Assembly: GCA_000416275.1 (NCBI GenBank)
Contig: ASZJ01000056.1
Span: forward strand, 77,522-139,681
Source of the DNA: Osedax symbiont Rs1
Lineage (GTDB): Bacteria > Pseudomonadota > Gammaproteobacteria > Pseudomonadales > Balneatricaceae
Direction of reading: 5' to 3'
Length of the DNA: 62,160 nucleotides
The first letter of the stretch is position 1; each line of letters starts with the position of its first letter. The translations under genes were made by a program, and so were the position numbers. The notes below the pieces were generated by a model that was not told the origin of the DNA, searched no databases, and saw only the letters and a list, made by a program, of their open reading frames with translations. Positions 1 through 62,160 of the stretch are shown here, in pieces.

Positions 1-9
1 TGATTCAGG
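1..9. mobile_element. Right end of a family-B MITE cut by the window edge
   Basis: Bases 2-9 read GATTCAGG, the right terminus of family B, whose intact copies lie at 9295-9454, 43544-43698 and 59865-60024. The following bases, TTAAA, would be one half of a 5-bp target duplication; the other half is outside the window. Confidence 0.55.
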
Positions 10-177
10 TTAAAAGAAGTATAGATACGCAGGGTAATTATAGTGATAGGAGTCTGTCGGGCTTGGTTGGTCGTAGCGAAAAATAAAATTTGCGATCAAA
101 TTCAGAGTTTTTGTAGTAGGTTAGTGCTAAGTCCAACAGGCTTCTAGCTTAGCAAAGTGCTAAAGGGGAAAACAGCA

Positions 178-1011
178 TTGGGTGATCGAGAGAATGTGAT
201 TAAAATAAGCCACTTGCGATTTAAGCGTGGTGACAGAGTTATTTTTAAAGATATAAATATTAGCATTCCCAAAGGGAAAATTAGCGCCATCATGGGGCCT
301 TCCGGTTCCGGTAAAACCACCTTGTTGAAAATGATAGGCGGTCAATTATCCCCCGATGCTGGCAGCGTTAGTGTCGAGGGGACTGTAGTCCATGACCTCT
401 CGCGTAAAGCGTTGTTTTCGCTGCGTAAAAAAATGGGCATGCTCTTTCAAAGCGGGGCCCTTTTCTCGGATATGAGCGTCTTCCAAAATGTTGCCTTTCC
501 GCTACAGGTGAATACCTCTTTAAATGCAGAAATGATTCGCGATATCGTCTTGTTAAAATTGCAGGCTGTCGGTTTGCGTGGTGCTAGTCACCTGATGCCG
601 AGTGAGCTTTCAGGGGGGATGGCACGCAGAGTCGCGTTGGCAAGAGCTATTGCCTTAGATCCTGAAATTGTTATGTACGATGAACCTTTTGCCGGACAAG
701 ATCCTATTGGTATGGGGGTGCTGGTGACTTTAATTAAAAAGTTGAATCAAGCGTTGGGGCATACCAGTGTGATTGTCTCCCATGATATCCAAGAGACTTT
801 AAGTATCGCCGATTATATTTTTATTATCGCAGACGGTGAAATGCTCGCGAGTGGCACAGCGGAGCAAATTAAAAACTCTAGCTCTGAAAAAGTACAGCAG
901 TTTATTCACGGCCATCCAGATGGGCCAGTACCTTTTCACTATCCAGCCATCGATTTAATGCAGCAGATCATGGTGGGTGATACAGGTGATCATCGGGAGT
1001 GGGGGCATTAA
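178..1011 (+). CDS. mlaF: MlaF, ATPase of the Mla phospholipid transporter
   Basis: ATP-binding subunit of the MlaFEDB inner-membrane complex that moves phospholipids between inner and outer membrane and keeps the outer leaflet asymmetric. The product has a Walker A motif GPSGSGKT near residue 40, the family hallmark [10 protein letters not shown], the ABC signature LSGGM followed by ARRVALARA, Walker B IVMYDEP and a switch His in VSHD. The C-terminal tail GPVPFHYPA matches MlaF. The frame is open from GTG 157. I prefer TTG 178 because AAGGGG lies 9 bases upstream and the N-terminal length then matches E. coli MlaF; GTG 196 is also possible. First gene of mlaFEDCB. Confidence 0.95.
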
Positions 1012-1015
1012 TACT

Positions 1016-1795
1016 ATGTTAGATTTTTTGGCTTTAATAGGGCGGCAGTTTTTGAGTAAAATAGCCGGTTTTGGTCGCGCTTCTTTTATTCTATTTTACG
1101 CCCTGTTTGCCTGGCCGCAACCTAAGAATTTTCCGTTAGTGATCACTCAATTGTACAATGTTGGGGTGAAGTCTCTACTGATTATAGCGGTGTCCGGTTT
1201 GTTTATTGGGATGGTGTTAGGCTTGCAAGGCTATACTATCTTAGTGGATTTTGGCTCTGAGCAGTCAGTTGGACAAATGGTCGCTCTGTCTCTGGTTCGC
1301 GAGCTGGCCCCAGTGGTTACCGGGCTGTTATTTGCCGGGCGCGCCGGCTCGGCATTAACCGCTGAAATAGGATTGATGAAAGCCACTGAGCAGCTGGCGT
1401 CACTGGAAATGATTGGTGTAGATCCGCTGCGTCGAATTGTCGCGCCGCGACTATGGGCTGGATTTATCTCTATGCCTATCCTGTCGATGATTTTTGCTAT
1501 CGTCGGGGTTTATGGTGGGGCACTGGTGAGTATTGAATGGCTGGGCGTGTACAGTGGTGCTTTTTGGTCGGTGATGCAGGATTCGGTTGATTTTTATGAT
1601 GACGTGTTGAATGGCATAATAAAGGCAGTTGTCTTTGGTATTGTGGTGACTTGGGTCGCTATCTATCAAGGATTGGAATCTATACCTACTTCAGAGGGGA
1701 TTTCACAATCAACGACGCGTACTGTTGTCTACTCGTCATTAATGATATTAGGGTTAGATTTTGTTCTGACTGTTTTGATGTTTGGAGATATTTAA
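1016..1795 (+). CDS. mlaE: MlaE, permease of the Mla transporter
   Basis: Integral membrane permease of the MlaFEDB complex, of the MlaE/YrbE family, about 259 residues. It contains the family core with LGLQGY, the [21 protein letters not shown] block and [22 protein letters not shown], which is close to the E. coli protein, plus five or six hydrophobic segments. The open frame extends upstream to GTG 977, inside mlaF. ATG 1016 is the better start: it has a purine-rich GGGAGTGGGGG upstream and avoids a 35-base overlap. It begins 4 bases after the mlaF stop, which suggests translational coupling. Confidence 0.95.
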
Positions 1796-1796
1796 T

Positions 1797-2252
1797 ATGC
1801 GCTCACGCACAGTTGAAATTTTAGTGGGATTGTTTTTGGTAGTTGGTTTGCTGGCCGCTGTAGGTCTGGCAGTCTCGGTTAGTGGCATATCGGGTGCAAA
1901 TGGCGGTAGCTATAAAGTCTATGCGCACTTTGAAAACATTGGCGGTTTGACAAAAAAAGCAGAGGTAACCTTGGCCGGAGTGCAAATAGGCACTGTGTCT
2001 AATATCCGCTTAGATCCGCGGATGTTGGATGCTGAAGTAGAAATGCAAATTTTTGCCGATGTGGATTATTTAAGTATTGATAGCTCAGTGCAAATATTAA
2101 CTTCAGGCCTGCTCGGTGGTAAATATATTGGCCTGTCGGTTGGGGCTGAAGAAGAAGTTCTGGTGGAGGGGAGTGTGATCGAAGATAGCCAATCTGCCTT
2201 AGTGTTAGAAGAGTTAATTGGTAAGTTTTTATTCGATAAAGTCAGCGAATAA
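1797..2252 (+). CDS. mlaD: MlaD, MCE-domain periplasmic ring subunit
   Basis: Membrane-anchored MCE protein that forms the hexameric lipid channel on the periplasmic side of MlaFE. Residues 1-30 hold an N-terminal anchor starting MRSRTVEILVGLFLV, followed by one MCE domain with FENIGGLTKKAEVTLAGVQIG. The conserved VLEELIGKFLF segment is near the C-terminus. At 151 residues it is shorter than E. coli MlaD (183), which has an extra low-complexity tail. ATG 1797 has GGAGA 8 bases upstream and follows the mlaE stop by 1 base. A family-A element lies 6 bases after the stop. Confidence 0.94.
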   Translation: MRSRTVEILVGLFLVVGLLAAVGLAVSVSGISGANGGSYKVYAHFENIGGLTKKAEVTLAGVQIGTVSNIRLDPRMLDAEVEMQIFADVDYLSIDSSVQILTSGLLGGKYIGLSVGAEEEVLVEGSVIEDSQSALVLEELIGKFLFDKVSE

Positions 2253-2258
2253 CACTTT

Positions 2259-2400
2259 GAGACCTCTGCATAACGTTGCGAGCGAAGGTAAGACATGTTT
2301 AAGGCTATTACTGGTGTAAATGAGCATGTTGAGCCGGTTTTTAACGCGGTATTACCGAGCGCAGTTATCATACCCTCTGGGTAAGTTATGCAGTGGTCTC
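2259..2400. mobile_element. Family-A MITE, copy inside the mla operon
   Basis: 142-bp element with near-perfect 16-bp terminal inverted repeats: GAGACCTCTGCATAAC on the left and GTTATGCAGTGGTCTC on the right (15/16 match). It is flanked by the direct repeat ACTTT at 2254-2258 and 2401-2405, a 5-bp target duplication. No transposase is encoded. Other copies are at 14606-14816, 32327-32487, 36161-36225, 48882-49061 and 57520-57584. This one lacks internal sequence present in the 14.6 and 48.9 kb copies. Confidence 0.85.
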
Positions 2401-2466
2401 ACTTTATAAACAAATATTATATGCCGCCATGTACAGGTCGCGCAGTCAGAAAAGTTGAGAGTCAGT

Positions 2467-3081
2467 ATGAAATTCAAACGTGTGTTAAGTAGTTTAATGT
2501 TGCTGTTAAGTTTAAATGTCGCTGCCGATGCCAGCTGGGAAGAGGCGGCGGCAGTCGTTGAAACTTCAATTGATAAAATGTTGGCTAAAGTAGCCCCCTA
2601 TCACGGCCAAGTAACCGTCGATTTAGAGCCGCTGTACAGCGACCTGGCGATCATCACCAAGCAGAATGTCGATTATCTGTATATTTCTAAAGTGGTGATG
2701 GGTAAATACTATCGCCGAGCATCTGCTAGTCAAAAAATTGAATTTGGCAAAGTTTTCAAAAGAACACTGTTAAAAACTTATGGAAAAACATTGGTCAGCT
2801 TTAATGTTGATAAATACAAATTAGTCAAATCACGCAGTGCTAGCCCCAAGCCCGATAAGCAAAAAGTAGTGGTGAAAGTATTTTCCTCAAAGGGGAAGTC
2901 TTATAGTTTGATTAACTACATGGTTAAGAAAGAGGGAAGCTGGAAATTGGTCAATATAGTGCTAGATGGCTTTAATTTACGGGTGACCTTTAAAAATCAA
3001 TTTGCTAACATTGCGCAGCAATCAAAAGGTAACATGGCTGTGGCAATTGCTAAATGGTCAGAATTAATGGCAAAAAAATAG
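2467..3081 (+). CDS. mlaC: MlaC, periplasmic phospholipid-binding shuttle
   Basis: Periplasmic carrier that ferries phospholipid between the outer-membrane MlaA complex and MlaFEDB. It has a signal peptide MKFKRVLSSLMLLLSLNVAADA and about 204 residues with the Tol_Tol_Ttg2 (MlaC) fold signatures, including the FGKVFKRTLLKTYGKTL helix and VLDGFNLRVTFKNQF near the C-terminus. The frame opens at TTG 2455, but ATG 2467 gives a standard signal peptide with GAGAG just upstream. It is separated from mlaD by a family-A element (2259-2400); normally these genes are tightly packed. Confidence 0.93.
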   Translation: MKFKRVLSSLMLLLSLNVAADASWEEAAAVVETSIDKMLAKVAPYHGQVTVDLEPLYSDLAIITKQNVDYLYISKVVMGKYYRRASASQKIEFGKVFKRTLLKTYGKTLVSFNVDKYKLVKSRSASPKPDKQKVVVKVFSSKGKSYSLINYMVKKEGSWKLVNIVLDGFNLRVTFKNQFANIAQQSKGNMAVAIAKWSELMAKK

Positions 3082-3118
3082 CCACAATGGCAAATTGTGT
3101 CCTTTTGGGGTTGCAGTA

Positions 3119-3166
3119 GCTGCGAGCTGGAACTCGCAGTAGGCATCTGTTTCTAGATGGGTTAGC
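3119..3166. repeat. Hairpin and remnant of a family-C repeat end
   Basis: Between mlaC and mlaB, CTGCGAG (3120-3126) pairs with CTCGCAG (3133-3139). Just after it, TGTTTCTAGATGGGTTAG resembles the right terminus TGTTTCTGGATGGGCACTAG of the family-C element at 45510-45674. This is only a partial match, so it may be a decayed end. Confidence 0.35.
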
Positions 3167-3208
3167 CTGTATTAAAAAGATCCATTATCTTCAGTATCGT
3201 AGGTATTT

Positions 3209-3502
3209 ATGAGTGCACTGATGCAGTACCAAGATCAGCTATTAACGCTAAACGGCGATTTGACATCTGCGACTGCCCAGCAGTTTTACGATCAGTTCAG
3301 TTTGCTGCTAACAGATAATAAAACCGATATTTGTGTTGATTTTTCTGCTGTTGAACGGGTTGATACTAGCGCACTGGCGCTGTGCTTCAGTCTTGAGAGA
3401 ATGATGGCGAATCAAGCCCAGGTGAGTTATAAAAATATACCTGCCGAACTGCAAGCTATCGCTGAATCAGTTGGGGTAGGGGCGCTTTTTAATAGAGCTT
3501 GA
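3209..3502 (+). CDS. mlaB: MlaB, STAS-domain subunit of the Mla transporter
   Basis: Cytoplasmic STAS-domain protein that stabilises and regulates the MlaF ATPase. It has 97 residues and a single STAS fold. The segment DFSAVERVDTSALALCFSLER corresponds to the conserved loop, with Thr-Ser in place of the commoner Ser-Gly/Ser-Ala pair. ATG 3209 has a modest AGG upstream. Last gene of the mla operon. Its stop codon is followed by a degenerate family-B element. Confidence 0.9.
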   Translation: MSALMQYQDQLLTLNGDLTSATAQQFYDQFSLLLTDNKTDICVDFSAVERVDTSALALCFSLERMMANQAQVSYKNIPAELQAIAESVGVGALFNRA

Positions 3503-4220
3503 GTCAGGGGTCTTACTGTATTGCATAGCGCAAGATATTGATTTTACAGCGATTAGAGAAGCATCCGTAGAACTTGCGGGTGCAGCTAAGATATTTAAAT
3601 TCCACTGTATGACCAATATTTTACACTCTGTATTCGCTTTGAAGTCACGGGTTCAGTTAAAAGTTAAAAGTGCAATAACCAACACCTTGCTGACTTAAGG
3701 TTAAATTCTAAAAAACCAGCTTGTTCTCACCATTCCCGCTTAAGCCGAGCAATGCGGGTGCCATAGGGCTTTTTCTGTGGGCAAGTACTGGATTAACATC
3801 TTGTCGCCAAACAATAGTCCGCTTGTTATCCTCATCTTAATCCCCTGTTTTTCTGTGCGAAATAGCCGCGTGTGGTTTGTTTAGAAATTGTCTAGTGTTG
3901 ATAAATATCAAGGTTGACAGCGCTGGCTGTCCTGGTTGCGCTGTGTTGTTACAACAATAGCTTCGAAATACTGGAATAAATGCTGTTGCCGCATCGCCTT
4001 TTTTAACGAATTTGGTTATTATCAGCATTCTTATAAAGCGCTGCTCAATTGTATCGGTAGAATTGCAATTTATCGCAATAGCTAGCAGTCGGTCGGCCGA
4101 GATCTGTCGGTTTTCGGTCAGTCTCTTGTTTTAAGAGACTGTCGGTAATGGATAGTCCCTTAGCGGATTATGATTTTTATATTGAGCGCAGTCATCATTT
4201 TTAATTACTTGGAGTTCTAA
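3503..4220. other. Intergenic gap with a degenerate family-B element
   Basis: About 3512-3655 matches family B in its internal part and right half (GCAGCTAAGAT, CCAATATTTTACACTCTGTATT, then GTCACGGGTTCAG); the left end is decayed. Two GTTAAAA heptamers follow at 3656-3669. AGTCTCTT (4120-4127) and AAGAGACT (4133-4140) form a perfect 8-bp hairpin without a T-run. No convincing gene; a 63-codon reverse frame at 3837-4028 shows no family features. Confidence 0.6.
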
Positions 4221-4463
4221 ATGCAAGCCATAGAAGTAAAACATATTATTGAGTCTCAGATTACGGAAGCGACGGTCATTACGGCTGGGGAAGGTTGTAA
4301 TTTTGAGGTGACGGTTATCAGTGATGTGTTTAATGGTTTGCTACCGGTAAAACGTCAGCAGTTAGTGTATCAATGTGTCAATCCGCAAATCGCAGATGGT
4401 AGTATCCATGCATTGACTATTAAAGCGTACACTCCCGCGCAATGGCAGAAACTTCAAGACTAA
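4221..4463 (+). CDS. ibaG: IbaG, BolA-family protein
   Basis: Small BolA-like protein of 80 residues. The family binds monothiol glutaredoxins and acts in iron-sulfur metabolism and the acid response. The BolA core is visible from VKHIIESQI, through GEGCNFEVTVISDVFNGL, to PVKRQQLVYQCVNPQIADGSIHALTIKAYTP. The Cys in GEGCNF corresponds to the usual His/Cys region of the IbaG branch. ATG 4221 has GGAG 6 bases upstream. It sits 15 bases before murA, as in Pseudomonas and E. coli. Confidence 0.93.
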   Translation: MQAIEVKHIIESQITEATVITAGEGCNFEVTVISDVFNGLLPVKRQQLVYQCVNPQIADGSIHALTIKAYTPAQWQKLQD

Positions 4464-5747
<1,284 letters not shown>

Positions 5748-5798
5748 TTGAAGATGATGACTTAGCCAGGATAACACACCCAGTATTCGGCTTAAGTC

Positions 5799-5828
5799 AG
5801 CTAGTCCATTTTAGTTAACTAGCTTTTC
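5799..5828 (+). terminator. Weak candidate terminator after murA
   Basis: AGCTAGT (5799-5805) pairs with ACTAGCT (5818-5824) across a 12-base loop and is followed by TTTCC. The stem is short and the T-run brief. It could separate murA from hisG, but read-through is plausible. Confidence 0.35.
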
Positions 5829-5893
5829 CTGCAAGCCGCTGTGTTTGTCGGTGGAAACTAACAATTATAAGTATTGGTATTATTAGGATTATC

Positions 5894-6547
5894 ATGAAAA
5901 AAGAGCAACTGACAATAGCGCTTTCTAAAGGGCGGATATTGAAAGAGACACTTCCATTATTAGAGCGGGCGAACATTGTCCCAACTGAAGATATATTTAG
6001 TTCGCGTAAACTTATTTTTGATACTAATCATGCCAATATTAAATTAGTCATTATCCGAGCTACTGATGTTCCTACCTATGTTGAATACGGCGGTGCTGAC
6101 ATGGGTATTGCAGGTAAAGATGTATTGATGGAGCACGGAGGAAAAGGCTTGTACGAGCCCTTAGACCTTGAAATAGCTAAATGTAAATTAATGGTTGCCG
6201 GTTTGAAAAATTCGCCGCCTATTCAAGGTAGATTGCGGGTCGCGACCAAATTCGTCAATATCGCTAAACAATATTTTGCCACACAAGGTCAGCAAATTGA
6301 TGTAATTAAACTCTATGGGGCGATGGAATTGGCGCCTATCATGGGGCTTGCCGACCGTATCGTGGATATTGTTGATACTGGGAATACGTTAATCGCCAAT
6401 GGCCTAGAACCGATGGACTTTATTGCTAACGTCAGCTCAAGGCTGGTGGTTGGGCAGGCACCGATGAAGCTAAAATATCGGCAAATTCAACCTATTTTAG
6501 ACATGCTCTCCAAGGCGATTGCCGACAGCAAGGCTGAACCAGCATGA
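5894..6547 (+). CDS. hisG: HisG, ATP phosphoribosyltransferase, short form
   Basis: First enzyme of histidine biosynthesis, joining ATP and PRPP. At 217 residues this is the short HisG type, lacking the C-terminal ACT-like regulatory domain, so it should need the HisZ regulatory partner, which is not in this window. Visible motifs are [28 protein letters not shown] and the PRPP-binding [14 protein letters not shown]. It overlaps hisD by the ATGA quartet. Confidence 0.96.
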
Positions 6548-7860
6548 GCGCCAGTGCGACATTAAAAATCAAGAGATTAAATGCCAGCCAAAGCGATTTC
6601 CCTGAGCAATTACAGGCTTTATTAGCTTGGGAGTCTGTGTCAGACTCTAAGGTGAATCAGGTGGTGGACGCTATTTTAGCGGATGTCCGCGAGCGGGGTG
6701 ATGCCGCGGTTGTTGAATACACCAATAAATTTGATTTGACGCAAGTCTCCGATATCGCGCAATTGCAGCTCAATCATAAACAGCTACAAGATGCCTTAAA
6801 TAGAATATCTGATACCGAGAGAAAGGCGCTGATTGCAGCGGCTGCACGAGTGCGGCGTTTCCATGAGCGGCAAGCTGATAAATCATGGCAATATACAGAT
6901 GACGACGGCACTGTATTAGGTCAAAAGGTCACGCCTTTAGACAAGGTGGGGATCTATGTTCCCGGTGGCAAAGCTTCTTATCCTTCCTCGGTACTGATGA
7001 ACGCTATACCTGCCAAAGTGGCGGGTGTTAGCGATATTATTATGGTGGTGCCGACCCCTAATGGTCAGTTAAATGACTTGGTGCTGGCAGCTGCTGCTAT
7101 CGCGGGTGTTGATCAAGTGTTTACGATTGGCGGTGCGCAAGCCATTGCGGCACTAGCCTACGGTACCGCTAGCATTCCTAAAGTGGATAAAATTACTGGC
7201 CCGGGTAATATTTTTGTCGCCACCGCTAAAAAAGCGGTGTTTGGTTTAGTCGGTATTGACATGATAGCGGGGCCGTCTGAAATTTTAATTATCGCCGATG
7301 GGAAAACCGACCCCGACTGGTTGGCTATGGATTTATTCTCCCAGGCCGAACACGACCAGCAGGCACAATCTATATTGGTTTGTCCCGATCCTCAATACAT
7401 GGATAAAGTGGCAGCGGCGATGCAAAAATTATTGCCAACTCTTGAGCGGTCCGACATTATTACTGAATCGATCAACAGTCGGGCTGCATTTATTCAAGTT
7501 GACAGTTTAGAGCAAGCTATAGAGGTGAGTAATTTAGTGGCGCCTGAGCATTTAGAGTTATCTGTCGCTGAGCCGCAAAAGTTAGTTGATTCTGTCAGGC
7601 ACGCAGGGGCTATATTCATGGGCCGCTATACGGCAGAGGCGCTCGGTGACTACTGTGCTGGGCCAAATCATGTACTGCCTACCTCTGGCACGGCTAGATT
7701 CTCCTCGCCGCTAGGTGTTTATGACTTTCAAAAACGCTCTTCGATTGTCTATTTTACCGAGCAAAGTGCGTCAGATGTCGGGCCGATTGCCTCAGTGCTG
7801 GCCAGAGGAGAGGGGCTGACCGCCCACGCTCGTTCGGCGGAATATCGAATCAAAGATTAG
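6544..7860 (+). CDS. hisD: HisD, histidinol dehydrogenase
   Basis: Performs the last two steps of histidine synthesis, oxidising L-histidinol to L-histidine with NAD and zinc. It has 438 residues of normal length. Motifs include [35 protein letters not shown], the zinc and catalytic region [17 protein letters not shown] and [15 protein letters not shown]. It starts at ATG 6544 overlapping the hisG stop. In Pseudomonas the next gene is hisC; here decayed DNA follows instead. Confidence 0.97.
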
Positions 7861-7867
7861 CAGTTAT

Positions 7868-8060
7868 CTAATCTGCTGGGCGTAAGTTGTGTTGTTTTAA
7901 TTTTCGCCATAAAGTGCTGCGGCTAATGCCGAGTTGTTTAGCCGCTAGTGTTTTGTTGTGATTACAGTGTGCTAGTACTGCGTGTAGGCGCTGTATTTCA
8001 CTGCAAGGCTGCACTGCAGTGCTGGTAAAGACTTTGGAGAAAAAAGAGGTATTAAATTAT
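7868..8060 (-). pseudogene. C-terminal remnant of a sigma-54-type regulator (Fis-like HTH)
   Basis: Reading the minus strand, this stretch encodes a classic HTH_8/Fis tail: EIQRLHAVLAHCNHNKTLAA, then KQLGISRSTLWRKLKQHN and a stop at 7868-7870. This is the end of an NtrC/PrpR-type enhancer-binding protein. There is an in-frame stop just upstream of about 8060 and no AAA+ domain, so about nine tenths of the gene is gone. Frame and codons are well preserved in what remains, which suggests a fairly recent deletion. Confidence 0.7.
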
Positions 8061-8094
8061 ATGAATTTAAAAAGAAGCATTACGATAATTAGAT

Positions 8095-8403
8095 ATGTCA
8101 TTTCTTGATATATTATTTGTTTTCAGTGCTCCTTTATTTTTATGGCACGCAGCTATTGGCTGTATCTACGTAGGATTTTTTCCTTGCAGTATTGTAGATG
8201 GTAAATATTTTTCATATAAACCTGATGAGTTTGAAAAGATTTTTCATGTTGAGAGAGCCTATATATTTTGGAGAAACTGTTTTAAGTACTTATTAGGTAT
8301 AGAGAGACCAGAGATGCCTTTGTACTTAAAAATATTTGTAACGTTTTCTGCTATATCCCACCTAGGATGGTGGTATTTTATAGTGTCTGGAGTATTTGAC
8401 TGA
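8095..8403 (+). CDS. AT-rich orphan protein with two membrane segments
   Basis: Not recognised. The 102-residue product has a hydrophobic N-terminus (MSFLDILFVFSAPLFLWHAA) and a hydrophobic C-terminal stretch around IFVTFSAISHLGWWYFIVSG, with a charged middle (YKPDEFEKIFHVERAY). This suggests a small two-helix membrane protein. Base composition is clearly more AT-rich than hisD or the amidohydrolase, and the surroundings contain recombinase and IS remnants, so it may be transferred. There is no strong ribosome-binding site before ATG 8095. Confidence 0.5.
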   Translation: MSFLDILFVFSAPLFLWHAAIGCIYVGFFPCSIVDGKYFSYKPDEFEKIFHVERAYIFWRNCFKYLLGIERPEMPLYLKIFVTFSAISHLGWWYFIVSGVFD

Positions 8404-8558
8404 AACACTAATAAGTTACATAACAGAAATTTACTAAAACCAACACCTTGTTCCGGAACTTATAAATTTCGGAACATATTTTTAAATTAAATATATCAAA
8501 GAGTTATAGTTTCCGTAATATTGTTGCGAATTAGTACCTTTAAAACAGGATAAAATAC

Positions 8559-8642
8559 ATGTTAATTGGTTATGGTCGCGTTTCAACATCAGGCCAAGAT
8601 TTATCAGTACAAAATGAATTATTGCAACGTAAGCGACACTAA
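8559..8642 (+). pseudogene. N-terminal stub of a serine recombinase (resolvase)
   Basis: ATG 8559 with ACAGGA upstream opens a 27-codon frame reading MLIGYGRVSTSGQDLSVQNE and ending at TAA 8640-8642. YGRVST with its catalytic Ser is the N-terminal signature of the resolvase/invertase family. Everything after the first helix is missing, so it is inactive. It marks a former mobile element at this site. Confidence 0.7.
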
Positions 8643-8764
8643 ATCGCTGACTGTTATCTTTGTCTTTAATACTAGTCTCAATTCGGTAAAGCTGGCGTAT
8701 TTTACTCAAGGCAACATCCGCCTTGCTGGGGCTGACCTTATCCGCGTTGGTGTTTAGGTTAAGC
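8632..8764 (-). pseudogene. Fragment resembling IS66 transposase TnpC
   Basis: On the minus strand one frame reads NADKVSPSKADVALSKIRQL then YRIETSIKDKD. This resembles the IS66 TnpC segment with A-L-x-K-I-x-x-L-Y-x-x-E just before the C-terminal region. Only about 40 residues are recognisable and neither the DDE core nor inverted repeats are present. Assignment is from memory of the family pattern. Confidence 0.45.
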
Positions 8765-8945
8765 TAATCGCTATGCAGACTTCACGCATCTTCCACTAAT
8801 TATTTAACGTTGCTGTTTTAAGCACAAAGAGACGCCATTCTGAATCGGTATTTTCAGAGTGCCAAATATTGGTTTTCAGTGCCATTGAAAAGCATTCACT
8901 GCCAGCTCATATGCCTCCTGCATTCGCTAAATAAATACATCTGAG

Positions 8946-9024
8946 CATAAAAAAGCTATAGGTTCAGCAGGTGTTTTTCTAACTGCTGTAGAATCAAGAG
9001 CTGCAATTGAATCACTGATCCAGG
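8946..9024. mobile_element. Partial family-B MITE
   Basis: Half element: TAGGTTCAGCAGGTGTTTTTC, an internal motif of family B, then TAGAATCAAGAGC and the right terminus GATCCAGG at 9017-9024. The left half is missing, so it looks truncated rather than newly inserted. The stretch 8765-9294 otherwise holds no gene I can support. Confidence 0.55.
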
Positions 9025-9160
9025 TTTAATTAAGGCCTAAATGATAGATCCCAATGGTGCAGAAGGGGTTAGCATGGTAAGTTATAGCTCACTTTTCCTG
9101 AGTGTTTTTTTTAATGATTTCAAGGCGTTTACAGGAAATCAACGGTAAAATTAGAACATG

Positions 9161-9181
9161 CTATAGCCTATAGCCTATAGC
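9161..9181. repeat. Three perfect copies of the heptamer CTATAGC
   Basis: CTATAGC is repeated three times without interruption. It is one of several tandem repeats in this window with exactly a 7-bp period. Confidence 0.85.
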
Positions 9182-9294
9182 TTAAACAGACCTAAGTGTC
9201 ATTCATCTTGCGAGTAGTAGCTAGTTATACCGGTAGTATTGTCTATCGAATTATGTCAAAAAATCATCCAATAAATCCATAACATCAACTTAGA

Positions 9295-9454
9295 CCTCAA
9301 TCCGTGACTTCAAAGTGGATACAGAGTGTAAGATATTGGCTCTACAGTGGAATTGAAAAATCTTAGCTGCACCCGTAGGTTCGGTGGGTCTTTTTCTAAC
9401 CGCTGTTGAATCATGAACTTGCGCTATGTGGTGCAGTGAAGTCACCGATTCAGG
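9295..9454. mobile_element. Family-B MITE, full-length, upstream of the amidohydrolase
   Basis: 160-bp element bounded by CCTCAATC (consensus CCTGAATC) and GATTCAGG, with about 19-bp imperfect terminal inverted repeats including GTGACTTCA and TGAAGTCAC. It is flanked by the direct repeat TTAGA at 9290-9294 and 9455-9459, a 5-bp target duplication. No coding capacity for a transposase. It ends 23 bases before the next gene's start, so any native promoter now lies on or beyond the element. Confidence 0.88.
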
Positions 9455-9477
9455 TTAGAATCACAGAGGTAACCAGT

Positions 9478-10644
9478 ATGTGCTTGATAGCAACAAACAG
9501 CGAATTACATGAGTTAATGCGCGAGTGGCGAAAAGATATTCACGCACACCCGGAAACTGCTTATGAAGAACATCGCACTGCCGAAAAAGTCGCTGAGTTA
9601 TTGAGAAGTTTTGATTTACAAGTACATACAGGGATGGCTGTCACGGGAGTTGTCGCCACTTTAAAAGGTGATTTGCCAGGTAGTTACTGCATTGGATTAC
9701 GCGCCGATATTGATGCGTTAAATCTCCAGGAATTGAATAGCTTCGCACACAAATCTCGTCATCAGGGAAAAATGCACGCCTGTGGTCACGATGGTCACAC
9801 CAGCATGCTGTTAGGAGCGGCTAAATATTTGTCAGAACATCGCAATTTTGCCGGTACAGTGGTGTTTATTTTCCAACCTGCAGAAGAGGGGGAAGCAGGT
9901 GCGAAAATGATGCTGGACGAGGGGTTATTCAAACAGTTTAATGTTGATGCCATCTATGGCATGCATAACTGGCCGGGGCTTGCGCAGGGGAAATTTGTCG
10001 TGCACTCAGGGCCTGTGATGGCCTCTATGGACTTATTCGACATCACTATTTCTGGGCAGGGTTGTCATGGTGGTATGCCGCATTTAGGGACCGATCCTAT
10101 TATGGTCGCTGGTCAGTTGATTAGTGCACTGCAAAGCATAGTGAGTAGAAATGTTGATCCGCTACACTCTGCGGTAGTTAGTATCACACAAATGCATGGC
10201 GGCGAAGCTTATAACGTGATTCCCGATAGCGTTACCTTATCGGGTACTTGTCGAGCTTTTTCAGAAGAGCAACGAGTACAAATACACAGTCAAATGACGC
10301 AAATTGTGACAAATATTTGTGCGGCATTCGGCGCTACAGGCGAACTTGATTATCGATCAGTGGCTCCGAGTACCGTGAATCATCCGCAAAATACCAAAAT
10401 TTGCAGTGACGTAATCAGTCAGCTAGTCGGTGATCAAAACTTACTGCTTGAAGAAGCACCAAGTATGGGCTCAGAAGATTTTGCCTTTATGTTGTTAGAG
10501 AAGCCAGGGGCTTATATCTGGATTGGTAACGGCAGTATGGAAGGAGGTAAAGGTTTACACAATCCACATTATGATTTCAATGATCAAGTATTGGCGCTGG
10601 GGGCTAATTATTGGATCGCCTTAACCCAAGACCAATTGGTTTGA
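9478..10644 (+). CDS. M20-family amidohydrolase (hippurate hydrolase type)
   Basis: Zinc peptidase-like enzyme of the M20D group, which removes acyl groups from N-acyl amino acids; the exact substrate cannot be read from sequence. About 388 residues. Metal-binding motifs are RADIDALN, HACGHDGHTS, the catalytic-base region QPAEEGEAGAKMM, the dimerisation-domain GCHGGMPH and NPHYDFND at the C-terminus. The frame extends back to 9406 inside the upstream MITE, but ATG 9478 with AGAGG 8 bases before it is the real start. The stop TGA is part of the TGAAA target duplication of the next element. Confidence 0.9.
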   Translation: MCLIATNSELHELMREWRKDIHAHPETAYEEHRTAEKVAELLRSFDLQVHTGMAVTGVVATLKGDLPGSYCIGLRADIDALNLQELNSFAHKSRHQGKMHACGHDGHTSMLLGAAKYLSEHRNFAGTVVFIFQPAEEGEAGAKMMLDEGLFKQFNVDAIYGMHNWPGLAQGKFVVHSGPVMASMDLFDITISGQGCHGGMPHLGTDPIMVAGQLISALQSIVSRNVDPLHSAVVSITQMHGGEAYNVIPDSVTLSGTCRAFSEEQRVQIHSQMTQIVTNICAAFGATGELDYRSVAPSTVNHPQNTKICSDVISQLVGDQNLLLEEAPSMGSEDFAFMLLEKPGAYIWIGNGSMEGGKGLHNPHYDFNDQVLALGANYWIALTQDQLV

Positions 10645-10646
10645 AA

Positions 10647-10727
10647 CCTGAATCCGTGGCTTCAAAGTGAATACAGAGTGTAAAATATTGGTTTTACTAT
10701 GTGGTGCAGTGAAGTCTCTGATTCAGG
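10647..10727. mobile_element. Family-B MITE, short deletion derivative
   Basis: 81-bp element with intact CCTGAATC and GATTCAGG ends and a deleted middle. It is flanked by TGAAA at 10642-10646 and 10728-10732. Its target duplication differs from that of the copy upstream of the amidohydrolase, so the two inserted independently and did not form a composite transposon. Confidence 0.85.
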
Positions 10728-10732
10728 TGAAA

Positions 10733-11429
10733 GGTAGCGCAATAGGGATACAGTAAAAATACGCTGAAGGATGAAGTTCATAGAAAAACTCACTAAAAGT
10801 AATCATCAGTGGGGCATTTTGTGCCGCTCTAATGCCCCTCTAATGCAGGCTAAGGAGTCTTTTAAAGAATTAACTCAATCCCCGGTAAGCGAGCGCAGCG
10901 CAATGAGCGGTCCTTGCCAAATGTTCTGAAAAGTTCCATTACCCCTCCCCACAGGCCGCGTTAACGGCTTTAGCTGGCGATAAGGCCTTTAATAAAACGA
11001 GTAAAATAGCAGGGTCTATAGTGATAAATGAGCAATTTTGCCAGTTTTAATGCTAAATCACCAAGTACCGTACTTTTCGGTGCCCTCTGTTCAAGGCTGC
11101 CAGCTTGCCGTTAATGCATAAACGCTTAGGCTGAAGATATAGAGTGGCAATTTACAGACCGAAAAATCCCTACTAAAAATGATTAAAGGCTATTTTTATA
11201 TAAAATTCGCTGTTAGAAATTTTGCTAAAATGGCATAAATTAGAAGTGACAGACTAAAAGCTAAAAACTGTAAATAAACACAGTATATGTATATATAAAC
11301 AGTATAGAAGATGTATAGTGAATCATCTGCACGGATGGCTAGTATCAGGGTTTAGCGGATCATTTTTCGCACCGTTAATAAATAGCCGTAGTTTGAATTT
11401 CATGATTATAAAATATAGGGGTAGAGTAG
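10733..11429. other. Intergenic gap, no gene seen
   Basis: About 700 bases with no supported ORF. The stretch near 10885-10920 (AGCGCAGCGCAATGAGCGGTCC) has a diverged reverse-complement match near 15397-15425. Degenerate heptamers (ACTAAAA GCTAAAA ACTGTAA) lie near 11253-11275. The last 200 bases before the next gene are very AT-rich, with TATATGTATATATAAAC. Confidence 0.5.
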
Positions 11430-12086
11430 ATGGAAAAGGTAACGTATGAACATTCTCTCTCTTCATTAGAAAAAGGCTTAACTAATCATTTAACTAGACT
11501 GGGAGAGTCGGCTAATTATTGGTTAAGTGATCATCCTGTGTATCTTAGTACTAAGTCTTCGGGCAGTGGTGAATATGCCCAAGTGATTGAAATAGCCATA
11601 CTTGATGCCGATCTCAGCGTATTATTTCACAGTCAAATACAGCCGACAGTCACTATTGATATTGACGCTGAGCAATTACATGGCATTAATCTCAGCTCAC
11701 TGTTAGAGAGGCCTAAGTGGTCAGAGGTGGTGCTACAAGTGCAGCAGCTGTTAATTGGGCGGCAGGTCGTCGTATTTGATGGCCTTTTTGAAACTAGATT
11801 GCTTAAGCAAAGTTGCCTAGCATTTAATTTACCATTGGACTGGCTGGATGCGCTCACCATCAATTCTGCAATGGCTTTAGCTGTTAATGCCTATGGCACC
11901 GATAATAGGTATGGCACAGTCTCTATAGAGTACGCCATGATAAAGGCTAATATACTCGGTTTTAGGAACGACAATGGCGCCGTCGCAGCGACTTATGCCT
12001 TATTTAATATGCTAAAAATCATTGCTGAATTTAGCGGTTTACCTGAGCCAGAAAAACAGCGCTTGGCTTATGAAATTGCGGTTTAG
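11430..12086 (+). CDS. DnaQ-fold protein lacking the exonuclease catalytic residues
   Basis: The 218-residue product follows the layout of DEDDh 3'-5' exonucleases: QVIEIAILDADLSVLFHSQI, then EQLHGIN (84-86 HGI), then RQVVVFDGLFETRLLKQSCL. The acidic residues are missing. Motif I (normally D-x-E-T-T-G) reads LSTKSSG at 39-45; motif II has Glu121 where Asp is usual; motif III has no recognisable His/Asp pair (NDNGAVAATYAL). I infer a non-catalytic relative, perhaps nucleic-acid binding or a decaying gene. The frame is intact over full length, which favours retained function. Confidence 0.6.
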   Translation: MEKVTYEHSLSSLEKGLTNHLTRLGESANYWLSDHPVYLSTKSSGSGEYAQVIEIAILDADLSVLFHSQIQPTVTIDIDAEQLHGINLSSLLERPKWSEVVLQVQQLLIGRQVVVFDGLFETRLLKQSCLAFNLPLDWLDALTINSAMALAVNAYGTDNRYGTVSIEYAMIKANILGFRNDNGAVAATYALFNMLKIIAEFSGLPEPEKQRLAYEIAV

Positions 12087-12107
12087 CGCTTGAGTAACTC
12101 AATGAGA

Positions 12108-12137
12108 AAACAGTGTTATTGACCAATAACACTGTTT
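12108..12137. terminator. Bidirectional hairpin between convergent genes
   Basis: AAACAGTGTTATTG (12108-12121) and CAATAACACTGTTT (12124-12137) form a perfect 14-bp inverted repeat. It lies between the DnaQ-like gene on the plus strand and roxA on the minus strand, and the ends of the arms give short T-tracts in both directions. This is the expected form of a shared terminator. Confidence 0.7.
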
Positions 12138-12157
12138 ATAAACGCTATAATACGCAA

Positions 12158-13321
12158 TTATTGTAATTCAAACGCTCCGATCTTGATTAAATTAGCCATT
12201 AGCTTAACGCGTTCAGGGTTGGATAATATATCCTGCATCGCCATTTGCTCAGTGTTAGTTAAACTTATTATAAAGTCCTGTTGCTCAGTGGTAATTTGAC
12301 AGCACATGCCATTGATAAAAAATAACATACTGGTCTTACTATCGTTATCCTTATATTGAAATGCTAGGCGAGTGCCTGGAATTTTACTGATGCTGTTAGA
12401 CTCTTGCATCGCTTCTATTATTTCATCGACACTGTTGTCTAAATGCAATTCTTGCTGCTGCTGATTATATTTATGTTCCGTCATATAGCAGCCAAACCAC
12501 TGCTCTACTAAACCGGGCTGTTCAATGTATTGTTTGAGTATATTTTTAATTTGAGTAATAGCGGCAGTATCTATTTCAGCGGACTGTGGTTGCGCAGTTA
12601 AGTGCGGATCTTGATATCTGAGCTCGGCACTTAAATCGTCGGCCACGAAATCACTGAAATTTAGTAACACATCGGCGTGTGAAGGAGCCCTAAAACCTAT
12701 CGAATAAGTAATGCAATCATCGGATTTAGCGATCCCGTTATGGCCCACCTTAGGTGGAATATACAACATATCTCCGGGGTGCAGGGTGACCGTTGTCTCA
12801 GCAGTCCAGTCGGCGAGGAGCATTAGCTCTTGGTTGTCCTGTCTGGGCGACTGCTCACTAAAAGAGCCTCCGTATTGCCATTCTCGACTGCCGCTAGCTT
12901 GCAGTAGAAATACATCGTAGTTGTCGTAGTGGGGGCCGACCCCTCCGCCTTTAGTAGCGTAGGAAATCATTAGGTCATCGATGCGCCACTGCGGGATAAA
13001 CTGGAATTGTTTTAAAAAATCACTGGCTTTGGGGTGCCAGTGATCAACAGCCTGAACGAGCAAGGTCCAGTGGCTATCTGGCAGGTTGGCAAAATCATTT
13101 TCAGAGAGTGGCCCATGTTGCATTGACCAAGCTTGACGATCATTTTGTTGGACGATTAATCGGGACTCTACTTCTTCTTCACAAGCTAATCCGGCCAATT
13201 CATCCGCATCAATAATCGCTGCAAAATCGGCGATAGCATTGCGAATAAGTAAGGGCTTTTTTTGCCAGTAATCACGTAAGAATGTTGCAAGTGGCATATC
13301 GCCTAAAGGAAGTTTATTCAT
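12158..13321 (-). CDS. roxA: RoxA, ribosomal protein uL16 arginine 3-hydroxylase
   Basis: JmjC-type Fe(II)/2-oxoglutarate oxygenase (YcfD) that hydroxylates an arginine of 50S protein L16. 387 residues. The metal triad is visible as HYDNYD (His and Asp) and the distal His in VGHNGIAKS; TLHPGDMLYIPP is the usual strand before it. The start MNKLPLGDMPLATFLRDYWQKKPLLIRNA matches the family. It lies downstream of trmJ on the same strand with a 97-base gap. Confidence 0.93.
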   Translation of the reverse strand: MNKLPLGDMPLATFLRDYWQKKPLLIRNAIADFAAIIDADELAGLACEEEVESRLIVQQNDRQAWSMQHGPLSENDFANLPDSHWTLLVQAVDHWHPKASDFLKQFQFIPQWRIDDLMISYATKGGGVGPHYDNYDVFLLQASGSREWQYGGSFSEQSPRQDNQELMLLADWTAETTVTLHPGDMLYIPPKVGHNGIAKSDDCITYSIGFRAPSHADVLLNFSDFVADDLSAELRYQDPHLTAQPQSAEIDTAAITQIKNILKQYIEQPGLVEQWFGCYMTEHKYNQQQQELHLDNSVDEIIEAMQESNSISKIPGTRLAFQYKDNDSKTSMLFFINGMCCQITTEQQDFIISLTNTEQMAMQDILSNPERVKLMANLIKIGAFELQ

Positions 13322-13418
13322 AATATAAGTATCAATTTAAGGTTTAAAAATTGCCGGCAAGCTGGCGGTAAAAAAGCGAGCAGGAGATCGCTAATCTAGA
13401 GAGCTTGCAGGGCGAAGG

Positions 13419-14144
13419 TTATTTCTTTTCAAGTTGATCGATGCGTTTTTCAATAGAAGCTAGCACCCCCCTGAGCATACCAAGTTCTTCCTTTTCTGGG
13501 CGAGCGCGATTGAAGAAGCGCTGCAATTTCTGCATGGCACGGCCCTCGTGTTGAGGGATTAAAAAATGTGCTTTTCTGAGGACTTGTTCTAAGTGCTGAT
13601 AGAAATGGATCATCTCTTGCTGCAGAGGATAAAGAGGAGAGGGCGTGACACTTACCTCTTGGCTGCCAAGCCATATTTCATAACAGACCAGTTGGATGGC
13701 TTGAGAGATGTTCAGCACTGGGTATTCGGGGTTGGTGGGTATGTATAAATGGAAATTGCATAAACTAAGTTCTTCATTGAGTAAGCCTTTGCTTTCTCTA
13801 CCAAATATAACTGCAATCTGGCCATGCTCGGCTTCGGTAAGGATTTTCACTGCGCTTTCTTTTACGCTGAGTAGCGGCAGGTCAAAGGTTCTGTTTCTAG
13901 CGCTAGTACCTATCACCAGCTGGCAATCTTGAATCGCTTCCTCTAGGGAGTTAACTACTATTGCACTGTTTAACACATCTTGCGCGCCCGCGGCCCGTGC
14001 GCTTGCCTCCTTGTGAGGAAAGGCGATAGGATTTACTAAGTAGAGATTTGTTAAGCCCATATTTTTAAGCGCCCTTGCTGCTGCGCCAATATTACCAGGA
14101 TGGAAAGTGTTGATCAGGACGATACGAATGTTCTGTAATTGCAT
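13419..14144 (-). CDS. trmJ: TrmJ, tRNA (cytidine/uridine-2'-O-)-methyltransferase
   Basis: SPOUT-class methyltransferase that modifies position 32 of several tRNAs. 241 residues. Motifs are VLINTFHPGNIGAAARALKNMG at the N-terminus, FGRESKGLLNEEL (motif 2) and YPVLNISQAIQLVCYE (motif 3, trefoil knot). The C-terminal region KLQRFFNRARPEKEELGMLRG is characteristic of TrmJ. Full length. Confidence 0.95.
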   Translation of the reverse strand: MQLQNIRIVLINTFHPGNIGAAARALKNMGLTNLYLVNPIAFPHKEASARAAGAQDVLNSAIVVNSLEEAIQDCQLVIGTSARNRTFDLPLLSVKESAVKILTEAEHGQIAVIFGRESKGLLNEELSLCNFHLYIPTNPEYPVLNISQAIQLVCYEIWLGSQEVSVTPSPLYPLQQEMIHFYQHLEQVLRKAHFLIPQHEGRAMQKLQRFFNRARPEKEELGMLRGVLASIEKRIDQLEKK

Positions 14145-14605
14145 GGGGTTATTTAAATACTTTGTATTGGATTAATGTGGAAGCGAAATTGTTGGTGTTG
14201 AGTAATGAGTGCTGTGGTTAAATATTTACTGTGCTGAAATTGACGCGTTAAGTACCTAAAATATAGCAGTGATAAACGATGAAAGATCAGCTTAACTGCC
14301 AAGCTAAATAATAAATATAAGCTGGATCTTGCAGATGATTCTTGAAATTAAGCTTATGCCTGAATCAGCAGTTTATCTGTGTTTATTAGTATAAGTTATT
14401 GATAATAAATATTTTTTAAATATTAATCTGAGCCTGTAATTTTTAGTTGTTCTGTGAAGCTAATATCTTGCGCTCTGTCTCCAGCCTGAAAACACCAACT
14501 GAGGTGGCCGCTTCAACAATCGTCAATAATATTACAACTTTTTCTCAGTATTTGATCCTATAAAATGCCCAAACTGCGATGTTTCTGTTTAGTGTGTTGT
14601 ATTAG

Positions 14606-14816
14606 TAGACCTCTGCATAACGTTGCGAGCGAAGGTAGGACAGGGCAAAAACCGGCTAGATAGCCGAATCAGTGTGCCCCTCACTTTGGGTATAGTACGC
14701 CCCTCTTTATCGGTATTACTGGTGTAAATGAGCATGTTGAGCCGTTTTTTAACGCCGTATTGCCGAGCGCAGTTATCATACCCTCTGGGTAAGTTACGGG
14801 GTTATGCCGAGGTCTG
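14606..14816. mobile_element. Family-A MITE, longest copy
   Basis: 211-bp element from AGACCTCTGCATAACGTTGC to GTTATGCCGAGGTCT, flanked by ATTAG at 14601-14605 and 14817-14821. It contains an internal block (AACCGGCTAGATAGCCGAATCAGTGTGCCC) also found in the 48.9-kb copy and missing from the copy at 2259. With the ACTTT duplication at 2254, this defines a 5-bp target duplication for the family. Confidence 0.85.
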
Positions 14817-14818
14817 AT

Positions 14819-15027
14819 TAGCTGATTGCTTAGAAAAAACCTTATCTATATTCTTAACCGGTAAAAATACCGATATTACTCGTTTATTTGATAATGGCAA
14901 CGCGCCGCTAGGTTTTGCTGTGCCGGATACTAAAGGGGGAATCCCAAATCGGCCTGTTCAAGCTTCAATTGCGTTAAAGGCAGCGGGCATAGACGCCAGA
15001 ATATTAAATAATCATCCAGCTAGCTGA
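14819..15027 (+). pseudogene. Possible gene remnant of unknown family
   Basis: A frame of about 66 codons without a start codon begins right after the MITE and ends at TGA 15025-15027. It contains a protein-like run including LTGKNTDITRLFDNGNAPLG and GGIPNRPVQASIALKAAG. The balanced composition looks like coding sequence, but I cannot place it in a family, and it could be chance. Confidence 0.3.
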
Positions 15028-15068
15028 GCTGAAAAACAGCTTGGATAATAGAGCTAAATTAAATATAA

Positions 15069-15214
15069 ATTTACACTGAACCTACGGGGTTTATGCAGGG
15101 ATGCATTTATTGAGCGAATGCAGGACGCATTTGAGCTTGCAGCTAAGATTTTTCAATTCCACCGTAAAACCAATATCTTACACTCTGTATTCACTTTGAA
15201 GTCACGGAATCAGG
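15069..15214. mobile_element. Family-B MITE, left end lost
   Basis: The right half matches well: GCAGCTAAGATTTTTCAATT, ACCAATATCTTACACTCTG, then GTCACGGAATCAGG ending at 15214. The left part is rearranged and carries two copies of GAATGCAGGACGCATTT-like sequence. No target duplication is visible. Confidence 0.6.
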
Positions 15215-15528
15215 AACTTTAAAGAGTTCAATGACCGATACGGCCATTTGGCAGGGATTGCAGTCTTCGTCTCTCTGATCAACAGAACAGAGCAGATACT
15301 GGGAGGATACGATATTTAAACCAAGTTAAAGGTGAAGGTCGAGATAGGGTATTTAGATTTGTCAGCTAGCAACCGCAAAAAAAGCTCAGTAAGCTTGTCG
15401 TAAGGACTGCTCATTACGCTGCGTTTCTTTGCTGGAATGTGTTTGTAGTTATCTACAGGGAGGGTGTGAGGCTTGTTCAGAGGTTCGCTAAGCTGGGGAT
15501 GATAATATTTGGTGGTACAGTTGCGGTA

Positions 15529-15573
15529 TAAAAAAGCTTACCAGATTAGTTTGAAACTAATTCTGGCAAGCTT
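15529..15573 (-). terminator. Strong rho-independent terminator of rne
   Basis: On the minus strand, AAGCTTGCCAGAATTAGTTT pairs with AAACTAATCTGGTAAGCTT (one unpaired base) and is followed by a run of T. The arms are at 15555-15573 and 15534-15552 in plus coordinates. It lies 20 bases past the rne stop codon. Confidence 0.88.
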
Positions 15574-15592
15574 ATCTAAATATAGCTAATAT

Positions 15593-18565
15593 TTAACTGA
15601 GATCAGAGTTGGTCTGTGCTTCTTGCTGGCGACGTTTTATTTCTCTCGGGTCATTCACAGCTCTAGTGCGACGTTGACGAGCCGGTTTTTCTGCTGCAGT
15701 AATTTCCGGCTGAGCTTTAGGTGCCTCCTCGGGTATCGCAGTAACTTCAACAGTTGCGCTTTCAGCCTCAGCAAAATTCAGCTCGGATTGCGCAGACTCA
15801 GAAGGCGCAGTTTCTGATGCAGTACTGGTTGCTACAGAATCCTCCGCTTCTTCGGTTACTGCTACTGGCTGAGAAACTTCCTCAACAGCGGTCGTTTCAG
15901 TGGCTGCTACCACGTCAGTATCAGGCGTTGCACTAGTCTCAATCTTGCTGATCTCTTCATCAGTTTCAACTTCAACTTCAGTAATAGGTTGATCTTCTAC
16001 CACTACAGCGGGCTCGCTTACAGTTTCAAATTTTTCAGCAGAGTTATCAGTAGGGTCCGTAACAGTGCTTGATAGCTCAATTTCAGCGGTACTGCTATCG
16101 GTTTCAAGCGCCGTCTGCTCAGAACTTACAGTATCGATCGCTACCTGTTCAATCGGGCTGTCTGCGATATCATCGCTTACATCAGAAGCTTGGTTGCTGA
16201 CTTCCGGTTGATTAAGTACCGTTTTTTGAGCGGAAGTGTCATTGGCCAAATTGCTATTTGCGATAGCGGCTGCTAGTTCAGCAGAAGCTTTCGAAAAATC
16301 ATGGTTTTGACTCTGCTCAGCAGCGGAACTCTGAACGCTGGCTTCTTCAGTCGCAACATTTTTTTCTGCTTGAGAAGCCGTTTTAGGCGCAGTTTCTGTC
16401 GGCTTTTTATGCAAAGCGTCAGAATTTTCAACTAAGTTACGGTTTGCGGTACGAGACGGCTTACGACGACGCTTGCCGCGGCCTGTTGGGGCCGGAGTAT
16501 ACTCGGTGTTGTCAATTTCGCTCGCTGCTTCTGTCTGCTCAGGCCGGCTCTTTCTGCTGTCGTTATTCTTTCTATTACGACGGCGGCTAGGCTTGTTTTC
16601 ATCACTCTTTTTCTTTTCAGGTATGATTGATGTCTCTTCTGAAACAACGGTAATAACATCATCCTGTCTGCCGTTACGGCGCTTGTCTTCATCTCTATCT
16701 GGGCGAGGGCGGCGGCCGTTACTGCGGTTAGGTTTTTGTTTGCTGCTACTACTGCTGCTTTCGCGACGTTTACGCTGCGGTGATTGCTTGCGTGAGTTGG
16801 TCGACTTCGAGTTGTTAGCCGTTGATTGCTCTTCAAACAGGCTGCCTAATCCGAGTAAAGACAATAGTTTTTGTAGTAATCCTTTTTTTGGATTAGAAGT
16901 CGGCGGTGCTTTAGCTGCTGGTTCTGCTGCTGGCTGTTTAGTCTCCACCTCTGGAGCTGGAGTTTTTGGTATCACCGCTTGTACAGCTGCAGTTTCGCGC
17001 TTAATTGATTGCTCTGCGTCACTGTCGGCAAAGCTTTCGATAGGCTCAGGTGCCGGTTGCATACTGTAACTTGTGTCATTTGTGGTAGTGACGGTATTAT
17101 CATCACGTAAACGGTTGACTTCGTAGTGCGGTGTTTCCATATTTGGATTGGGTATGATTACGATCCGAACTTTTTGACGAATTTCTATATCATGCACAAT
17201 ACTACGTTTTTCATTCAGTAAGTAAGTAGCGACCGGAACTGGCAGAATTGCTCTGATTTCAGAGGTGCGGTCTTTGGCCGACTCTTCTTCGATCAAGCGT
17301 ACAATTGATAGTGCGAGGGATTCTGTATCCCTGATCGAGCCTTGACCACTACAGCGAGGGCAGACAATGCCTCGTGACTCTGTAAGTGAGGGGCGCAATC
17401 TCTGCCGTGACATTTCCAATAGACCAAATCGTGAAATACGACCCATTTGTACGCGAGCTCGGTCCAGCTTTAAAGAGTCTTTTAAGCGATCTTCAACCGC
17501 TCGTTGATGTTTAATCGGCGTCATGTCGATAAAGTCGATGACTACCAGGCCACCTATATCTCGTAAACGAAGTTGACGCGAAATTTCTTCGGCGGCTTCT
17601 AGGTTTGTATTGAGTGCCGTTTCTTCAATATCGCTACCGCGTGTTGCCTTTGCGGAGTTGATATCGATTGAAACTAGAGCTTCAGTTGGATCGATTACGA
17701 TTGATCCGCCAGAAGGCAATTTAACTTCGCGTTCAAAAGCTGTTTCAATCTGAGATTCAATTTGGAAGCGATTGAACAGTGGGACTTCTTCTTGATAGAG
17801 CTTCAATTTGTTTTCGTAAGTAGGCATAACCTGCTGTACGAAAGTTAACGCTTCATTGAAGGCCTTTTGAGTATCAATTAACACTTCACCAATATCAGGG
17901 CGCAGGTAGTCGCGAATAGCGCGGATGATGACATTGCTCTCTTGGTAAATTAAGAAAGGGGAAGGCTTTTGACTACTTTGTTGGATAGCATCCCATAAAG
18001 TACAAAGGTAATCTAAATCCCATTGTAAATCTTGAGATGAACGGCCAACTCCAGCGGTGCGAACAATGATACCCATACGATCAGGTACGGTAACGCCATC
18101 CAGAGCGGCTTTTAAATTAATCCGATCATCGCCTTCTATACGACGAGAAATGCCGCCAGCTCTCGGGTTGTTTGGCATCAGCACTAAGTAGCGACCAGCG
18201 AGTGAAATAAAGGTGGTCAGTGCCGCGCCTTTATTACCGCGTTCTTCTTTGTCTACTTGCACTATAACTTCGGTGCCCTCTTTGATGACGTCTTTAATGC
18301 TCGGACGTCCACCACGCGGAGGAGATTTAATAAAATAGTCGCGGGAAATTTCTTTTAAAGGAAGAAAACCGTGGCGATCAGAACCATAGTCAACAAAGGC
18401 AGCCTCTAAACTAGGTTCAACCCTAGTGATTTTCCCCTTGTATATGTTTGACTTTTTCTGCTCGCGGTTGCTAGATTCTATATCTAAATCGTATAATTTT
18501 TGCCCGTCTACTAGGGCGACACGCAACTCTTCAAGTTGAGTTGCGTTGATCAACATTCTTTTCAT
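15593..18565 (-). CDS. rne: Ribonuclease E
   Basis: Endoribonuclease that starts mRNA decay and matures rRNA and tRNA; it scaffolds the degradosome at the inner membrane. 990 residues. The N-terminal half has an S1 domain ([19 protein letters not shown]), the 5' sensor/RNase H region, catalytic Asp residues in [12 protein letters not shown] (about 300) and VIDFIDMTP (about 345), and the Zn-link CPRCSGQG (about 405). [18 protein letters not shown] near 560 looks like the amphipathic membrane-binding helix. An Arg-rich RNA-binding region follows, then about 300 residues of acidic Ser/Thr/Ala/Glu-rich disordered tail. Confidence 0.97.
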
Positions 18566-19445
18566 TTTACACTCTCAATAGTGGAGCGCTTAATAAAAGC
18601 TGGAAAATAATAAATTGTACATTTATTTTTTTGCGATCAATTATTAAGGGCTCAATACTGAGCACAATACATTGCTGTCTCAAGTGTAATTAAACGTTAT
18701 GGGATAACCAGCTACAGATAAAAGGAGCTATTTCATACTAAAGTGCAATATTGGCACTAACAAAATAATGATCTCTCAACTAATTACTGCAGTTCTTGCT
18801 GTTTATCATATACATTACAGAAGCGGAATCTTTTGCCTATATTGTTGTTTAAATTCTCTGTGTCTGGTGTGGGTTTTACACCAGGTTCCGGGCAATAGCA
18901 CGTCTCTTCTGTATAGATTTAACTTGGTTTGGCTCTGTGTTTGTACTCAAACATTTAACATTAATTTGCGGTTAAACACTGATTTAAAATTCGGTGAGTA
19001 CTTTATAAGTTGGCTCACTTACTCGGATAATTCAGGTGCTGGCATGCAAATAATGCAGATAATTATATCACCCATCAAAAAATGATCGGTGATAGTTCAA
19101 TTTTGTATTATGACTGCCTAGTATAAGTTGCCACTGTTTAATGCTTGTGCCTAAATTAGCAGCGTGGGCATTAAACGGCGCGTGCAGTCGTTTGCAAATA
19201 CTTTACTTGTCGATGCTTTGCCAAAAACAAAGTTCATCAATAATAAAACTTAAAACGGGTAACTTCGTGCTCGGCATCGATTTAAAATTGATTGCCCTAA
19301 AGTACGAAATAGGTGTGTTAGTTAACAGTAAAACTCATCTTAAAGATGTTTTTATCGCATTTAGCTAAAGCATTACCAGTCAAGCAGCGGTAGAATACCA
19401 GCTTAAGATACTAGCATCAATTAAGGACTGTAGTTTTTATAAAAT
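18566..19445. promoter_or_regulatory. Divergent control region between rne and rluC
   Basis: 880 bases without a convincing gene; frames at 18768-19085 and 19141-19368 have no family features. In E. coli the rne transcript has a long structured leader through which RNase E controls its own mRNA, and the large gap here fits that. One clear hairpin is CTGGTGT (18864-18870) with ACACCAG (18878-18884). Which part serves rluC cannot be told from sequence. Confidence 0.45.
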
Positions 19446-20543
19446 ATGTCAAGTAAAAATAGAATGATAAAGCGCTCCAAAGATAAAACCCACTCCAAAT
19501 TTTCTCAATATCAATCAACGACTAAAGCTGAGGGCGTCCCTCAAATTAAAAAAGTGTCGAGCGCTCCCGCAGCTGTTGAACACAATAAAGTCAGATATAT
19601 TGAAGTGACAGAGGATCAAGAGGGTCAGCGCATTGATAATTTCTTACGCACCGCCTTAAAAGGTGTGCCTAAGTCGATGATCTATCGGATTGTCCGTAAA
19701 GGAGAAGTCCGGGTTAATAAAGGAAGAGTAAAGCCGGACACAAAACTCACCGCCGGTGACCAAATTCGGATTCCGCCGGTGCGCACTGCTAAAGAAGGGG
19801 ATCCGGTTAATGTAAGTAATCAGTTAACCGAAAAATTAGAAGCGTCTATCCTGTATGAATCAGAGGCGTTACTAGTGATTAATAAGCCGTCGGGCCTAGC
19901 GGTTCACGGAGGTAGTGGTATTCAGTTAGGTTTAATTGAAGCGCTGCGTCAAATGCGACCTCATTTAACCTTTTTGGAATTAGTGCATCGTCTAGATAGA
20001 GATACCTCGGGCTGTATTATGATCGCCAAAAAGCGCAGCATGCTGCGTCACTTACACGAAGCGCTCAGACAGGGGCAAGGTGTCTCTAAGGTATATCATG
20101 CATTGGTCGTCGGTCGATGGGATGCAACGGATCAAAAAATTGATGCGCCGTTGAGAAAAAATGAATTAAGTTCAGGGGAGCGAGTCGTAAAAGTGCAAAC
20201 TGATGGCAAAGCGTCTATCACTATGTTCAAAGTGTTGCGACGTTTTGCCAATAAAGCGACCTTGATAGAAGCCAAGCCAATCACTGGCCGCACCCACCAG
20301 ATAAGAGTACATGCGCAGTTTGCCGGGCACCCTATCATAGGTGATGGCAAATACGGTGTTGAATCTATTAATAGTGAAATGCGGGCCGCGGGGATTAAAC
20401 GTTTGTTTTTGCATGCCGCAGCCTTGACCGTTACCTTGGCTGATGGCGAAAAACTGCATTTTAAAGCACCACTAGAAAATAATTTATCCGCTGCGATTGA
20501 TCGTTTGGCAATCGAGTATAATCAGTATGAGAAAAGGTCTTAA
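19446..20543 (+). CDS. rluC: RluC, 23S rRNA pseudouridine synthase
   Basis: Makes pseudouridines at positions 955, 2504 and 2580 of 23S rRNA in E. coli. 365 residues, about 45 longer than E. coli RluC because of a Lys/Ser-rich N-terminal extension (1-47). An S4 domain (GQRIDNFLRTALKGVPKSMI to VNKGRVKP) precedes the catalytic domain with HRLDRDTSG, in which Asp184 is the nucleophile. GRTHQIRVH is intact. The start ATG 19446 is the only ATG before the S4 domain apart from Met7. Confidence 0.95.
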   Translation: MSSKNRMIKRSKDKTHSKFSQYQSTTKAEGVPQIKKVSSAPAAVEHNKVRYIEVTEDQEGQRIDNFLRTALKGVPKSMIYRIVRKGEVRVNKGRVKPDTKLTAGDQIRIPPVRTAKEGDPVNVSNQLTEKLEASILYESEALLVINKPSGLAVHGGSGIQLGLIEALRQMRPHLTFLELVHRLDRDTSGCIMIAKKRSMLRHLHEALRQGQGVSKVYHALVVGRWDATDQKIDAPLRKNELSSGERVVKVQTDGKASITMFKVLRRFANKATLIEAKPITGRTHQIRVHAQFAGHPIIGDGKYGVESINSEMRAAGIKRLFLHAAALTVTLADGEKLHFKAPLENNLSAAIDRLAIEYNQYEKRS

Positions 20544-20547
20544 ATTC

Positions 20548-21636
20548 ATGGAAAAAGAGCTCGTTTTTACCAGCGCTGAAAGTTTACTGATGCGTGGAGA
20601 GCAACCCACTATTCAAAGTGTGATGGCTGCAACTGGCCTTCAGTACGATATTGTCGAAATTCAATTAAGGCAATGGTGGAAAGCAATACCAGAAAAAATT
20701 AGTTTTAATGACGATGTAATTGCTCTACCTGGTTTACCAGAGGCACTAGGTACCGCCTTTGGGCGAATTTGGCACCAGGCGGTAGAAGAGGCTGAAACTC
20801 GTTTGCGAGCGGATTCAAGAACGTTAAATCACGCGACTGAAGAAGTGAGAAAACTATCCGAAGAGTCTTTAAAAGAAAGTCATAATCGGATCAGTTATCT
20901 TGAAATCACATCGCGTGAGCTAAAAGCTAAATTTGAAGACACCCGCATCCACAGTCGGTCTTTAGAAGCAGAATTAAGCGTGCTTAAAACGGCGATCGCA
21001 GTGGAAGCTACCAGTCGTAAAAAAGAAGAGCATTTAAGAGCCAAGCTTGAGAATGATCTGGTCCATTTACGCAAGGCACATGAAGATGCTAAGCGGACCT
21101 TCGAACAGCGAATTAAAGAAGATCAGCGCCACGCCCTCGATCAAATCAGTAAATCAGAGGCCGATGCTAGATACTACCGGACCGCGTCGGAGAAACTACG
21201 TGATGATGCCGGTAGCAAAGAAACGCTATTAACCAAGAAGACTCATGATCTGCAATCAGAAATTGCGCGTCATGAAGTGCGTATTGATACACAACATACC
21301 CTGATCCGCTCTCAAGATGAAGAGTTAAAGAACTTGAAACAGTCGAGTCAAATTCAATCCAGAGATATGGCAAGTAAGTCATCAGCGCTGTTGGCGGGTG
21401 ACAATAAAGCTAAGCGCCTAGAGCACAAGCGAAAAGAGCAAGATGGTGAAATTAAACGCTTAAATCAAAAAGCGTTAAACTCTGCAACTGAGTGGGGCCG
21501 CCGGGAAAATTTGATGAGAAACGAATCAAGATCAGTCCAAGAGGAGTTGCAGAGAGCTCAGCTTAAGGTGGTTAATCTTGAAAAACGCAGCATTTCTCAA
21601 GATGAAGAAATTCGACGCATTAAGTCTAAGCTATAA
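20548..21636 (+). CDS. KfrA-like coiled-coil DNA-binding protein
   Basis: Residues 1-55 (AESLLMRGEQPTIQSVMAAT and the later LRQWWKAIP) resemble the N-terminal DNA-binding domain of KfrA plasmid proteins, with the A-E-x-L-x-x-x-G-x-x-P-T and R-x-W-W pattern. Residues from about 80 to the end are almost unbroken heptad coiled coil rich in Glu, Lys, Arg and Gln. I infer a chromosomal nucleoid or partition-associated filament-like protein. The frame opens at 20497, overlapping rluC; ATG 20548 is preferred. It lies between rluC and cysB on the same strand. Confidence 0.7.
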   Translation: MEKELVFTSAESLLMRGEQPTIQSVMAATGLQYDIVEIQLRQWWKAIPEKISFNDDVIALPGLPEALGTAFGRIWHQAVEEAETRLRADSRTLNHATEEVRKLSEESLKESHNRISYLEITSRELKAKFEDTRIHSRSLEAELSVLKTAIAVEATSRKKEEHLRAKLENDLVHLRKAHEDAKRTFEQRIKEDQRHALDQISKSEADARYYRTASEKLRDDAGSKETLLTKKTHDLQSEIARHEVRIDTQHTLIRSQDEELKNLKQSSQIQSRDMASKSSALLAGDNKAKRLEHKRKEQDGEIKRLNQKALNSATEWGRRENLMRNESRSVQEELQRAQLKVVNLEKRSISQDEEIRRIKSKL

Positions 21637-21653
21637 TTTGCCAGTTACTTTAA

Positions 21654-22643
<990 letters not shown>

Positions 22644-22677
22644 GCTAGCTACCATAAGCGAATGCGGTTCGCCCTCT

Positions 22678-22720
22678 GAACAAGTCAGACACGCCCCGTA
22701 GGGGAAATGCGGGCTTGTTC
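22678..22720. terminator. Hairpin between convergent cysB and threonine aldolase
   Basis: GAACAAG (22678-22684) pairs with CTTGTTC (22714-22720), and an inner CCCC-GTA-GGGG stem lies between them. A related but diverged block (GAACAATCCACAGGGGAAATGCGGG) occurs at about 26781, so this is also a small dispersed repeat. It probably acts as a shared terminator. Confidence 0.5.
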
Positions 22721-22746
22721 TTAGGCTCCCCTTTTACAATGTCAGG

Positions 22747-23820
22747 TTACCCCCGACGGTAGTACTCTGTTATTTTTTCTAATGTAAAATCAACATCTTC
22801 TTTTGAAATATCCATGTGTAAAACGATTCTACACACTGAGCTACTGCCAATACAAATGGCGAAAGGTGCTAAATAAGCGGCTAGTGTCTCGTGCTCTGAT
22901 TTACCGGTCGCCAGTGGAAGGTGAGCAAATAACATATTCGTTTCTATGCGATCTAAATCGATCTGCAGAGGGGGGATTTGCTGTAACTGCTTGGCAAAAT
23001 AGAGGGTTAAATCATGATCTTCTTGTAAACGCTGCACATTATTATCTAAAGCATAGATGCCCGCTGCGGCTAAAATACCTGCTTGGCGCATACCGCCACC
23101 GAGCATTTTTCTCAGTCTAGTGGCGCGTGAAATAAAGCGGCTGGAACCACTTAATACTGACCCGGCAGGTGCGCCCAATGCTTTAGAGAGACAGAGGGAC
23201 ACTGAGTCGAAATGCTGGCATAGTACAGCAGGGCTAGTATCGCTTGCGATAGCCGCATGCATTAACCGAGCGCCATCCATATGTACTTTCAAATCACGAC
23301 TCTTGGCAAAGTGTGCAATCTCATCGAGCATTGGCTGAGGTTGAATAAAGCCTGAAATTGTATTTTCCAAACACAGTAGTTTCGACTGGGCGAAATGCGC
23401 ATCATCAGGGCGAATAGCCGCCGCTACTTGATCAATGCTAATATAACCTTTATCAGTGGTCTTTAAGCTCTGCATGGCAATACTGCCCAATACCGAAGCG
23501 CCACCGGCCTCATGGCCAAAAATATGATTTTGTTCACCGACAATCAATTCATCGCCCCTTTGGCAATGGGCCATTAAGGCGATTAGGTTGCTCATGGTGC
23601 CGGAGGGGACAAATAAGCTCGCCTCCTTGTTGAGTAGCTTGGCCACCTTTAGCTGTAATTGATTAACGCTTGGGTCCTCACCGTAGACATCATCACCCAC
23701 CGCTGCCTCACTCATATACTGGCGCATCTCGTGACTAGGTTTAGTGACAGTGTCGCTTCTAAAGTCAATCGTGGGGGTGGTATCTAATTTCTTGCCAGCT
23801 GTGGGATAACTGTTATTCAT
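22747..23820 (-). CDS. ltaE: Low-specificity L-threonine aldolase
   Basis: PLP enzyme cleaving L-threonine or allo-threonine to glycine and acetaldehyde. 357 residues. Motifs are [16 protein letters not shown] at the N-terminus, [32 protein letters not shown], the substrate region HMDGARL and the PLP lysine in [14 protein letters not shown]. Full length. It is convergent with cysB. Confidence 0.93.
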
Positions 23821-24007
23821 CTACACCTCAAAAATGCTATTGATTATCATTCATATATTGATCTGATGATTAAAAATACGTTTATGTTAAAAAATATTGG
23901 TTTATAGTAGGGTCATGGGGCTAATTTAGCACATCGAGATGCCCGCGCTTACTGCTAAATGAGAATACTCAATAAATAACATTAGAATCAGCGACTAGGA
24001 GAGTAAA

Positions 24008-24508
24008 ATGCAAGATTTATTACCTGAAATATGTGACCAGTATCCCGATGAAATCAGTATTTTACAGCCAATCTTACGAAACTTTGCTGAAAGACAAACC
24101 TTTTTTGGTGAAATAGTGACCTTAAAGGCCTTTGAGGATAACTCTAAGCTTCGTGAGTTGGTCACTCAACCGGGAGTTGGAAAAGTGCTAGTGGTTGATG
24201 GCGGTGGCTCGCTGCGACATGCGATGTTAGGTGATATGCTGGCAGAAAAAGCCGCTGCCAATGGCTGGGCAGGCATTATCATTCATGGTTGTATTCGGGA
24301 TGTGAATGCAATTTCTACTATAAAAATAGGTGTGCAAGCGCTAGGCGTACACCCGCTTAAAACCGAAAAGCGGGGATTAGGTGACGTCAATGTACCGATT
24401 AATTTTGGCGGAATATCTTTTTTGCCGGGCCATTATGTCTATGCCGATAACAATGGGGTATTAGTGACTAAAGCAGCGCTCGATCTTGTCGCTCTTGGTT
24501 GGCTTTAA
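24008..24508 (+). CDS. rraA: RraA, regulator of RNase E activity
   Basis: Binds the C-terminal scaffold of RNase E and inhibits it in E. coli. 166 residues, full length. It shows the RraA/HMG-aldolase fold: [36 protein letters not shown], and [11 protein letters not shown]. Very good AGGAG before ATG 24008. It lies about 5.4 kb from rne in this genome. Confidence 0.93.
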
Positions 24509-24613
24509 CTATCACAAACTATCACAGCGTTGTTGATGGTCATTAGTTAGCGGCAATAACCAGCTGATAACCAGCGTTGGTCTATCCAATAAGAATAGTT
24601 AGATTATAGTGGC

Positions 24614-24651
24614 TAGCCTCAAGCACACCTTTAGCGGTGGGCTTGAGGCTA
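24614..24651. terminator. Hairpin between convergent rraA and yghU
   Basis: TAGCCTCAAGC (24614-24624) pairs perfectly with GCTTGAGGCTA (24641-24651), with an inner CACC/GGTG extension. The right arm includes the yghU stop codon. There is no long T-run, so termination strength is uncertain. Confidence 0.5.
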
Positions 24652-25506
24652 TGGACGCAGCTGTAAAACATTCTCTATGTCTTGTGCGCAGTGGCGCTCT
24701 GGCAGTTGCTCCCATGCTTCTCCCCAAGTGCGGTTAACTATACGGCCACGTTGCACAGCCACACGAGATTCGAGCATTTTAGCCCAGCGAATGACATTCG
24801 AATAAGTCTCTACTTGTAAAAACTCTGCCGCATCATATAAAACCCCCAACACTAAATTTCCGTACCAGGGCCAGATCGCCATATCAGCGATTGAATAATT
24901 TTCACCGGCGATAAAATTATTATCCGCAAGCTGTTTATCCAACACATCTAATTGGCGCTTAACTTCCATCGCAAAACGATTAATCGGGTACTCTTGTTTT
25001 TCATCGGCATATGCGTAGAAATGGCCGAATCCACCACCTAAGAATGGGGCTGAACCTTGCGCCCAGAATAACCAGTTGAAGGTTGCTGTTCGAGCAGCGC
25101 CATCACTCGCTAAAAAATGACCGAATTTTTCGGCTAAATGTACCAAAATAGAAGCAGATTCGAAGACGTGTACGTCTTGATTGCCAGACTTATCAACTAA
25201 GGCGGGGATTTTTGAGTTTGCATTGATCCCGACAAAACCTGATGAAAATTGATCAGCTTCGCCAATATTAATCAAATAAGCATCATATTCAGCTTCTTTA
25301 ATACCAAGCGCCAGTAATTCTTCGAGCAATATAGTTACTTTTTGACCGTTGGGGGTGCCGAGTGAATAGAGCTGCAGAGCATGTTTACCTAGCGGTAGTT
25401 GTTTTTCATATCTAGCACCCGATTTGTCGCTATTAATGCTCGCCCATTTGTTGCTACCACTGGTATCATTGAGCCAAATTTTGGGAGGATGATATCGTTC
25501 ACTCAT
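24649..25506 (-). CDS. yghU: YghU-type glutathione S-transferase
   Basis: Nu-class GST (disulfide-bond oxidoreductase YghU), which binds two glutathione molecules and reduces disulfides. 285 residues. The N-terminal part NDTSGSNKWASINSDKSG and LPLGKHALQLYSLGTPNGQKV is characteristic, as is the C-terminal domain with ADMAIWPWYGNLVLG. Cytoplasmic. Full length, no anomalies. Confidence 0.92.
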   Translation of the reverse strand: MSERYHPPKIWLNDTSGSNKWASINSDKSGARYEKQLPLGKHALQLYSLGTPNGQKVTILLEELLALGIKEAEYDAYLINIGEADQFSSGFVGINANSKIPALVDKSGNQDVHVFESASILVHLAEKFGHFLASDGAARTATFNWLFWAQGSAPFLGGGFGHFYAYADEKQEYPINRFAMEVKRQLDVLDKQLADNNFIAGENYSIADMAIWPWYGNLVLGVLYDAAEFLQVETYSNVIRWAKMLESRVAVQRGRIVNRTWGEAWEQLPERHCAQDIENVLQLRP

Positions 25507-25778
25507 GGTGTTTACCTGTCGCTGATTACACTGATATTAGAAGCTGTTTACGCTCCACCTTCGAAGAAAATGATCGGTATTACTCTTAATTCTAAGCGTA
25601 TTTTATACTCTAAAATTATTCAATCATAGTGGTTTTCTAATTGTCCTAATAAACGTTTTTTTAAACTGCGGTGAAGTTAAAGCGGTAAAAGAGCAGCTGT
25701 AATAGGTTAATGTTCAACCAAATTATGGTGTTCAATAATAATACTGTAGCGATGCTATCAATAAAGGTTAAATTTAAA

Positions 25779-26754
25779 ATGAGTAATGACACCCACAAGA
25801 TTCAATCGGTATTGATCTTACACGGCGATGCCAGCCAATTGAGAGGCGTGATTGAACAGCACCATCCAAAGGTAAAAGTATTCTATGCTGAATCTAGTGC
25901 AGAGGTCGGACCAATGCTTGAATTGGCCCAACCTGACGCGGTATTTTCGATTAATGATGCCAAGCTTACCAGTGACTGCTTGAGAATGGCAGGGCAATAT
26001 CGATCCGTAAAATGGTATCATGTTGGCGGTTCTGGCATTGATCGAATGTTACCTTGGAGCTCAACATTTTCGGTAATGAGTAACGGGGCAGGCGTGCTCG
26101 CACAGTATCTAGCGGAAACGGTACTGGGGGCGATTTTGGCGATGAATAATAACCTACATACATATCACCGACAGCAACTTAACAAGGCGTGGATTAAGCA
26201 TCAATTTAAGCCGATATGTGAGCAAACATTGCTTATCGTTGGCTTGGGAGCCGTTGGTAAAAAAGTAGCCGATAATGCTAAGGCGCTGGGTATGAGGGTC
26301 ATCGCCACTCGAAAAAATATGCAAGCCTATAAAAATGTTGATCGACTTTATTCCGATGCCGAATTACCCGAGATTGTTGGCCAGGCGGATTTCGTCTCAC
26401 TACATGTACCGCTCAGTGATGAGACTACCCATCTGTTCAATCGAGATATGATCAGTAGAATGAAAGCTGGTGCCTGTTTAATAAATACCGCAAGGGGCCC
26501 AGTTGTGGAGGAGCAAGCGTTGATCAGCGCCTTGGCTAGCAACCGTTTAAAAGCTGCATACATTGATGTCTTTAAACAGGAACCGCTGGTCAAAGAAAGT
26601 CCATTGTGGGAGATAGAAAACCTGATACTTACCCCCCCATATGGCGGACGGAGTCTTTCAATACGAACAAAAATATTTACAATTTTTTAGTGCTAACTTG
26701 CTGCGTTGGAATCGAGGTGAAGCTATCAAAAATCAAATAACATTTATAGATTGA
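25779..26754 (+). pseudogene. D-2-hydroxyacid dehydrogenase with a poly-C frameshift
   Basis: NAD(P)-dependent 2-hydroxyacid dehydrogenase. The Rossmann motif VGLGAVGKKVADNAKALGM, the catalytic Arg in INTARGPVVEEQAL and DVFKQEPLV are intact. At 26632-26638 there are seven C. The frame then gives TPPYGGRSLS and stops at 26690. With one C fewer it reads TPHMADGVFQYEQKYL and continues to TGA 26752-26754, restoring the catalytic His of TPH. So the present reading loses the active-site His and about 40 residues. It could be a mutation, slipped-strand variation or a sequencing error. Start ATG 25779 is preferred over 25710. Confidence 0.8.
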
Positions 26755-26903
26755 AGCTGGAGAATAATTAAGGATTCTCTGAACAATCCACAGGGGAAAT
26801 GCGGGACTTGTGCAGAGGTTGCTAAGAGAGGCCGAGCTAGCAAAGCTTAACGTGAGGCCTCAGCTTACTAGTTCAAGCCAATTTTAGTTAACTCTATCGC
26901 CGG

Positions 26904-27758
26904 TTATTGGTTAAGAGCCTCGGCGTGATATGCAATGTGCTCGCCAATAAATGTCGCTATAAAATGGTAGCTGTGATCATAGTCAGGCTGCATTCTTACA
27001 TTGATTTCAATGTCCTGTTCTCGACAAGCTGATTGTAAATCTTGGGGGTACAATTGCCCGGCTAAAAATTGATCGCCGCTGCCTTGATCGATTAATATCG
27101 GAAGCTTGGCAAGGCCGGATTTAACCAGTTCTGTTGCATCCCAAGCATTCCAATCCGCTGGATCATCACCTAGGTAAGTGCTTAGGCATCCTTGACCCCA
27201 AGGGCTGCTAATAGGGTGACAGATCGGAGAAAAGGCAGATACCGATCGATAGGCATCTGGATTTTTAATTGCGCTAATTAGCGCGCCGTGACCGCCCATT
27301 GAATGACCACTGATGGATTTAACACCGGCTAGCACTGCAAAGTTTGCTTCAATCAAAGCGGGGAGTTCTTGGTTGATGTAAGCAAACATTTGATAGTGAT
27401 CACTCCAAGGTTTTTGACTGGCATTGACATAAAATCCCGCCCCTTTACCTAAGTCGTATCGATCCGTTACATCAGCTACATCATCACCTCTTGGGCTAGT
27501 GTCGGGCATGACGATAGCAATACCATGTTCCGCTGCGTAACGCTGTGCGCCGGCTTTGGTGCGAAAATTGTCATCGGTGCAAGTCAACCCTGATAACCAG
27601 TAGAGCACAGGGACTTTTTGCTGTTCAGCAAGAGGCGGTAAATAAATGGAGAAGGTCATCTCGCAATGGCAAGTGCTCGATGCGTGTTGGTAGCGTTTCA
27701 ACCAACCGCCGAACTCTTTGACGGCTTCAAGTTCTTGTAAATTCTTCAATGGGTTCAT
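26904..27758 (-). CDS. fghA: S-formylglutathione hydrolase
   Basis: Serine esterase of the esterase D family that hydrolyses S-formylglutathione to formate in formaldehyde detoxification. 284 residues. The nucleophile Ser lies in GHSMGGHGAL, the acid in LIDQGSGDQFL and the His in DYDHSYHFI. SGLTCTDDNFRTKAGAQRYA is a family hallmark. Its usual partner, the glutathione-dependent formaldehyde dehydrogenase, is not adjacent. Confidence 0.93.
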   Translation of the reverse strand: MNPLKNLQELEAVKEFGGWLKRYQHASSTCHCEMTFSIYLPPLAEQQKVPVLYWLSGLTCTDDNFRTKAGAQRYAAEHGIAIVMPDTSPRGDDVADVTDRYDLGKGAGFYVNASQKPWSDHYQMFAYINQELPALIEANFAVLAGVKSISGHSMGGHGALISAIKNPDAYRSVSAFSPICHPISSPWGQGCLSTYLGDDPADWNAWDATELVKSGLAKLPILIDQGSGDQFLAGQLYPQDLQSACREQDIEINVRMQPDYDHSYHFIATFIGEHIAYHAEALNQ

Positions 27759-28168
27759 GTTTAACTCTCAAAGTGCTATAAAATTGTATAAGTTTGGCAA
27801 GTTGTATTTATTGCTGGATTTCCAAGCCGCATATCAATGCGAGTTACTTTGCATGAACTGCTTTGCTTAAGCAATAACAAGTTTCATTTAGGCGGCTATT
27901 TAGCAAGCCTAACCTGTTGATTCTGGAGGTTGAATTTGCATTATTGAGAGGTCGCTGCTGGCGGGCGTTATAAATGGCTAAACTCTAACGCGCTGTGGAT
28001 GATGATCGGTATAGTCGCTGCAGTTTTATGCGTGAATGCCTTTGTCAGTGAATCAATAGCGCAGCTCAGCTTGTTGTTAAAATTTGCCAATTCCGCCGAG
28101 AGCCAATATCTTACTCTCTGTATGCGCTTTGCAGCGATAGATTTAGCTTAATTAAAAATGAGAAATAC
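27759..28168. other. Intergenic gap with a decayed family-B trace
   Basis: No gene seen. GCCAATTCCGCCGAGAGCCAATATCTTACTCTCTGTATGCGCTTTG near 28086-28131 matches the family-B interior only loosely. It is probably an old copy. Confidence 0.4.
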
Positions 28169-28639
28169 ATGACTCCAGCCATCAATCAGCTAAAAAGTAA
28201 AAAAATAATCTATCAGCTGCATGAATATCAGCATGTCGCTAGTTGTAGTACCTATGGCTTAGAGGCTGTGGAAAAATTAGCCGTCGATCCCGCTCGAGTA
28301 TTTAAAACCTTAGTCGTGCAGCTAGATAGCGATCGCTTAGCTGTCGCTATACTCCCGGTGGTGCAAAAATTAAGTATGAAATTGATGGCTAAAGCAACGG
28401 GTGTCAAGAAAGTAACAATGGCTGACAGTTCAAAAGTAGAAAAATCGACCGGTTATGTATTAGGTGGAGTGAGCCCCATCGGTCAAAAAAAATCATTAAT
28501 CACGGTCATTGATCACTCTGCCAGTTCTTTTGCTACTGTTTTTGTCAGTGCTGGTCGCAGGGGGTTGGAAATAGAGCTCAGCCCCGCTGATCTTATGTTG
28601 CTAACCAGAGGGCGTATAGAGCATCTATGTGTGGAGTAA
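28169..28639 (+). CDS. ybaK: YbaK, Cys-tRNA(Pro)/Cys-tRNA(Cys) deacylase
   Basis: Trans-editing enzyme that hydrolyses Cys-tRNA(Pro) mischarged by prolyl-tRNA synthetase. 156 residues. The YbaK fold is seen in VFKTLVVQLDSDRLAVAILPV, the conserved Lys in RVFKTLV, GYVLGGVSPIGQKKSLITVID and GRRGLEIELSPADLM. It is convergent with the metal importer, only 16 bases from its last gene. Confidence 0.93.
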   Translation: MTPAINQLKSKKIIYQLHEYQHVASCSTYGLEAVEKLAVDPARVFKTLVVQLDSDRLAVAILPVVQKLSMKLMAKATGVKKVTMADSSKVEKSTGYVLGGVSPIGQKKSLITVIDHSASSFATVFVSAGRRGLEIELSPADLMLLTRGRIEHLCVE

Positions 28640-28655
28640 ATCTGGATTGTCAGGA

Positions 28656-29570
28656 TTAAGGATTAGAGGCGTACGGAAGTTCTTCAACACTGTGCTTTTT
28701 CTTTATCTTACGACGGACTAACTGGCGTTCAGCGTAAAGTTTAAAGCTAAAAAGAACACAGAAGACCGCTGCCATTAACAGTACAATTGTCGCAGCGGGG
28801 GCACTGTCTAAATAAAAGCTTAGGTAAACGCCGAAAAATGAGCAGCTCATGGCAATCGCACTCGCTATTATTTTCATCTTGGAAAATTGTTTGGTCACTA
28901 ATAATGCGCAGGCGCCGGGTATAATTAACAGCGCTACCGATAGTATCATTCCTACTGCTTGAAGAGCGGCGACAATTGTTAGCGCCAATAATATTTGAAT
29001 CCCATAATGCCAAAACTTCACACTAATCCCCGTCACTTGAGCTTGCTGAGGATCAAAAATAAACAGCATTAAATCTCTTCCTCGAACTAACAAAATAGCC
29101 AGTACAAAGATCGATAACAGCCCTGTTTCTATGAGGTCTTCGGTCTTGATTCCCAATACGTCGCCTAGTAGTAAGTGGGTTAAATGCAGGTCGGTATTGG
29201 ATTGATGAAATAAAATGATGCCGATCGCAAACATTCCCGAAAAGACGATACCCATAATAGTATCTTCTCTTAAACGGCTATTTTCTTTAATGAAGCCGGT
29301 GGTCATCGCACAGCACAACCCGGCGGCAAAAGCACCAATAGATAGCGGAATAGCCAGCATGTAGGCTAAGACGATGCCCGGCAAAACGGCATGGGCAATG
29401 GCATCTCCCATCAATGACCAGCCTTTTAGAACAATGTAACAAGAGAGTAGAGCCATAGGTAGACTAATCACTAAGACCACGGCAAAAGCTTGCAGCATAA
29501 AGTCAAAGCTAAAAGGCTGAATTAGGCTGTCAATAGTGATACTTGAAAGTAATAGGTTAAGATCAAACAC
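28656..29570 (-). CDS. Mn/Fe ABC transporter permease, second (SitD/MntD type)
   Basis: Integral membrane permease of the ABC-3 family. The product has eight or so hydrophobic helices, with YIVLKGWSLMGDAIAHAVLPGIVLAYM (the conserved D-A-I-x-H-A-x-L-P-G block) and SVALLIIPGACALL. The frame opens at 29612, but GTG 29570 has GGAGG at the right distance and overlaps the preceding gene by 8 bases. Last gene of the four-gene importer. The C-terminus is basic (RKIKKKHS). Confidence 0.88.
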   Translation of the reverse strand: MFDLNLLLSSITIDSLIQPFSFDFMLQAFAVVLVISLPMALLSCYIVLKGWSLMGDAIAHAVLPGIVLAYMLAIPLSIGAFAAGLCCAMTTGFIKENSRLREDTIMGIVFSGMFAIGIILFHQSNTDLHLTHLLLGDVLGIKTEDLIETGLLSIFVLAILLVRGRDLMLFIFDPQQAQVTGISVKFWHYGIQILLALTIVAALQAVGMILSVALLIIPGACALLVTKQFSKMKIIASAIAMSCSFFGVYLSFYLDSAPAATIVLLMAAVFCVLFSFKLYAERQLVRRKIKKKHSVEELPYASNP

Positions 29571-30423
29571 ACTGATTCCTCCATGCTTGTCGGCGCTGTT
29601 TTCTAAGAGCAAGTAGGCCTTCTTTAGGCGCGAAGATAAAGGCTGTTAAAAAGCACAGTGTTTGAATACAAACAATAACAGCGCCGGTTGCACCATCAAT
29701 GAAATAGCTTAAGTAGGTACCGATAAGAGAACTTAAACCGCCGATTGCGATACTAATAAAGATAATATTTTTAAATTTATCACTGAGTAGGTAAGCAGTA
29801 GCGCCAGGAGTGACAACCACCGCTATGACTAACAAAGCGCCGACTGTTTGCATCGCCGCTAAGGTGGTCGCGCTCAAGCAGGCAAAGAATAAAATTTTCA
29901 ATTTATTAGGGTTAATGCCAACCATCCATGCGTGCTGTTCATCAAAGAAAACCAGTAGCAAATCTTTCCAATAAAACACTAAAAAGCTTAAAGTAAGTAA
30001 ACTTATAAGCAACATTTGTAGACTATCCCAAGGGTCTATCGCTAAAATATTACCCATTAATATGCGCTGCAAATCTACGGAGCTAGGGGAGAGCGATAAC
30101 AAAAATAAGCCCGCGGCAAAAAAGGTGGTAAAGATCAGACCAATAGCGACATCCTCTTTTAAAATACTGCGCTGTTTTATAAATAAAATGGCAATGGCCG
30201 CTAAGCCTCCAGAGACAAAAGCGCCGATGGAAAAAGGCAGGCCTGCCATATACGCGACGGCAACCCCGGGCACAGTGGCATGGGAGAGGGCGTCTGCGAT
30301 AAGCGACCAACCTCTGAGCATCAGATAAGCGGAGAGAAAAGCACAGACGACGCCGATTAAGGTGCTGATCAGCATGGCATTTTGCATGTATTGGTAGTTA
30401 AAAGGTTCTAGTAAATATGCCAT
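29563..30423 (-). CDS. Mn/Fe ABC transporter permease, first (SitC/MntC type)
   Basis: ABC-3 family membrane permease, paralogous to the next gene. It has YLMLRGWSLIADALSHATVPGVAVAYM and GALLVIAVVVTPGATAYLL. The frame opens at 30546 inside the ATPase gene. ATG 30423 (MAYLLEPFNYQYMQNAM) has AGGAG 7 bases upstream and begins 4 bases after the ATPase stop, so it is the likely start. Confidence 0.88.
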   Translation of the reverse strand: MAYLLEPFNYQYMQNAMLISTLIGVVCAFLSAYLMLRGWSLIADALSHATVPGVAVAYMAGLPFSIGAFVSGGLAAIAILFIKQRSILKEDVAIGLIFTTFFAAGLFLLSLSPSSVDLQRILMGNILAIDPWDSLQMLLISLLTLSFLVFYWKDLLLVFFDEQHAWMVGINPNKLKILFFACLSATTLAAMQTVGALLVIAVVVTPGATAYLLSDKFKNIIFISIAIGGLSSLIGTYLSYFIDGATGAVIVCIQTLCFLTAFIFAPKEGLLALRKQRRQAWRNQCV

Positions 30424-30427
30424 ATAA

Positions 30428-31372
30428 TCACTCCTGAATAGTGGCTGTGTTTTTTGAACTGACCGGAGTGTTGGATTGATAACGCTGACTTTCAATGAGT
30501 TTTTCAGAGCCTTTTTCGCCGTAGAGCACCACTGGGCGCTCATCATCGGTAATCACTGTTACCGCACGTGAATCAACATCATCATGGAGGTTTTCAGCAC
30601 TGAGTACAAAGCGGCGCAGCACGCCCCCAAAGGCTTTTTGTAAGTTCTGCGTGGTAAACACTTTACTGGTTTTACCATAGGCAAGTAGCTCTTTGTTAAT
30701 AAGGATAGCATGGTCACAAAACTCAGGAACACTACCTAAATTATGGGTAGATACCAGAATCACCTTGCCTTCACTCGCCAAGTCTTTTAGCAGTCGAATA
30801 ATATGTTCTTCAGTCGTTACATCGACACCGGTAAAAGGCTCATCTAATAAGATAATTTGACTCTGTTGAGCGAGGGCTCTGGCAAGAAAAACACGTTTGC
30901 GCTGTCCTCCGGAAAGCTCACCTATTTGCCGGTGCTTAAACGACTGCATGTTAACCCGTGACAACGCTAAATCAACGGCTTGGTGATCAGCTGATTTGGG
31001 GATTCGCAGAAAATTCATATGTCCAAAGCGGCCCATCATCACCACATCTTCTACTAAAACAGGGAAGTTCCAATCTACATCTTCACTCTGTGGAACATAG
31101 GCAACTTGATGGCTCTTTAACGCTTGTTTAACGCTCAAACCGAGAAGGCTAACACTCCCTTGGTAGCAGGGAACAAACCCCATGATTGCCTTGAACAGAG
31201 TCGATTTTCCGCTGCCATTAATCCCGACTAACGCGGTAATTGATCCCACGGGTATATCAAAACTGATATTGCGAATAGCTTGGTGGCCATTTTTGTATAC
31301 GACACTCAGATTATCGACGCTAATGCCAATATTTTGCGAGTTGTCGAGGGCGCTTTGCTGCCGGTTTTTCAT
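30428..31372 (-). CDS. Mn/Fe ABC transporter ATP-binding protein (SitB/MntB type)
   Basis: Cytoplasmic ATPase energising uptake. Walker A is [10 protein letters not shown], the Q-loop is VPQSEDVDW (an S-E-D-V-D-W pattern typical of Mn/Zn-type importers), the signature is [14 protein letters not shown], Walker B is IILLDEPF and the switch is STHNLG. A C-terminal extension of about 60 residues follows the ATPase core. AGGAG lies before ATG 31372. It starts 10 bases after the binding-protein stop. Confidence 0.92.
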
Positions 31373-31382
31373 CAGATTACTC

Positions 31383-32300
31383 CTAGTTATCCCACTGACG
31401 ATTCAGACCGTCGACGATTGTGCTCATGGTCACTTTTAACAGTGCCAAATAATTGGGTACAGGGCCATTTTCAGTACTCAAAGAATCAACGTAGAGCACG
31501 CCTGCGTAATGGCTGCTCGTTTCTCTGGCAATTTGTTTGGCAGGTTTGTCTGATACGGTACTCTCACTGAATATCGCAGAAATCTGGTGTTTATTTACCT
31601 GATCGATCACCGCTCGCATCTGGTGTGGGGAACCTTGCGAATCAGCATTGATAGGCCAAATAAACAGCTCTTTTAAGCCTAGATCTCTCGCTAGATAGCT
31701 AAAGGCTCCCTCACTCGTCACCAACCAGCGTTTACTGGCTGGCATCGCTGCAATTTGCTGTTTAAAGGGGGTCGCTAAAGCACTAACTTCGGCGCTATAA
31801 CGCTGCGCATTTTGTCGGTAGTAAGTTGCATTTTTTGGATCTAAATCGGTGAGCGCGACCCGAATATTCTCGATATAGATCATCGCATTTTTGGTAGACA
31901 TCCAAGCGTGTGGATTGGGCTTTTCAGCATATTCCCCGCCATCAATACTCAGTGGAGTGATACCTTTAGTCAAAGTAACCTTAGGGACATTGGGAAGGTT
32001 TTGATAGAACTTATCAAACCAAAGCTCCAAATTCATACCGTGCCAAAGAATTAAATCAGCTCCTTGGGTTTTTATAATATCTTTGGGAGTCGGTTGGTAG
32101 TTATGTATTTCAGCGCCGGCTTTAGTGATCGAGACAACATTAGCTTTGTCGCCTGCAATTTGCTGCGCAATGTCAGCAAAAATTGTAAAGGTGGTGACTA
32201 TTTTTAAGAGGGGGGCGGATTCTTTAGAGTGAGAAGCTGCTATACCATTCGTCGATATGATTATAGTAATCAATAATATTAGGTTTCTTAGATAGGGCAT
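31383..32300 (-). CDS. Mn/Fe-binding periplasmic protein (SitA/MntA, cluster A-I)
   Basis: Metal-binding receptor of the importer. The signal peptide is [21 protein letters not shown]. Predicted ligands are His in IHNYQPTP, His in NPHAWMS, Glu in [11 protein letters not shown] and Asp in LYVDSLS. A His-His-Glu-Asp set is typical of manganese or iron binders rather than zinc binders. The frame runs on upstream to 32420 through the family-A element; ATG 32300 with AGGAAAAAC upstream gives a proper signal peptide. Confidence 0.9.
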
Positions 32301-32326
32301 TGTTTTTCCTGTATAAAATATATAGT

Positions 32327-32487
32327 GAGACCTTAGCATACCTATTGAACTCGGAAATACGGCGTTTAAAACTGGCTCAACATGCGCATATACACCAGTA
32401 ATATCCATAAACAGGGGCATACTTACTTGGTTATTTGGTCGGTTTTTTCTTGTACTGCCTTCGCTCGTGACGTTATGCTGAGATCCG
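32327..32487. mobile_element. Family-A MITE in the leader of the metal importer
   Basis: From GAGACCTTAGCATACC to CGTTATGCTGAGATC, in reverse orientation relative to the copy at 2259 (GTTTAAAACTGGCTCAACATG, ACACCAGTAAT). No target duplication is evident. It lies between the promoter/Fur-like site at 32525-32565 and the first gene at 32300, so it should be transcribed as part of the 5' leader. Confidence 0.75.
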
Positions 32488-32524
32488 CTATTAACAGTGT
32501 GCTAAAAGTTAGTGACTAGCTGTG

Positions 32525-32565
32525 ATTATAAAACAGCTTAAATGAGAATGCAAATCATTTGCATT
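32525..32565 (-). promoter_or_regulatory. Fur/Mur-like operator overlapping a sigma-70 promoter
   Basis: AATGCAAATCATTTGCATT (32547-32565) is a perfect 8-bp inverted repeat with a 3-base centre, in the style of Fur boxes; the preceding AATGAG extends the likeness. On the minus strand, TTGCAT (32553-32548) and TATAAT (32530-32525) are separated by exactly 17 bases, giving a good -35/-10 pair. The operator covers the -35. It points at the Mn/Fe importer about 220 bases downstream. Metal repression is inferred. Confidence 0.72.
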
Positions 32566-33118
32566 AATAAGATGGTTATGCAGAGATCTAAAGAATATAA
32601 ATTATATAGTGGTTATATCAAGGGCTGGTCGGATTGACCGAATACGAAAAATAATTTTCTTACTTGCTGTGCTTTTGTGTTAGCTACATCGCAGTATACA
32701 CTGCGAGCAGCTAAAGCTGATCCGATCAAATTAGTGTTAAATAGCACGCTATTATTCAGCGCAAATGATCGCTAATTTTTCTGACATATTCTTGCTCGCA
32801 CATCGAACCCCGTATTTGTTGAAGTTCATAGACCGTTATTCTTTCAAGCATAGATAAAACGTGAATCATTCTAACAGTATTATCCCCGAATTTTAAAATT
32901 TGTTCCCAGACAGGCTTGCAAAAAATAGCTGAACTGCATAAGTGCGGGATATTTAATTAGTACTAAGTGAATCAAGAGCTTGCGCTATGTGGTGCAGTAA
33001 ACTCACGGATTGAGGTAATAGCAAAAGAGACGGGCGAGGGGATTAGAGACTAGAATAAGTGGCGGCACTCTGCGCACCGGGAGTACATAGGCTGACTTCC
33101 CGGCGCTGCGATCTGCGT
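32566..33118. other. Intergenic gap with a truncated family-B element
   Basis: 32968-33015 matches the right third of family B (GAATCAAGAGCTTGCGCTAT, GTGGTGCAGT, ending GATTGAGG). The rest holds no gene I can support. It separates the divergently oriented importer control region from the 3' end of the dehydrogenase. Confidence 0.5.
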
Positions 33119-34531
33119 TTATCCGTAGAATATTTTACCGGGGTTCATGATGTTGTGTGGATCGATGGCCTGTTTGATGATAAACATATAATTGAGTCCC
33201 GCGCCGTGCTCGGCAAACATATATTTTGCCTTGCCGATTCCTATACCGTGCTCGCCGGTGCAAGTTCCTTCAAAGCGCAGCGCGCGAGCCGCCAGTCGAT
33301 CTAAGAAACTGGCGACTTTTTGATTATCTGCTGCAGAGCTCTCATCAAAACTGACCAATACGTGGAAGTTGCCATCGCCAGCGTGCCCGACAATAGGTCC
33401 AATTAAGCCGCTGTCCAGGATATCTTGTTTGGTTTCAGTGACACAATCTGCAAAGTTAGAAATAGGCACGCAAACATCGGTTGATAAGTGCGCCATGCCG
33501 GGAGCTAAGTCACACCCCGCCCAGTATGCATCGTGTCTGGCTTTCCATAACAGGTTGCGCTCTTCGGTTTTAGTGGCGGCCTGAAAATCGTCGGAACCAA
33601 ACTCAGCGGCAATGTCTTTAAACATCTCGATCTGTTCAGCGCAGTAGTTTTCGCTGCCGTGGAACTCTAAAAACAAGGTAGGTTTAACCGCCAATGTTAA
33701 CTTAGAGTATGAATTACATGCGCCTACTTGTATCTCATCGAGCAGTTCAATACGCGCGACGGGGACTCCGGTTTGGATGGTTAAAATAACCGCCTCGCAG
33801 GCCTGTTGAATACTGTCAAAACTACACACTGCCGAGAGTATCTTTTCCGGAATACCGTACAGTTTTAGGGTTAATTCAGTGATGACCCCCAAAGTTCCTT
33901 CACTGCCAATCAACAGCCTGGCCAGATCATAGCCGGCGGACGATTTTTTAGCTCTGCCGCCGGTTTTAATGATGTCGCCATTGGGCATTACCACTGTCAT
34001 GTTGATTACATTGTCGCGCATCGTGCCATAGCGAACAGCATTAGTTCCCGAGGCGCGGGTGGCTGCCATCCCCGCTAAAGTTGCCTCGGCGCCCGGATCG
34101 ATAGGGAAGAACAAGCCGCTGTCTCGCAGATAAATATTTAACTCTTGGCGGGTCAAGCCGGCGCCGACAGTGACGTCGAGATCTGCGGAATTTAATTGAA
34201 TAACCTGATTCATTTCAGAGAGGTCAATACAGATACCGCCGTTGATTGCAGACACTTGTCCCTCGAGAGAGCTACCGGCTCCGTAGGGAATAATAGGTAC
34301 CACATATTTGGCGCAAATTTTGACAATCTCTGAGACTTGACCGGTGGATGTGGCGTAGGCGACAGCATCAGGTGCCATACTTTTGTGATAGGTTACTTCG
34401 CCGCCACCGTGCTGTTTTCTAACGGCGGCAGAGATCACTAGCTTATCACCGAGTAACTGGGTTAAATCTCGAATGGCTAAGCTCACATCGCCATAATCAT
34501 GACTGTACGATTTTAAACTATTTGCTGTCAT
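33119..34531 (-). CDS. FAD-linked D-lactate/2-hydroxyacid dehydrogenase
   Basis: GlcD/D-lactate dehydrogenase family flavoprotein, 470 residues, that oxidises a D-2-hydroxyacid and probably passes electrons to the respiratory chain. The PCMH-type FAD domain is visible (VPIIPYGAGSSLEGQVS, PIDPGAEATLAGMAATRASG, GSEGTLGVITELTLKLYG). The C-terminal cap has GHAGDGNFHVLV, CTGEHGIGIGKAKYM and NPGKIF. Single gene without GlcE/GlcF partners, so D-lactate is a likely but unproven substrate. Confidence 0.88.
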   Translation of the reverse strand: MTANSLKSYSHDYGDVSLAIRDLTQLLGDKLVISAAVRKQHGGGEVTYHKSMAPDAVAYATSTGQVSEIVKICAKYVVPIIPYGAGSSLEGQVSAINGGICIDLSEMNQVIQLNSADLDVTVGAGLTRQELNIYLRDSGLFFPIDPGAEATLAGMAATRASGTNAVRYGTMRDNVINMTVVMPNGDIIKTGGRAKKSSAGYDLARLLIGSEGTLGVITELTLKLYGIPEKILSAVCSFDSIQQACEAVILTIQTGVPVARIELLDEIQVGACNSYSKLTLAVKPTLFLEFHGSENYCAEQIEMFKDIAAEFGSDDFQAATKTEERNLLWKARHDAYWAGCDLAPGMAHLSTDVCVPISNFADCVTETKQDILDSGLIGPIVGHAGDGNFHVLVSFDESSAADNQKVASFLDRLAARALRFEGTCTGEHGIGIGKAKYMFAEHGAGLNYMFIIKQAIDPHNIMNPGKIFYG

Positions 34532-34655
34532 TGTCTCATTCCATATTATTATTGGCTATAACCCAGGAAAACGCTGATATAGAGCCGAAGAAGTGGCAAT
34601 TTTACAATATTATTTAATGCTAACGCAATGATATAAGTGCGATCGCATGCTTTTG

Positions 34656-34746
34656 ACTTAAAGCTTAAAGCTTAAAGCTTGTAGCTTGTAGCTTGTAACT
34701 TAAAGCTTAAAGCTTAAAGCTTAAAGCTTGTAACTTAAAGCTTGTA
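34656..34746. repeat. Thirteen tandem heptamers between MarR and the dehydrogenase
   Basis: Thirteen consecutive 7-bp units of the types ACTTAAA, GCTTAAA and GCTTGTA, mixed in no simple order. It lies in the 246-base gap between the MarR gene and the dehydrogenase gene, on whose promoter side it falls. Length variation by 7 bp would change promoter spacing without touching coding sequence. Confidence 0.9.
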
Positions 34747-34777
34747 ACTAGTCTCTTAGCGCTTAAATTTATTGAGT

Positions 34778-35275
34778 TTACCAGCCGTCATCTTGATCGG
34801 CGTTTAAGTTATCAAGGTGTCGCTCTAGCTTGTCACACAAGCTGAACAGCGTCGCTAACTCATCTGCACTCAATCCCGCTTGCACTCGCTGGTGGGCTTT
34901 TTGCCTACCTGGGGCTATCGTATCGTGCACCTGGAAACCATGCTCAGTTAATTGCACTAACAGTTGCCGACTGTCTTTGTTGGATTTTCTGCTCTCAACA
35001 CAGCCTTTGCTTTTTAAGGATTTAATCGCGCGCGATGCCACCGTCGGGCCAATTCCGCTGATATCGGCCAATTTGCCAATCGGCATGCGGCCATACTGAC
35101 CTAGTTGTGCGATCATCCGCCATTCGACCAGTGAAATGTTAGACTCTGCGCAGCCGTCACGCTCGCCGTAGTTGGATATTCGCCACAGCAGCCGATTAAA
35201 GCGGTTGGCAATAATTTTTTCCAGCGACATGGCACAGGCTGATAGCCGATTTTCTTTACCTTGCAATAGACTCAC
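34778..35275 (-). CDS. MarR-family transcriptional regulator
   Basis: Winged-helix regulator of 165 residues. The HTH reads EWRMIAQLGQYGRMPIGKLAD to GPTVASRAIKSLKSKGCVE with the wing RKSNKDSRQLLVQLTEHG. It likely controls the downstream dehydrogenase on the same strand or its own transcription. The frame begins at GTG 35275; ATG 35230 (MSLEKIIANRFN) is an alternative. Neither has a strong ribosome site. Confidence 0.85.
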   Translation of the reverse strand: MSLLQGKENRLSACAMSLEKIIANRFNRLLWRISNYGERDGCAESNISLVEWRMIAQLGQYGRMPIGKLADISGIGPTVASRAIKSLKSKGCVESRKSNKDSRQLLVQLTEHGFQVHDTIAPGRQKAHQRVQAGLSADELATLFSLCDKLERHLDNLNADQDDGW

Positions 35276-35378
35276 CCTTGCATTAACCCTAGTGAATGAT
35301 CGTCAAGTTTGACAATGGCATGAAAACATACGTGTTAATCCAGATAAAGGTTTACTTCGGTGGTAGCGGTAATAAGCC

Positions 35379-35406
35379 CACCACTCACCACTCACCACTC
35401 ACCACT
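35379..35406. repeat. Four perfect copies of the heptamer CACCACT
   Basis: CACCACT is repeated four times exactly, upstream of the MarR gene and of the response regulator. Another tandem repeat with a 7-bp period. Confidence 0.9.
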
Positions 35407-35540
35407 CAGTTTGTGTTATCATTTTTAAATACTTACCATAGATATTTATCTGTGGTTCATTTTGGATTGGGATGTTAGTATTTATCCCGCTTTATCTCAC
35501 TTTACTTAATGTTTAGGATAATCATGGCCTTGAAGAGTAT

Positions 35541-36158
35541 ATGCTGAAAATAATTGCAGCGGATGATCATCGAGTTTTTTTAGAGGGGCTGCATAGCTTA
35601 TTTTCTGCTATTGAAGACTTTTGCCTGATCGGAAAATGCGAGCACCGAGACCAATTACCTCAGCTAATCGCCCTGCACCAACCCGACATCGTACTGATGG
35701 ATATTTCTATGCCCGGGGCCGCCATAGAATCAGTACTAAAGGCGGCTGAAAAGGAACACTCTGAGTTAAAGTTTTTAGCATTAACTATGCACTCGGAACC
35801 CACGTTAGTGACGCAACTGCTGCATTTAGGGATGAGCGGATACATCTTAAAAGAAGATGCTTTTGACGAGCTAGAACCGGCGATTCGCAAGGTGGTAGCG
35901 GGAGAGCAGTACATATCTTGCTCCCTGCTAGAAGTGATGCAACAGTCGCACAGTGGCAGTCAAACCTTGACCCACAGAGAAACGGAAATTTTATGTTACG
36001 TGGGCAGGGGATACAGCAATAAAAACGTGGCTAAATTTCTTGAAATAAGTGAGCGGACAGTACGTTTTCACTTGTCAAATTGTTGCATTAAACTCAAGGC
36101 TAACGGTCGCACTAATGCAGTCGCTAAGGCACTGTCACTATCACTGTTTGAAATTTAA
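35541..36158 (+). CDS. NarL/LuxR-type response regulator
   Basis: 205 residues. The receiver domain has the acidic pair in IIAADDHRVF, the phospho-acceptor Asp in PDIVLMDISMPG and Lys in YILKED. A LuxR-type HTH follows (LTHRETEILCYVGRGYSNKN, ISERTVRFHLSNCCIKL). AAGAG precedes ATG 35541. It is convergent with a histidine kinase gene 250 bases away; HisKA_3 kinases normally pair with NarL-type regulators, so this is the probable partner. Confidence 0.9.
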   Translation: MLKIIAADDHRVFLEGLHSLFSAIEDFCLIGKCEHRDQLPQLIALHQPDIVLMDISMPGAAIESVLKAAEKEHSELKFLALTMHSEPTLVTQLLHLGMSGYILKEDAFDELEPAIRKVVAGEQYISCSLLEVMQQSHSGSQTLTHRETEILCYVGRGYSNKNVAKFLEISERTVRFHLSNCCIKLKANGRTNAVAKALSLSLFEI

Positions 36159-36160
36159 TC

Positions 36161-36225
36161 AGACCTCTGCATAACGTGCCGATAGGGTACGATAACTGCG
36201 CTCGGTAATACGGCGTTATTAACCT
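36161..36225. mobile_element. Truncated family-A MITE
   Basis: AGACCTCTGCATAACGTGCC, then GATAACTGCGCTCGGTAATACGGCG: the first 65 bases of family A in reverse orientation; the other end is missing. It begins 3 bases after the response regulator stop. Confidence 0.65.
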
Positions 36226-36345
36226 TAGTAGTTAGCAACGTGGAGTTTAAAGATGGTTTACAAGTAGAGGATCAATCAGAGAGCGCTGTTGCGTGATCCA
36301 TACATCAGCTTTGACAATAACTCTGGCATGAACTTTATCAGTGTA

Positions 36346-36413
36346 GTAGGTTTTTTTTAACCGCTGGCAGATCAAAACTTGTGCTATGGGGGGCAGTGAA
36401 GTTACGGCTATCA
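36346..36413. mobile_element. Truncated family-B MITE at the end of the kinase gene
   Basis: AACCGCTGGCAGATCAAAACTTGTGCTATGG, then CAGTGAAGTTACGGCTATCAG: the right part of family B, diverged. It abuts the kinase stop codon (36411-36413). Confidence 0.5.
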
Positions 36414-38246
36414 GTTGATAGAGTGGCTATTATTATGAAGGGGTAGCGTAACAGTCACTGTGGTGCCCAAAATAGGGTCACTGGTGATGTTTATGGAACC
36501 GTCCAGTAAGGCGATCCGCTCAGTTAGGCTGATGAAACCAAAACCGCCATCGCTCTTTTGATGAGGCTCTGTCGCCGCGTCAAATCCCACTCCGTTATCG
36601 ACTATTTTAAGTCGTATTTTAAGTTTTGATATTTTCAACTCAATCTCTATATGAGTCGCTTTTCCGTGTGTGATGGCATTGCAGACGCACTCCTGAAAAA
36701 TGCGAAATAGATGCTGCTCGATCTGTTTGTCCAATGAGATTTCTTGACTATTAAAAGAAAATTTAACCGGGTGCTGCAGTGCTAAGCTCTGACATTTCTG
36801 TTCTAGTGCAAGCGAGATACAACAGTGGTCTATCTCCACTGGATGTAAACCATTGATTAGGCGTCGCAGGTTAAGCAGCGCATTTTTAAGTTCGCTCTCT
36901 ACATAATCGGTGTGTGTAGAGCGCTGTTGTTTATTCTGCAATTGAATATGCATCTTCATCGCTGCCAAATGTTGACCTAGACCATCGTGTAACTCTCTGG
37001 CCAGTGCATGGCGGGTGTTTTCGGTAATGTTGACGACTCTGGTCGAGAGCTTTTTATAATCTAAGCGCAAGTGAGCGAGTTGTTGAAAATAGGCGAACAG
37101 TAGCGCGTAGCGATAAAACAAGCTGCCAATTTGTATATTTCGATGGCCAAAACTGTCGTGCGGCATCCATTGCGTCCGTATCGAATAAATATAGACAAGC
37201 ACGGCTAACAGTTGCGCCCAGGAGCCTATGCGACCATTTTTGCAGGCCATTACCGCACTGTATAGTGCGTAACCGAAACACAAAAAAGTGATGAGAGAGA
37301 AAACATACCAACTGATCACCTTAATGCTGCTAGGTACCGCTGGTGAAATGATAAGAAACATAATCAGCCCAGTAGCCAGTGCCAATGCTTGAAAGACCGT
37401 GCCGCTTAAGTCTTTGTTTTGCGACCAAAAATACAGGGCAAGTACAATAGGAGTCGATAGTAAGGTCAACAGTAATAAAAGGTTACTGTTGAAAAAGTGT
37501 AATTGGTGAATAAAGAAAAAATCGTGAGAGAAGGTGCCCATCAGCATTAAAAAACTACAGGCAACCAACCATTTAAACTCGGGAAAAGTACCGAGCGCAT
37601 TTTTAATTAACAGTAAAACAATCAAAATATCGACGAGCGCGAAGCTGATAAAAAGAACATCGATGGAACTTGTTTCCAGCATCGCCTGCTGATGGTACTG
37701 GCGGAGAGTTTGTGCATCGTCGATCAGAACCCTGCCGTTAATTCCGGCGCCACCCGGGTACATTGCCCCCCACGCATCGCCAAAGCCGACCGCCACTTTA
37801 ATCGCCAATAAATTATCTTTAGCCTGTAAAAGACCGAGGGGAATAGGGTAAACCCGAGTCAGTCGCTGTGGATTAGTGGCGCTAAAAGTCCAGTTATCCT
37901 CAAACTTTCCCAGTGCGCCGATATTGACACCGTTTAACCAAGTTTGGTCGCTGTGGCGCAGTGATTCAATCAGTAAAGCTTGTTGCTTACTAGCTATTGT
38001 CGAATCGAAATGCACACGGTACCAGCCGACGGTGGCCTGCTGGTGTCGCTGCTTTAGAATGCCGGGCACTTCAACCACTGGCCACTGGCTATCATCAAAA
38101 GCAGACTGAGACCACAGTTGTTGATCGCCATACTTAAACCGCCAATGAGAGTCTAAAATCTGTACTTCAGAGCAAAATGCGGCACTACTCAATAGCAGAG
38201 ACAGTAAAAAGAAGGTAATAAATTTTATATAGCTAGCTGAATTCAT
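36411..38246 (-). CDS. Membrane sensor histidine kinase, 7TM with carbohydrate-binding-like sensor
   Basis: 611 residues. A signal-like N-terminus (residues 1-25) precedes a periplasmic beta-sandwich of about 160 residues with HWRFKYGDQQLWSQSAFDDSQWPVVEVPG and GWYRVHF, resembling the sugar-binding domain of beta-galactosidases and some 7TMR-DISM sensors. Seven hydrophobic helices follow. The cytoplasmic part has a HisKA_3 helix with the phospho-His in ARELHDGLGQHLAAMKMH and a HATPase with VDNGVGFD and GGFGFISLTERIALLDG. The ligand is unknown; a sugar or glycan is inferred from the fold. Confidence 0.85.
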   Translation of the reverse strand: MNSASYIKFITFFLLSLLLSSAAFCSEVQILDSHWRFKYGDQQLWSQSAFDDSQWPVVEVPGILKQRHQQATVGWYRVHFDSTIASKQQALLIESLRHSDQTWLNGVNIGALGKFEDNWTFSATNPQRLTRVYPIPLGLLQAKDNLLAIKVAVGFGDAWGAMYPGGAGINGRVLIDDAQTLRQYHQQAMLETSSIDVLFISFALVDILIVLLLIKNALGTFPEFKWLVACSFLMLMGTFSHDFFFIHQLHFFNSNLLLLLTLLSTPIVLALYFWSQNKDLSGTVFQALALATGLIMFLIISPAVPSSIKVISWYVFSLITFLCFGYALYSAVMACKNGRIGSWAQLLAVLVYIYSIRTQWMPHDSFGHRNIQIGSLFYRYALLFAYFQQLAHLRLDYKKLSTRVVNITENTRHALARELHDGLGQHLAAMKMHIQLQNKQQRSTHTDYVESELKNALLNLRRLINGLHPVEIDHCCISLALEQKCQSLALQHPVKFSFNSQEISLDKQIEQHLFRIFQECVCNAITHGKATHIEIELKISKLKIRLKIVDNGVGFDAATEPHQKSDGGFGFISLTERIALLDGSINITSDPILGTTVTVTLPLHNNSHSIN

Positions 38247-38304
38247 GCCTTAGTGTCTAGAAAATCTACCAGCTACGCAAGTTTTATTGATTGGAGAGAA
38301 ACGA

Positions 38305-38463
38305 GCTAGTTCTCATCCAGAAACAGGGGCTTAGCGAGGGAGATTCAATGGTTCAAGATGAGCAACACTAAATATGGGCGTTTGGTTGTTCCAAATAACT
38401 ATATCTAGTGGTGATTAGATTGGATTAGTGGGATTGCCGCAGTTGCTCATTGTTGCTTTTAGG
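38305..38463. mobile_element. Family-C MITE-like repeat, first copy
   Basis: About 159 bases sharing long runs with 45510-45674: CATCCAGAAACAGGGGC, CAATGGTTCAAGATGAGC, GGGCGTTTGGTTGT and AACTATATCTAGTGGTGATT. The right end is diverged (TTGTTGCTTTTAG). It lies upstream of the kinase gene. A shorter match sits at about 43437-43475. Confidence 0.7.
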
Positions 38464-38634
38464 TCCTGTATAAGAAACTAAAAAAAACCACTTAAGTCAT
38501 AAATTTTATGGGTTACCTGTCGTTTTTGACAGTAGTGTAATTGAGGAAAAAATGAGTAAATATAAGAGACAGAGTCAATGTTAAATCGCAATAGAAAATC
38601 AAGCGTAAAAATTAAAAATAGGTTTTAAATATTT

Positions 38635-38955
38635 ATGAAATTAGTAGCAACAGCTTCATTACTGCTCTCTGTTAGCGGCTGTATTAGTGAAGAGCAAACT
38701 TCGACGATCGCAAAACTTGATTGTAAAGCACTGGCAGAACTGGTCATCGAACGCAGCCAGTCGAGAAATTCAATCGTTGGTACCTTAGTAAAAATAACTG
38801 ACATAAGTATTGTCGTGGATGATGACAATTATATTGAATGTAAAGCCGATGGATTGATGAAAGATGGCAGCCATCAATTTGCCAGAATGTCAGCGCGTTC
38901 TACAGAGGGGCCATGGAGTTTTCAAGCAACGCTCAGCTCAACACCGTTGTATTAG
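38635..38955 (+). CDS. Small lipoprotein of unknown function
   Basis: 106 residues with a lipoprotein signal: MKLVATASLLLSVSGC, lipobox VSGC, Cys16 the predicted lipidated residue, followed by Ile-Ser, which does not signal inner-membrane retention. The mature part has two Cys (LDCKAL and IECKAD) that could form a disulfide. I do not recognise the family. Confidence 0.65.
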   Translation: MKLVATASLLLSVSGCISEEQTSTIAKLDCKALAELVIERSQSRNSIVGTLVKITDISIVVDDDNYIECKADGLMKDGSHQFARMSARSTEGPWSFQATLSSTPLY

Positions 38956-38963
38956 GGGAGGGG

Positions 38964-38998
38964 GTTAGAAGCTTGAAGTTGGAAGTTAAAAGCTGTGA
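38964..38998. repeat. Degenerate heptamer run
   Basis: Five consecutive 7-bp units (GTTAGAA, GCTTGAA, GTTGGAA, GTTAAAA, GCTGTGA) right after the lipoprotein gene. They are related in consensus to the arrays at 34656 and 61571. Confidence 0.65.
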
Positions 38999-39106
38999 GC
39001 AAGAAAAGTAATGAGTGGCAGGTCAAGTGATTAAAAATGGAAAGTTAATTGCTGGGAATTAGTAGGATGCTGGTGAAAAGCAGGATGTGTAAAGAAATAC
39101 TGAACT

Positions 39107-39830
39107 CGCAACTTATTGTAATTATAGTATTTTGTTTTTCCTCTGTGGTGAAAAAAGACTTTAAAAGATTAGTTTTACCACAGAGGTCACAGAGGTCACA
39201 GAGGAGGGATTTAAAAGACTAAAACCTAGAAAATTGTTGTTTTGCCAAGAATTAGATTGGTTGGTTTTAGGGTTTTCTCTGTGTAGCGCAGCGCCTCTGT
39301 GACCTCTGTGGTGAAAAAGGCCCTTAAGATCTTGGTTTTTGTTTTACTAGGTTTTAGGCTTTTCTCTTTGCAGCGCAGTGTCTGTGTGATCTCTGTGGTT
39401 AAAAAACTTTAAAAGATTGGTTTACCACAGAGGTCACAGAGGGCACGGAGGAGGGATTTAAAAGATTAGGCCTAGAGATTGCTGTCTTTCTTGATTTCTT
39501 GATTTTAATGTTTTCTCTGTGTAGCGCAGCGCCTCTGTGACCTCTGTGGTGAAACATTCTTTAAAATCTTGATCTTACCACAGAGAACACAGCGCAGGGA
39601 CTTAAAGACTTAAATGCTGTGGCTCAAAAAAATAGAAAAATGCAAATAATCGCTGTTAATTAGCAAGATATTTGTAAAAACTGAACTCACCATATGAACT
39701 CACATGGTTTACATGTCTCTACAAACTCGCCAGTTTTTGTCACTATAGTGTTTTGTTTTTCCTCTGTGTAGCGCAGCGTCTCTGTGCCCTCTGTGGTGAA
39801 ACATGCTCTTACCACAGTGAGGGATTAAAA
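39107..39830. repeat. CCACAGAGG satellite-like array 1
   Basis: Repeated blocks of ACCACAGAGGTCACAGAGG facing CCTCTGTGACCTCTGTGG, joined by conserved spacers (GGAGGGATTTAAAAGA, AAAATTGTTGTTTTGC, AGATTGGTTGGTTTTA, TTTTCTCTGTGTAGCGCAGC). Each block can fold as a large hairpin. No coding potential. It fills the gap between the lipoprotein and the TRAP permease. Arrays 2-4 are at 56570-57470, 59100-59740 and from about 62020 to the window end. Confidence 0.85.
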
Positions 39831-39861
39831 GATTGAACTCGCCACGTATATGATGACTCAG

Positions 39862-41622
39862 CTACCAGCCATAACCGAAGATCATCAGCGAGCCGACACT
39901 CAACAATAGCCCGCGTTTTATCAGGGGCTGTGGGGCGATCATAGCGAAAGATATGCAGTACAGAGCGATAGCAATTTTTATGGCAGCGGCAATCGCCAAT
40001 AGTGGGGTGCTCTCAAGCTTGATCAGGGAGGGGTTGGCGATCATTGCCAATGGGATAATATACAAGCCCACACCGAGCATCATCGCGGAACCTGCTACCT
40101 TTAACCAATTTTCTTTGACCATCCCAGCAGCGATAAAGACACAGCCGCAAACCGGTGGCGTAATAGTGGATAGCAGCGCAAACCAAAAGACAAACAAATG
40201 TGCCTGTAAAGGCGCGAGTCCCAATTGTAAAAGCGCTGGTCCCGCCACTGAAATGCAAATCACATAGGCTGCAGTAGTGGGAACTTCCATGCCTAGTATT
40301 AGACAGGCGATGGCGGTTAGTAATATAGCTGGCCACAGTTCTCCACCGGAGCCTGAGAGGATCAGCGAGGTGATTTTAATGCCTAACCCGGTGATTGAAA
40401 GAACCCCGATTACGATGGAAGCACAGAGGATAATTGCGGCAATCATCGCTATTTGTCGACCGGCATTAATACACACATCTTCTGCACGCTGTAGCAATAT
40501 TTGTTTAGATGCAAGCCCTTTAGCGGTGTAGAACAACAGCCCGGCGGCGACAAAAATGGCGATGCTAGCCGCATATTGAGGGGTGTAGGCAGGGCCAAAC
40601 ATGCCCCATAATAGCACTCCAAAAGGGAGTGTGAAAAATGCAGAAGTAATGGCCACCTTGCGCCATCCCGGCTGCTTATCTTTGCTGATTCCCTTTAAAT
40701 CATAGCGCAGCGAAAATGCATCTATCCCGGCCCAGACTGCCCAAAAATACAAAATAGCCGGTAAAATGGCGGCGAGCATAATACTCTGGTAGGGAATCCC
40801 GGTGAGTTCAACCATGACAAAGGCACCTGCGCCCATCAGTGGGGGCATGATTTGTCCACCAGAAGATGCCACAGCTTCAGTTGCTCCCGCCAGTGATTTA
40901 GGGTAGCCGAGCTTGGTCATAGCCGGCAGCGTGATCGCTCCCGTGGATGCCACATTAGCAGAGGCGGAACCTGAGATAGAGCCAAACAGTGCGGAGGATA
41001 TCACCGACACTTTTGCCGCACCACCACGCAGGCGTCCAGCGGCGGCCATCGCCACATTCATAAAGCCCTGACCGGCTTCTCCGGCGTTCAACACCGCGCC
41101 GAAGATCACAAAAATAGCCACTATGCTGACAGAGACCCCGGTTAATTTCCCCCAAATGCCCCCTTCGGCGATGGTTAAAGTACCCAAAAAACTGCCAATG
41201 GGGGTGCCAGGATGACCAAACTCTCCCGGGATATACTGACCAAACAGCCCATATGCGAGCGCAATAGCTGCCACTAATGGCAGCGGCCAACCGATACTGC
41301 GACGTGCCATTTCCAGCACACTGAGCAGCAAAATTGCCGCTATCCACAGCTGGTAATGCTCAGTTATATAGCCGTATTGGTCTCCTAAAGCCTCTGCATT
41401 GAATGCCACCCAGCCCGAGGCAAGCAAACTGATCACTGCAAATACATAACCACTATAGCGTTGCGCAGGAGTGTTACTGATAAAGATAAATGCCCAAGGT
41501 AATGCGAGTGCCATGTGCAGTGGACGACTGATTAAATTTGGCACTAGTCCAGAAAAAATCAAACTTAAGTGAAAGATGATACTGACCAAGCCAAGGCCGG
41601 CCCAAAAGAGTCGCTGCTGCAT
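39862..41622 (-). CDS. TRAP transporter fused permease (4TM/12TM)
   Basis: 586-residue fusion of the small and large TRAP permease subunits, the form that pairs with TAXI-type receptors. Around 15 hydrophobic segments. The large-subunit core shows GSISGSASANVASTGAITLPAM, the ASSGGQIMPPLMGAGAFVM block and GMEVPTTAAYVICISVAGPAL. It uses an ion gradient, usually Na+, to import carboxylates or related solutes; the substrate is not readable. Downstream of its receptor gene by 223 bases. Confidence 0.93.
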   Translation of the reverse strand: MQQRLFWAGLGLVSIIFHLSLIFSGLVPNLISRPLHMALALPWAFIFISNTPAQRYSGYVFAVISLLASGWVAFNAEALGDQYGYITEHYQLWIAAILLLSVLEMARRSIGWPLPLVAAIALAYGLFGQYIPGEFGHPGTPIGSFLGTLTIAEGGIWGKLTGVSVSIVAIFVIFGAVLNAGEAGQGFMNVAMAAAGRLRGGAAKVSVISSALFGSISGSASANVASTGAITLPAMTKLGYPKSLAGATEAVASSGGQIMPPLMGAGAFVMVELTGIPYQSIMLAAILPAILYFWAVWAGIDAFSLRYDLKGISKDKQPGWRKVAITSAFFTLPFGVLLWGMFGPAYTPQYAASIAIFVAAGLLFYTAKGLASKQILLQRAEDVCINAGRQIAMIAAIILCASIVIGVLSITGLGIKITSLILSGSGGELWPAILLTAIACLILGMEVPTTAAYVICISVAGPALLQLGLAPLQAHLFVFWFALLSTITPPVCGCVFIAAGMVKENWLKVAGSAMMLGVGLYIIPLAMIANPSLIKLESTPLLAIAAAIKIAIALYCISFAMIAPQPLIKRGLLLSVGSLMIFGYGW

Positions 41623-41845
41623 AATAATCTGTTCGGTGAGGTTGATGATGAGACAAGCTAAGGTGTCAATTCGGTATTCAGTCAGCTGTCATTAGGCGAT
41701 AATTTTTCTAGGACCTGAATCGCTATTTTCGGTCAAGTTGCTAGGTTTAAGGCGTGATATTAACGCTGATTTTTGTAGTAAAGAAAACAACTGCTAAGCA
41801 CGCCTATTTTTATAGTCGCGCTTAGCGCTCAAGCTACGCTAAAGC

Positions 41846-42802
41846 TTATTGGTGATGGGCAGCTAGTTCGACACCAGCTTCGAGATAGTATTTGACGGCA
41901 CCCGGGTGCATCTTACCGCTGATATTTGCTAACATTTTGCTGGAAACGCCGTTCCACCAAGGGGAAGTGTCCGCCATTATTTGTTTTTGCTGCCAGTAAC
42001 TTTTAGTTAATGTATACGCAGTTTTATCATCCATAGCAGTGGTTGTGTATGCAACGACCGGTAGTGAGGTTGTGGTTATATCTTTATCTTGGCCTGCGTA
42101 AGTGCCTGCTGGAATCACCAGTTTAGTGCGCTTAGACAGCTTTATCTGTTCATCGCTTAAGGAAAGCACAGTAACACCAGTACCTGCAGCCGCCTCTATT
42201 ACATTCGGAGCAGGGTAAGAACCCGCGGTTACAAAGCCATCGATCTGTCCATTTTTCAGTGCCGGTACCGCATTGGAAAGCTCCACTTGCGCCAAGGTAA
42301 CTTTGCCTTCAAGGCCGAAAAGCTTTAGATATTTTTCACCTTCACGTGCACCAAAGGAGCCTTTACCGAGTAATATTTTCTTGTCTTGCATTTGCGCAAA
42401 CGAATTAATACCACTCTTGTCAGACATCACAAAATGCATCGTTAGTGAGGGGATAGGAAAGAGTGCCCGGATCTCTTGAAACTTAGGATTGGCTCTTTTT
42501 TTGAACATCGCCTTACCTTGCTGAGCCAACTTGACCAGTACCGGAGGTGTAGTAAACACATAATTACCGCCGCGAACTGCCGCCTCCATAACGTTTTGTA
42601 CAGACCCTTGGCTCTCCTCAACCGTTACGATGTAGTTACTGTCGGTGCCTTGCTTTACCGCTTGGGATATTTCCACCGCCATTTGATAATAAGATGAACT
42701 GGTTTTTGCTGATTTGTAGGTAATACGAGTTTCAGCCAGCGCTAAACTGGTACAACTTAAAGTAACTGCGGCGCTCAGTAACACTTGAGAAAAAACCTTC
42801 AT
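41846..42802 (-). CDS. TAXI-family TRAP solute receptor
   Basis: Periplasmic binding protein of 318 residues. Signal peptide MKVFSQVLLSAAVTLSCTSLALA. The mature part has RITYKSAKTSSSYYQMAVEI, EESQGSVQNVMEAAVRGGNY, LLGKGSFGAREGEKYL and NGQIDGFVTAGSYPAPNVIE, matching the TAXI (NMT1-like) layout. Transcribed before the fused permease. Confidence 0.9.
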   Translation of the reverse strand: MKVFSQVLLSAAVTLSCTSLALAETRITYKSAKTSSSYYQMAVEISQAVKQGTDSNYIVTVEESQGSVQNVMEAAVRGGNYVFTTPPVLVKLAQQGKAMFKKRANPKFQEIRALFPIPSLTMHFVMSDKSGINSFAQMQDKKILLGKGSFGAREGEKYLKLFGLEGKVTLAQVELSNAVPALKNGQIDGFVTAGSYPAPNVIEAAAGTGVTVLSLSDEQIKLSKRTKLVIPAGTYAGQDKDITTTSLPVVAYTTTAMDDKTAYTLTKSYWQQKQIMADTSPWWNGVSSKMLANISGKMHPGAVKYYLEAGVELAAHHQ

Positions 42803-43543
42803 TCACACTCTCCGAATATTATTGTTATCAAATAAGGACATAAATAATAACAGCATAGAGTTAAATATAGCAACGCTACACAGCGCACAAAAACTATATA
42901 TGATTGACTATCCACTGAATTGCTGATTTTACTGCAGCACGTAGCACAAGCTGTTGATTTTAAAGTGGTTAAAAAACACCCGTTGAGATTAATGCATTGA
43001 TGCCTACAGACATATATTTAGCCAGTGCCAGACGCATATAAGTGTGCAGCTAGGCTTTTTCATCGCCGTTTTAAAGCCTACCTTTTAAGCTCAACATCCA
43101 CTTTGAAAGCACGGATTCAGGTTATAAAGTAGCACTTGGTCGAGTCCACTACTTCTAACCAGGGCTACTAAACAGCCCTACTAAAAAGAGCGACTAAAAC
43201 AAAGGGCAACTAATAAAATTAGCCTAATCATGACCACTTGGCAATCAGTAGTTATTAGCCAATTGCGTTGGATCAATGAAATAAAATAATCGATAACGTT
43301 GCTATTGCATTTATTAAAATAGCGATTTATAAATAAAATAACAGAGTTTAATTCTTTTACGTCCATTAAAATCACGCGCGCTTATGTGTTTTTGAATGAC
43401 GAACTCGGAGCGAGGTAGCTGAATCGTCCGAGATACTGAGCACTAAATGCAGGCGTTTGGTTTTGCCAAATAACGGCCTCTGCTTGTGACCAGTTGAGTT
43501 AATGCGCCCCTCCCGCAATCCTCTGTCCCTAGATTGTCATTAA
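42803..43543. other. Intergenic gap of repeat fragments upstream of the arc cluster
   Basis: 42917-43121 is a diverged family-B element (ends GATTCAGG at 43114-43121). About 43437-43475 matches a piece of family C (AGGCGTTTGGTTTTGCCAAATAAC). Between them the DNA is AT-rich. TTGCGTTGGATCAA (43263-43276) has 8 of 10 consensus bases of an Fnr/Anr site, but it lies nearly 500 bases from the first gene. No gene is supported. Confidence 0.5.
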
Positions 43544-43698
43544 CCTGAATCAGTGACTGCACTACATAGCATAAGCTCTTGATTCTACAGAGGTTAGAAA
43601 AATATCCGCTGAACCTATGGGTGCAGCTAAGATTTTTCAATTCCACTGTAAAACCAATATCTTACACTCTGTATTCTCTTTGAAGTCACGGATCCAGG
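43544..43698. mobile_element. Family-B MITE upstream of the arc cluster
   Basis: 155-bp element from CCTGAATCAGTGACTGCAC to GTCACGGATCCAGG, flanked by ATTAA at 43539-43543 and 43699-43703. It ends 57 bases before the start of the carrier gene, so the promoter of the arc genes must lie in this short gap, in the element, or beyond it. Confidence 0.85.
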
Positions 43699-43755
43699 AT
43701 TAACCTAACTTAGTGACAGCGACTCTTTTCGTCTCAATGGGTTTTAGAGGTATAT

Positions 43756-45162
43756 ATGAAGTTGAAATTTAAGTTTCCTACGGCGTACACCATTCTATTC
43801 GTGTTAATTGCAGTAGTCGCTATGGCGACCTGGATTGTCCCTGCAGGGCAATACGAGCGGATCAGCAATGAAAAAGTCGGGCGTGAAGTACCAGTGCCAG
43901 GTACTTACAAATTAGTTGAGCAGAATCCCCAAGATTTTTATGATGTTGTGATGGCACCAGTGGCCGGGTTTTATGATCCTTCCTCATATGACGCGCGAGC
44001 CATTGATGTGGCGCTATTTGTAATCATCATCGGCGGGTTTTTAGCAGTAGTGAGCAAAACCGGGGCTATTGATGCTGGAATATCTCGAGTCATGTCCCGC
44101 TTAAAAGGGCGAGAAAAGTGGATGATACCCATTTTGATGGGGCTCTTTGCCGCCGGAGGTACTATTTACGGCATGGCGGAGGAAACTCTGGCATTTTATA
44201 TGATAATTATCCCCGTAATGATCTCAGCTCGCTATGACGCCATCACTGGTGTCGCAATCATAATGTTGGGAGCGGGGGTCGGTACACTCGGCTCTACCAT
44301 CAATCCATTTTCCACCGTGATCGCTTCAAATGCAGCAGGAATAGCGTTTACAGAGGGGATTGTGCTGCGCTTTATTCTTCTTTTTGCCTGTTGGCTCGCC
44401 TGTGTTATCTACGTGATGCGCTATGCAGAAAAGGTTAAAAACAATCCCGAATTATCACTAGTGGCAGACAAGAGAGCATCCAATGAAGCGCATTTCTTAA
44501 AGGGAAAGAATGGCTCAGATATGACGTTTACCGGTAAGCACAAAATAATTCTAAGTGTCTTCGCATTGAGCTTTGGGGTGATGATCTGGGGTGTTTCTGT
44601 CGGTGGCTGGTGGATGGCAGAAATGTCTGCTCTGTTTATCGTGGCTGCCATCGTAATCGGCTTTATCGACTGGATGGGCGAAGAGGAATTCACCACTACT
44701 TTTGTTGATGGTGCCCGTGATTTGCTGGGGGTTGCGCTGGTTATTGGCATAGCGAGAGGCATCGTTGTAATCATGGATGCCGGTAATATTACCGATACAA
44801 TATTGTTTTATGCAGAGGGAGCGGTGGCCGGCCTCGGTGAAATTGCCTTCATTAATACCATGTTTGGCCTGCAAGCTGGCTTATCATTTTTAGTGCCATC
44901 ATCTTCCGGTCTCGCTGTGCTGACTATGCCGATCATGGCCCCTTTAGGTGATTTTTCGGGTGTTGATCGCTCGCTTATTGTCACGGCTTTTCAAGCGGCT
45001 AGCGGCTTGGTTAATTTAATTAACCCAACTTTTGCAGTGGTGATGGGAGGTCTGGCATTAGGTCGGGTTTCCTATTCGAAATGGCTTAAATTTATGTGGC
45101 CTTTGTTATTGATTTTAACGGTCATCATCATGATAGGGCTTAGTGTTTCAGTGGCATTATAG
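43756..45162 (+). CDS. YfcC-family amino acid/carboxylate carrier, probable arginine-ornithine antiporter
   Basis: 468-residue membrane protein of the YfcC/ArcD-like group with 12 or so helices. It starts MKLKFKFPTAYTILFVLIAVVA, has ATWIVPAGQYER, then GLFAAGGTIYGMAEETLAFY, TLGSTINPFSTVIAS and FLVPSSSGLAVLTMPIMAPL. The E-E-T and P-S-S-S-G blocks are family hallmarks. YfcC proteins often replace ArcD in arginine deiminase clusters, and its position before arcABC supports arginine/ornithine exchange; this is inference. AGAGG before ATG 43756. Confidence 0.85.
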   Translation: MKLKFKFPTAYTILFVLIAVVAMATWIVPAGQYERISNEKVGREVPVPGTYKLVEQNPQDFYDVVMAPVAGFYDPSSYDARAIDVALFVIIIGGFLAVVSKTGAIDAGISRVMSRLKGREKWMIPILMGLFAAGGTIYGMAEETLAFYMIIIPVMISARYDAITGVAIIMLGAGVGTLGSTINPFSTVIASNAAGIAFTEGIVLRFILLFACWLACVIYVMRYAEKVKNNPELSLVADKRASNEAHFLKGKNGSDMTFTGKHKIILSVFALSFGVMIWGVSVGGWWMAEMSALFIVAAIVIGFIDWMGEEEFTTTFVDGARDLLGVALVIGIARGIVVIMDAGNITDTILFYAEGAVAGLGEIAFINTMFGLQAGLSFLVPSSSGLAVLTMPIMAPLGDFSGVDRSLIVTAFQAASGLVNLINPTFAVVMGGLALGRVSYSKWLKFMWPLLLILTVIIMIGLSVSVAL

Positions 45163-45164
45163 TT

Positions 45165-45508
45165 ATGTCGTTCAATCAATTGGAGATTGAGCTCAAGCAT
45201 CAGAGTAAACCTGCACTGGGTTTACTGATGTGTACCGCATTAGTGGTCGGTAACATGATTGGTTCCGGTATATTTTTACTGCCTTCGGCTTTAGCTTGTT
45301 TTGGCCCAATCTCAATATTTGCTTGGGTGATCACCGGTATGGGGGCTATTGCTTTAGCCTCGGCTTTTGGCCGGCTGGCAATCTTAGTGCCCAAATCGGG
45401 TGGGCCATACGCATATGCCAGAGAAGGTTTTTGGGCTTCATTTTATTAATGATCGGCTTGCCGGTATATGTTTTTCAAATACAAAGAAATTACAAAGCAC
45501 AGAAACTA
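45165..45508 (+). pseudogene. Amino acid permease (APC family) with a large internal deletion
   Basis: The first 94 codons read as a normal basic amino acid/polyamine permease: ALGLLMCTALVVGNMIGSGI, FLLPSALACFGPISIFAWV, SGGPYAYAREGFW. Then it stops at 45447-45449. In the next frame, FILLMIGLPVYVFQIQRNYK looks like the last helix and tail of the same kind of protein. About 300 residues from the middle are therefore gone, with a frame change at the junction near 45437. A family-C element follows at once and supplies the stop of the second frame. It begins 2 bases after the YfcC gene stop. Confidence 0.8.
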
Positions 45509-45509
45509 G

Positions 45510-45674
45510 CTAGTGCCCATCCAGAAACAGGGGCGTAGCGAGAGAGACCCAATGGTTCAAGATGAGCGACACTAGATATGGGCGTTTGGTTGTCCCAAAT
45601 AACTATATCTAGTGGTGATTAGATTGAGTTAGTGGGGCTGTCGCAGTAGCTCATTGTTTCTGGATGGGCACTAG
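45510..45674. mobile_element. Family-C MITE with perfect 20-bp inverted ends
   Basis: CTAGTGCCCATCCAGAAACA (45510-45529) is the exact reverse complement of the sequence at 45655-45674. The body shares most of its length with 38305-38463. No transposase is encoded. It lies between the permease remnant and arcA; only 26 bases remain before the arcA start, so it also forms the arcA upstream region. Confidence 0.85.
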
Positions 45675-45700
45675 ATAATGTCGTTTAAAAGGGGTTGGCT

Positions 45701-46930
45701 ATGAGCGGTTTTGGTACAGATTCAGAAATAGGAAAATTAAGAAAAGTGATCACCTGTCAACCGGGGCTTGCGCATGCAAGATTAACTCCAGGTAATGCTG
45801 AAAAGCTTCTTTATGACGATGTTCTCTGGGTGCATCAAGCAAAGACTGATCATGCAGATTTCAGAATGAAAATGGAAGAGCGAGACGTACAGGTCTATGA
45901 GTTTCACCAACTACTTAAAACCACAATGGAGAACAAAGAAGCCAGAAATTGGGTGTTAGATCGATTGATCACCGAAAATAACGTCGGTGTTGGCATGTTA
46001 AATGAGTTGCGATCTTGGCTAGATGACTGGGATGCAAAATCACTGGCTATGCATTTAATAGGAGGTATTGCGGTTCAGGATTTACCTTTTAAGCCGCACG
46101 GCATGTTTGGTAATTATTTGGGACAACATGGCTTTGTTATTCCACCGATTCCCAATACTCAATTTACCCGTGACAACAGTTGCTGGATAAACCGTGGTGT
46201 CGTATTAACCTCCATGTATTGGCCAGCGAGAAGGCCAGAAACCTTATTGACCACTGCCGTGTATAAGTTTCACCCAGAATTTGCAAAGGGTGATTTTAAA
46301 GTGTGGTGGGGATCTCCTGATATAGATCATGGCCTGGCCACGATTGAAGGGGGTGATGTTATGCCTTGGGGCAACGGTACCGTTTTGATAGGTATGGGTG
46401 AGCGCACTAGCCCTCAAGCGGTGGGTCAAGTCGCTAAATCTTTATTTGCAGCCGGTGCTGCAGAGCGGGTGGTCGCCTGTCAAATGCCGCAAAGCAGAGC
46501 TGCGATGCATCTTGATACAGTGTTTAGCCATGTAGATCGTGATGTGATCACCGCTTATGTCGATGTTTGTGATGACATTCAATGCTATAGCTTAAGACCC
46601 GGAGAGCAAGAGGGAACGATTGATTTTCGTAAAGAAAAAGATCACTTGTTTAGCGTCGCTGCAGATTGCCTAGGTATTGAAAAATTTAATGTGGTGCAAA
46701 CGGGTGGCGATAGTTTTAATCAGGAGCGAGAGCAGTGGGATGACGGTAACAATGTGGTGTGTCTGGAGCCTGGAGTGGTGATTGCCTACGATAGAAATAC
46801 TTATACCAACACCTTATTACGCAAAGCGGGAATAGAAGTAATTACCATCCCAGGATCAGAGCTTGGCCGCGGTCGTGGTGGTGCTCATTGTATGACCTGT
46901 CCAGTGACTCGTGACACAGTAACCTATTAA
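45701..46930 (+). CDS. arcA: Arginine deiminase
   Basis: Hydrolyses L-arginine to L-citrulline and ammonia, first step of the ADI pathway. About 409 residues. The guanidino-group hydrolase active site is intact: [34 protein letters not shown] and the nucleophile Cys397 in [10 protein letters not shown]. The frame opens at TTG 45695, but ATG 45701 preceded by AAAAGGGG is the likely start. Followed by arcB after 20 bases with AAGGAG. Confidence 0.97.
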
Positions 46931-46950
46931 TGATTAACAAGGAGTAATGT

Positions 46951-47952
46951 ATGGCGTTTAACTTGAAAGGTCGAAGTTTTTTAAAACTATTAGATTTTAA
47001 CCAGCGCGAAATACGCTATTTACTGGACCTTGCGCGTGATTTGAAACGGGCAAAATATGCCGGCTCAGAAATCCAGCATTTAGTCGGTAAAAATATCTGC
47101 CTGATCTTTGAAAAAGCCTCTACCCGTACCATGTGCGCATTTGAAGTGGGGGCCATGGATCAAGGCGCTCATGTGACCTATTTGGGACCCTCTGGCTCGC
47201 AGATCGGTCATAAAGAATCGATGAAAGACACCGCGAGAGTGCTGGGAAGAATGTTCGATGGTATTGAATATCGTGGTTTTGGTCAGGAGATAGTGCAAGA
47301 ACTCTCCGACTATGCCGGTGTACCGGTTTTTAATGGCTTGACTGATGAGTTTCATCCGACGCAAATGCTCGCTGATTTATTGACGATGCAAGAGTATGGC
47401 GAAAAGCCCTTGAGCGAAATTAGCTATGCCTACGTTGGCGATGCGCACTCTAATATGGGTCACTCACTGATGATTGCCGGTTGTTTAATGGGCATGGACG
47501 TACGTATTGCCTCACCTAAAGAACTTTGGCCAAGTGCTGAATTTAGAAAGCCAGCGGAGGAACTAGCCGCAAAATATGGTGGGACTCTCACCATTACTGA
47601 AGACCCTAAAGAGGCGGTTAAAGGCGTAGATTTTATTCATACCGATGTGTGGGTATCGATGGGCGAAAGTGATGATGTTTGGGCGTCAAGGATCAAACAA
47701 TTGACCCCTTATCAAGTCAATGCCGAATTAATGGCTGCTAGCGGCAAGTCCTCGACCAAGTTTATGCATTGTCTCCCAGCGTTTCACAATACCGAAACTG
47801 AAGTAGGTAAAGATATTTTCAATAAGTTTGGTATTACCGAAATGGAGGTGACTGATGATGTTTTTGAAAGTCCAGCGGGCATACAGTTTGAGCAGGCAGA
47901 AAATCGTATGCACACCATAAAAGCGGTTCTTGTAGCAATGATAGGAAGCTGA
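46951..47952 (+). CDS. arcB: Ornithine carbamoyltransferase, catabolic
   Basis: Phosphorolyses citrulline to ornithine and carbamoyl phosphate in the ADI pathway. 333 residues. The carbamoyl-phosphate site is [16 protein letters not shown] (STRT 57-60), then [15 protein letters not shown], the ornithine loop VWVSMGES and the HCLP motif in [16 protein letters not shown]. The catabolic role is inferred from the cluster. Good AAGGAG before ATG 46951. Confidence 0.96.
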
Positions 47953-47954
47953 AC

Positions 47955-48896
47955 ATGAGGGTAGTAATTGCGCTCGGAGGTAATGCTTTACTGAAGCGCG
48001 GGCAGGCATTGACTGTAGAAAATCAGCGAGAAAATACGGTAATTGCCGCCAAAGCATTGGCTGAGGTAGCCCAAACACATCAACTGGTGATCACTCATGG
48101 TAACGGCCCCCAGGTGGGGCTTCTCGCCTTGCAAGCTAATGCTTATAAGCCTGAAGAAGCCTTTCCCCTGGATGTTTTAGGGGCTGAAACAGAAGGTATG
48201 ATCGGTTATATGATAGAGCGGGAACTCGGCAATATTTTGCCTGAGGAGACGCCACTGGCGACTATCTTAACCATGATTGAAGTGGATGCAGATGATCCGG
48301 CCTTCGCTGATCCAACCAAGTTCGTCGGTCCCGTTTATGAGAGGGAAGAAGCACAGCGACTAGCCGCTGAAAAAAAATGGGAGATTAAAGCCGATGGTGA
48401 CAAGTGGCGCAGAGTTGTCGCTTCTCCTCTGCCCAAGCGTATTTTTCAAATTCGTCCCATTAAATGGTTAATTGAAAAGAACACCGTAGTGATTTGCGCT
48501 GGCGGCGGCGGTATACCCACCGCTTATGATAAAGATGGAATGCTCAGAGGGATAGAGGCGGTGATCGACAAAGACTTGGCTACTGAACTTCTCTCAAGAG
48601 AGGTGGAGGCAGATTTGTTTATCTCGGCTACCGATGCTGATGCGGTTTACCTTCATTGGGGTGAAGAGCAGCAAAAAGCGATTCGTCGTGCGCCACCGGC
48701 GTTAATGAGAGAGTATGCTTTTGCCGCAGGGTCGATGGGCCCCAAGGTAGATGCCGCCTGTCATTTTGTTGAGGCGACCGGAAAGACTGCGGCTATTGGA
48801 GCACTGGCAGACTTGTCGGATATTATTGCCGGCAACAAAGGCACCACCATTACCGCGGACGCAACGCAAGTTGAGTTCTATGAGACCTCTGCATAA
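47955..48896 (+). CDS. arcC: Carbamate kinase
   Basis: Makes ATP from ADP and carbamoyl phosphate, releasing ammonia and CO2; this is the energy-yielding step of the ADI pathway. 313 residues. Motifs: [66 protein letters not shown] and [15 protein letters not shown]. It starts 2 bases after arcB. The last four codons (Glu-Thr-Ser-Ala) and the stop TAA are the left end of a family-A element at 48882, so the native C-terminus was replaced by the insertion. The catalytic core is not affected. Confidence 0.96.
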
Positions 48897-49061
48897 CGTT
48901 GCGAGCGATGGTAAGACAAAGTAAAAACCGGCGAGATAGCGGAGTCAGTGTGCCCTCTTTTATGGGTATTACTGGTGTGAATGAGCATGTTGAGCTGGTT
49001 TTTAACGCGGTATTATCTAGCGCAGTTATCATACCCTCTGGGTAAGTTATGCAGAGCTCTC
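48882..49061. mobile_element. Family-A MITE overlapping the 3' end of arcC
   Basis: 180 bp from GAGACCTCTGCATAACGTTG to GTTATGCAGAGCTCTC, with 16-bp ends matching 15/16. Its interior matches the 14.6-kb copy. No clean target duplication (TCTAT left, TCATG right). Its first 15 bases are read as arcC codons. It occupies nearly all of the arcC to V-ATPase gap and ends 45 bases before the subunit B start. Confidence 0.85.
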
Positions 49062-49106
49062 TCATGATAATTAGCAGCACTGCAAAGTAAGCAAAAGGAA
49101 ATTTAA

Positions 49107-50471
49107 ATGGCTGGCGGTCTTATAAAATATTCGCGTGTCTTGGAAATTGTCGGTGACACGCTAAAAATACAGGTTCCCTTGGTCGAGGGCGCTGAAACTG
49201 TGGTTCGTTTTGGTGATTTAGCGGTGGTGCAAAGCACTGATGAAAAGAAGTCTCTCGCCCAAGTGATTAATATCGACCGCGAGGTCATCACCTTACAAGT
49301 GTTTTCTGGGACGAAAGGCATCTCAACGGCGGCAACCGCCAGTTTTCTTGGCCACTCCATGCAGGTGACCTTCTCTCCCAATATACTAGGGAGAATTTTT
49401 GATGGTTCTGGCGAGCCTATTGATGGTGGACCAGACCTGTCGTTCGATCCAAAGATAACCCTTGGCGGGCCCTCAGTTAATCCTGTTGAGCGCTTGGTGC
49501 CAAATAAAATGATCCGCACAGATGTGCCGATGATTGATGTTTTTAACTGTTTGGTCGAAAGTCAAAAAATTCCAATATTTTCTGTATCAGGAGAAGCTTA
49601 CAATCCGTTTTTAGCGCGCATTGGCATCCAAGCCGATGCAGATATTGTGGTTTTTGGTGGGCTGGGGTTAAATTTTGATGACTACTATACCTTTCGAAAA
49701 TCCTTTGAAGATGCGGGCGTTTTTTCCCGAACGGTGATGTTCGTCAATCAAGCTTCCGACCCTTTGGTGGAGCGTTTATTAGTGCCAGATATGGCACTGG
49801 CTGTCGCTGAAAAATTTGCGGTGGAGGAGGGCAAGCGAGTCTTGGTTTTATTAACGGACATGACCGCTTATGCCGATGCGATGAAAGAAATTGGCATCAG
49901 TCAGGAGCGAGTGCCGTCTAACCGTGGCTATATGGGCGATTTGTACAGCCAGTTGGCACGGCGCTACGAGAAAGCCTGTAATTATGCCAATGGTGGATCA
50001 GTGACTATTTTATCTGTGACGACAATGCCGGGTAATGACGTCACCCATCCTGTTCCCGATAATACGGGGTATATTACCGAGGGGCAATTTTACCTCCATG
50101 ATGGAAAACTGGACCCCTTTGGCAGCCTTTCCAGGCTTAAACAAAATGTTATCGGCAAAGTGACTAGAGAAGATCATAGCCAAATTATGAATACCATGAT
50201 CCGCTTCTATTCGGATGCCAGTGATGCGGCGCAAAAGCAGGCGATGGCCTTTGATTTGTCAGAGTATGACCAACAACTTTTGAAATTTGGCGATTTATTT
50301 CGCACCCGTTTCATGGATATTAATGTCTCGATTCCGCTAGAGGAGGCATTAGATCTTTGCTGGCAGACCTTGGCGGAATGCTTTGAGCGAGAACAACTGC
50401 TAATGAAACCCGCTTTAGTGGCGCAATACTTTCCCCAAGAGGTCGCTAATGGCGCGTTTACAGCTCAATAA
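49107..50471 (+). CDS. atpB: V/A-type ATPase subunit B (non-catalytic)
   Basis: Nucleotide-binding but non-catalytic subunit of the peripheral V1/A1 head. 454 residues. [55 protein letters not shown] and [15 protein letters not shown] fit subunit B. The P-loop is replaced, as expected, by [23 protein letters not shown] and [17 protein letters not shown] are further markers. AAAGGA precedes ATG 49107. First gene of the seven-gene operon; its end overlaps subunit D by 23 bases. Confidence 0.95.
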
Positions 50472-51045
50472 GTCATCTCTTGCGAGAGAAGCTGCGAACC
50501 TTAGAACTTATCAAAAATTTCTGCCATCGCTGGATCTCAAACGCCAGCAATTGATGGCAGAAAAAGCTAAGGCACAAAGCCATATTGTGCTAATGGAAGA
50601 GCGAGTGTCTGAATTAGTCCGACAGGTTAGGCGCGATCTACCGATGTTGAGCAATCGAGAGATTGATTTAGCAGGTTTGGTGACACTCGTCGATTACCAA
50701 CTGGTAACTGAAAACGTCGTCGGCACAAAACTGCCAATGGTAGAGAACATAATCATTGAAAAAAAATCCTATTCAAAAATCGCCAAACCGCATTGGGTCG
50801 ATGATGTAGCGAGATTACTGCAAGCTATGCTCGAGCTGCGCCTAAGCATGCAGGTCGCTAAACAGCGACTGTCTCTACTGAAAATAGCGACCAAGACGAT
50901 CACCCAAAGAGTTAATCTTTTTGACAAGGTTTTAATCCCGACAGCGGCGGCAAATATTAAAAAAATTAAAATCTATTTGAGCGATGACCAAATGGCTGCT
51001 GTGGTTCGATCAAAAATAGCCAAACGAAAACGGGCTTTGAAATGA
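50449..51045 (+). CDS. atpD: V/A-type ATPase subunit D (central shaft)
   Basis: Rotor shaft subunit inside the A3B3 head. 198 residues, mostly long helices: [20 protein letters not shown] to [16 protein letters not shown] at the N-terminus, and [28 protein letters not shown] near the C-terminus, the family signature. It starts inside the subunit B gene (23-base overlap) and its stop overlaps subunit I by ATGA. Confidence 0.92.
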
Positions 51046-52838
51046 GTATTGCTCAACTTAAAAAAATATCTATTGTGGGCCGCTTGAGCGACAAGGAGTC
51101 GACGCTGCAATTTTTACAAGCTTTGGCCTGTCTACATATTATTCCGCTGGTGGGAAAACCGCTGGAGATTGAAAAAATAGCGCTGCGCAATGCCGAGCAT
51201 GCCCACAAGGCGTTACGATTTCTGAGCAGTGTGGCCAAGCCTCGCAGGCAAGTATCGCAAGATGCTGATTTTAATGTAGCTGAATTTGTCAGCTCGGTAT
51301 TAAAGCTTAAACAAAGTACCCGCGAGTGCCATGATAAATGTGACTTTTTAAAAAGCCGCATCAAGGCGATAAAACCTTGGGGTAATATTGATTTTATCGA
51401 TGACTCTCAACTGGTAGGTTTTCATTTCTGGTTTTATCAGCTGCCTTTAAAAGATAAGAAATATCTTGATGAGATTAAATTGCCCTGGCAGTTAATCTCT
51501 GCAGATAATCGCTTCCTGTTTGTGGTACTCATTTGTGCGGATGAGCCAGATGCATCATTACTCCCCGTGCCTCGTACTCATGTGGGCTCTGTGCCAATGG
51601 CAGAGCTGGTGATTCAGCTTGAGGAGACAGAAGTACAATTAGAGTCACTGCAAGCGGAGCAACTTGCTATGACTAGATACTTAACACTTTTACGGAAAAA
51701 TCTATCCATTGCAGAAACTCAGGCGGAATTGAATTTTGCCAAACAGCAGACCAGAGATGATGCCGGGATGTTCCTGTTACAAGGCTGGGTTCACGATCGG
51801 AGAGTGGCTGAAATTAGCCAGCATACCGATGACTTAAACTTTGCCGTATTAATAGAAGAACCCGCCTGGGATGAGGAGCCACCCACCTTATTAATCCAGC
51901 CAGAAAAAGAGGCGGCGGGGGTCGACATGGCATTATTCTATCAAGTGCCCAGTTATCGAAGTTGGGATCCTACGCTGCTTTTAATGGTTTCATTTAGTCT
52001 GTTCTTTAGCATGATAGTCGCTGATGCCGGCTATGGCGGAGTGATCTTATTAGCTCTGCTCTTCGCCTGGAAGCGCTTGTCAGCGACGGTTGAAATGAAG
52101 GCGTGGCGTCGTATGGGGCTCATTCTTGCCGGCACCACCATTGTTTATGGGGTGATGGTGGGGAGCTACTTTGGCATGGAACCGCCGATAGCATCGATCC
52201 TTGCCGATTTGAAAATCATTAGCTTAAACGACTTCGACCTAATGATGAAAATCTCCATTGTGGTCGGCATTATCCATATTGTGTTCGCTAATATTATGCG
52301 CATGCAAGTGATTCGTCGACGGCGCAGTTGTGTCGCAAGTTTTGGGTGGATCGGCATTCTTATCGGTGGGCTTGCACTCTGGCTAAGTGGGCAGGTAGGG
52401 CTGTGGTTCGTCATTGGCGCAGCTATCATGATTGTCGGACTCTGCTTAATCGTCTTTTTTACCAGCGAGAGGCCAATCGTCAAGCCATTAGATTGGGTCT
52501 GGCGCATCTTTGATGGGGTGAAAAGTTTAACTGGGGTGATGGGAGCTTTTGGCGATGTACTAAGTTATATGCGGCTTTTTGCGCTCGGCTTAGCGTCGGC
52601 ATCTCTGGCCATGACTTTTAATAATTTAGCTTTCGACATCATAGCAAGTAAGCCGGGGATTGGTTTGTTAGCGGGAATATTTATTCTGGCGGTCGGTCAT
52701 TTGTTAAATTTTTCTCTTGCCATGATGAGCAGTGTAGTACACGGCTTACGTCTTAATTATATTGAGTTTTTTAAATGGGGTTTACCCGAGGAAGGGTATG
52801 CTTTTCGAACATTTCGCCGTAAAGAGGTATCAAAATGA
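51042..52838 (+). CDS. atpI: V/A-type ATPase subunit I (membrane stator, a-subunit homologue)
   Basis: Membrane subunit that carries the ion half-channels. 598 residues: a cytoplasmic N-terminal half with coiled-coil segments (about 1-310) and a C-terminal half with seven or so helices. SLFFSMIVADAGYGGVILLAL is the family hallmark, as are the helix with the essential Arg in FGDVLSYMRLFALGLASASLA and VVHGLRLNYIEFFKWG. ATGA overlaps with both neighbours. Confidence 0.93.
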   Translation: MSIAQLKKISIVGRLSDKESTLQFLQALACLHIIPLVGKPLEIEKIALRNAEHAHKALRFLSSVAKPRRQVSQDADFNVAEFVSSVLKLKQSTRECHDKCDFLKSRIKAIKPWGNIDFIDDSQLVGFHFWFYQLPLKDKKYLDEIKLPWQLISADNRFLFVVLICADEPDASLLPVPRTHVGSVPMAELVIQLEETEVQLESLQAEQLAMTRYLTLLRKNLSIAETQAELNFAKQQTRDDAGMFLLQGWVHDRRVAEISQHTDDLNFAVLIEEPAWDEEPPTLLIQPEKEAAGVDMALFYQVPSYRSWDPTLLLMVSFSLFFSMIVADAGYGGVILLALLFAWKRLSATVEMKAWRRMGLILAGTTIVYGVMVGSYFGMEPPIASILADLKIISLNDFDLMMKISIVVGIIHIVFANIMRMQVIRRRRSCVASFGWIGILIGGLALWLSGQVGLWFVIGAAIMIVGLCLIVFFTSERPIVKPLDWVWRIFDGVKSLTGVMGAFGDVLSYMRLFALGLASASLAMTFNNLAFDIIASKPGIGLLAGIFILAVGHLLNFSLAMMSSVVHGLRLNYIEFFKWGLPEEGYAFRTFRRKEVSK

Positions 52839-53281
52839 ATGAGTTTGTAATTGGTTTAGGTTGGATGGGCATATACGCGCCGATGGCGCTCGGTTCTATT
52901 GCCAGCTCCATCGGTTGCTGCATTGCGGGGCAGGCAAGTATCGGAGCCATGTTAGAAACGGACAGTGGCTATGGCCGCTTTGTTGGAATATCAGCCTTTC
53001 CCTCGACCTTCGTAATTTATGGGATTGTCATCATGTTTACCTTAAATAGGGAGGTAACCATTGACAATGCGGGTGGGCTATTCGGTATCGGGATATTAGC
53101 GGGATTGGCCTTGCTGTATTGCGGAATATCACAGGGCAGAGCTTGTGCTTCTGCGATCTCCGCGGCCAAAGAAAAACCTGAAATATTTGGTTTGGCCCTG
53201 GCACCAGCGGCAATCATCGAAGGTTTTGGGGTGTTCGCCTTCGTCTTCGCGCTCGTGATAAGTGCAGGGATACCGCAATGA
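52835..53281 (+). CDS. atpK: V/A-type ATPase subunit K (proteolipid rotor ring)
   Basis: 148 residues forming two helical hairpins (four helices), the duplicated 16-kDa form. Only the second hairpin has the ion-binding carboxylate, Glu129 in AIIEGFGVF. Gln100 (ISQGRA) corresponds to a Na+ ligand of Enterococcus NtpK. In the first hairpin the P-x-T-Q-x-x-Y-G motif reads PSTFVIYG (56-63), so the Thr is kept but the neighbouring Gln is Phe59. ATGA overlaps on both sides. Confidence 0.92.
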   Translation: MNEFVIGLGWMGIYAPMALGSIASSIGCCIAGQASIGAMLETDSGYGRFVGISAFPSTFVIYGIVIMFTLNREVTIDNAGGLFGIGILAGLALLYCGISQGRACASAISAAKEKPEIFGLALAPAAIIEGFGVFAFVFALVISAGIPQ

Positions 53282-53955
53282 TTGAGTCGGATATTAACGC
53301 CCAAGGTGTCGATGCCTTAATCAAAAAACTGCATGAAGATGGGGTTTCTTCCGGGAGAGAGCAGGCAAAGAAAATTATTGCTGAGGCGGAGCATAAAGCT
53401 GAAAAAATACTGACCAAAGCTAAATTAGCTGCCGATAAATATTTAAAAGAGGCCCGTCTTGCGGCTGATAAATATCAGGCGGGAGGAGAACAAGCCTTAA
53501 ATACCGCGATGCGTGATGCTGTTCTATCAATGAAATCAGGGCTGATGGCCCATTTTCAAGCAGATCTAAAGCGACTGGTATCAGATTCACTATCGCAACC
53601 TGATATGTTAGAGAAAATGATTCTAGAAATAGTCGGTTCAGCCAAAAAATCGATAGGTACAGAAAAACACATCGATATCATCTTACCGGTCGAGGTGATC
53701 GGTTCTCAGGCAATCGAAGAGCGAGCCGAAGAGCTGCAAAATGGCGCGCTTACCCAATATGTGTTGGGTCTAACCCAAGCTATGTTCCAACAGGGGGTGA
53801 CACTGCATGCCGCCAATGACTTCTGCAGTGGTATACGGGTCAAACTTAACGACAAACATATAATTTTGGATTTATCCGAAGCGTCTATTACATCGTTATT
53901 AATGCAACATATGCAGCCCAGATTTCGGGCGTTATTAGAAGGTGTGATTAAATAA
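53278..53955 (+). CDS. atpE: V/A-type ATPase subunit E (peripheral stalk)
   Basis: 225 residues. The N-terminal half is a charged helix (EQAKKIIAEAEHKAEKILTK, LAADKYLKEARLAADKY) typical of the stator stalk. The globular C-terminal half contains VLGLTQAMFQQGVTL and ends in FRALLEGVIK. No separate subunit G/H gene is seen in the operon. It overlaps subunit K by ATGA. Confidence 0.88.
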   Translation: MIESDINAQGVDALIKKLHEDGVSSGREQAKKIIAEAEHKAEKILTKAKLAADKYLKEARLAADKYQAGGEQALNTAMRDAVLSMKSGLMAHFQADLKRLVSDSLSQPDMLEKMILEIVGSAKKSIGTEKHIDIILPVEVIGSQAIEERAEELQNGALTQYVLGLTQAMFQQGVTLHAANDFCSGIRVKLNDKHIILDLSEASITSLLMQHMQPRFRALLEGVIK

Positions 53956-53958
53956 AAA

Positions 53959-54651
53959 ATGAGTAATCAGGATGCCTATATCACCTTGATATCCAGCTTT
54001 CCCGCCTCGGAGCGCTTGTTCATTGAAAAACAAGCGCCACTGTCGAGGCTGCGGCTAGATCAGCGCCTCAAAGCGTTAACCCCGGATGATGCCAACACCT
54101 TATTAAGCATTGAATCTTTGTTTGCCTGGCAGCACTACAGCATGGACGATAGTGATGAAGCTATTATTCAGCGGGCGCGCCAGGTACTGGCTCAAATTCG
54201 GCAGCCGACGCTTAGGGCGATTATTACTGAACGTCTGGAGCTTAGGACTGCTGTTGCTGCGTTACGGCTGCGTAAAGAGGGAGCAGTAGCACCTATTAGC
54301 CCATGGGGCTTTGGTCGTTGGACCAAGACCATTGAAGCGAACTGGGCTGATGCGGTGTTTGCGCTAGGTACAGCGATGCCCTGGTTGCACGAGGCGAATA
54401 ATCTAATTAATAATCAAGATCCGCTGGGCTTTGAAAGATATATTTTGCAAGTGACTTACCGTCAATTACAGCGCCATGGGGCTAGGCACAGTTTCGATTT
54501 TGAAGCGGTGGTTATCTACGTTCTCAAGTGGCACATTTTTGATCGTTGGTCGCACAGTAATACCGAAGCTGCAGCAAGGCGCTTTGAAGCTCTGGTGCAA
54601 AGCGCACTAGGTAAATATGCAGACGCTAGCGCATTGGGAGAAATTAAGTGA
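53959..54651 (+). CDS. DUF2764 family protein, putative V-ATPase subunit C equivalent
   Basis: 230 residues. DUF2764 proteins are found in bacterial V/A-ATPase operons of Chlamydiae and spirochaetes in the place of subunit C, which links rotor and stator; a role as a C-like adaptor is inferred from position. Visible here: ITLISSFPASERLFIEKQAP near the N-terminus and the Trp-rich segment PWGFGRWTKTIEANWADAVF. Between subunits E (3-base gap) and A (GTGA overlap). Confidence 0.8.
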   Translation: MSNQDAYITLISSFPASERLFIEKQAPLSRLRLDQRLKALTPDDANTLLSIESLFAWQHYSMDDSDEAIIQRARQVLAQIRQPTLRAIITERLELRTAVAALRLRKEGAVAPISPWGFGRWTKTIEANWADAVFALGTAMPWLHEANNLINNQDPLGFERYILQVTYRQLQRHGARHSFDFEAVVIYVLKWHIFDRWSHSNTEAAARRFEALVQSALGKYADASALGEIK

Positions 54652-56519
54652 CAGTTAAGGCAAAACCACAGATTACCACCATCAATCCTACCGCCCAGAT
54701 TGTGGCGGTTCAAGATGATTTAGTGGAGATTGAATTAGTACCGGATAAGCACGGAGAACTAGCCGACCTGGTAAAAAATGAGGTCATTTATATACTACCG
54801 AGTATTTTAAATGAGCAGGGTCGCCAAGAGTACTTAAAAGCTGAAGTATTAAGGGTGCGGGGAAATACCGCAGATGCCCAAGTGTATGAAAGTACCCAGG
54901 GAGTGGCTGTGGGTGATAGTGTGCTGCAAACTGGCGAATTACTCTCAGTAGAATTGGGGCCGGGGCTGCTCGGGCAAATATTTGATGGTTTACAAGCTCC
55001 ACTGAAAAAAGTAAGCGAGGAATTTGCTACGTTTCTTCCCCGTGGCATAAATATCCCCGCGTTAGATATCAACGATAAATGGTCGTTCACGCCGGTGGTT
55101 AAAGTGGGTAGCGAAGTGAAGGCCGGCGATGTGCTGGGCACGGTACCAGAGGGGCGCTTTAGCCATAAAATAATGGTGCCTTTTAACTGGGCCGGGAAAT
55201 ACCAAGTAGCATGGATACAAAAGGGCAGCTGTAGAATACAAGATGCTATTGCTCATATCACCGATCAAGCTGGCAATGAAAAACAAGTCACACTCTCGCA
55301 AAAATGGCCGGTGCGCCGCTCACTACCGGCTGACCTTCTAAAAAGCACCAGCTCTAGCAGGCTCTATCCGGATGAACCGGTTTTAACCAATCAACGGATC
55401 ATCGATACATTTTTCCCGATAGCGCTAGGGGGAACCGCTTGTATCCCCGGGCCTTTTGGCGCCGGTAAAACCGTGCTACAAAACCAGATAGCCCGTAATG
55501 CAAAGGTCGATATAGTGATCATCGTGGCCTGTGGTGAAAGGGCGGGAGAAGTGGTGGAGACCATTCAAGAATTTCCGAAAATGATTGATCCCAGTTCCGG
55601 TAACAGCCTGATGGAAAGAACCATCATTATCTGCAACACCTCTTCGATGCCCGTTGCCGCGCGAGAAGCCTCGATTTTTACCGGGATAACGCTTGGCGAG
55701 TACTATCGGCAAATGGGGTTAAATGTACTCTTAATTGCCGACAGCACCTCGCGTTGGGCACAGGCGATGCGTGAAACATCGGGCAGATTAGAAGAAATCC
55801 CTGGAGAAGAAGGCTTTCCAGCGTATCTAGAGAGCTCTATCAAAGGCCTATATGAGCGCTCGGGAGTGATAGCAACCAATGATGGGGCAAAGGGCAGTTT
55901 GACCATGATAGGAACGGTATCACCGGCAGGGGGGAATTTTGATGAACCGGTAACCCAAAGCACATTATCCACCGTTAAATGCTTTTTAGGCTTGTCATCA
56001 GAGAGAGCTTACAAACGCTTTTATCCCGCGGTTGATCCTCTGATGTCATGGTCTCGCTACCTTACGCAGCTATCGACTTGGTATGACAAAAATCTTGAGC
56101 CTGGCTGGGTTGCAAGAGTAAAAAAGCTGCAAGAACTCTTAGTTAAAGGCGATCAGGTCTTGCAAATGATGCAAGTCACCGGCGAAGAAGGCGTCACCAT
56201 GGATGATTTCATCATCCAGCAAAAAGCCCTTTTTCTAGATATGGTCTACCTTCAGCAAGACGCCTTTGATGAAGTTGATTCAAGTGTTTCTTTTGAGCGG
56301 CAGCAATTGATCTTGAAAAAAATTCATAGCATATTCAACAACAGCTATCAGTTCGATTCAAAAGCGGCAGCGAGGAAATACTTCACAGAATTAACCGGGG
56401 TCTATAAAAACTTTAACTACGCCGCTGAGGGCACCCCTGATTACATCTCTCTACTGGAACAAATAGATAAAATGGCTCTCACCGCAACCACTGCTCAAGC
56501 GAAAGAAGCGTATCTTTAG
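54648..56519 (+). CDS. atpA: V/A-type ATPase subunit A (catalytic)
   Basis: Catalytic ATP-hydrolysing subunit, 623 residues. The P-loop is [15 protein letters not shown]; the catalytic Glu lies in [38 protein letters not shown] and EEGFPAYL follow. The N-terminal barrel and the extra bulge domain of A subunits (about 115-210) are present. It starts at GTG 54648, overlapping the upstream stop, with GGGAG upstream. It ends the operon; no subunit F gene follows before the repeat array. Confidence 0.96.
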
Positions 56520-56569
56520 CCAACAGCTAGAGATTAGCAGAATGTAGGTAGAACAGGAGCGGGCGGTGA

Positions 56570-57470
56570 AAAAACTATAAAAAACTGGTTTTACCACAGA
56601 GGTCACAGCGGGCACAGAGGAGGGGCTTAAAGACTTAAATCAAAAGTGAAGAGTTGTCAGCCAAGTGATTTTAAATTCAAAATTAATCACTAGAAATCTG
56701 CAAAATGCTGGTAGAACAGGATACGATCATAAAAACTGAGCTCGCAGCCTATTGTCATCATGGTTTTGTTTTTCCTTTATGCAGCGCAGCGCCTCTGCTA
56801 TAGAGAAAAGACTTTAAAAGACTAGTTTTACCACAGAGGGCACAGAGGTCACAGAGGAGGGACTTAAAAGACTAAAGCCTAGAAAATTGTTATTTTGCTA
56901 AGAATTAGATTGGTTGGTTTTAATGTTTTCTCTGTGCAGCGCAGCGCCTCTGCTATAGAGAAAAGACTTTAAAAGACTGTTTTACCACAGAGGTCACAGA
57001 GGTCACAGAGGAGGGATTTAAAAGACTAAAAGCCTAGAAAATTGTTATTTTGCTAAGAATTAGATTGGTTGGTTTTAATGTTTTCTCTGTGCAGCGCAGC
57101 GCCTCTGCTATAGAGAAAAGACTTTAAAAGACTGGTTTTACCACAGAGGGCACAGAGGTCACAGAGGAGGGACTTAAAAGACTAAAACCTAGAAAATTGT
57201 TGTTTTGCTAAGAATTAGATTGGTTGGTTTTAGGGTTTTCTCTGTGCAGCGCAGTGTCTGTGGATCTATTGAGAAAAGACTTTAAAAGACTAGTTTTACC
57301 ACAGAGGGCACAGAGGTCACAGAGGAGGGATTTAAAAGACTAAAACCTAGAAAATTGTTGTTTTGCTAAGAATTAGGTTGGTTGGTTTTAATGTTTTCTC
57401 TGTGCAGCGCAGCGCCTCTGTGGTGAAAAAATCTTTAAAATCTTGGTCTTACCCCAGAGAACACAGAGAG
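56570..57470. repeat. CCACAGAGG satellite-like array 2, about 155-bp period
   Basis: At least four near-identical units begin with TTTTACCACAGAGG at about 56825, 56980, 57134 and 57292, a period of roughly 155 bases. Each holds two or three CACAGAGG motifs, GGAGGGATTTAAAAGACTAAA, AGAAAATTGTT, AATTAGATTGGTTGGTTTTA and TCTCTGTGCAGCGCAGCGCC. Partial units lie on each side. High identity between units points to recent tandem amplification. Confidence 0.88.
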
Positions 57471-57519
57471 AATGGATTAAACGTTTATAGCCGTATATCA
57501 ATAGATTATAAGAGAGCTC

Positions 57520-57584
57520 GAGGCCTCTGCATAACTTACCCAGAGGGTATGATAACTGCGCTCGCAACGTTATGTAGAGGTCTC
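57520..57584. mobile_element. Family-A MITE, 65-bp deletion form
   Basis: GAGGCCTCTGCATAAC at the left and GTTATGTAGAGGTCTC at the right with only about 33 bases between (CCAGAGGGTATGATAACTGC is recognisable). Both ends are kept and the centre is lost, as in typical internally deleted MITEs. Confidence 0.7.
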
Positions 57585-57615
57585 TATAAACCTGAAATTA
57601 ATCGCATATCACTCG

Positions 57616-58884
57616 CTAGAAATATGGATGAGCAAAGTGAGAGAAGTTGCGCTCATCAATTACTTGTTTCATGATCTTTAGGTTTTTAAGCGCGCTAGCG
57701 AGCTCTTGCAGATCAGTCATTTCTAGCTGGCTATCTTGTTCAAATACTTTGACTTTAAGCGCAATTTTTTTAGCGCTGCCAGCATAAAACATTTCGTAAC
57801 ACTGGTAACTTCGCGGTGTCGCTTGGATTATCTTTTGCTTGTCGTGTTGTAATTGCTTAATTTGCTCTTTAAGTAGCGTATTAATGCTGTCGAGTTGCGC
57901 ATCATCAAAATACAGCTCGCTGTTATCGACATAAGTAGCGTACATATCAAAGATGGTAATAATATCGCCATCGTCTCGCGCTTGAATGGCCTGCGCCATT
58001 AAAGTTTGCTTAATCAGCTGTTGCTCAGGGTCTTGTTCGCGATCAGGGTGTAGCGCTCTGGCTATTCTTCGGAACATCTTTGAAATATTAGCGCCGTCTA
58101 ATAATTGACGTAACTTGTCGCTTTTTTGGCTGCGGGGTGGCTCTTGTGAGAAATCCGCATGCTCAGTGTCAAAGTTAAAGTCAAAATCGTCATCAGCGTC
58201 AAATTCATCATCGCCCAAAGAGGCTTTCATCTCGTTAAACTGAACCTTCATTTGTTCCATTTCATGTTCGAGTTCTTGGCGTTGTTGTTCATCAAAGGCT
58301 GCAATCTTATCTGCATCATCTAATAGACTTTGCTGCTGATTATTTAAAGAGTCCAGGAATTCCTCTCGATCTAATGCCTGTTGCGCTTGAAATTGCTGTG
58401 CCAACTGCTCAAATAATTCATCGAGACTCTCTGGAATATCATCGTCATTATCGGCTTCGAGATTAAAAGCACTGTGATGATCCTCGGATTGCTCATCTAA
58501 ATCATAAAATTTAGCCATGGTCTGGTTATATAACTTAATCTGTTGCTTAAACAAATCGGATACTTCAGGTTGCATTGCTTGAATGATTTGAAAAGAATCC
58601 TCTATCCACTCACTTAAAGCATCTCGGTTAAACCGGCCAAGAGACTTCATCCCTAAAAAGTGAATCTTCTTCTCAATAAGTTGATGCATTACCGCAACCG
58701 AGTTCGCTTCATAATTTTTTAAAATCGGCGCGACTTGCTCAACCAGTTTTTGTAGTTTTTGCTCGAAAGTGACATTAGAATTTTTCAGAGTAGCAATACG
58801 TTTCCAGAGCTTACTGAACTCTTTTTGTTTGGCGCTGACTTTCTTTGGCTCAGTATTTAATAACTGACTAACAGACAATTGCAT
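57616..58884 (-). CDS. J-domain-like coiled-coil protein
   Basis: 422 residues. Around 290-310, SKMFRRIARALHPDREQD resembles helix II and the HPD loop of DnaJ J-domains, followed by a helix (IKQTLMAQAIQARDDGDIIT), so it may recruit an Hsp70. Long Gln/Glu-rich coiled coil at about 175-240 and an acidic Asp run (DADDDFDFNFD). No Zn or substrate-binding J-protein domains. The partner chaperone is unknown. It lies alone between two repeat arrays. Confidence 0.65.
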   Translation of the reverse strand: MQLSVSQLLNTEPKKVSAKQKEFSKLWKRIATLKNSNVTFEQKLQKLVEQVAPILKNYEANSVAVMHQLIEKKIHFLGMKSLGRFNRDALSEWIEDSFQIIQAMQPEVSDLFKQQIKLYNQTMAKFYDLDEQSEDHHSAFNLEADNDDDIPESLDELFEQLAQQFQAQQALDREEFLDSLNNQQQSLLDDADKIAAFDEQQRQELEHEMEQMKVQFNEMKASLGDDEFDADDDFDFNFDTEHADFSQEPPRSQKSDKLRQLLDGANISKMFRRIARALHPDREQDPEQQLIKQTLMAQAIQARDDGDIITIFDMYATYVDNSELYFDDAQLDSINTLLKEQIKQLQHDKQKIIQATPRSYQCYEMFYAGSAKKIALKVKVFEQDSQLEMTDLQELASALKNLKIMKQVIDERNFSHFAHPYF

Positions 58885-59099
58885 ATCGATGGATTCTTAA
58901 AAAAATTGAGAATTGAGTATAACTAAAACCGCCAAGACTTGGCAGAGAAAGTGAGCAGCATGGGGGAAACAAGTTGATTAAGTCACAATCAGTTGCGGAA
59001 AAACAGGTTTTGGCTAGCGAGTTTAAGTTTAAGGGGTGGCCACTAAAGAACAAGTAAAGTGACCGCTAAAAAAGGATAGGGCCGTAAAAGCTGAGCCCA
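58885..59099. other. Upstream region of the J-domain-like gene, no gene seen
   Basis: About 215 bases before the repeat array; presumably it holds the promoter of the minus-strand gene. No clear -35/-10 pair was identified. Confidence 0.4.
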
Positions 59100-59740
59100 G
59101 AATTTATTGTAATTATAGTGTTCCGTTTTTCTCTGTGCCGGTACAGCACCTCTGCGGTGAATAAACCCTTAAAAAGACTAGTTTTACCACAGAGGGCACA
59201 GAGGAGGGATTTAAAGACTTAAATGAAAAATTATTGGTTGTGGGTCTGCTAATTAAAAATTAATCACTAGAAATCTGCAGAATGCTGGTAGAACAGGATA
59301 CGATCATAAAAACTGAGCTCGCAGCCTATTGTCATCATGGTTTTGTTTTTCCTTTGTGTAGCGCAGCATCTCTGCGGTGAATAGCCCCTTAAAAGACTAG
59401 TTTTACCACAGAGGGCACAGAGGTCACAGAGGAGGGACTTAAAGACTAAGTGAAAAGTGAAAAGTGAAAAGTGACGAATTTTCAGCCAAGTGATTTGAAA
59501 TCCAAGATTAATGGCTAGAGATTGCTGTCTTTCTAAATTTCTTGATTTTAATGTTTTCTCTGTGCAGCGCAGCGCCTCTGTGACCTCTGTGGTGAAAACG
59601 CCCTTAAGATCTTGGTTTTTGTTTTACTAGGTTTTAGGCTTTTCTCTGTGCAGCGCAGTGTCTGTGGATCTCGGTGGTGAAAAAAGACTTTAAAAGCTTG
59701 GTTTACCACAGAGGGCACCAGAGGTCACTTTCGCGGATAT
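59100..59740. repeat. CCACAGAGG satellite-like array 3
   Basis: Units like those of array 2 (TTTTACCACAGAGGGCACAG, GTTTTTCCTTTGTGTAGCGC) but more varied. AATTAATCACTAGAAATCTGC followed by AGAATGCTGGTAGAACAGGA is shared with about 56683-56721 of array 2, so longer blocks than the core unit were copied. Confidence 0.85.
59448..59474. repeat. Heptamer AAGTGAA, almost four copies
   Basis: Three perfect AAGTGAA units and a fourth lacking the last base, embedded in satellite array 3. Confidence 0.85.
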
Positions 59741-59864
59741 AGGCCTCGTTATCCTCAGAGAAGATGTGGGGCTTGTTCAGAGGTTCCTTAAGCGTTATCA
59801 ATCTGATATTGTCTGGCGCTTATGTGCCTTCGATTAGATATTTAAGGCAGACGATTCTAATGAT

Positions 59865-60024
59865 CCTGAATCAGTGACATCACTGCACCACATAGCGCAA
59901 GCTCTTGATTCTACAGCGGTTAGAAAAATACCCGCTGAACCTATGGGTGCAGCTAAGATTTTTCAATTCCACTGTAAAACCAATATCTTACACTCTGTAT
60001 TTACTTTGAAATCTCGGATTCAGG
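59865..60024. mobile_element. Family-B MITE upstream of the OmpA-like gene
   Basis: 160-bp element from CCTGAATCAGTGACATC to CGGATTCAGG, flanked by ATGAT at 59860-59864 and 60025-60029. It is nearly identical to the 43.5-kb copy over the interior (GCAGCTAAGATTTTTCAATT, CCAATATCTTACACTCTGTA), which suggests recent mobility. An open frame crosses it into the downstream gene. Confidence 0.88.
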
Positions 60025-60113
60025 ATGATCATATCAGTCTTCTTCAGCCAATAAACTTTTTTGAAAGTTACCGGTTTAAAGAAGGTTGGAAATTAACAAT
60101 AAGGATCTTTAAA

Positions 60114-61571
60114 TTGAAAATCATCACACTATGCCTGCTAGTGGCGAGTTTGTTTATAACCACTATTTCTGCCAGCCCAGTATTCTCACCATTTCCAAAC
60201 GCAAAAAAGGAAAAGTCCCACACACTGGCGGGTGAGGCAACAAAACTAGTCGCTAGTTTTTCGCCGCAAAACAACAAAGGTCAGCGCGCTACTTTTGTTG
60301 AGGTGATCGGTGATGTGAGTCACTATCAATACAACATTAAAAATACCTCTTCACTGGCCGTTTATGAAAACTACTTGCAGGCTTTTAAAGAAGCGGGGTT
60401 AGAGATAAGTTATAGCTGCTCGAACCAAGACTGTGGCACTAAAAAAGCACAACAGGAATTAAGTGATTTAGCGGCGTATTTTAGCTCAGGTAATCACTAT
60501 CGAAAGGCGCGTTATATCTATGCACAAAGTAATGCAGAGCATCCTTTGGCGGTTTCTTTATTCGTCGGTCAATACAAGAGTACGGCAAAAGTAATGCTGT
60601 CGGTGGTAAAAAAACAACCGCTAACCACTGGCCTTATTTCCGCGAATGTTGAGGCTTTTGACAACCAGCCAAATAATAGCGTGGTTAAGCCTGCCAGAGC
60701 AGACGTTAGAGGATCAAGTGATCATCCGCTGCTAACCCGTTACCCGGGATCATATATCGAGGGATATGAACAACTCGATTATGATGAAATTAGCCTGGCA
60801 AATGGGCTCAGTAATAAGAACAAGGTTGCGGCCCCCGCGATAGATGTCATCGGTGATATCACCCGTTTTACCTATATTATTCGTGACGTGTCGACACTAA
60901 AAATATACAGGAATTACCTGGGAGCACTGGTTAAAGAAGGATTCGAGACGGTTTTTTCCTGCGAGAAAGCCAAATGTGGCAAGTACGTGAGGGAAATAGG
61001 CAATCAATTAGCCGTCGCTAATAATGTATATAATGCGTATCACCACCCTCGATATCTACTGATGAAAAATACCGAAGAAGGGGTCGCGACTTACGTGGCT
61101 TTATTTGTCGGTGATTATCAAGCTAAGGCATATATACAACTAGCCATTGTCCGCACAGAATCCTTACAAAAAGGCCTAATCACCAGCAACAGTGATCAGA
61201 TTCAAAAACAATTAGAGCAACAAGGTAAAGCGTCAATTTACGGAATATTCTTTGATTACGATAAAGCAACCGTCACAGAAGGTTCAAACCCCGCCCTTGA
61301 TGAAATCTCAAAGCTGCTCAATAAAAACCAGCAGCTTAAGCTATACGTTGTCGGTCACACCGACGATAAAGGTAGCAGTGACTACAATATAAAACTCTCC
61401 TCTCGAAGGGCAGCGGCAGTGGTCGCCAGCTTGGTTAGCAATTACCGCATCGCCAACAACCGACTCAGCGCCTACGGTGTCGGGCCTTATTCACCAGCTG
61501 CAAGTAATAGCAGTGAATACGGTCGACAGTTAAATAGACGTGTCGAACTGGTGGTGAAGCTTGATCAATGA
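60114..61571 (+). CDS. Tandem DUF4892-like protein with a C-terminal OmpA domain
   Basis: About 485 residues. Signal peptide LKIITLCLLVASLFITTISA from TTG 60114, with AAGGAT 7 bases upstream. The longer frame from 59874 would translate the MITE and is unlikely. Two similar repeats follow. The first has VIGDVSHYQYNIKNTSSLAV, a Cys pair in SCSNQDCGTK and VSLFVGQYKS; the second has VIGDITRFTYIIRDVSTLKI, CEKAKCGK and VALFVGDYQA. The C-terminal 110 residues are an OmpA peptidoglycan-binding domain (IFFDYDKATVTE, VVGHTDDKGSSDYNIKLSSR). Periplasmic or outer-membrane wall-linked protein; role unknown. Confidence 0.82.
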   Translation: MKIITLCLLVASLFITTISASPVFSPFPNAKKEKSHTLAGEATKLVASFSPQNNKGQRATFVEVIGDVSHYQYNIKNTSSLAVYENYLQAFKEAGLEISYSCSNQDCGTKKAQQELSDLAAYFSSGNHYRKARYIYAQSNAEHPLAVSLFVGQYKSTAKVMLSVVKKQPLTTGLISANVEAFDNQPNNSVVKPARADVRGSSDHPLLTRYPGSYIEGYEQLDYDEISLANGLSNKNKVAAPAIDVIGDITRFTYIIRDVSTLKIYRNYLGALVKEGFETVFSCEKAKCGKYVREIGNQLAVANNVYNAYHHPRYLLMKNTEEGVATYVALFVGDYQAKAYIQLAIVRTESLQKGLITSNSDQIQKQLEQQGKASIYGIFFDYDKATVTEGSNPALDEISKLLNKNQQLKLYVVGHTDDKGSSDYNIKLSSRRAAAVVASLVSNYRIANNRLSAYGVGPYSPAASNSSEYGRQLNRRVELVVKLDQ

Positions 61572-61675
61572 GTTATGAGCTAGAAGCTAGGAGTTAGAAG
61601 TTAGAAGTTAGAAGTTAGAAGTTAGAAGTTAGCAGTTAGCAGTTAGAAGTTAGCAGTTAGCAGTTAGCAGTTTGG
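61571..61675. repeat. Fifteen tandem heptamers after the OmpA-like gene
   Basis: Fifteen consecutive 7-bp units, mainly AGTTAGA and AGTTAGC with variants at both ends (AGTTATG, AGCTAGA, AGCTAGG, AGTTTGG). The array begins on the last base of the OmpA-like gene's stop codon. Confidence 0.92.
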
Positions 61676-61721
61676 AATTTAGTTCGGTGGTCATTAATTA
61701 ATAATTTAGCGAGAATATCTT

Positions 61722-61892
61722 ATGTCAGAGAAAGTAGTAAAGTTTGAATACGAGAAAGAAACCAAAAATAGTGTGCGCTATAAAGAGGTCCCCGATGAAG
61801 GCACCGCCCCTATTATTGGCTCTTTATATGTGCAGAAGTGGTTTGCAGGTAGCAGCAAATCGATGCAGATAACGATTAAAAAAAATGACTAA
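61722..61892 (+). CDS. Small conserved-type 56-residue protein
   Basis: A short frame from ATG 61722 to TAA 61890-61892. It encodes a soluble, charged protein with KFEYEKETKNSVRYKEVPDE, then GTAPIIGSLYVQKWFAG and a basic end. The pattern of an aromatic/charged N-half followed by I-G-S-L-Y-V-Q-K-W resembles small conserved hypothetical proteins I recall from many bacteria; no function is known to me. Upstream GCGAGAATATCTT gives a weak ribosome site. Confidence 0.65.
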   Translation: MSEKVVKFEYEKETKNSVRYKEVPDEGTAPIIGSLYVQKWFAGSSKSMQITIKKND

Positions 61893-62019
61893 CTTAACGG
61901 GGATACAGATAAGTAGTAGGTTAAAAGCTATAAGTCAAAAAGTTAGAAGTTTGAAATATAAAGAGCGTAGCTGCGGGTGAAATCCCGCTGTGACGGTGAT
62001 GAGTAAAAGATACAGATCG

Positions 62020-62160
62020 GCGAAGCGCCTCTGCGATAGAGAAAGATCTTTAAAAGATTAGTTTTACCACAGAGGTCACAGAGGAGGGATTTAAAAGACT
62101 AAGGCCTAGAGATTTGTTGTTTTGCTAAGACTTAGATTGGTTGGTTTTAGGGTTTTCTCT
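62020..62160. repeat. CCACAGAGG satellite-like array 4, continues past the window
   Basis: AAGCGCCTCTGCGATAGAGAAAGATC, TTTTACCACAGAGGTCACAG and GGAGGGATTTAAAAGACTAA, then the AGATTGGTTGGTTTTA spacer at the window end. One unit is visible. Confidence 0.8.

Follow-up and report, generated by a model that had tools for sequence, protein, structure and literature searches.

Gene content of the locus

The window, a stretch of 62,160 nucleotides from a contig of Osedax symbiont Rs1, carries, on the forward strand throughout, a carrier gene, arcA, arcB and arcC followed by the seven genes of a V/A-type ATPase operon. This order, the strand and the coordinates agree with an earlier note made from the sequence alone (Table 1).

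Table 1. Features at positions 43,756–56,519 of the window
Feature	Coordinates	Strand	Basis
DcuC-family (YfcC-like) carrier	43756..45162	+	PF03606, 401.6 bits; likely arginine/ornithine, substrate inferred
APC amino-acid permease remnant	45165..45540	+	tblastn with intact relatives
Repeat element with perfect 20-nt inverted ends	45510..45674	.	Inverted ends
arcA, arginine deiminase	45701..46930	+	ATG start chosen by eye; ORF list gives TTG at 45695
arcB, ornithine carbamoyltransferase	46951..47952	+	PF02729 and PF00185
arcC, carbamate kinase	47955..48896	+	TIGR00746, over cut-off
MITE at the arcC-atpB junction	48882..49061	.	Inverted ends; genome-wide end-motif matches
V/A-type ATPase subunit B	49107..50471	+	PRK02118, 707.7 bits
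Subunit D	50449..51045	+	PF01813; TIGR00309, over cut-off
Subunit I	51042..52838	+	PF01496, over cut-off
Subunit K (membrane ring)	52835..53281	+	PRK09621, over cut-off
Subunit E-like	53278..53955	+	PRK01558, 84.1 bits, below cut-off; position
DUF2764-like subunit	53959..54651	+	PF10962, 17.8 bits, below cut-off of 24.1; position; all-helical model
Catalytic subunit A	54648..56519	+	PRK04192, 766.8 bits; resembles Enterococcus A subunit 7coq

In the established pathway, ArcA, ArcB and ArcC together convert arginine to ornithine, CO2 and two molecules of ammonia with the gain of one ATP, and respiration is not needed. The window ArcA aligned over its full length with a solved arginine deiminase (1rxx, E 4.8e-177) and keeps active-site motifs of 1rxx, HCMTCP among them. 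It passed PRK01388 (567.8 against 414) and narrowly missed TIGR01078 (479.8 against 489.1). ArcC exceeded its cut-off (395.3 against 358.25), and the arcB product has the ornithine carbamoyltransferase domains, its presumed catabolic direction being read from the neighboring genes. The carrier had been named YfcC; its membership of the DcuC family stood, but it scored 299.4 with PRK11588 against a cut-off of 500, and we therefore call it YfcC-like and go no further. Between carrier and arcA lie two features absent from the earlier note, a second repeat element and the remnant of an APC permease, in which about 90 N-terminal codons are followed, after a change of frame, by a short C-terminal fragment. 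In a tblastn comparison this permease was intact (441–454 aa) in four relatives. Full-length similarity of ArcA to 1rxx, the order arcA-arcB-arcC and the adjacent carrier are shared with the Pseudomonas-type arcDABC cluster, from which the window differs in its DcuC-family carrier, the broken APC permease and the V/A-type ATPase operon that follows.

Subunits A, B, D, I and K are all encoded in one operon; A, B and K exceeded curated NCBIfam cut-offs, D exceeded TIGR00309, and I exceeded its Pfam cut-off only. The coordinates of B/D, D/I, I/K, K/E and DUF2764-like/A overlap, as expected of genes read as one transcript. The operon had been described as complete, which is apt for the seven-gene DUF2764-type set but not for subunits F and G/H, for which the operon holds no gene. 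The names of subunit E and the DUF2764-like protein are provisional, drawn from weak similarity and position. The E-like gene fell short of PRK01558 (cut-off 241) and of PF01991 (E 0.046), a profile with 0 matches genome-wide. The DUF2764-like protein lies between E and A; its model found no Foldseek match at E 0.001. Chains of V-ATPase C/d ranked 2, 3 and 17 in that search, and a role as subunit C by fold is suggestive only. The profile of the protein had no match among solved chains at E 10.

The same types of gene (E, DUF2764, A, B, D, I and K) form the seven-gene operon of Bacteroides and Parabacteroides, where the order is E-DUF2764-A-B-D-I-K, against the rotated B-D-I-K-E-DUF2764-A of the window, and where the stretches examined, one of which ends near E, contain no arc genes. 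The Enterococcus ntp operon likewise encodes rotary A, B, D, I, K and E subunits, though with separate C and F genes and in another order. In E. hirae, the ntp V-ATPase translocates Na+. The Na+ ligands of its K subunit are L61, T64, Q65, Y68, Q110 and E139, as given in the excerpted text of PMC9006882. The window K has F, T, F, Y, Q and E at these positions; the E. hirae-type ligand set is thus incomplete, with Q65 and L61 missing and equivalents of T64, Y68, Q110 and E139 kept. Both Q110 and E139 are present in 86/86 aligned K rows, and Q65 in 26/86. As the host genome also encodes an F-type a subunit, the V/A-type pump is an extra one. Two NqrB/RnfD-family genes are also found in the host genome.

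Recurrence of the linkage and its junction

The earlier note proposed comparing the proximity of arcABC and V-ATPase genes with chance. From the pump loci we reached 50 loci in 49 genomes, 25 of which encode ArcA. In 13 of these 25, no more than 10 kb separates arcABC from the pump (G454, G455, G456, G458, G459, G463, G465, G467, G475, G477, G478, G486 and G488), against about 0.1 expected by simple arithmetic for random placement in 4–5 Mb, the genomes not being independent. The linkage in G463 is judged from a contig end on which B is broken. The remaining 12 genomes have arcA elsewhere or on a different contig, in some cases a short one. A tblastn search of 80 pump loci placed arc genes directly upstream in L032, L033, L034, L036, L037, L057, L060, L061, L070 and L073 and directly downstream in L044 and L046, with arcC only in L067 and an arcC remnant in L072; this tally is a lower bound, since many locus stretches end early. 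The majority of the 80 showed no visible arc genes, many of the stretches being incomplete.

The full order carrier-arcA-arcB-arcC-B-D-I-K-E-DUF2764-A recurs in Rhodobacteraceae/Roseobacteraceae, Rhodovibrionaceae, Kiloniellales, Minwuiaceae and a Pseudomonadales assembly. Relative to the pump, the arc genes occur in three layouts: upstream, downstream (two Ruegeria) and divergent (a plasmid of Qingshengfaniella alkalisoli). Two further linked genomes came from the family and class samples described below, G932 and the divergent G591, whose locus matches the place on the Qingshengfaniella alkalisoli plasmid. Recurrence in several orders, in three layouts and in some cases with overlapping frames rules out an accident of this genome alone.

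Partial pairings were also seen. A V-ATPase A subunit is encoded in 17 plasmid records. All 17 stretches were searched, two of them ending near the operon, and three had an arc gene beside the pump. The Qingshengfaniella alkalisoli plasmid has the full divergent set, and the Tateyamaria omphalii plasmid record has arcC alone, overlapping atpB. In the third, an Enterococcus gallinarum record that carries a vanC region, arcA alone lies 370 bp upstream of an ntp-like operon, with no arcB or arcC within the stretch. This is one case and could be chance, and the record may be a mislabelled piece of chromosome. The Tateyamaria strain at L067 likewise keeps an arcC frame (56% identity), and ArcA is missing from its whole genome (G483).

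Where the arc genes precede the pump and share its strand, the junction is usually tight: in 10 of 12 other genomes arcC and atpB overlap or are at most about 110 bp apart. The frames overlap in L187 and L189, and the gaps measure 15 bp (L188), 24 bp (L184–L186), 28 bp (L057), about 57 bp (L165), 69 bp (L194) and about 110 bp (L195/L070); wider gaps occur in G459 (1.8 kb) and G932 (0.7 kb). Given the tight junctions in ten other genomes, the 210-bp gap of the window looks like a late insertion. The earlier note saw only a MITE between the two gene sets, and that element is real, but it is not the sole insertion, as the second element before arcA shows. The MITE is 180 bp long, with 16-nt ends (48,882–48,897 and 49,046–49,061) that are 94% complementary. 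Its end motif had 152 and 162 matches in the genome, against 0 and 0 for a reversed control. Its left arm supplies the last four codons and the stop of arcC. Its RNA is predicted to fold strongly (z −4.43), with no U-run noticed downstream of the fold, and the element may weaken arc-pump co-transcription in the window. Promoter-like sites were not in excess (17 against a shuffle mean of 21.4), terminator-like sites numbered 17 against a shuffle mean of 14.2, and no FNR-like box was common to the 12 upstream stretches.

Distribution and probable separate joinings

Among 57 related genomes, the window's own included, the pump A subunit was found in 13 and ArcA in 3, and both solely in the window's; six congeners have neither pump nor arcA. 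In a phylum sample of 398 genomes (thresholds of E 1e-60 for the pump and E 1e-40 for arcA), 31 had the pump, 48 had arcA and one, again the window's own, had both, against 3.7 expected. On this count we reject the idea that arginine deiminase and V-ATPase are coupled as a rule throughout the phylum; only a subset of pumps can be tied to arginine. The earlier note would have taken separated gene sets in close relatives as a sign of an accidental link. What we found is partly of that kind, in that pump-bearing near kin lack arcA altogether and the phylum shows no co-occurrence; yet the link recurs elsewhere.

The window A subunit is 74–76% identical to its best nine matches, 8/9 of them labelled Alphaproteobacteria or its families, and within its own family 59–62% identical in ten genomes and 46% in one. 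These identities make horizontal acquisition the most likely origin of the cluster. The family of G458 was sampled with 256 genomes. The pump occurs in 7 of them, arcA in 33 and both in 3, where 0.9 would be expected; linkage holds in two of these three, one being the genome on which the search was centered. The class of G478 (385 genomes) was searched for the pump alone at E 1e-150, and this pump occurred in 5. Two are linked to arc genes, one again the search center, and one of the other three lies on a 9.8-kb contig that extends 2.1 kb before B, which leaves room for an arc linkage there.

In a careful ArcB+ArcC tree (31 rows, one long row excluded), most linked sets fell in one clade (98/91), with G591 and G932 outside, and a single clade of all linked ArcB+ArcC sets was rejected (p-AU 0.000123). 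A quick tree drew the linked ArcA from three ArcA lineages. Either ArcA was exchanged at an unchanged location, or the two gene sets were joined more than once. In a quick pump tree, linked and unlinked operons were interleaved, which would make gain and loss frequent; this tree contains many near-copies, mainly of Ruegeria.

Possible roles of the pairing

The earlier note proposed an arginine-fuelled ion pump. The idea fits the gene content, and the pairing recurs; against it stand the near kin without the pair, the lack of phylum-wide co-occurrence, the 12 of 25 genomes in which both sets are present but no linkage is visible, the negative regulatory scans, and the interrupted junction and broken permease of the window, and the coupling itself is inferred. 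We favor, at a probability of roughly 55%, reading the locus as a horizontally acquired, two-part energy module in which arginine fermentation fuels an ion pump. The DcuC/YfcC-like carrier, joined in many relatives by an APC antiporter, would exchange arginine for ornithine, as judged from their families. ArcA, ArcB and ArcC, by their predicted activities, would yield ornithine, CO2, two ammonia and one ATP per arginine. The V/A-type ATPase would spend this ATP on the export of Na+ or H+, the ion and direction both being presumed, and the exported ions would keep a gradient alive once respiration stalls. In the window the module is intact except for the permease, and its junction is interrupted by the MITE. 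In a wider form, which we hold tentatively, this is a mobile operon assembled on several independent occasions. It would wire arginine fermentation to a dedicated rotary ion pump and so let bacteria maintain an ion gradient when they do not respire, and the lone arcA or arcC beside other V-ATPases would be partial versions of it. Repeated joinings in different layouts would, we propose, reflect selection for making fuel and pump together.

Published work touches the pairing from a distance. Arginine metabolism and the V-type ATP synthase are both upregulated in S. pyogenes, in a set shared with the low-glucose-induced one, according to the excerpted report (PMC6803311); this is co-regulation of the two in a distant species. 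For C. sticklandii, a V-ATPase is described as well as the arginine deiminase pathway, with no statement of adjacency in the excerpted text (PMC3091704). A description of the pairing as a gene cluster was absent from the matches listed, in the parts of those sources available, most subscription journals lying outside the scope of the search.

The two gene sets might instead be dispensable accessories co-transferred as neighbors on a shared mobile island, with no coupling between them. The patchy spread and transfer suit this, as do the two linked or partly linked cases on plasmids and one Ruegeria comparison in which the flanks differ and the pump operon alone is common. We nevertheless consider it rather unlikely, since arcC and atpB frames overlap in some loci, gene order is constant across several orders, ArcA was replaced in place, and joinings with the same partner were repeated. 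A clustering of flanks, based on rough gene calls, also recognized arc genes and a porin as the accessory partners across distant lineages.

A partnership in pH control, in which ammonia alkalinizes the cell and an Enterococcus-like Na+ pump balances Na+/K+ once the proton gradient fails, would tie the pump to ammonia and not to ATP. The E. gallinarum pump with arcA but no arcB or arcC is in keeping with it and weighs against the fuel reading, because arcA alone makes no ATP. The divergent cluster also comes from a species named alkalisoli, from saline soil, and E. hirae at alkaline pH depends on its Na+ V-ATPase, as excerpted from PMC13379511. The arcC kept alone by the Tateyamaria pump points to ATP, however, the window ring lacks the Na+ ligand Q65, and arginine deiminase of Lactococcus lactis falls at alkaline pH, which together make pH control quite improbable. 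That the pump runs as an ATP synthase, the two sets being two added ATP sources, has a parallel in V/A-type ATPases that make ATP, such as that of Thermus (excerpted text of PMC9006882), but is very improbable, given that the host genome encodes an F-type a subunit already and that breaking down arginine does not provide the ion gradient on which a synthase depends.

On the reading of a fuel-and-pump module, at least some of the V/A-type pumps found beside F-type ATPases in respiring bacteria may run on the ATP-making fermentation to which they are repeatedly linked.

Surroundings of the arc and pump genes in the window

The features that flank the arcABC genes and the V/A-type ATPase (pump) operon are collected in the table. 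By eye, the stretch 5′ of the DcuC/YfcC-like carrier gene is near-identical to the start of the OmpA/DUF4892 frame, and because of this match the GTG start listed for that frame may be incorrect. The middle copies of the repeat are spaced 153-158 nt apart.

Features around the arc and pump genes (window coordinates)
Feature	Position	Strand	Remarks
DctM-type transporter and NMT1-like binding protein	39862-42802	-	Upstream of arc/pump cluster
Stretch 5′ of carrier	43540-43690		Near-identical to next row
Start of OmpA/DUF4892 frame	59866-60000		Listed start GTG
64-nt repeat unit, eight copies	56568-57489 and 59161-59443		3′ of pump operon

Neighboring genes at loci of other genomes

Clustering of flanking genes yielded a gene cluster with members in five loci where arc genes lie near a pump operon (L187, L191, L193, L194, and L195), of which the L187 member is a porin (Porin_4). 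A different porin-like frame, recognized by eye, is placed between arcB and arcC at locus L201. Genes resembling those of NiFe hydrogenases, again as judged by eye, are located 5′ of atpB, the subunit B gene, in three relatives (L018, L022, and L023).

Individual genomes

Locus L028 comes from an assembly labeled Saprospiraceae, whereas its pump and arc genes cluster with counterparts from Proteobacteria in our trees, a mismatch that could reflect either misbinning or transfer. Genome G456 carries two pump operons (loci L034 and L072), with intact arcABC at one and an arcC remnant at the other.
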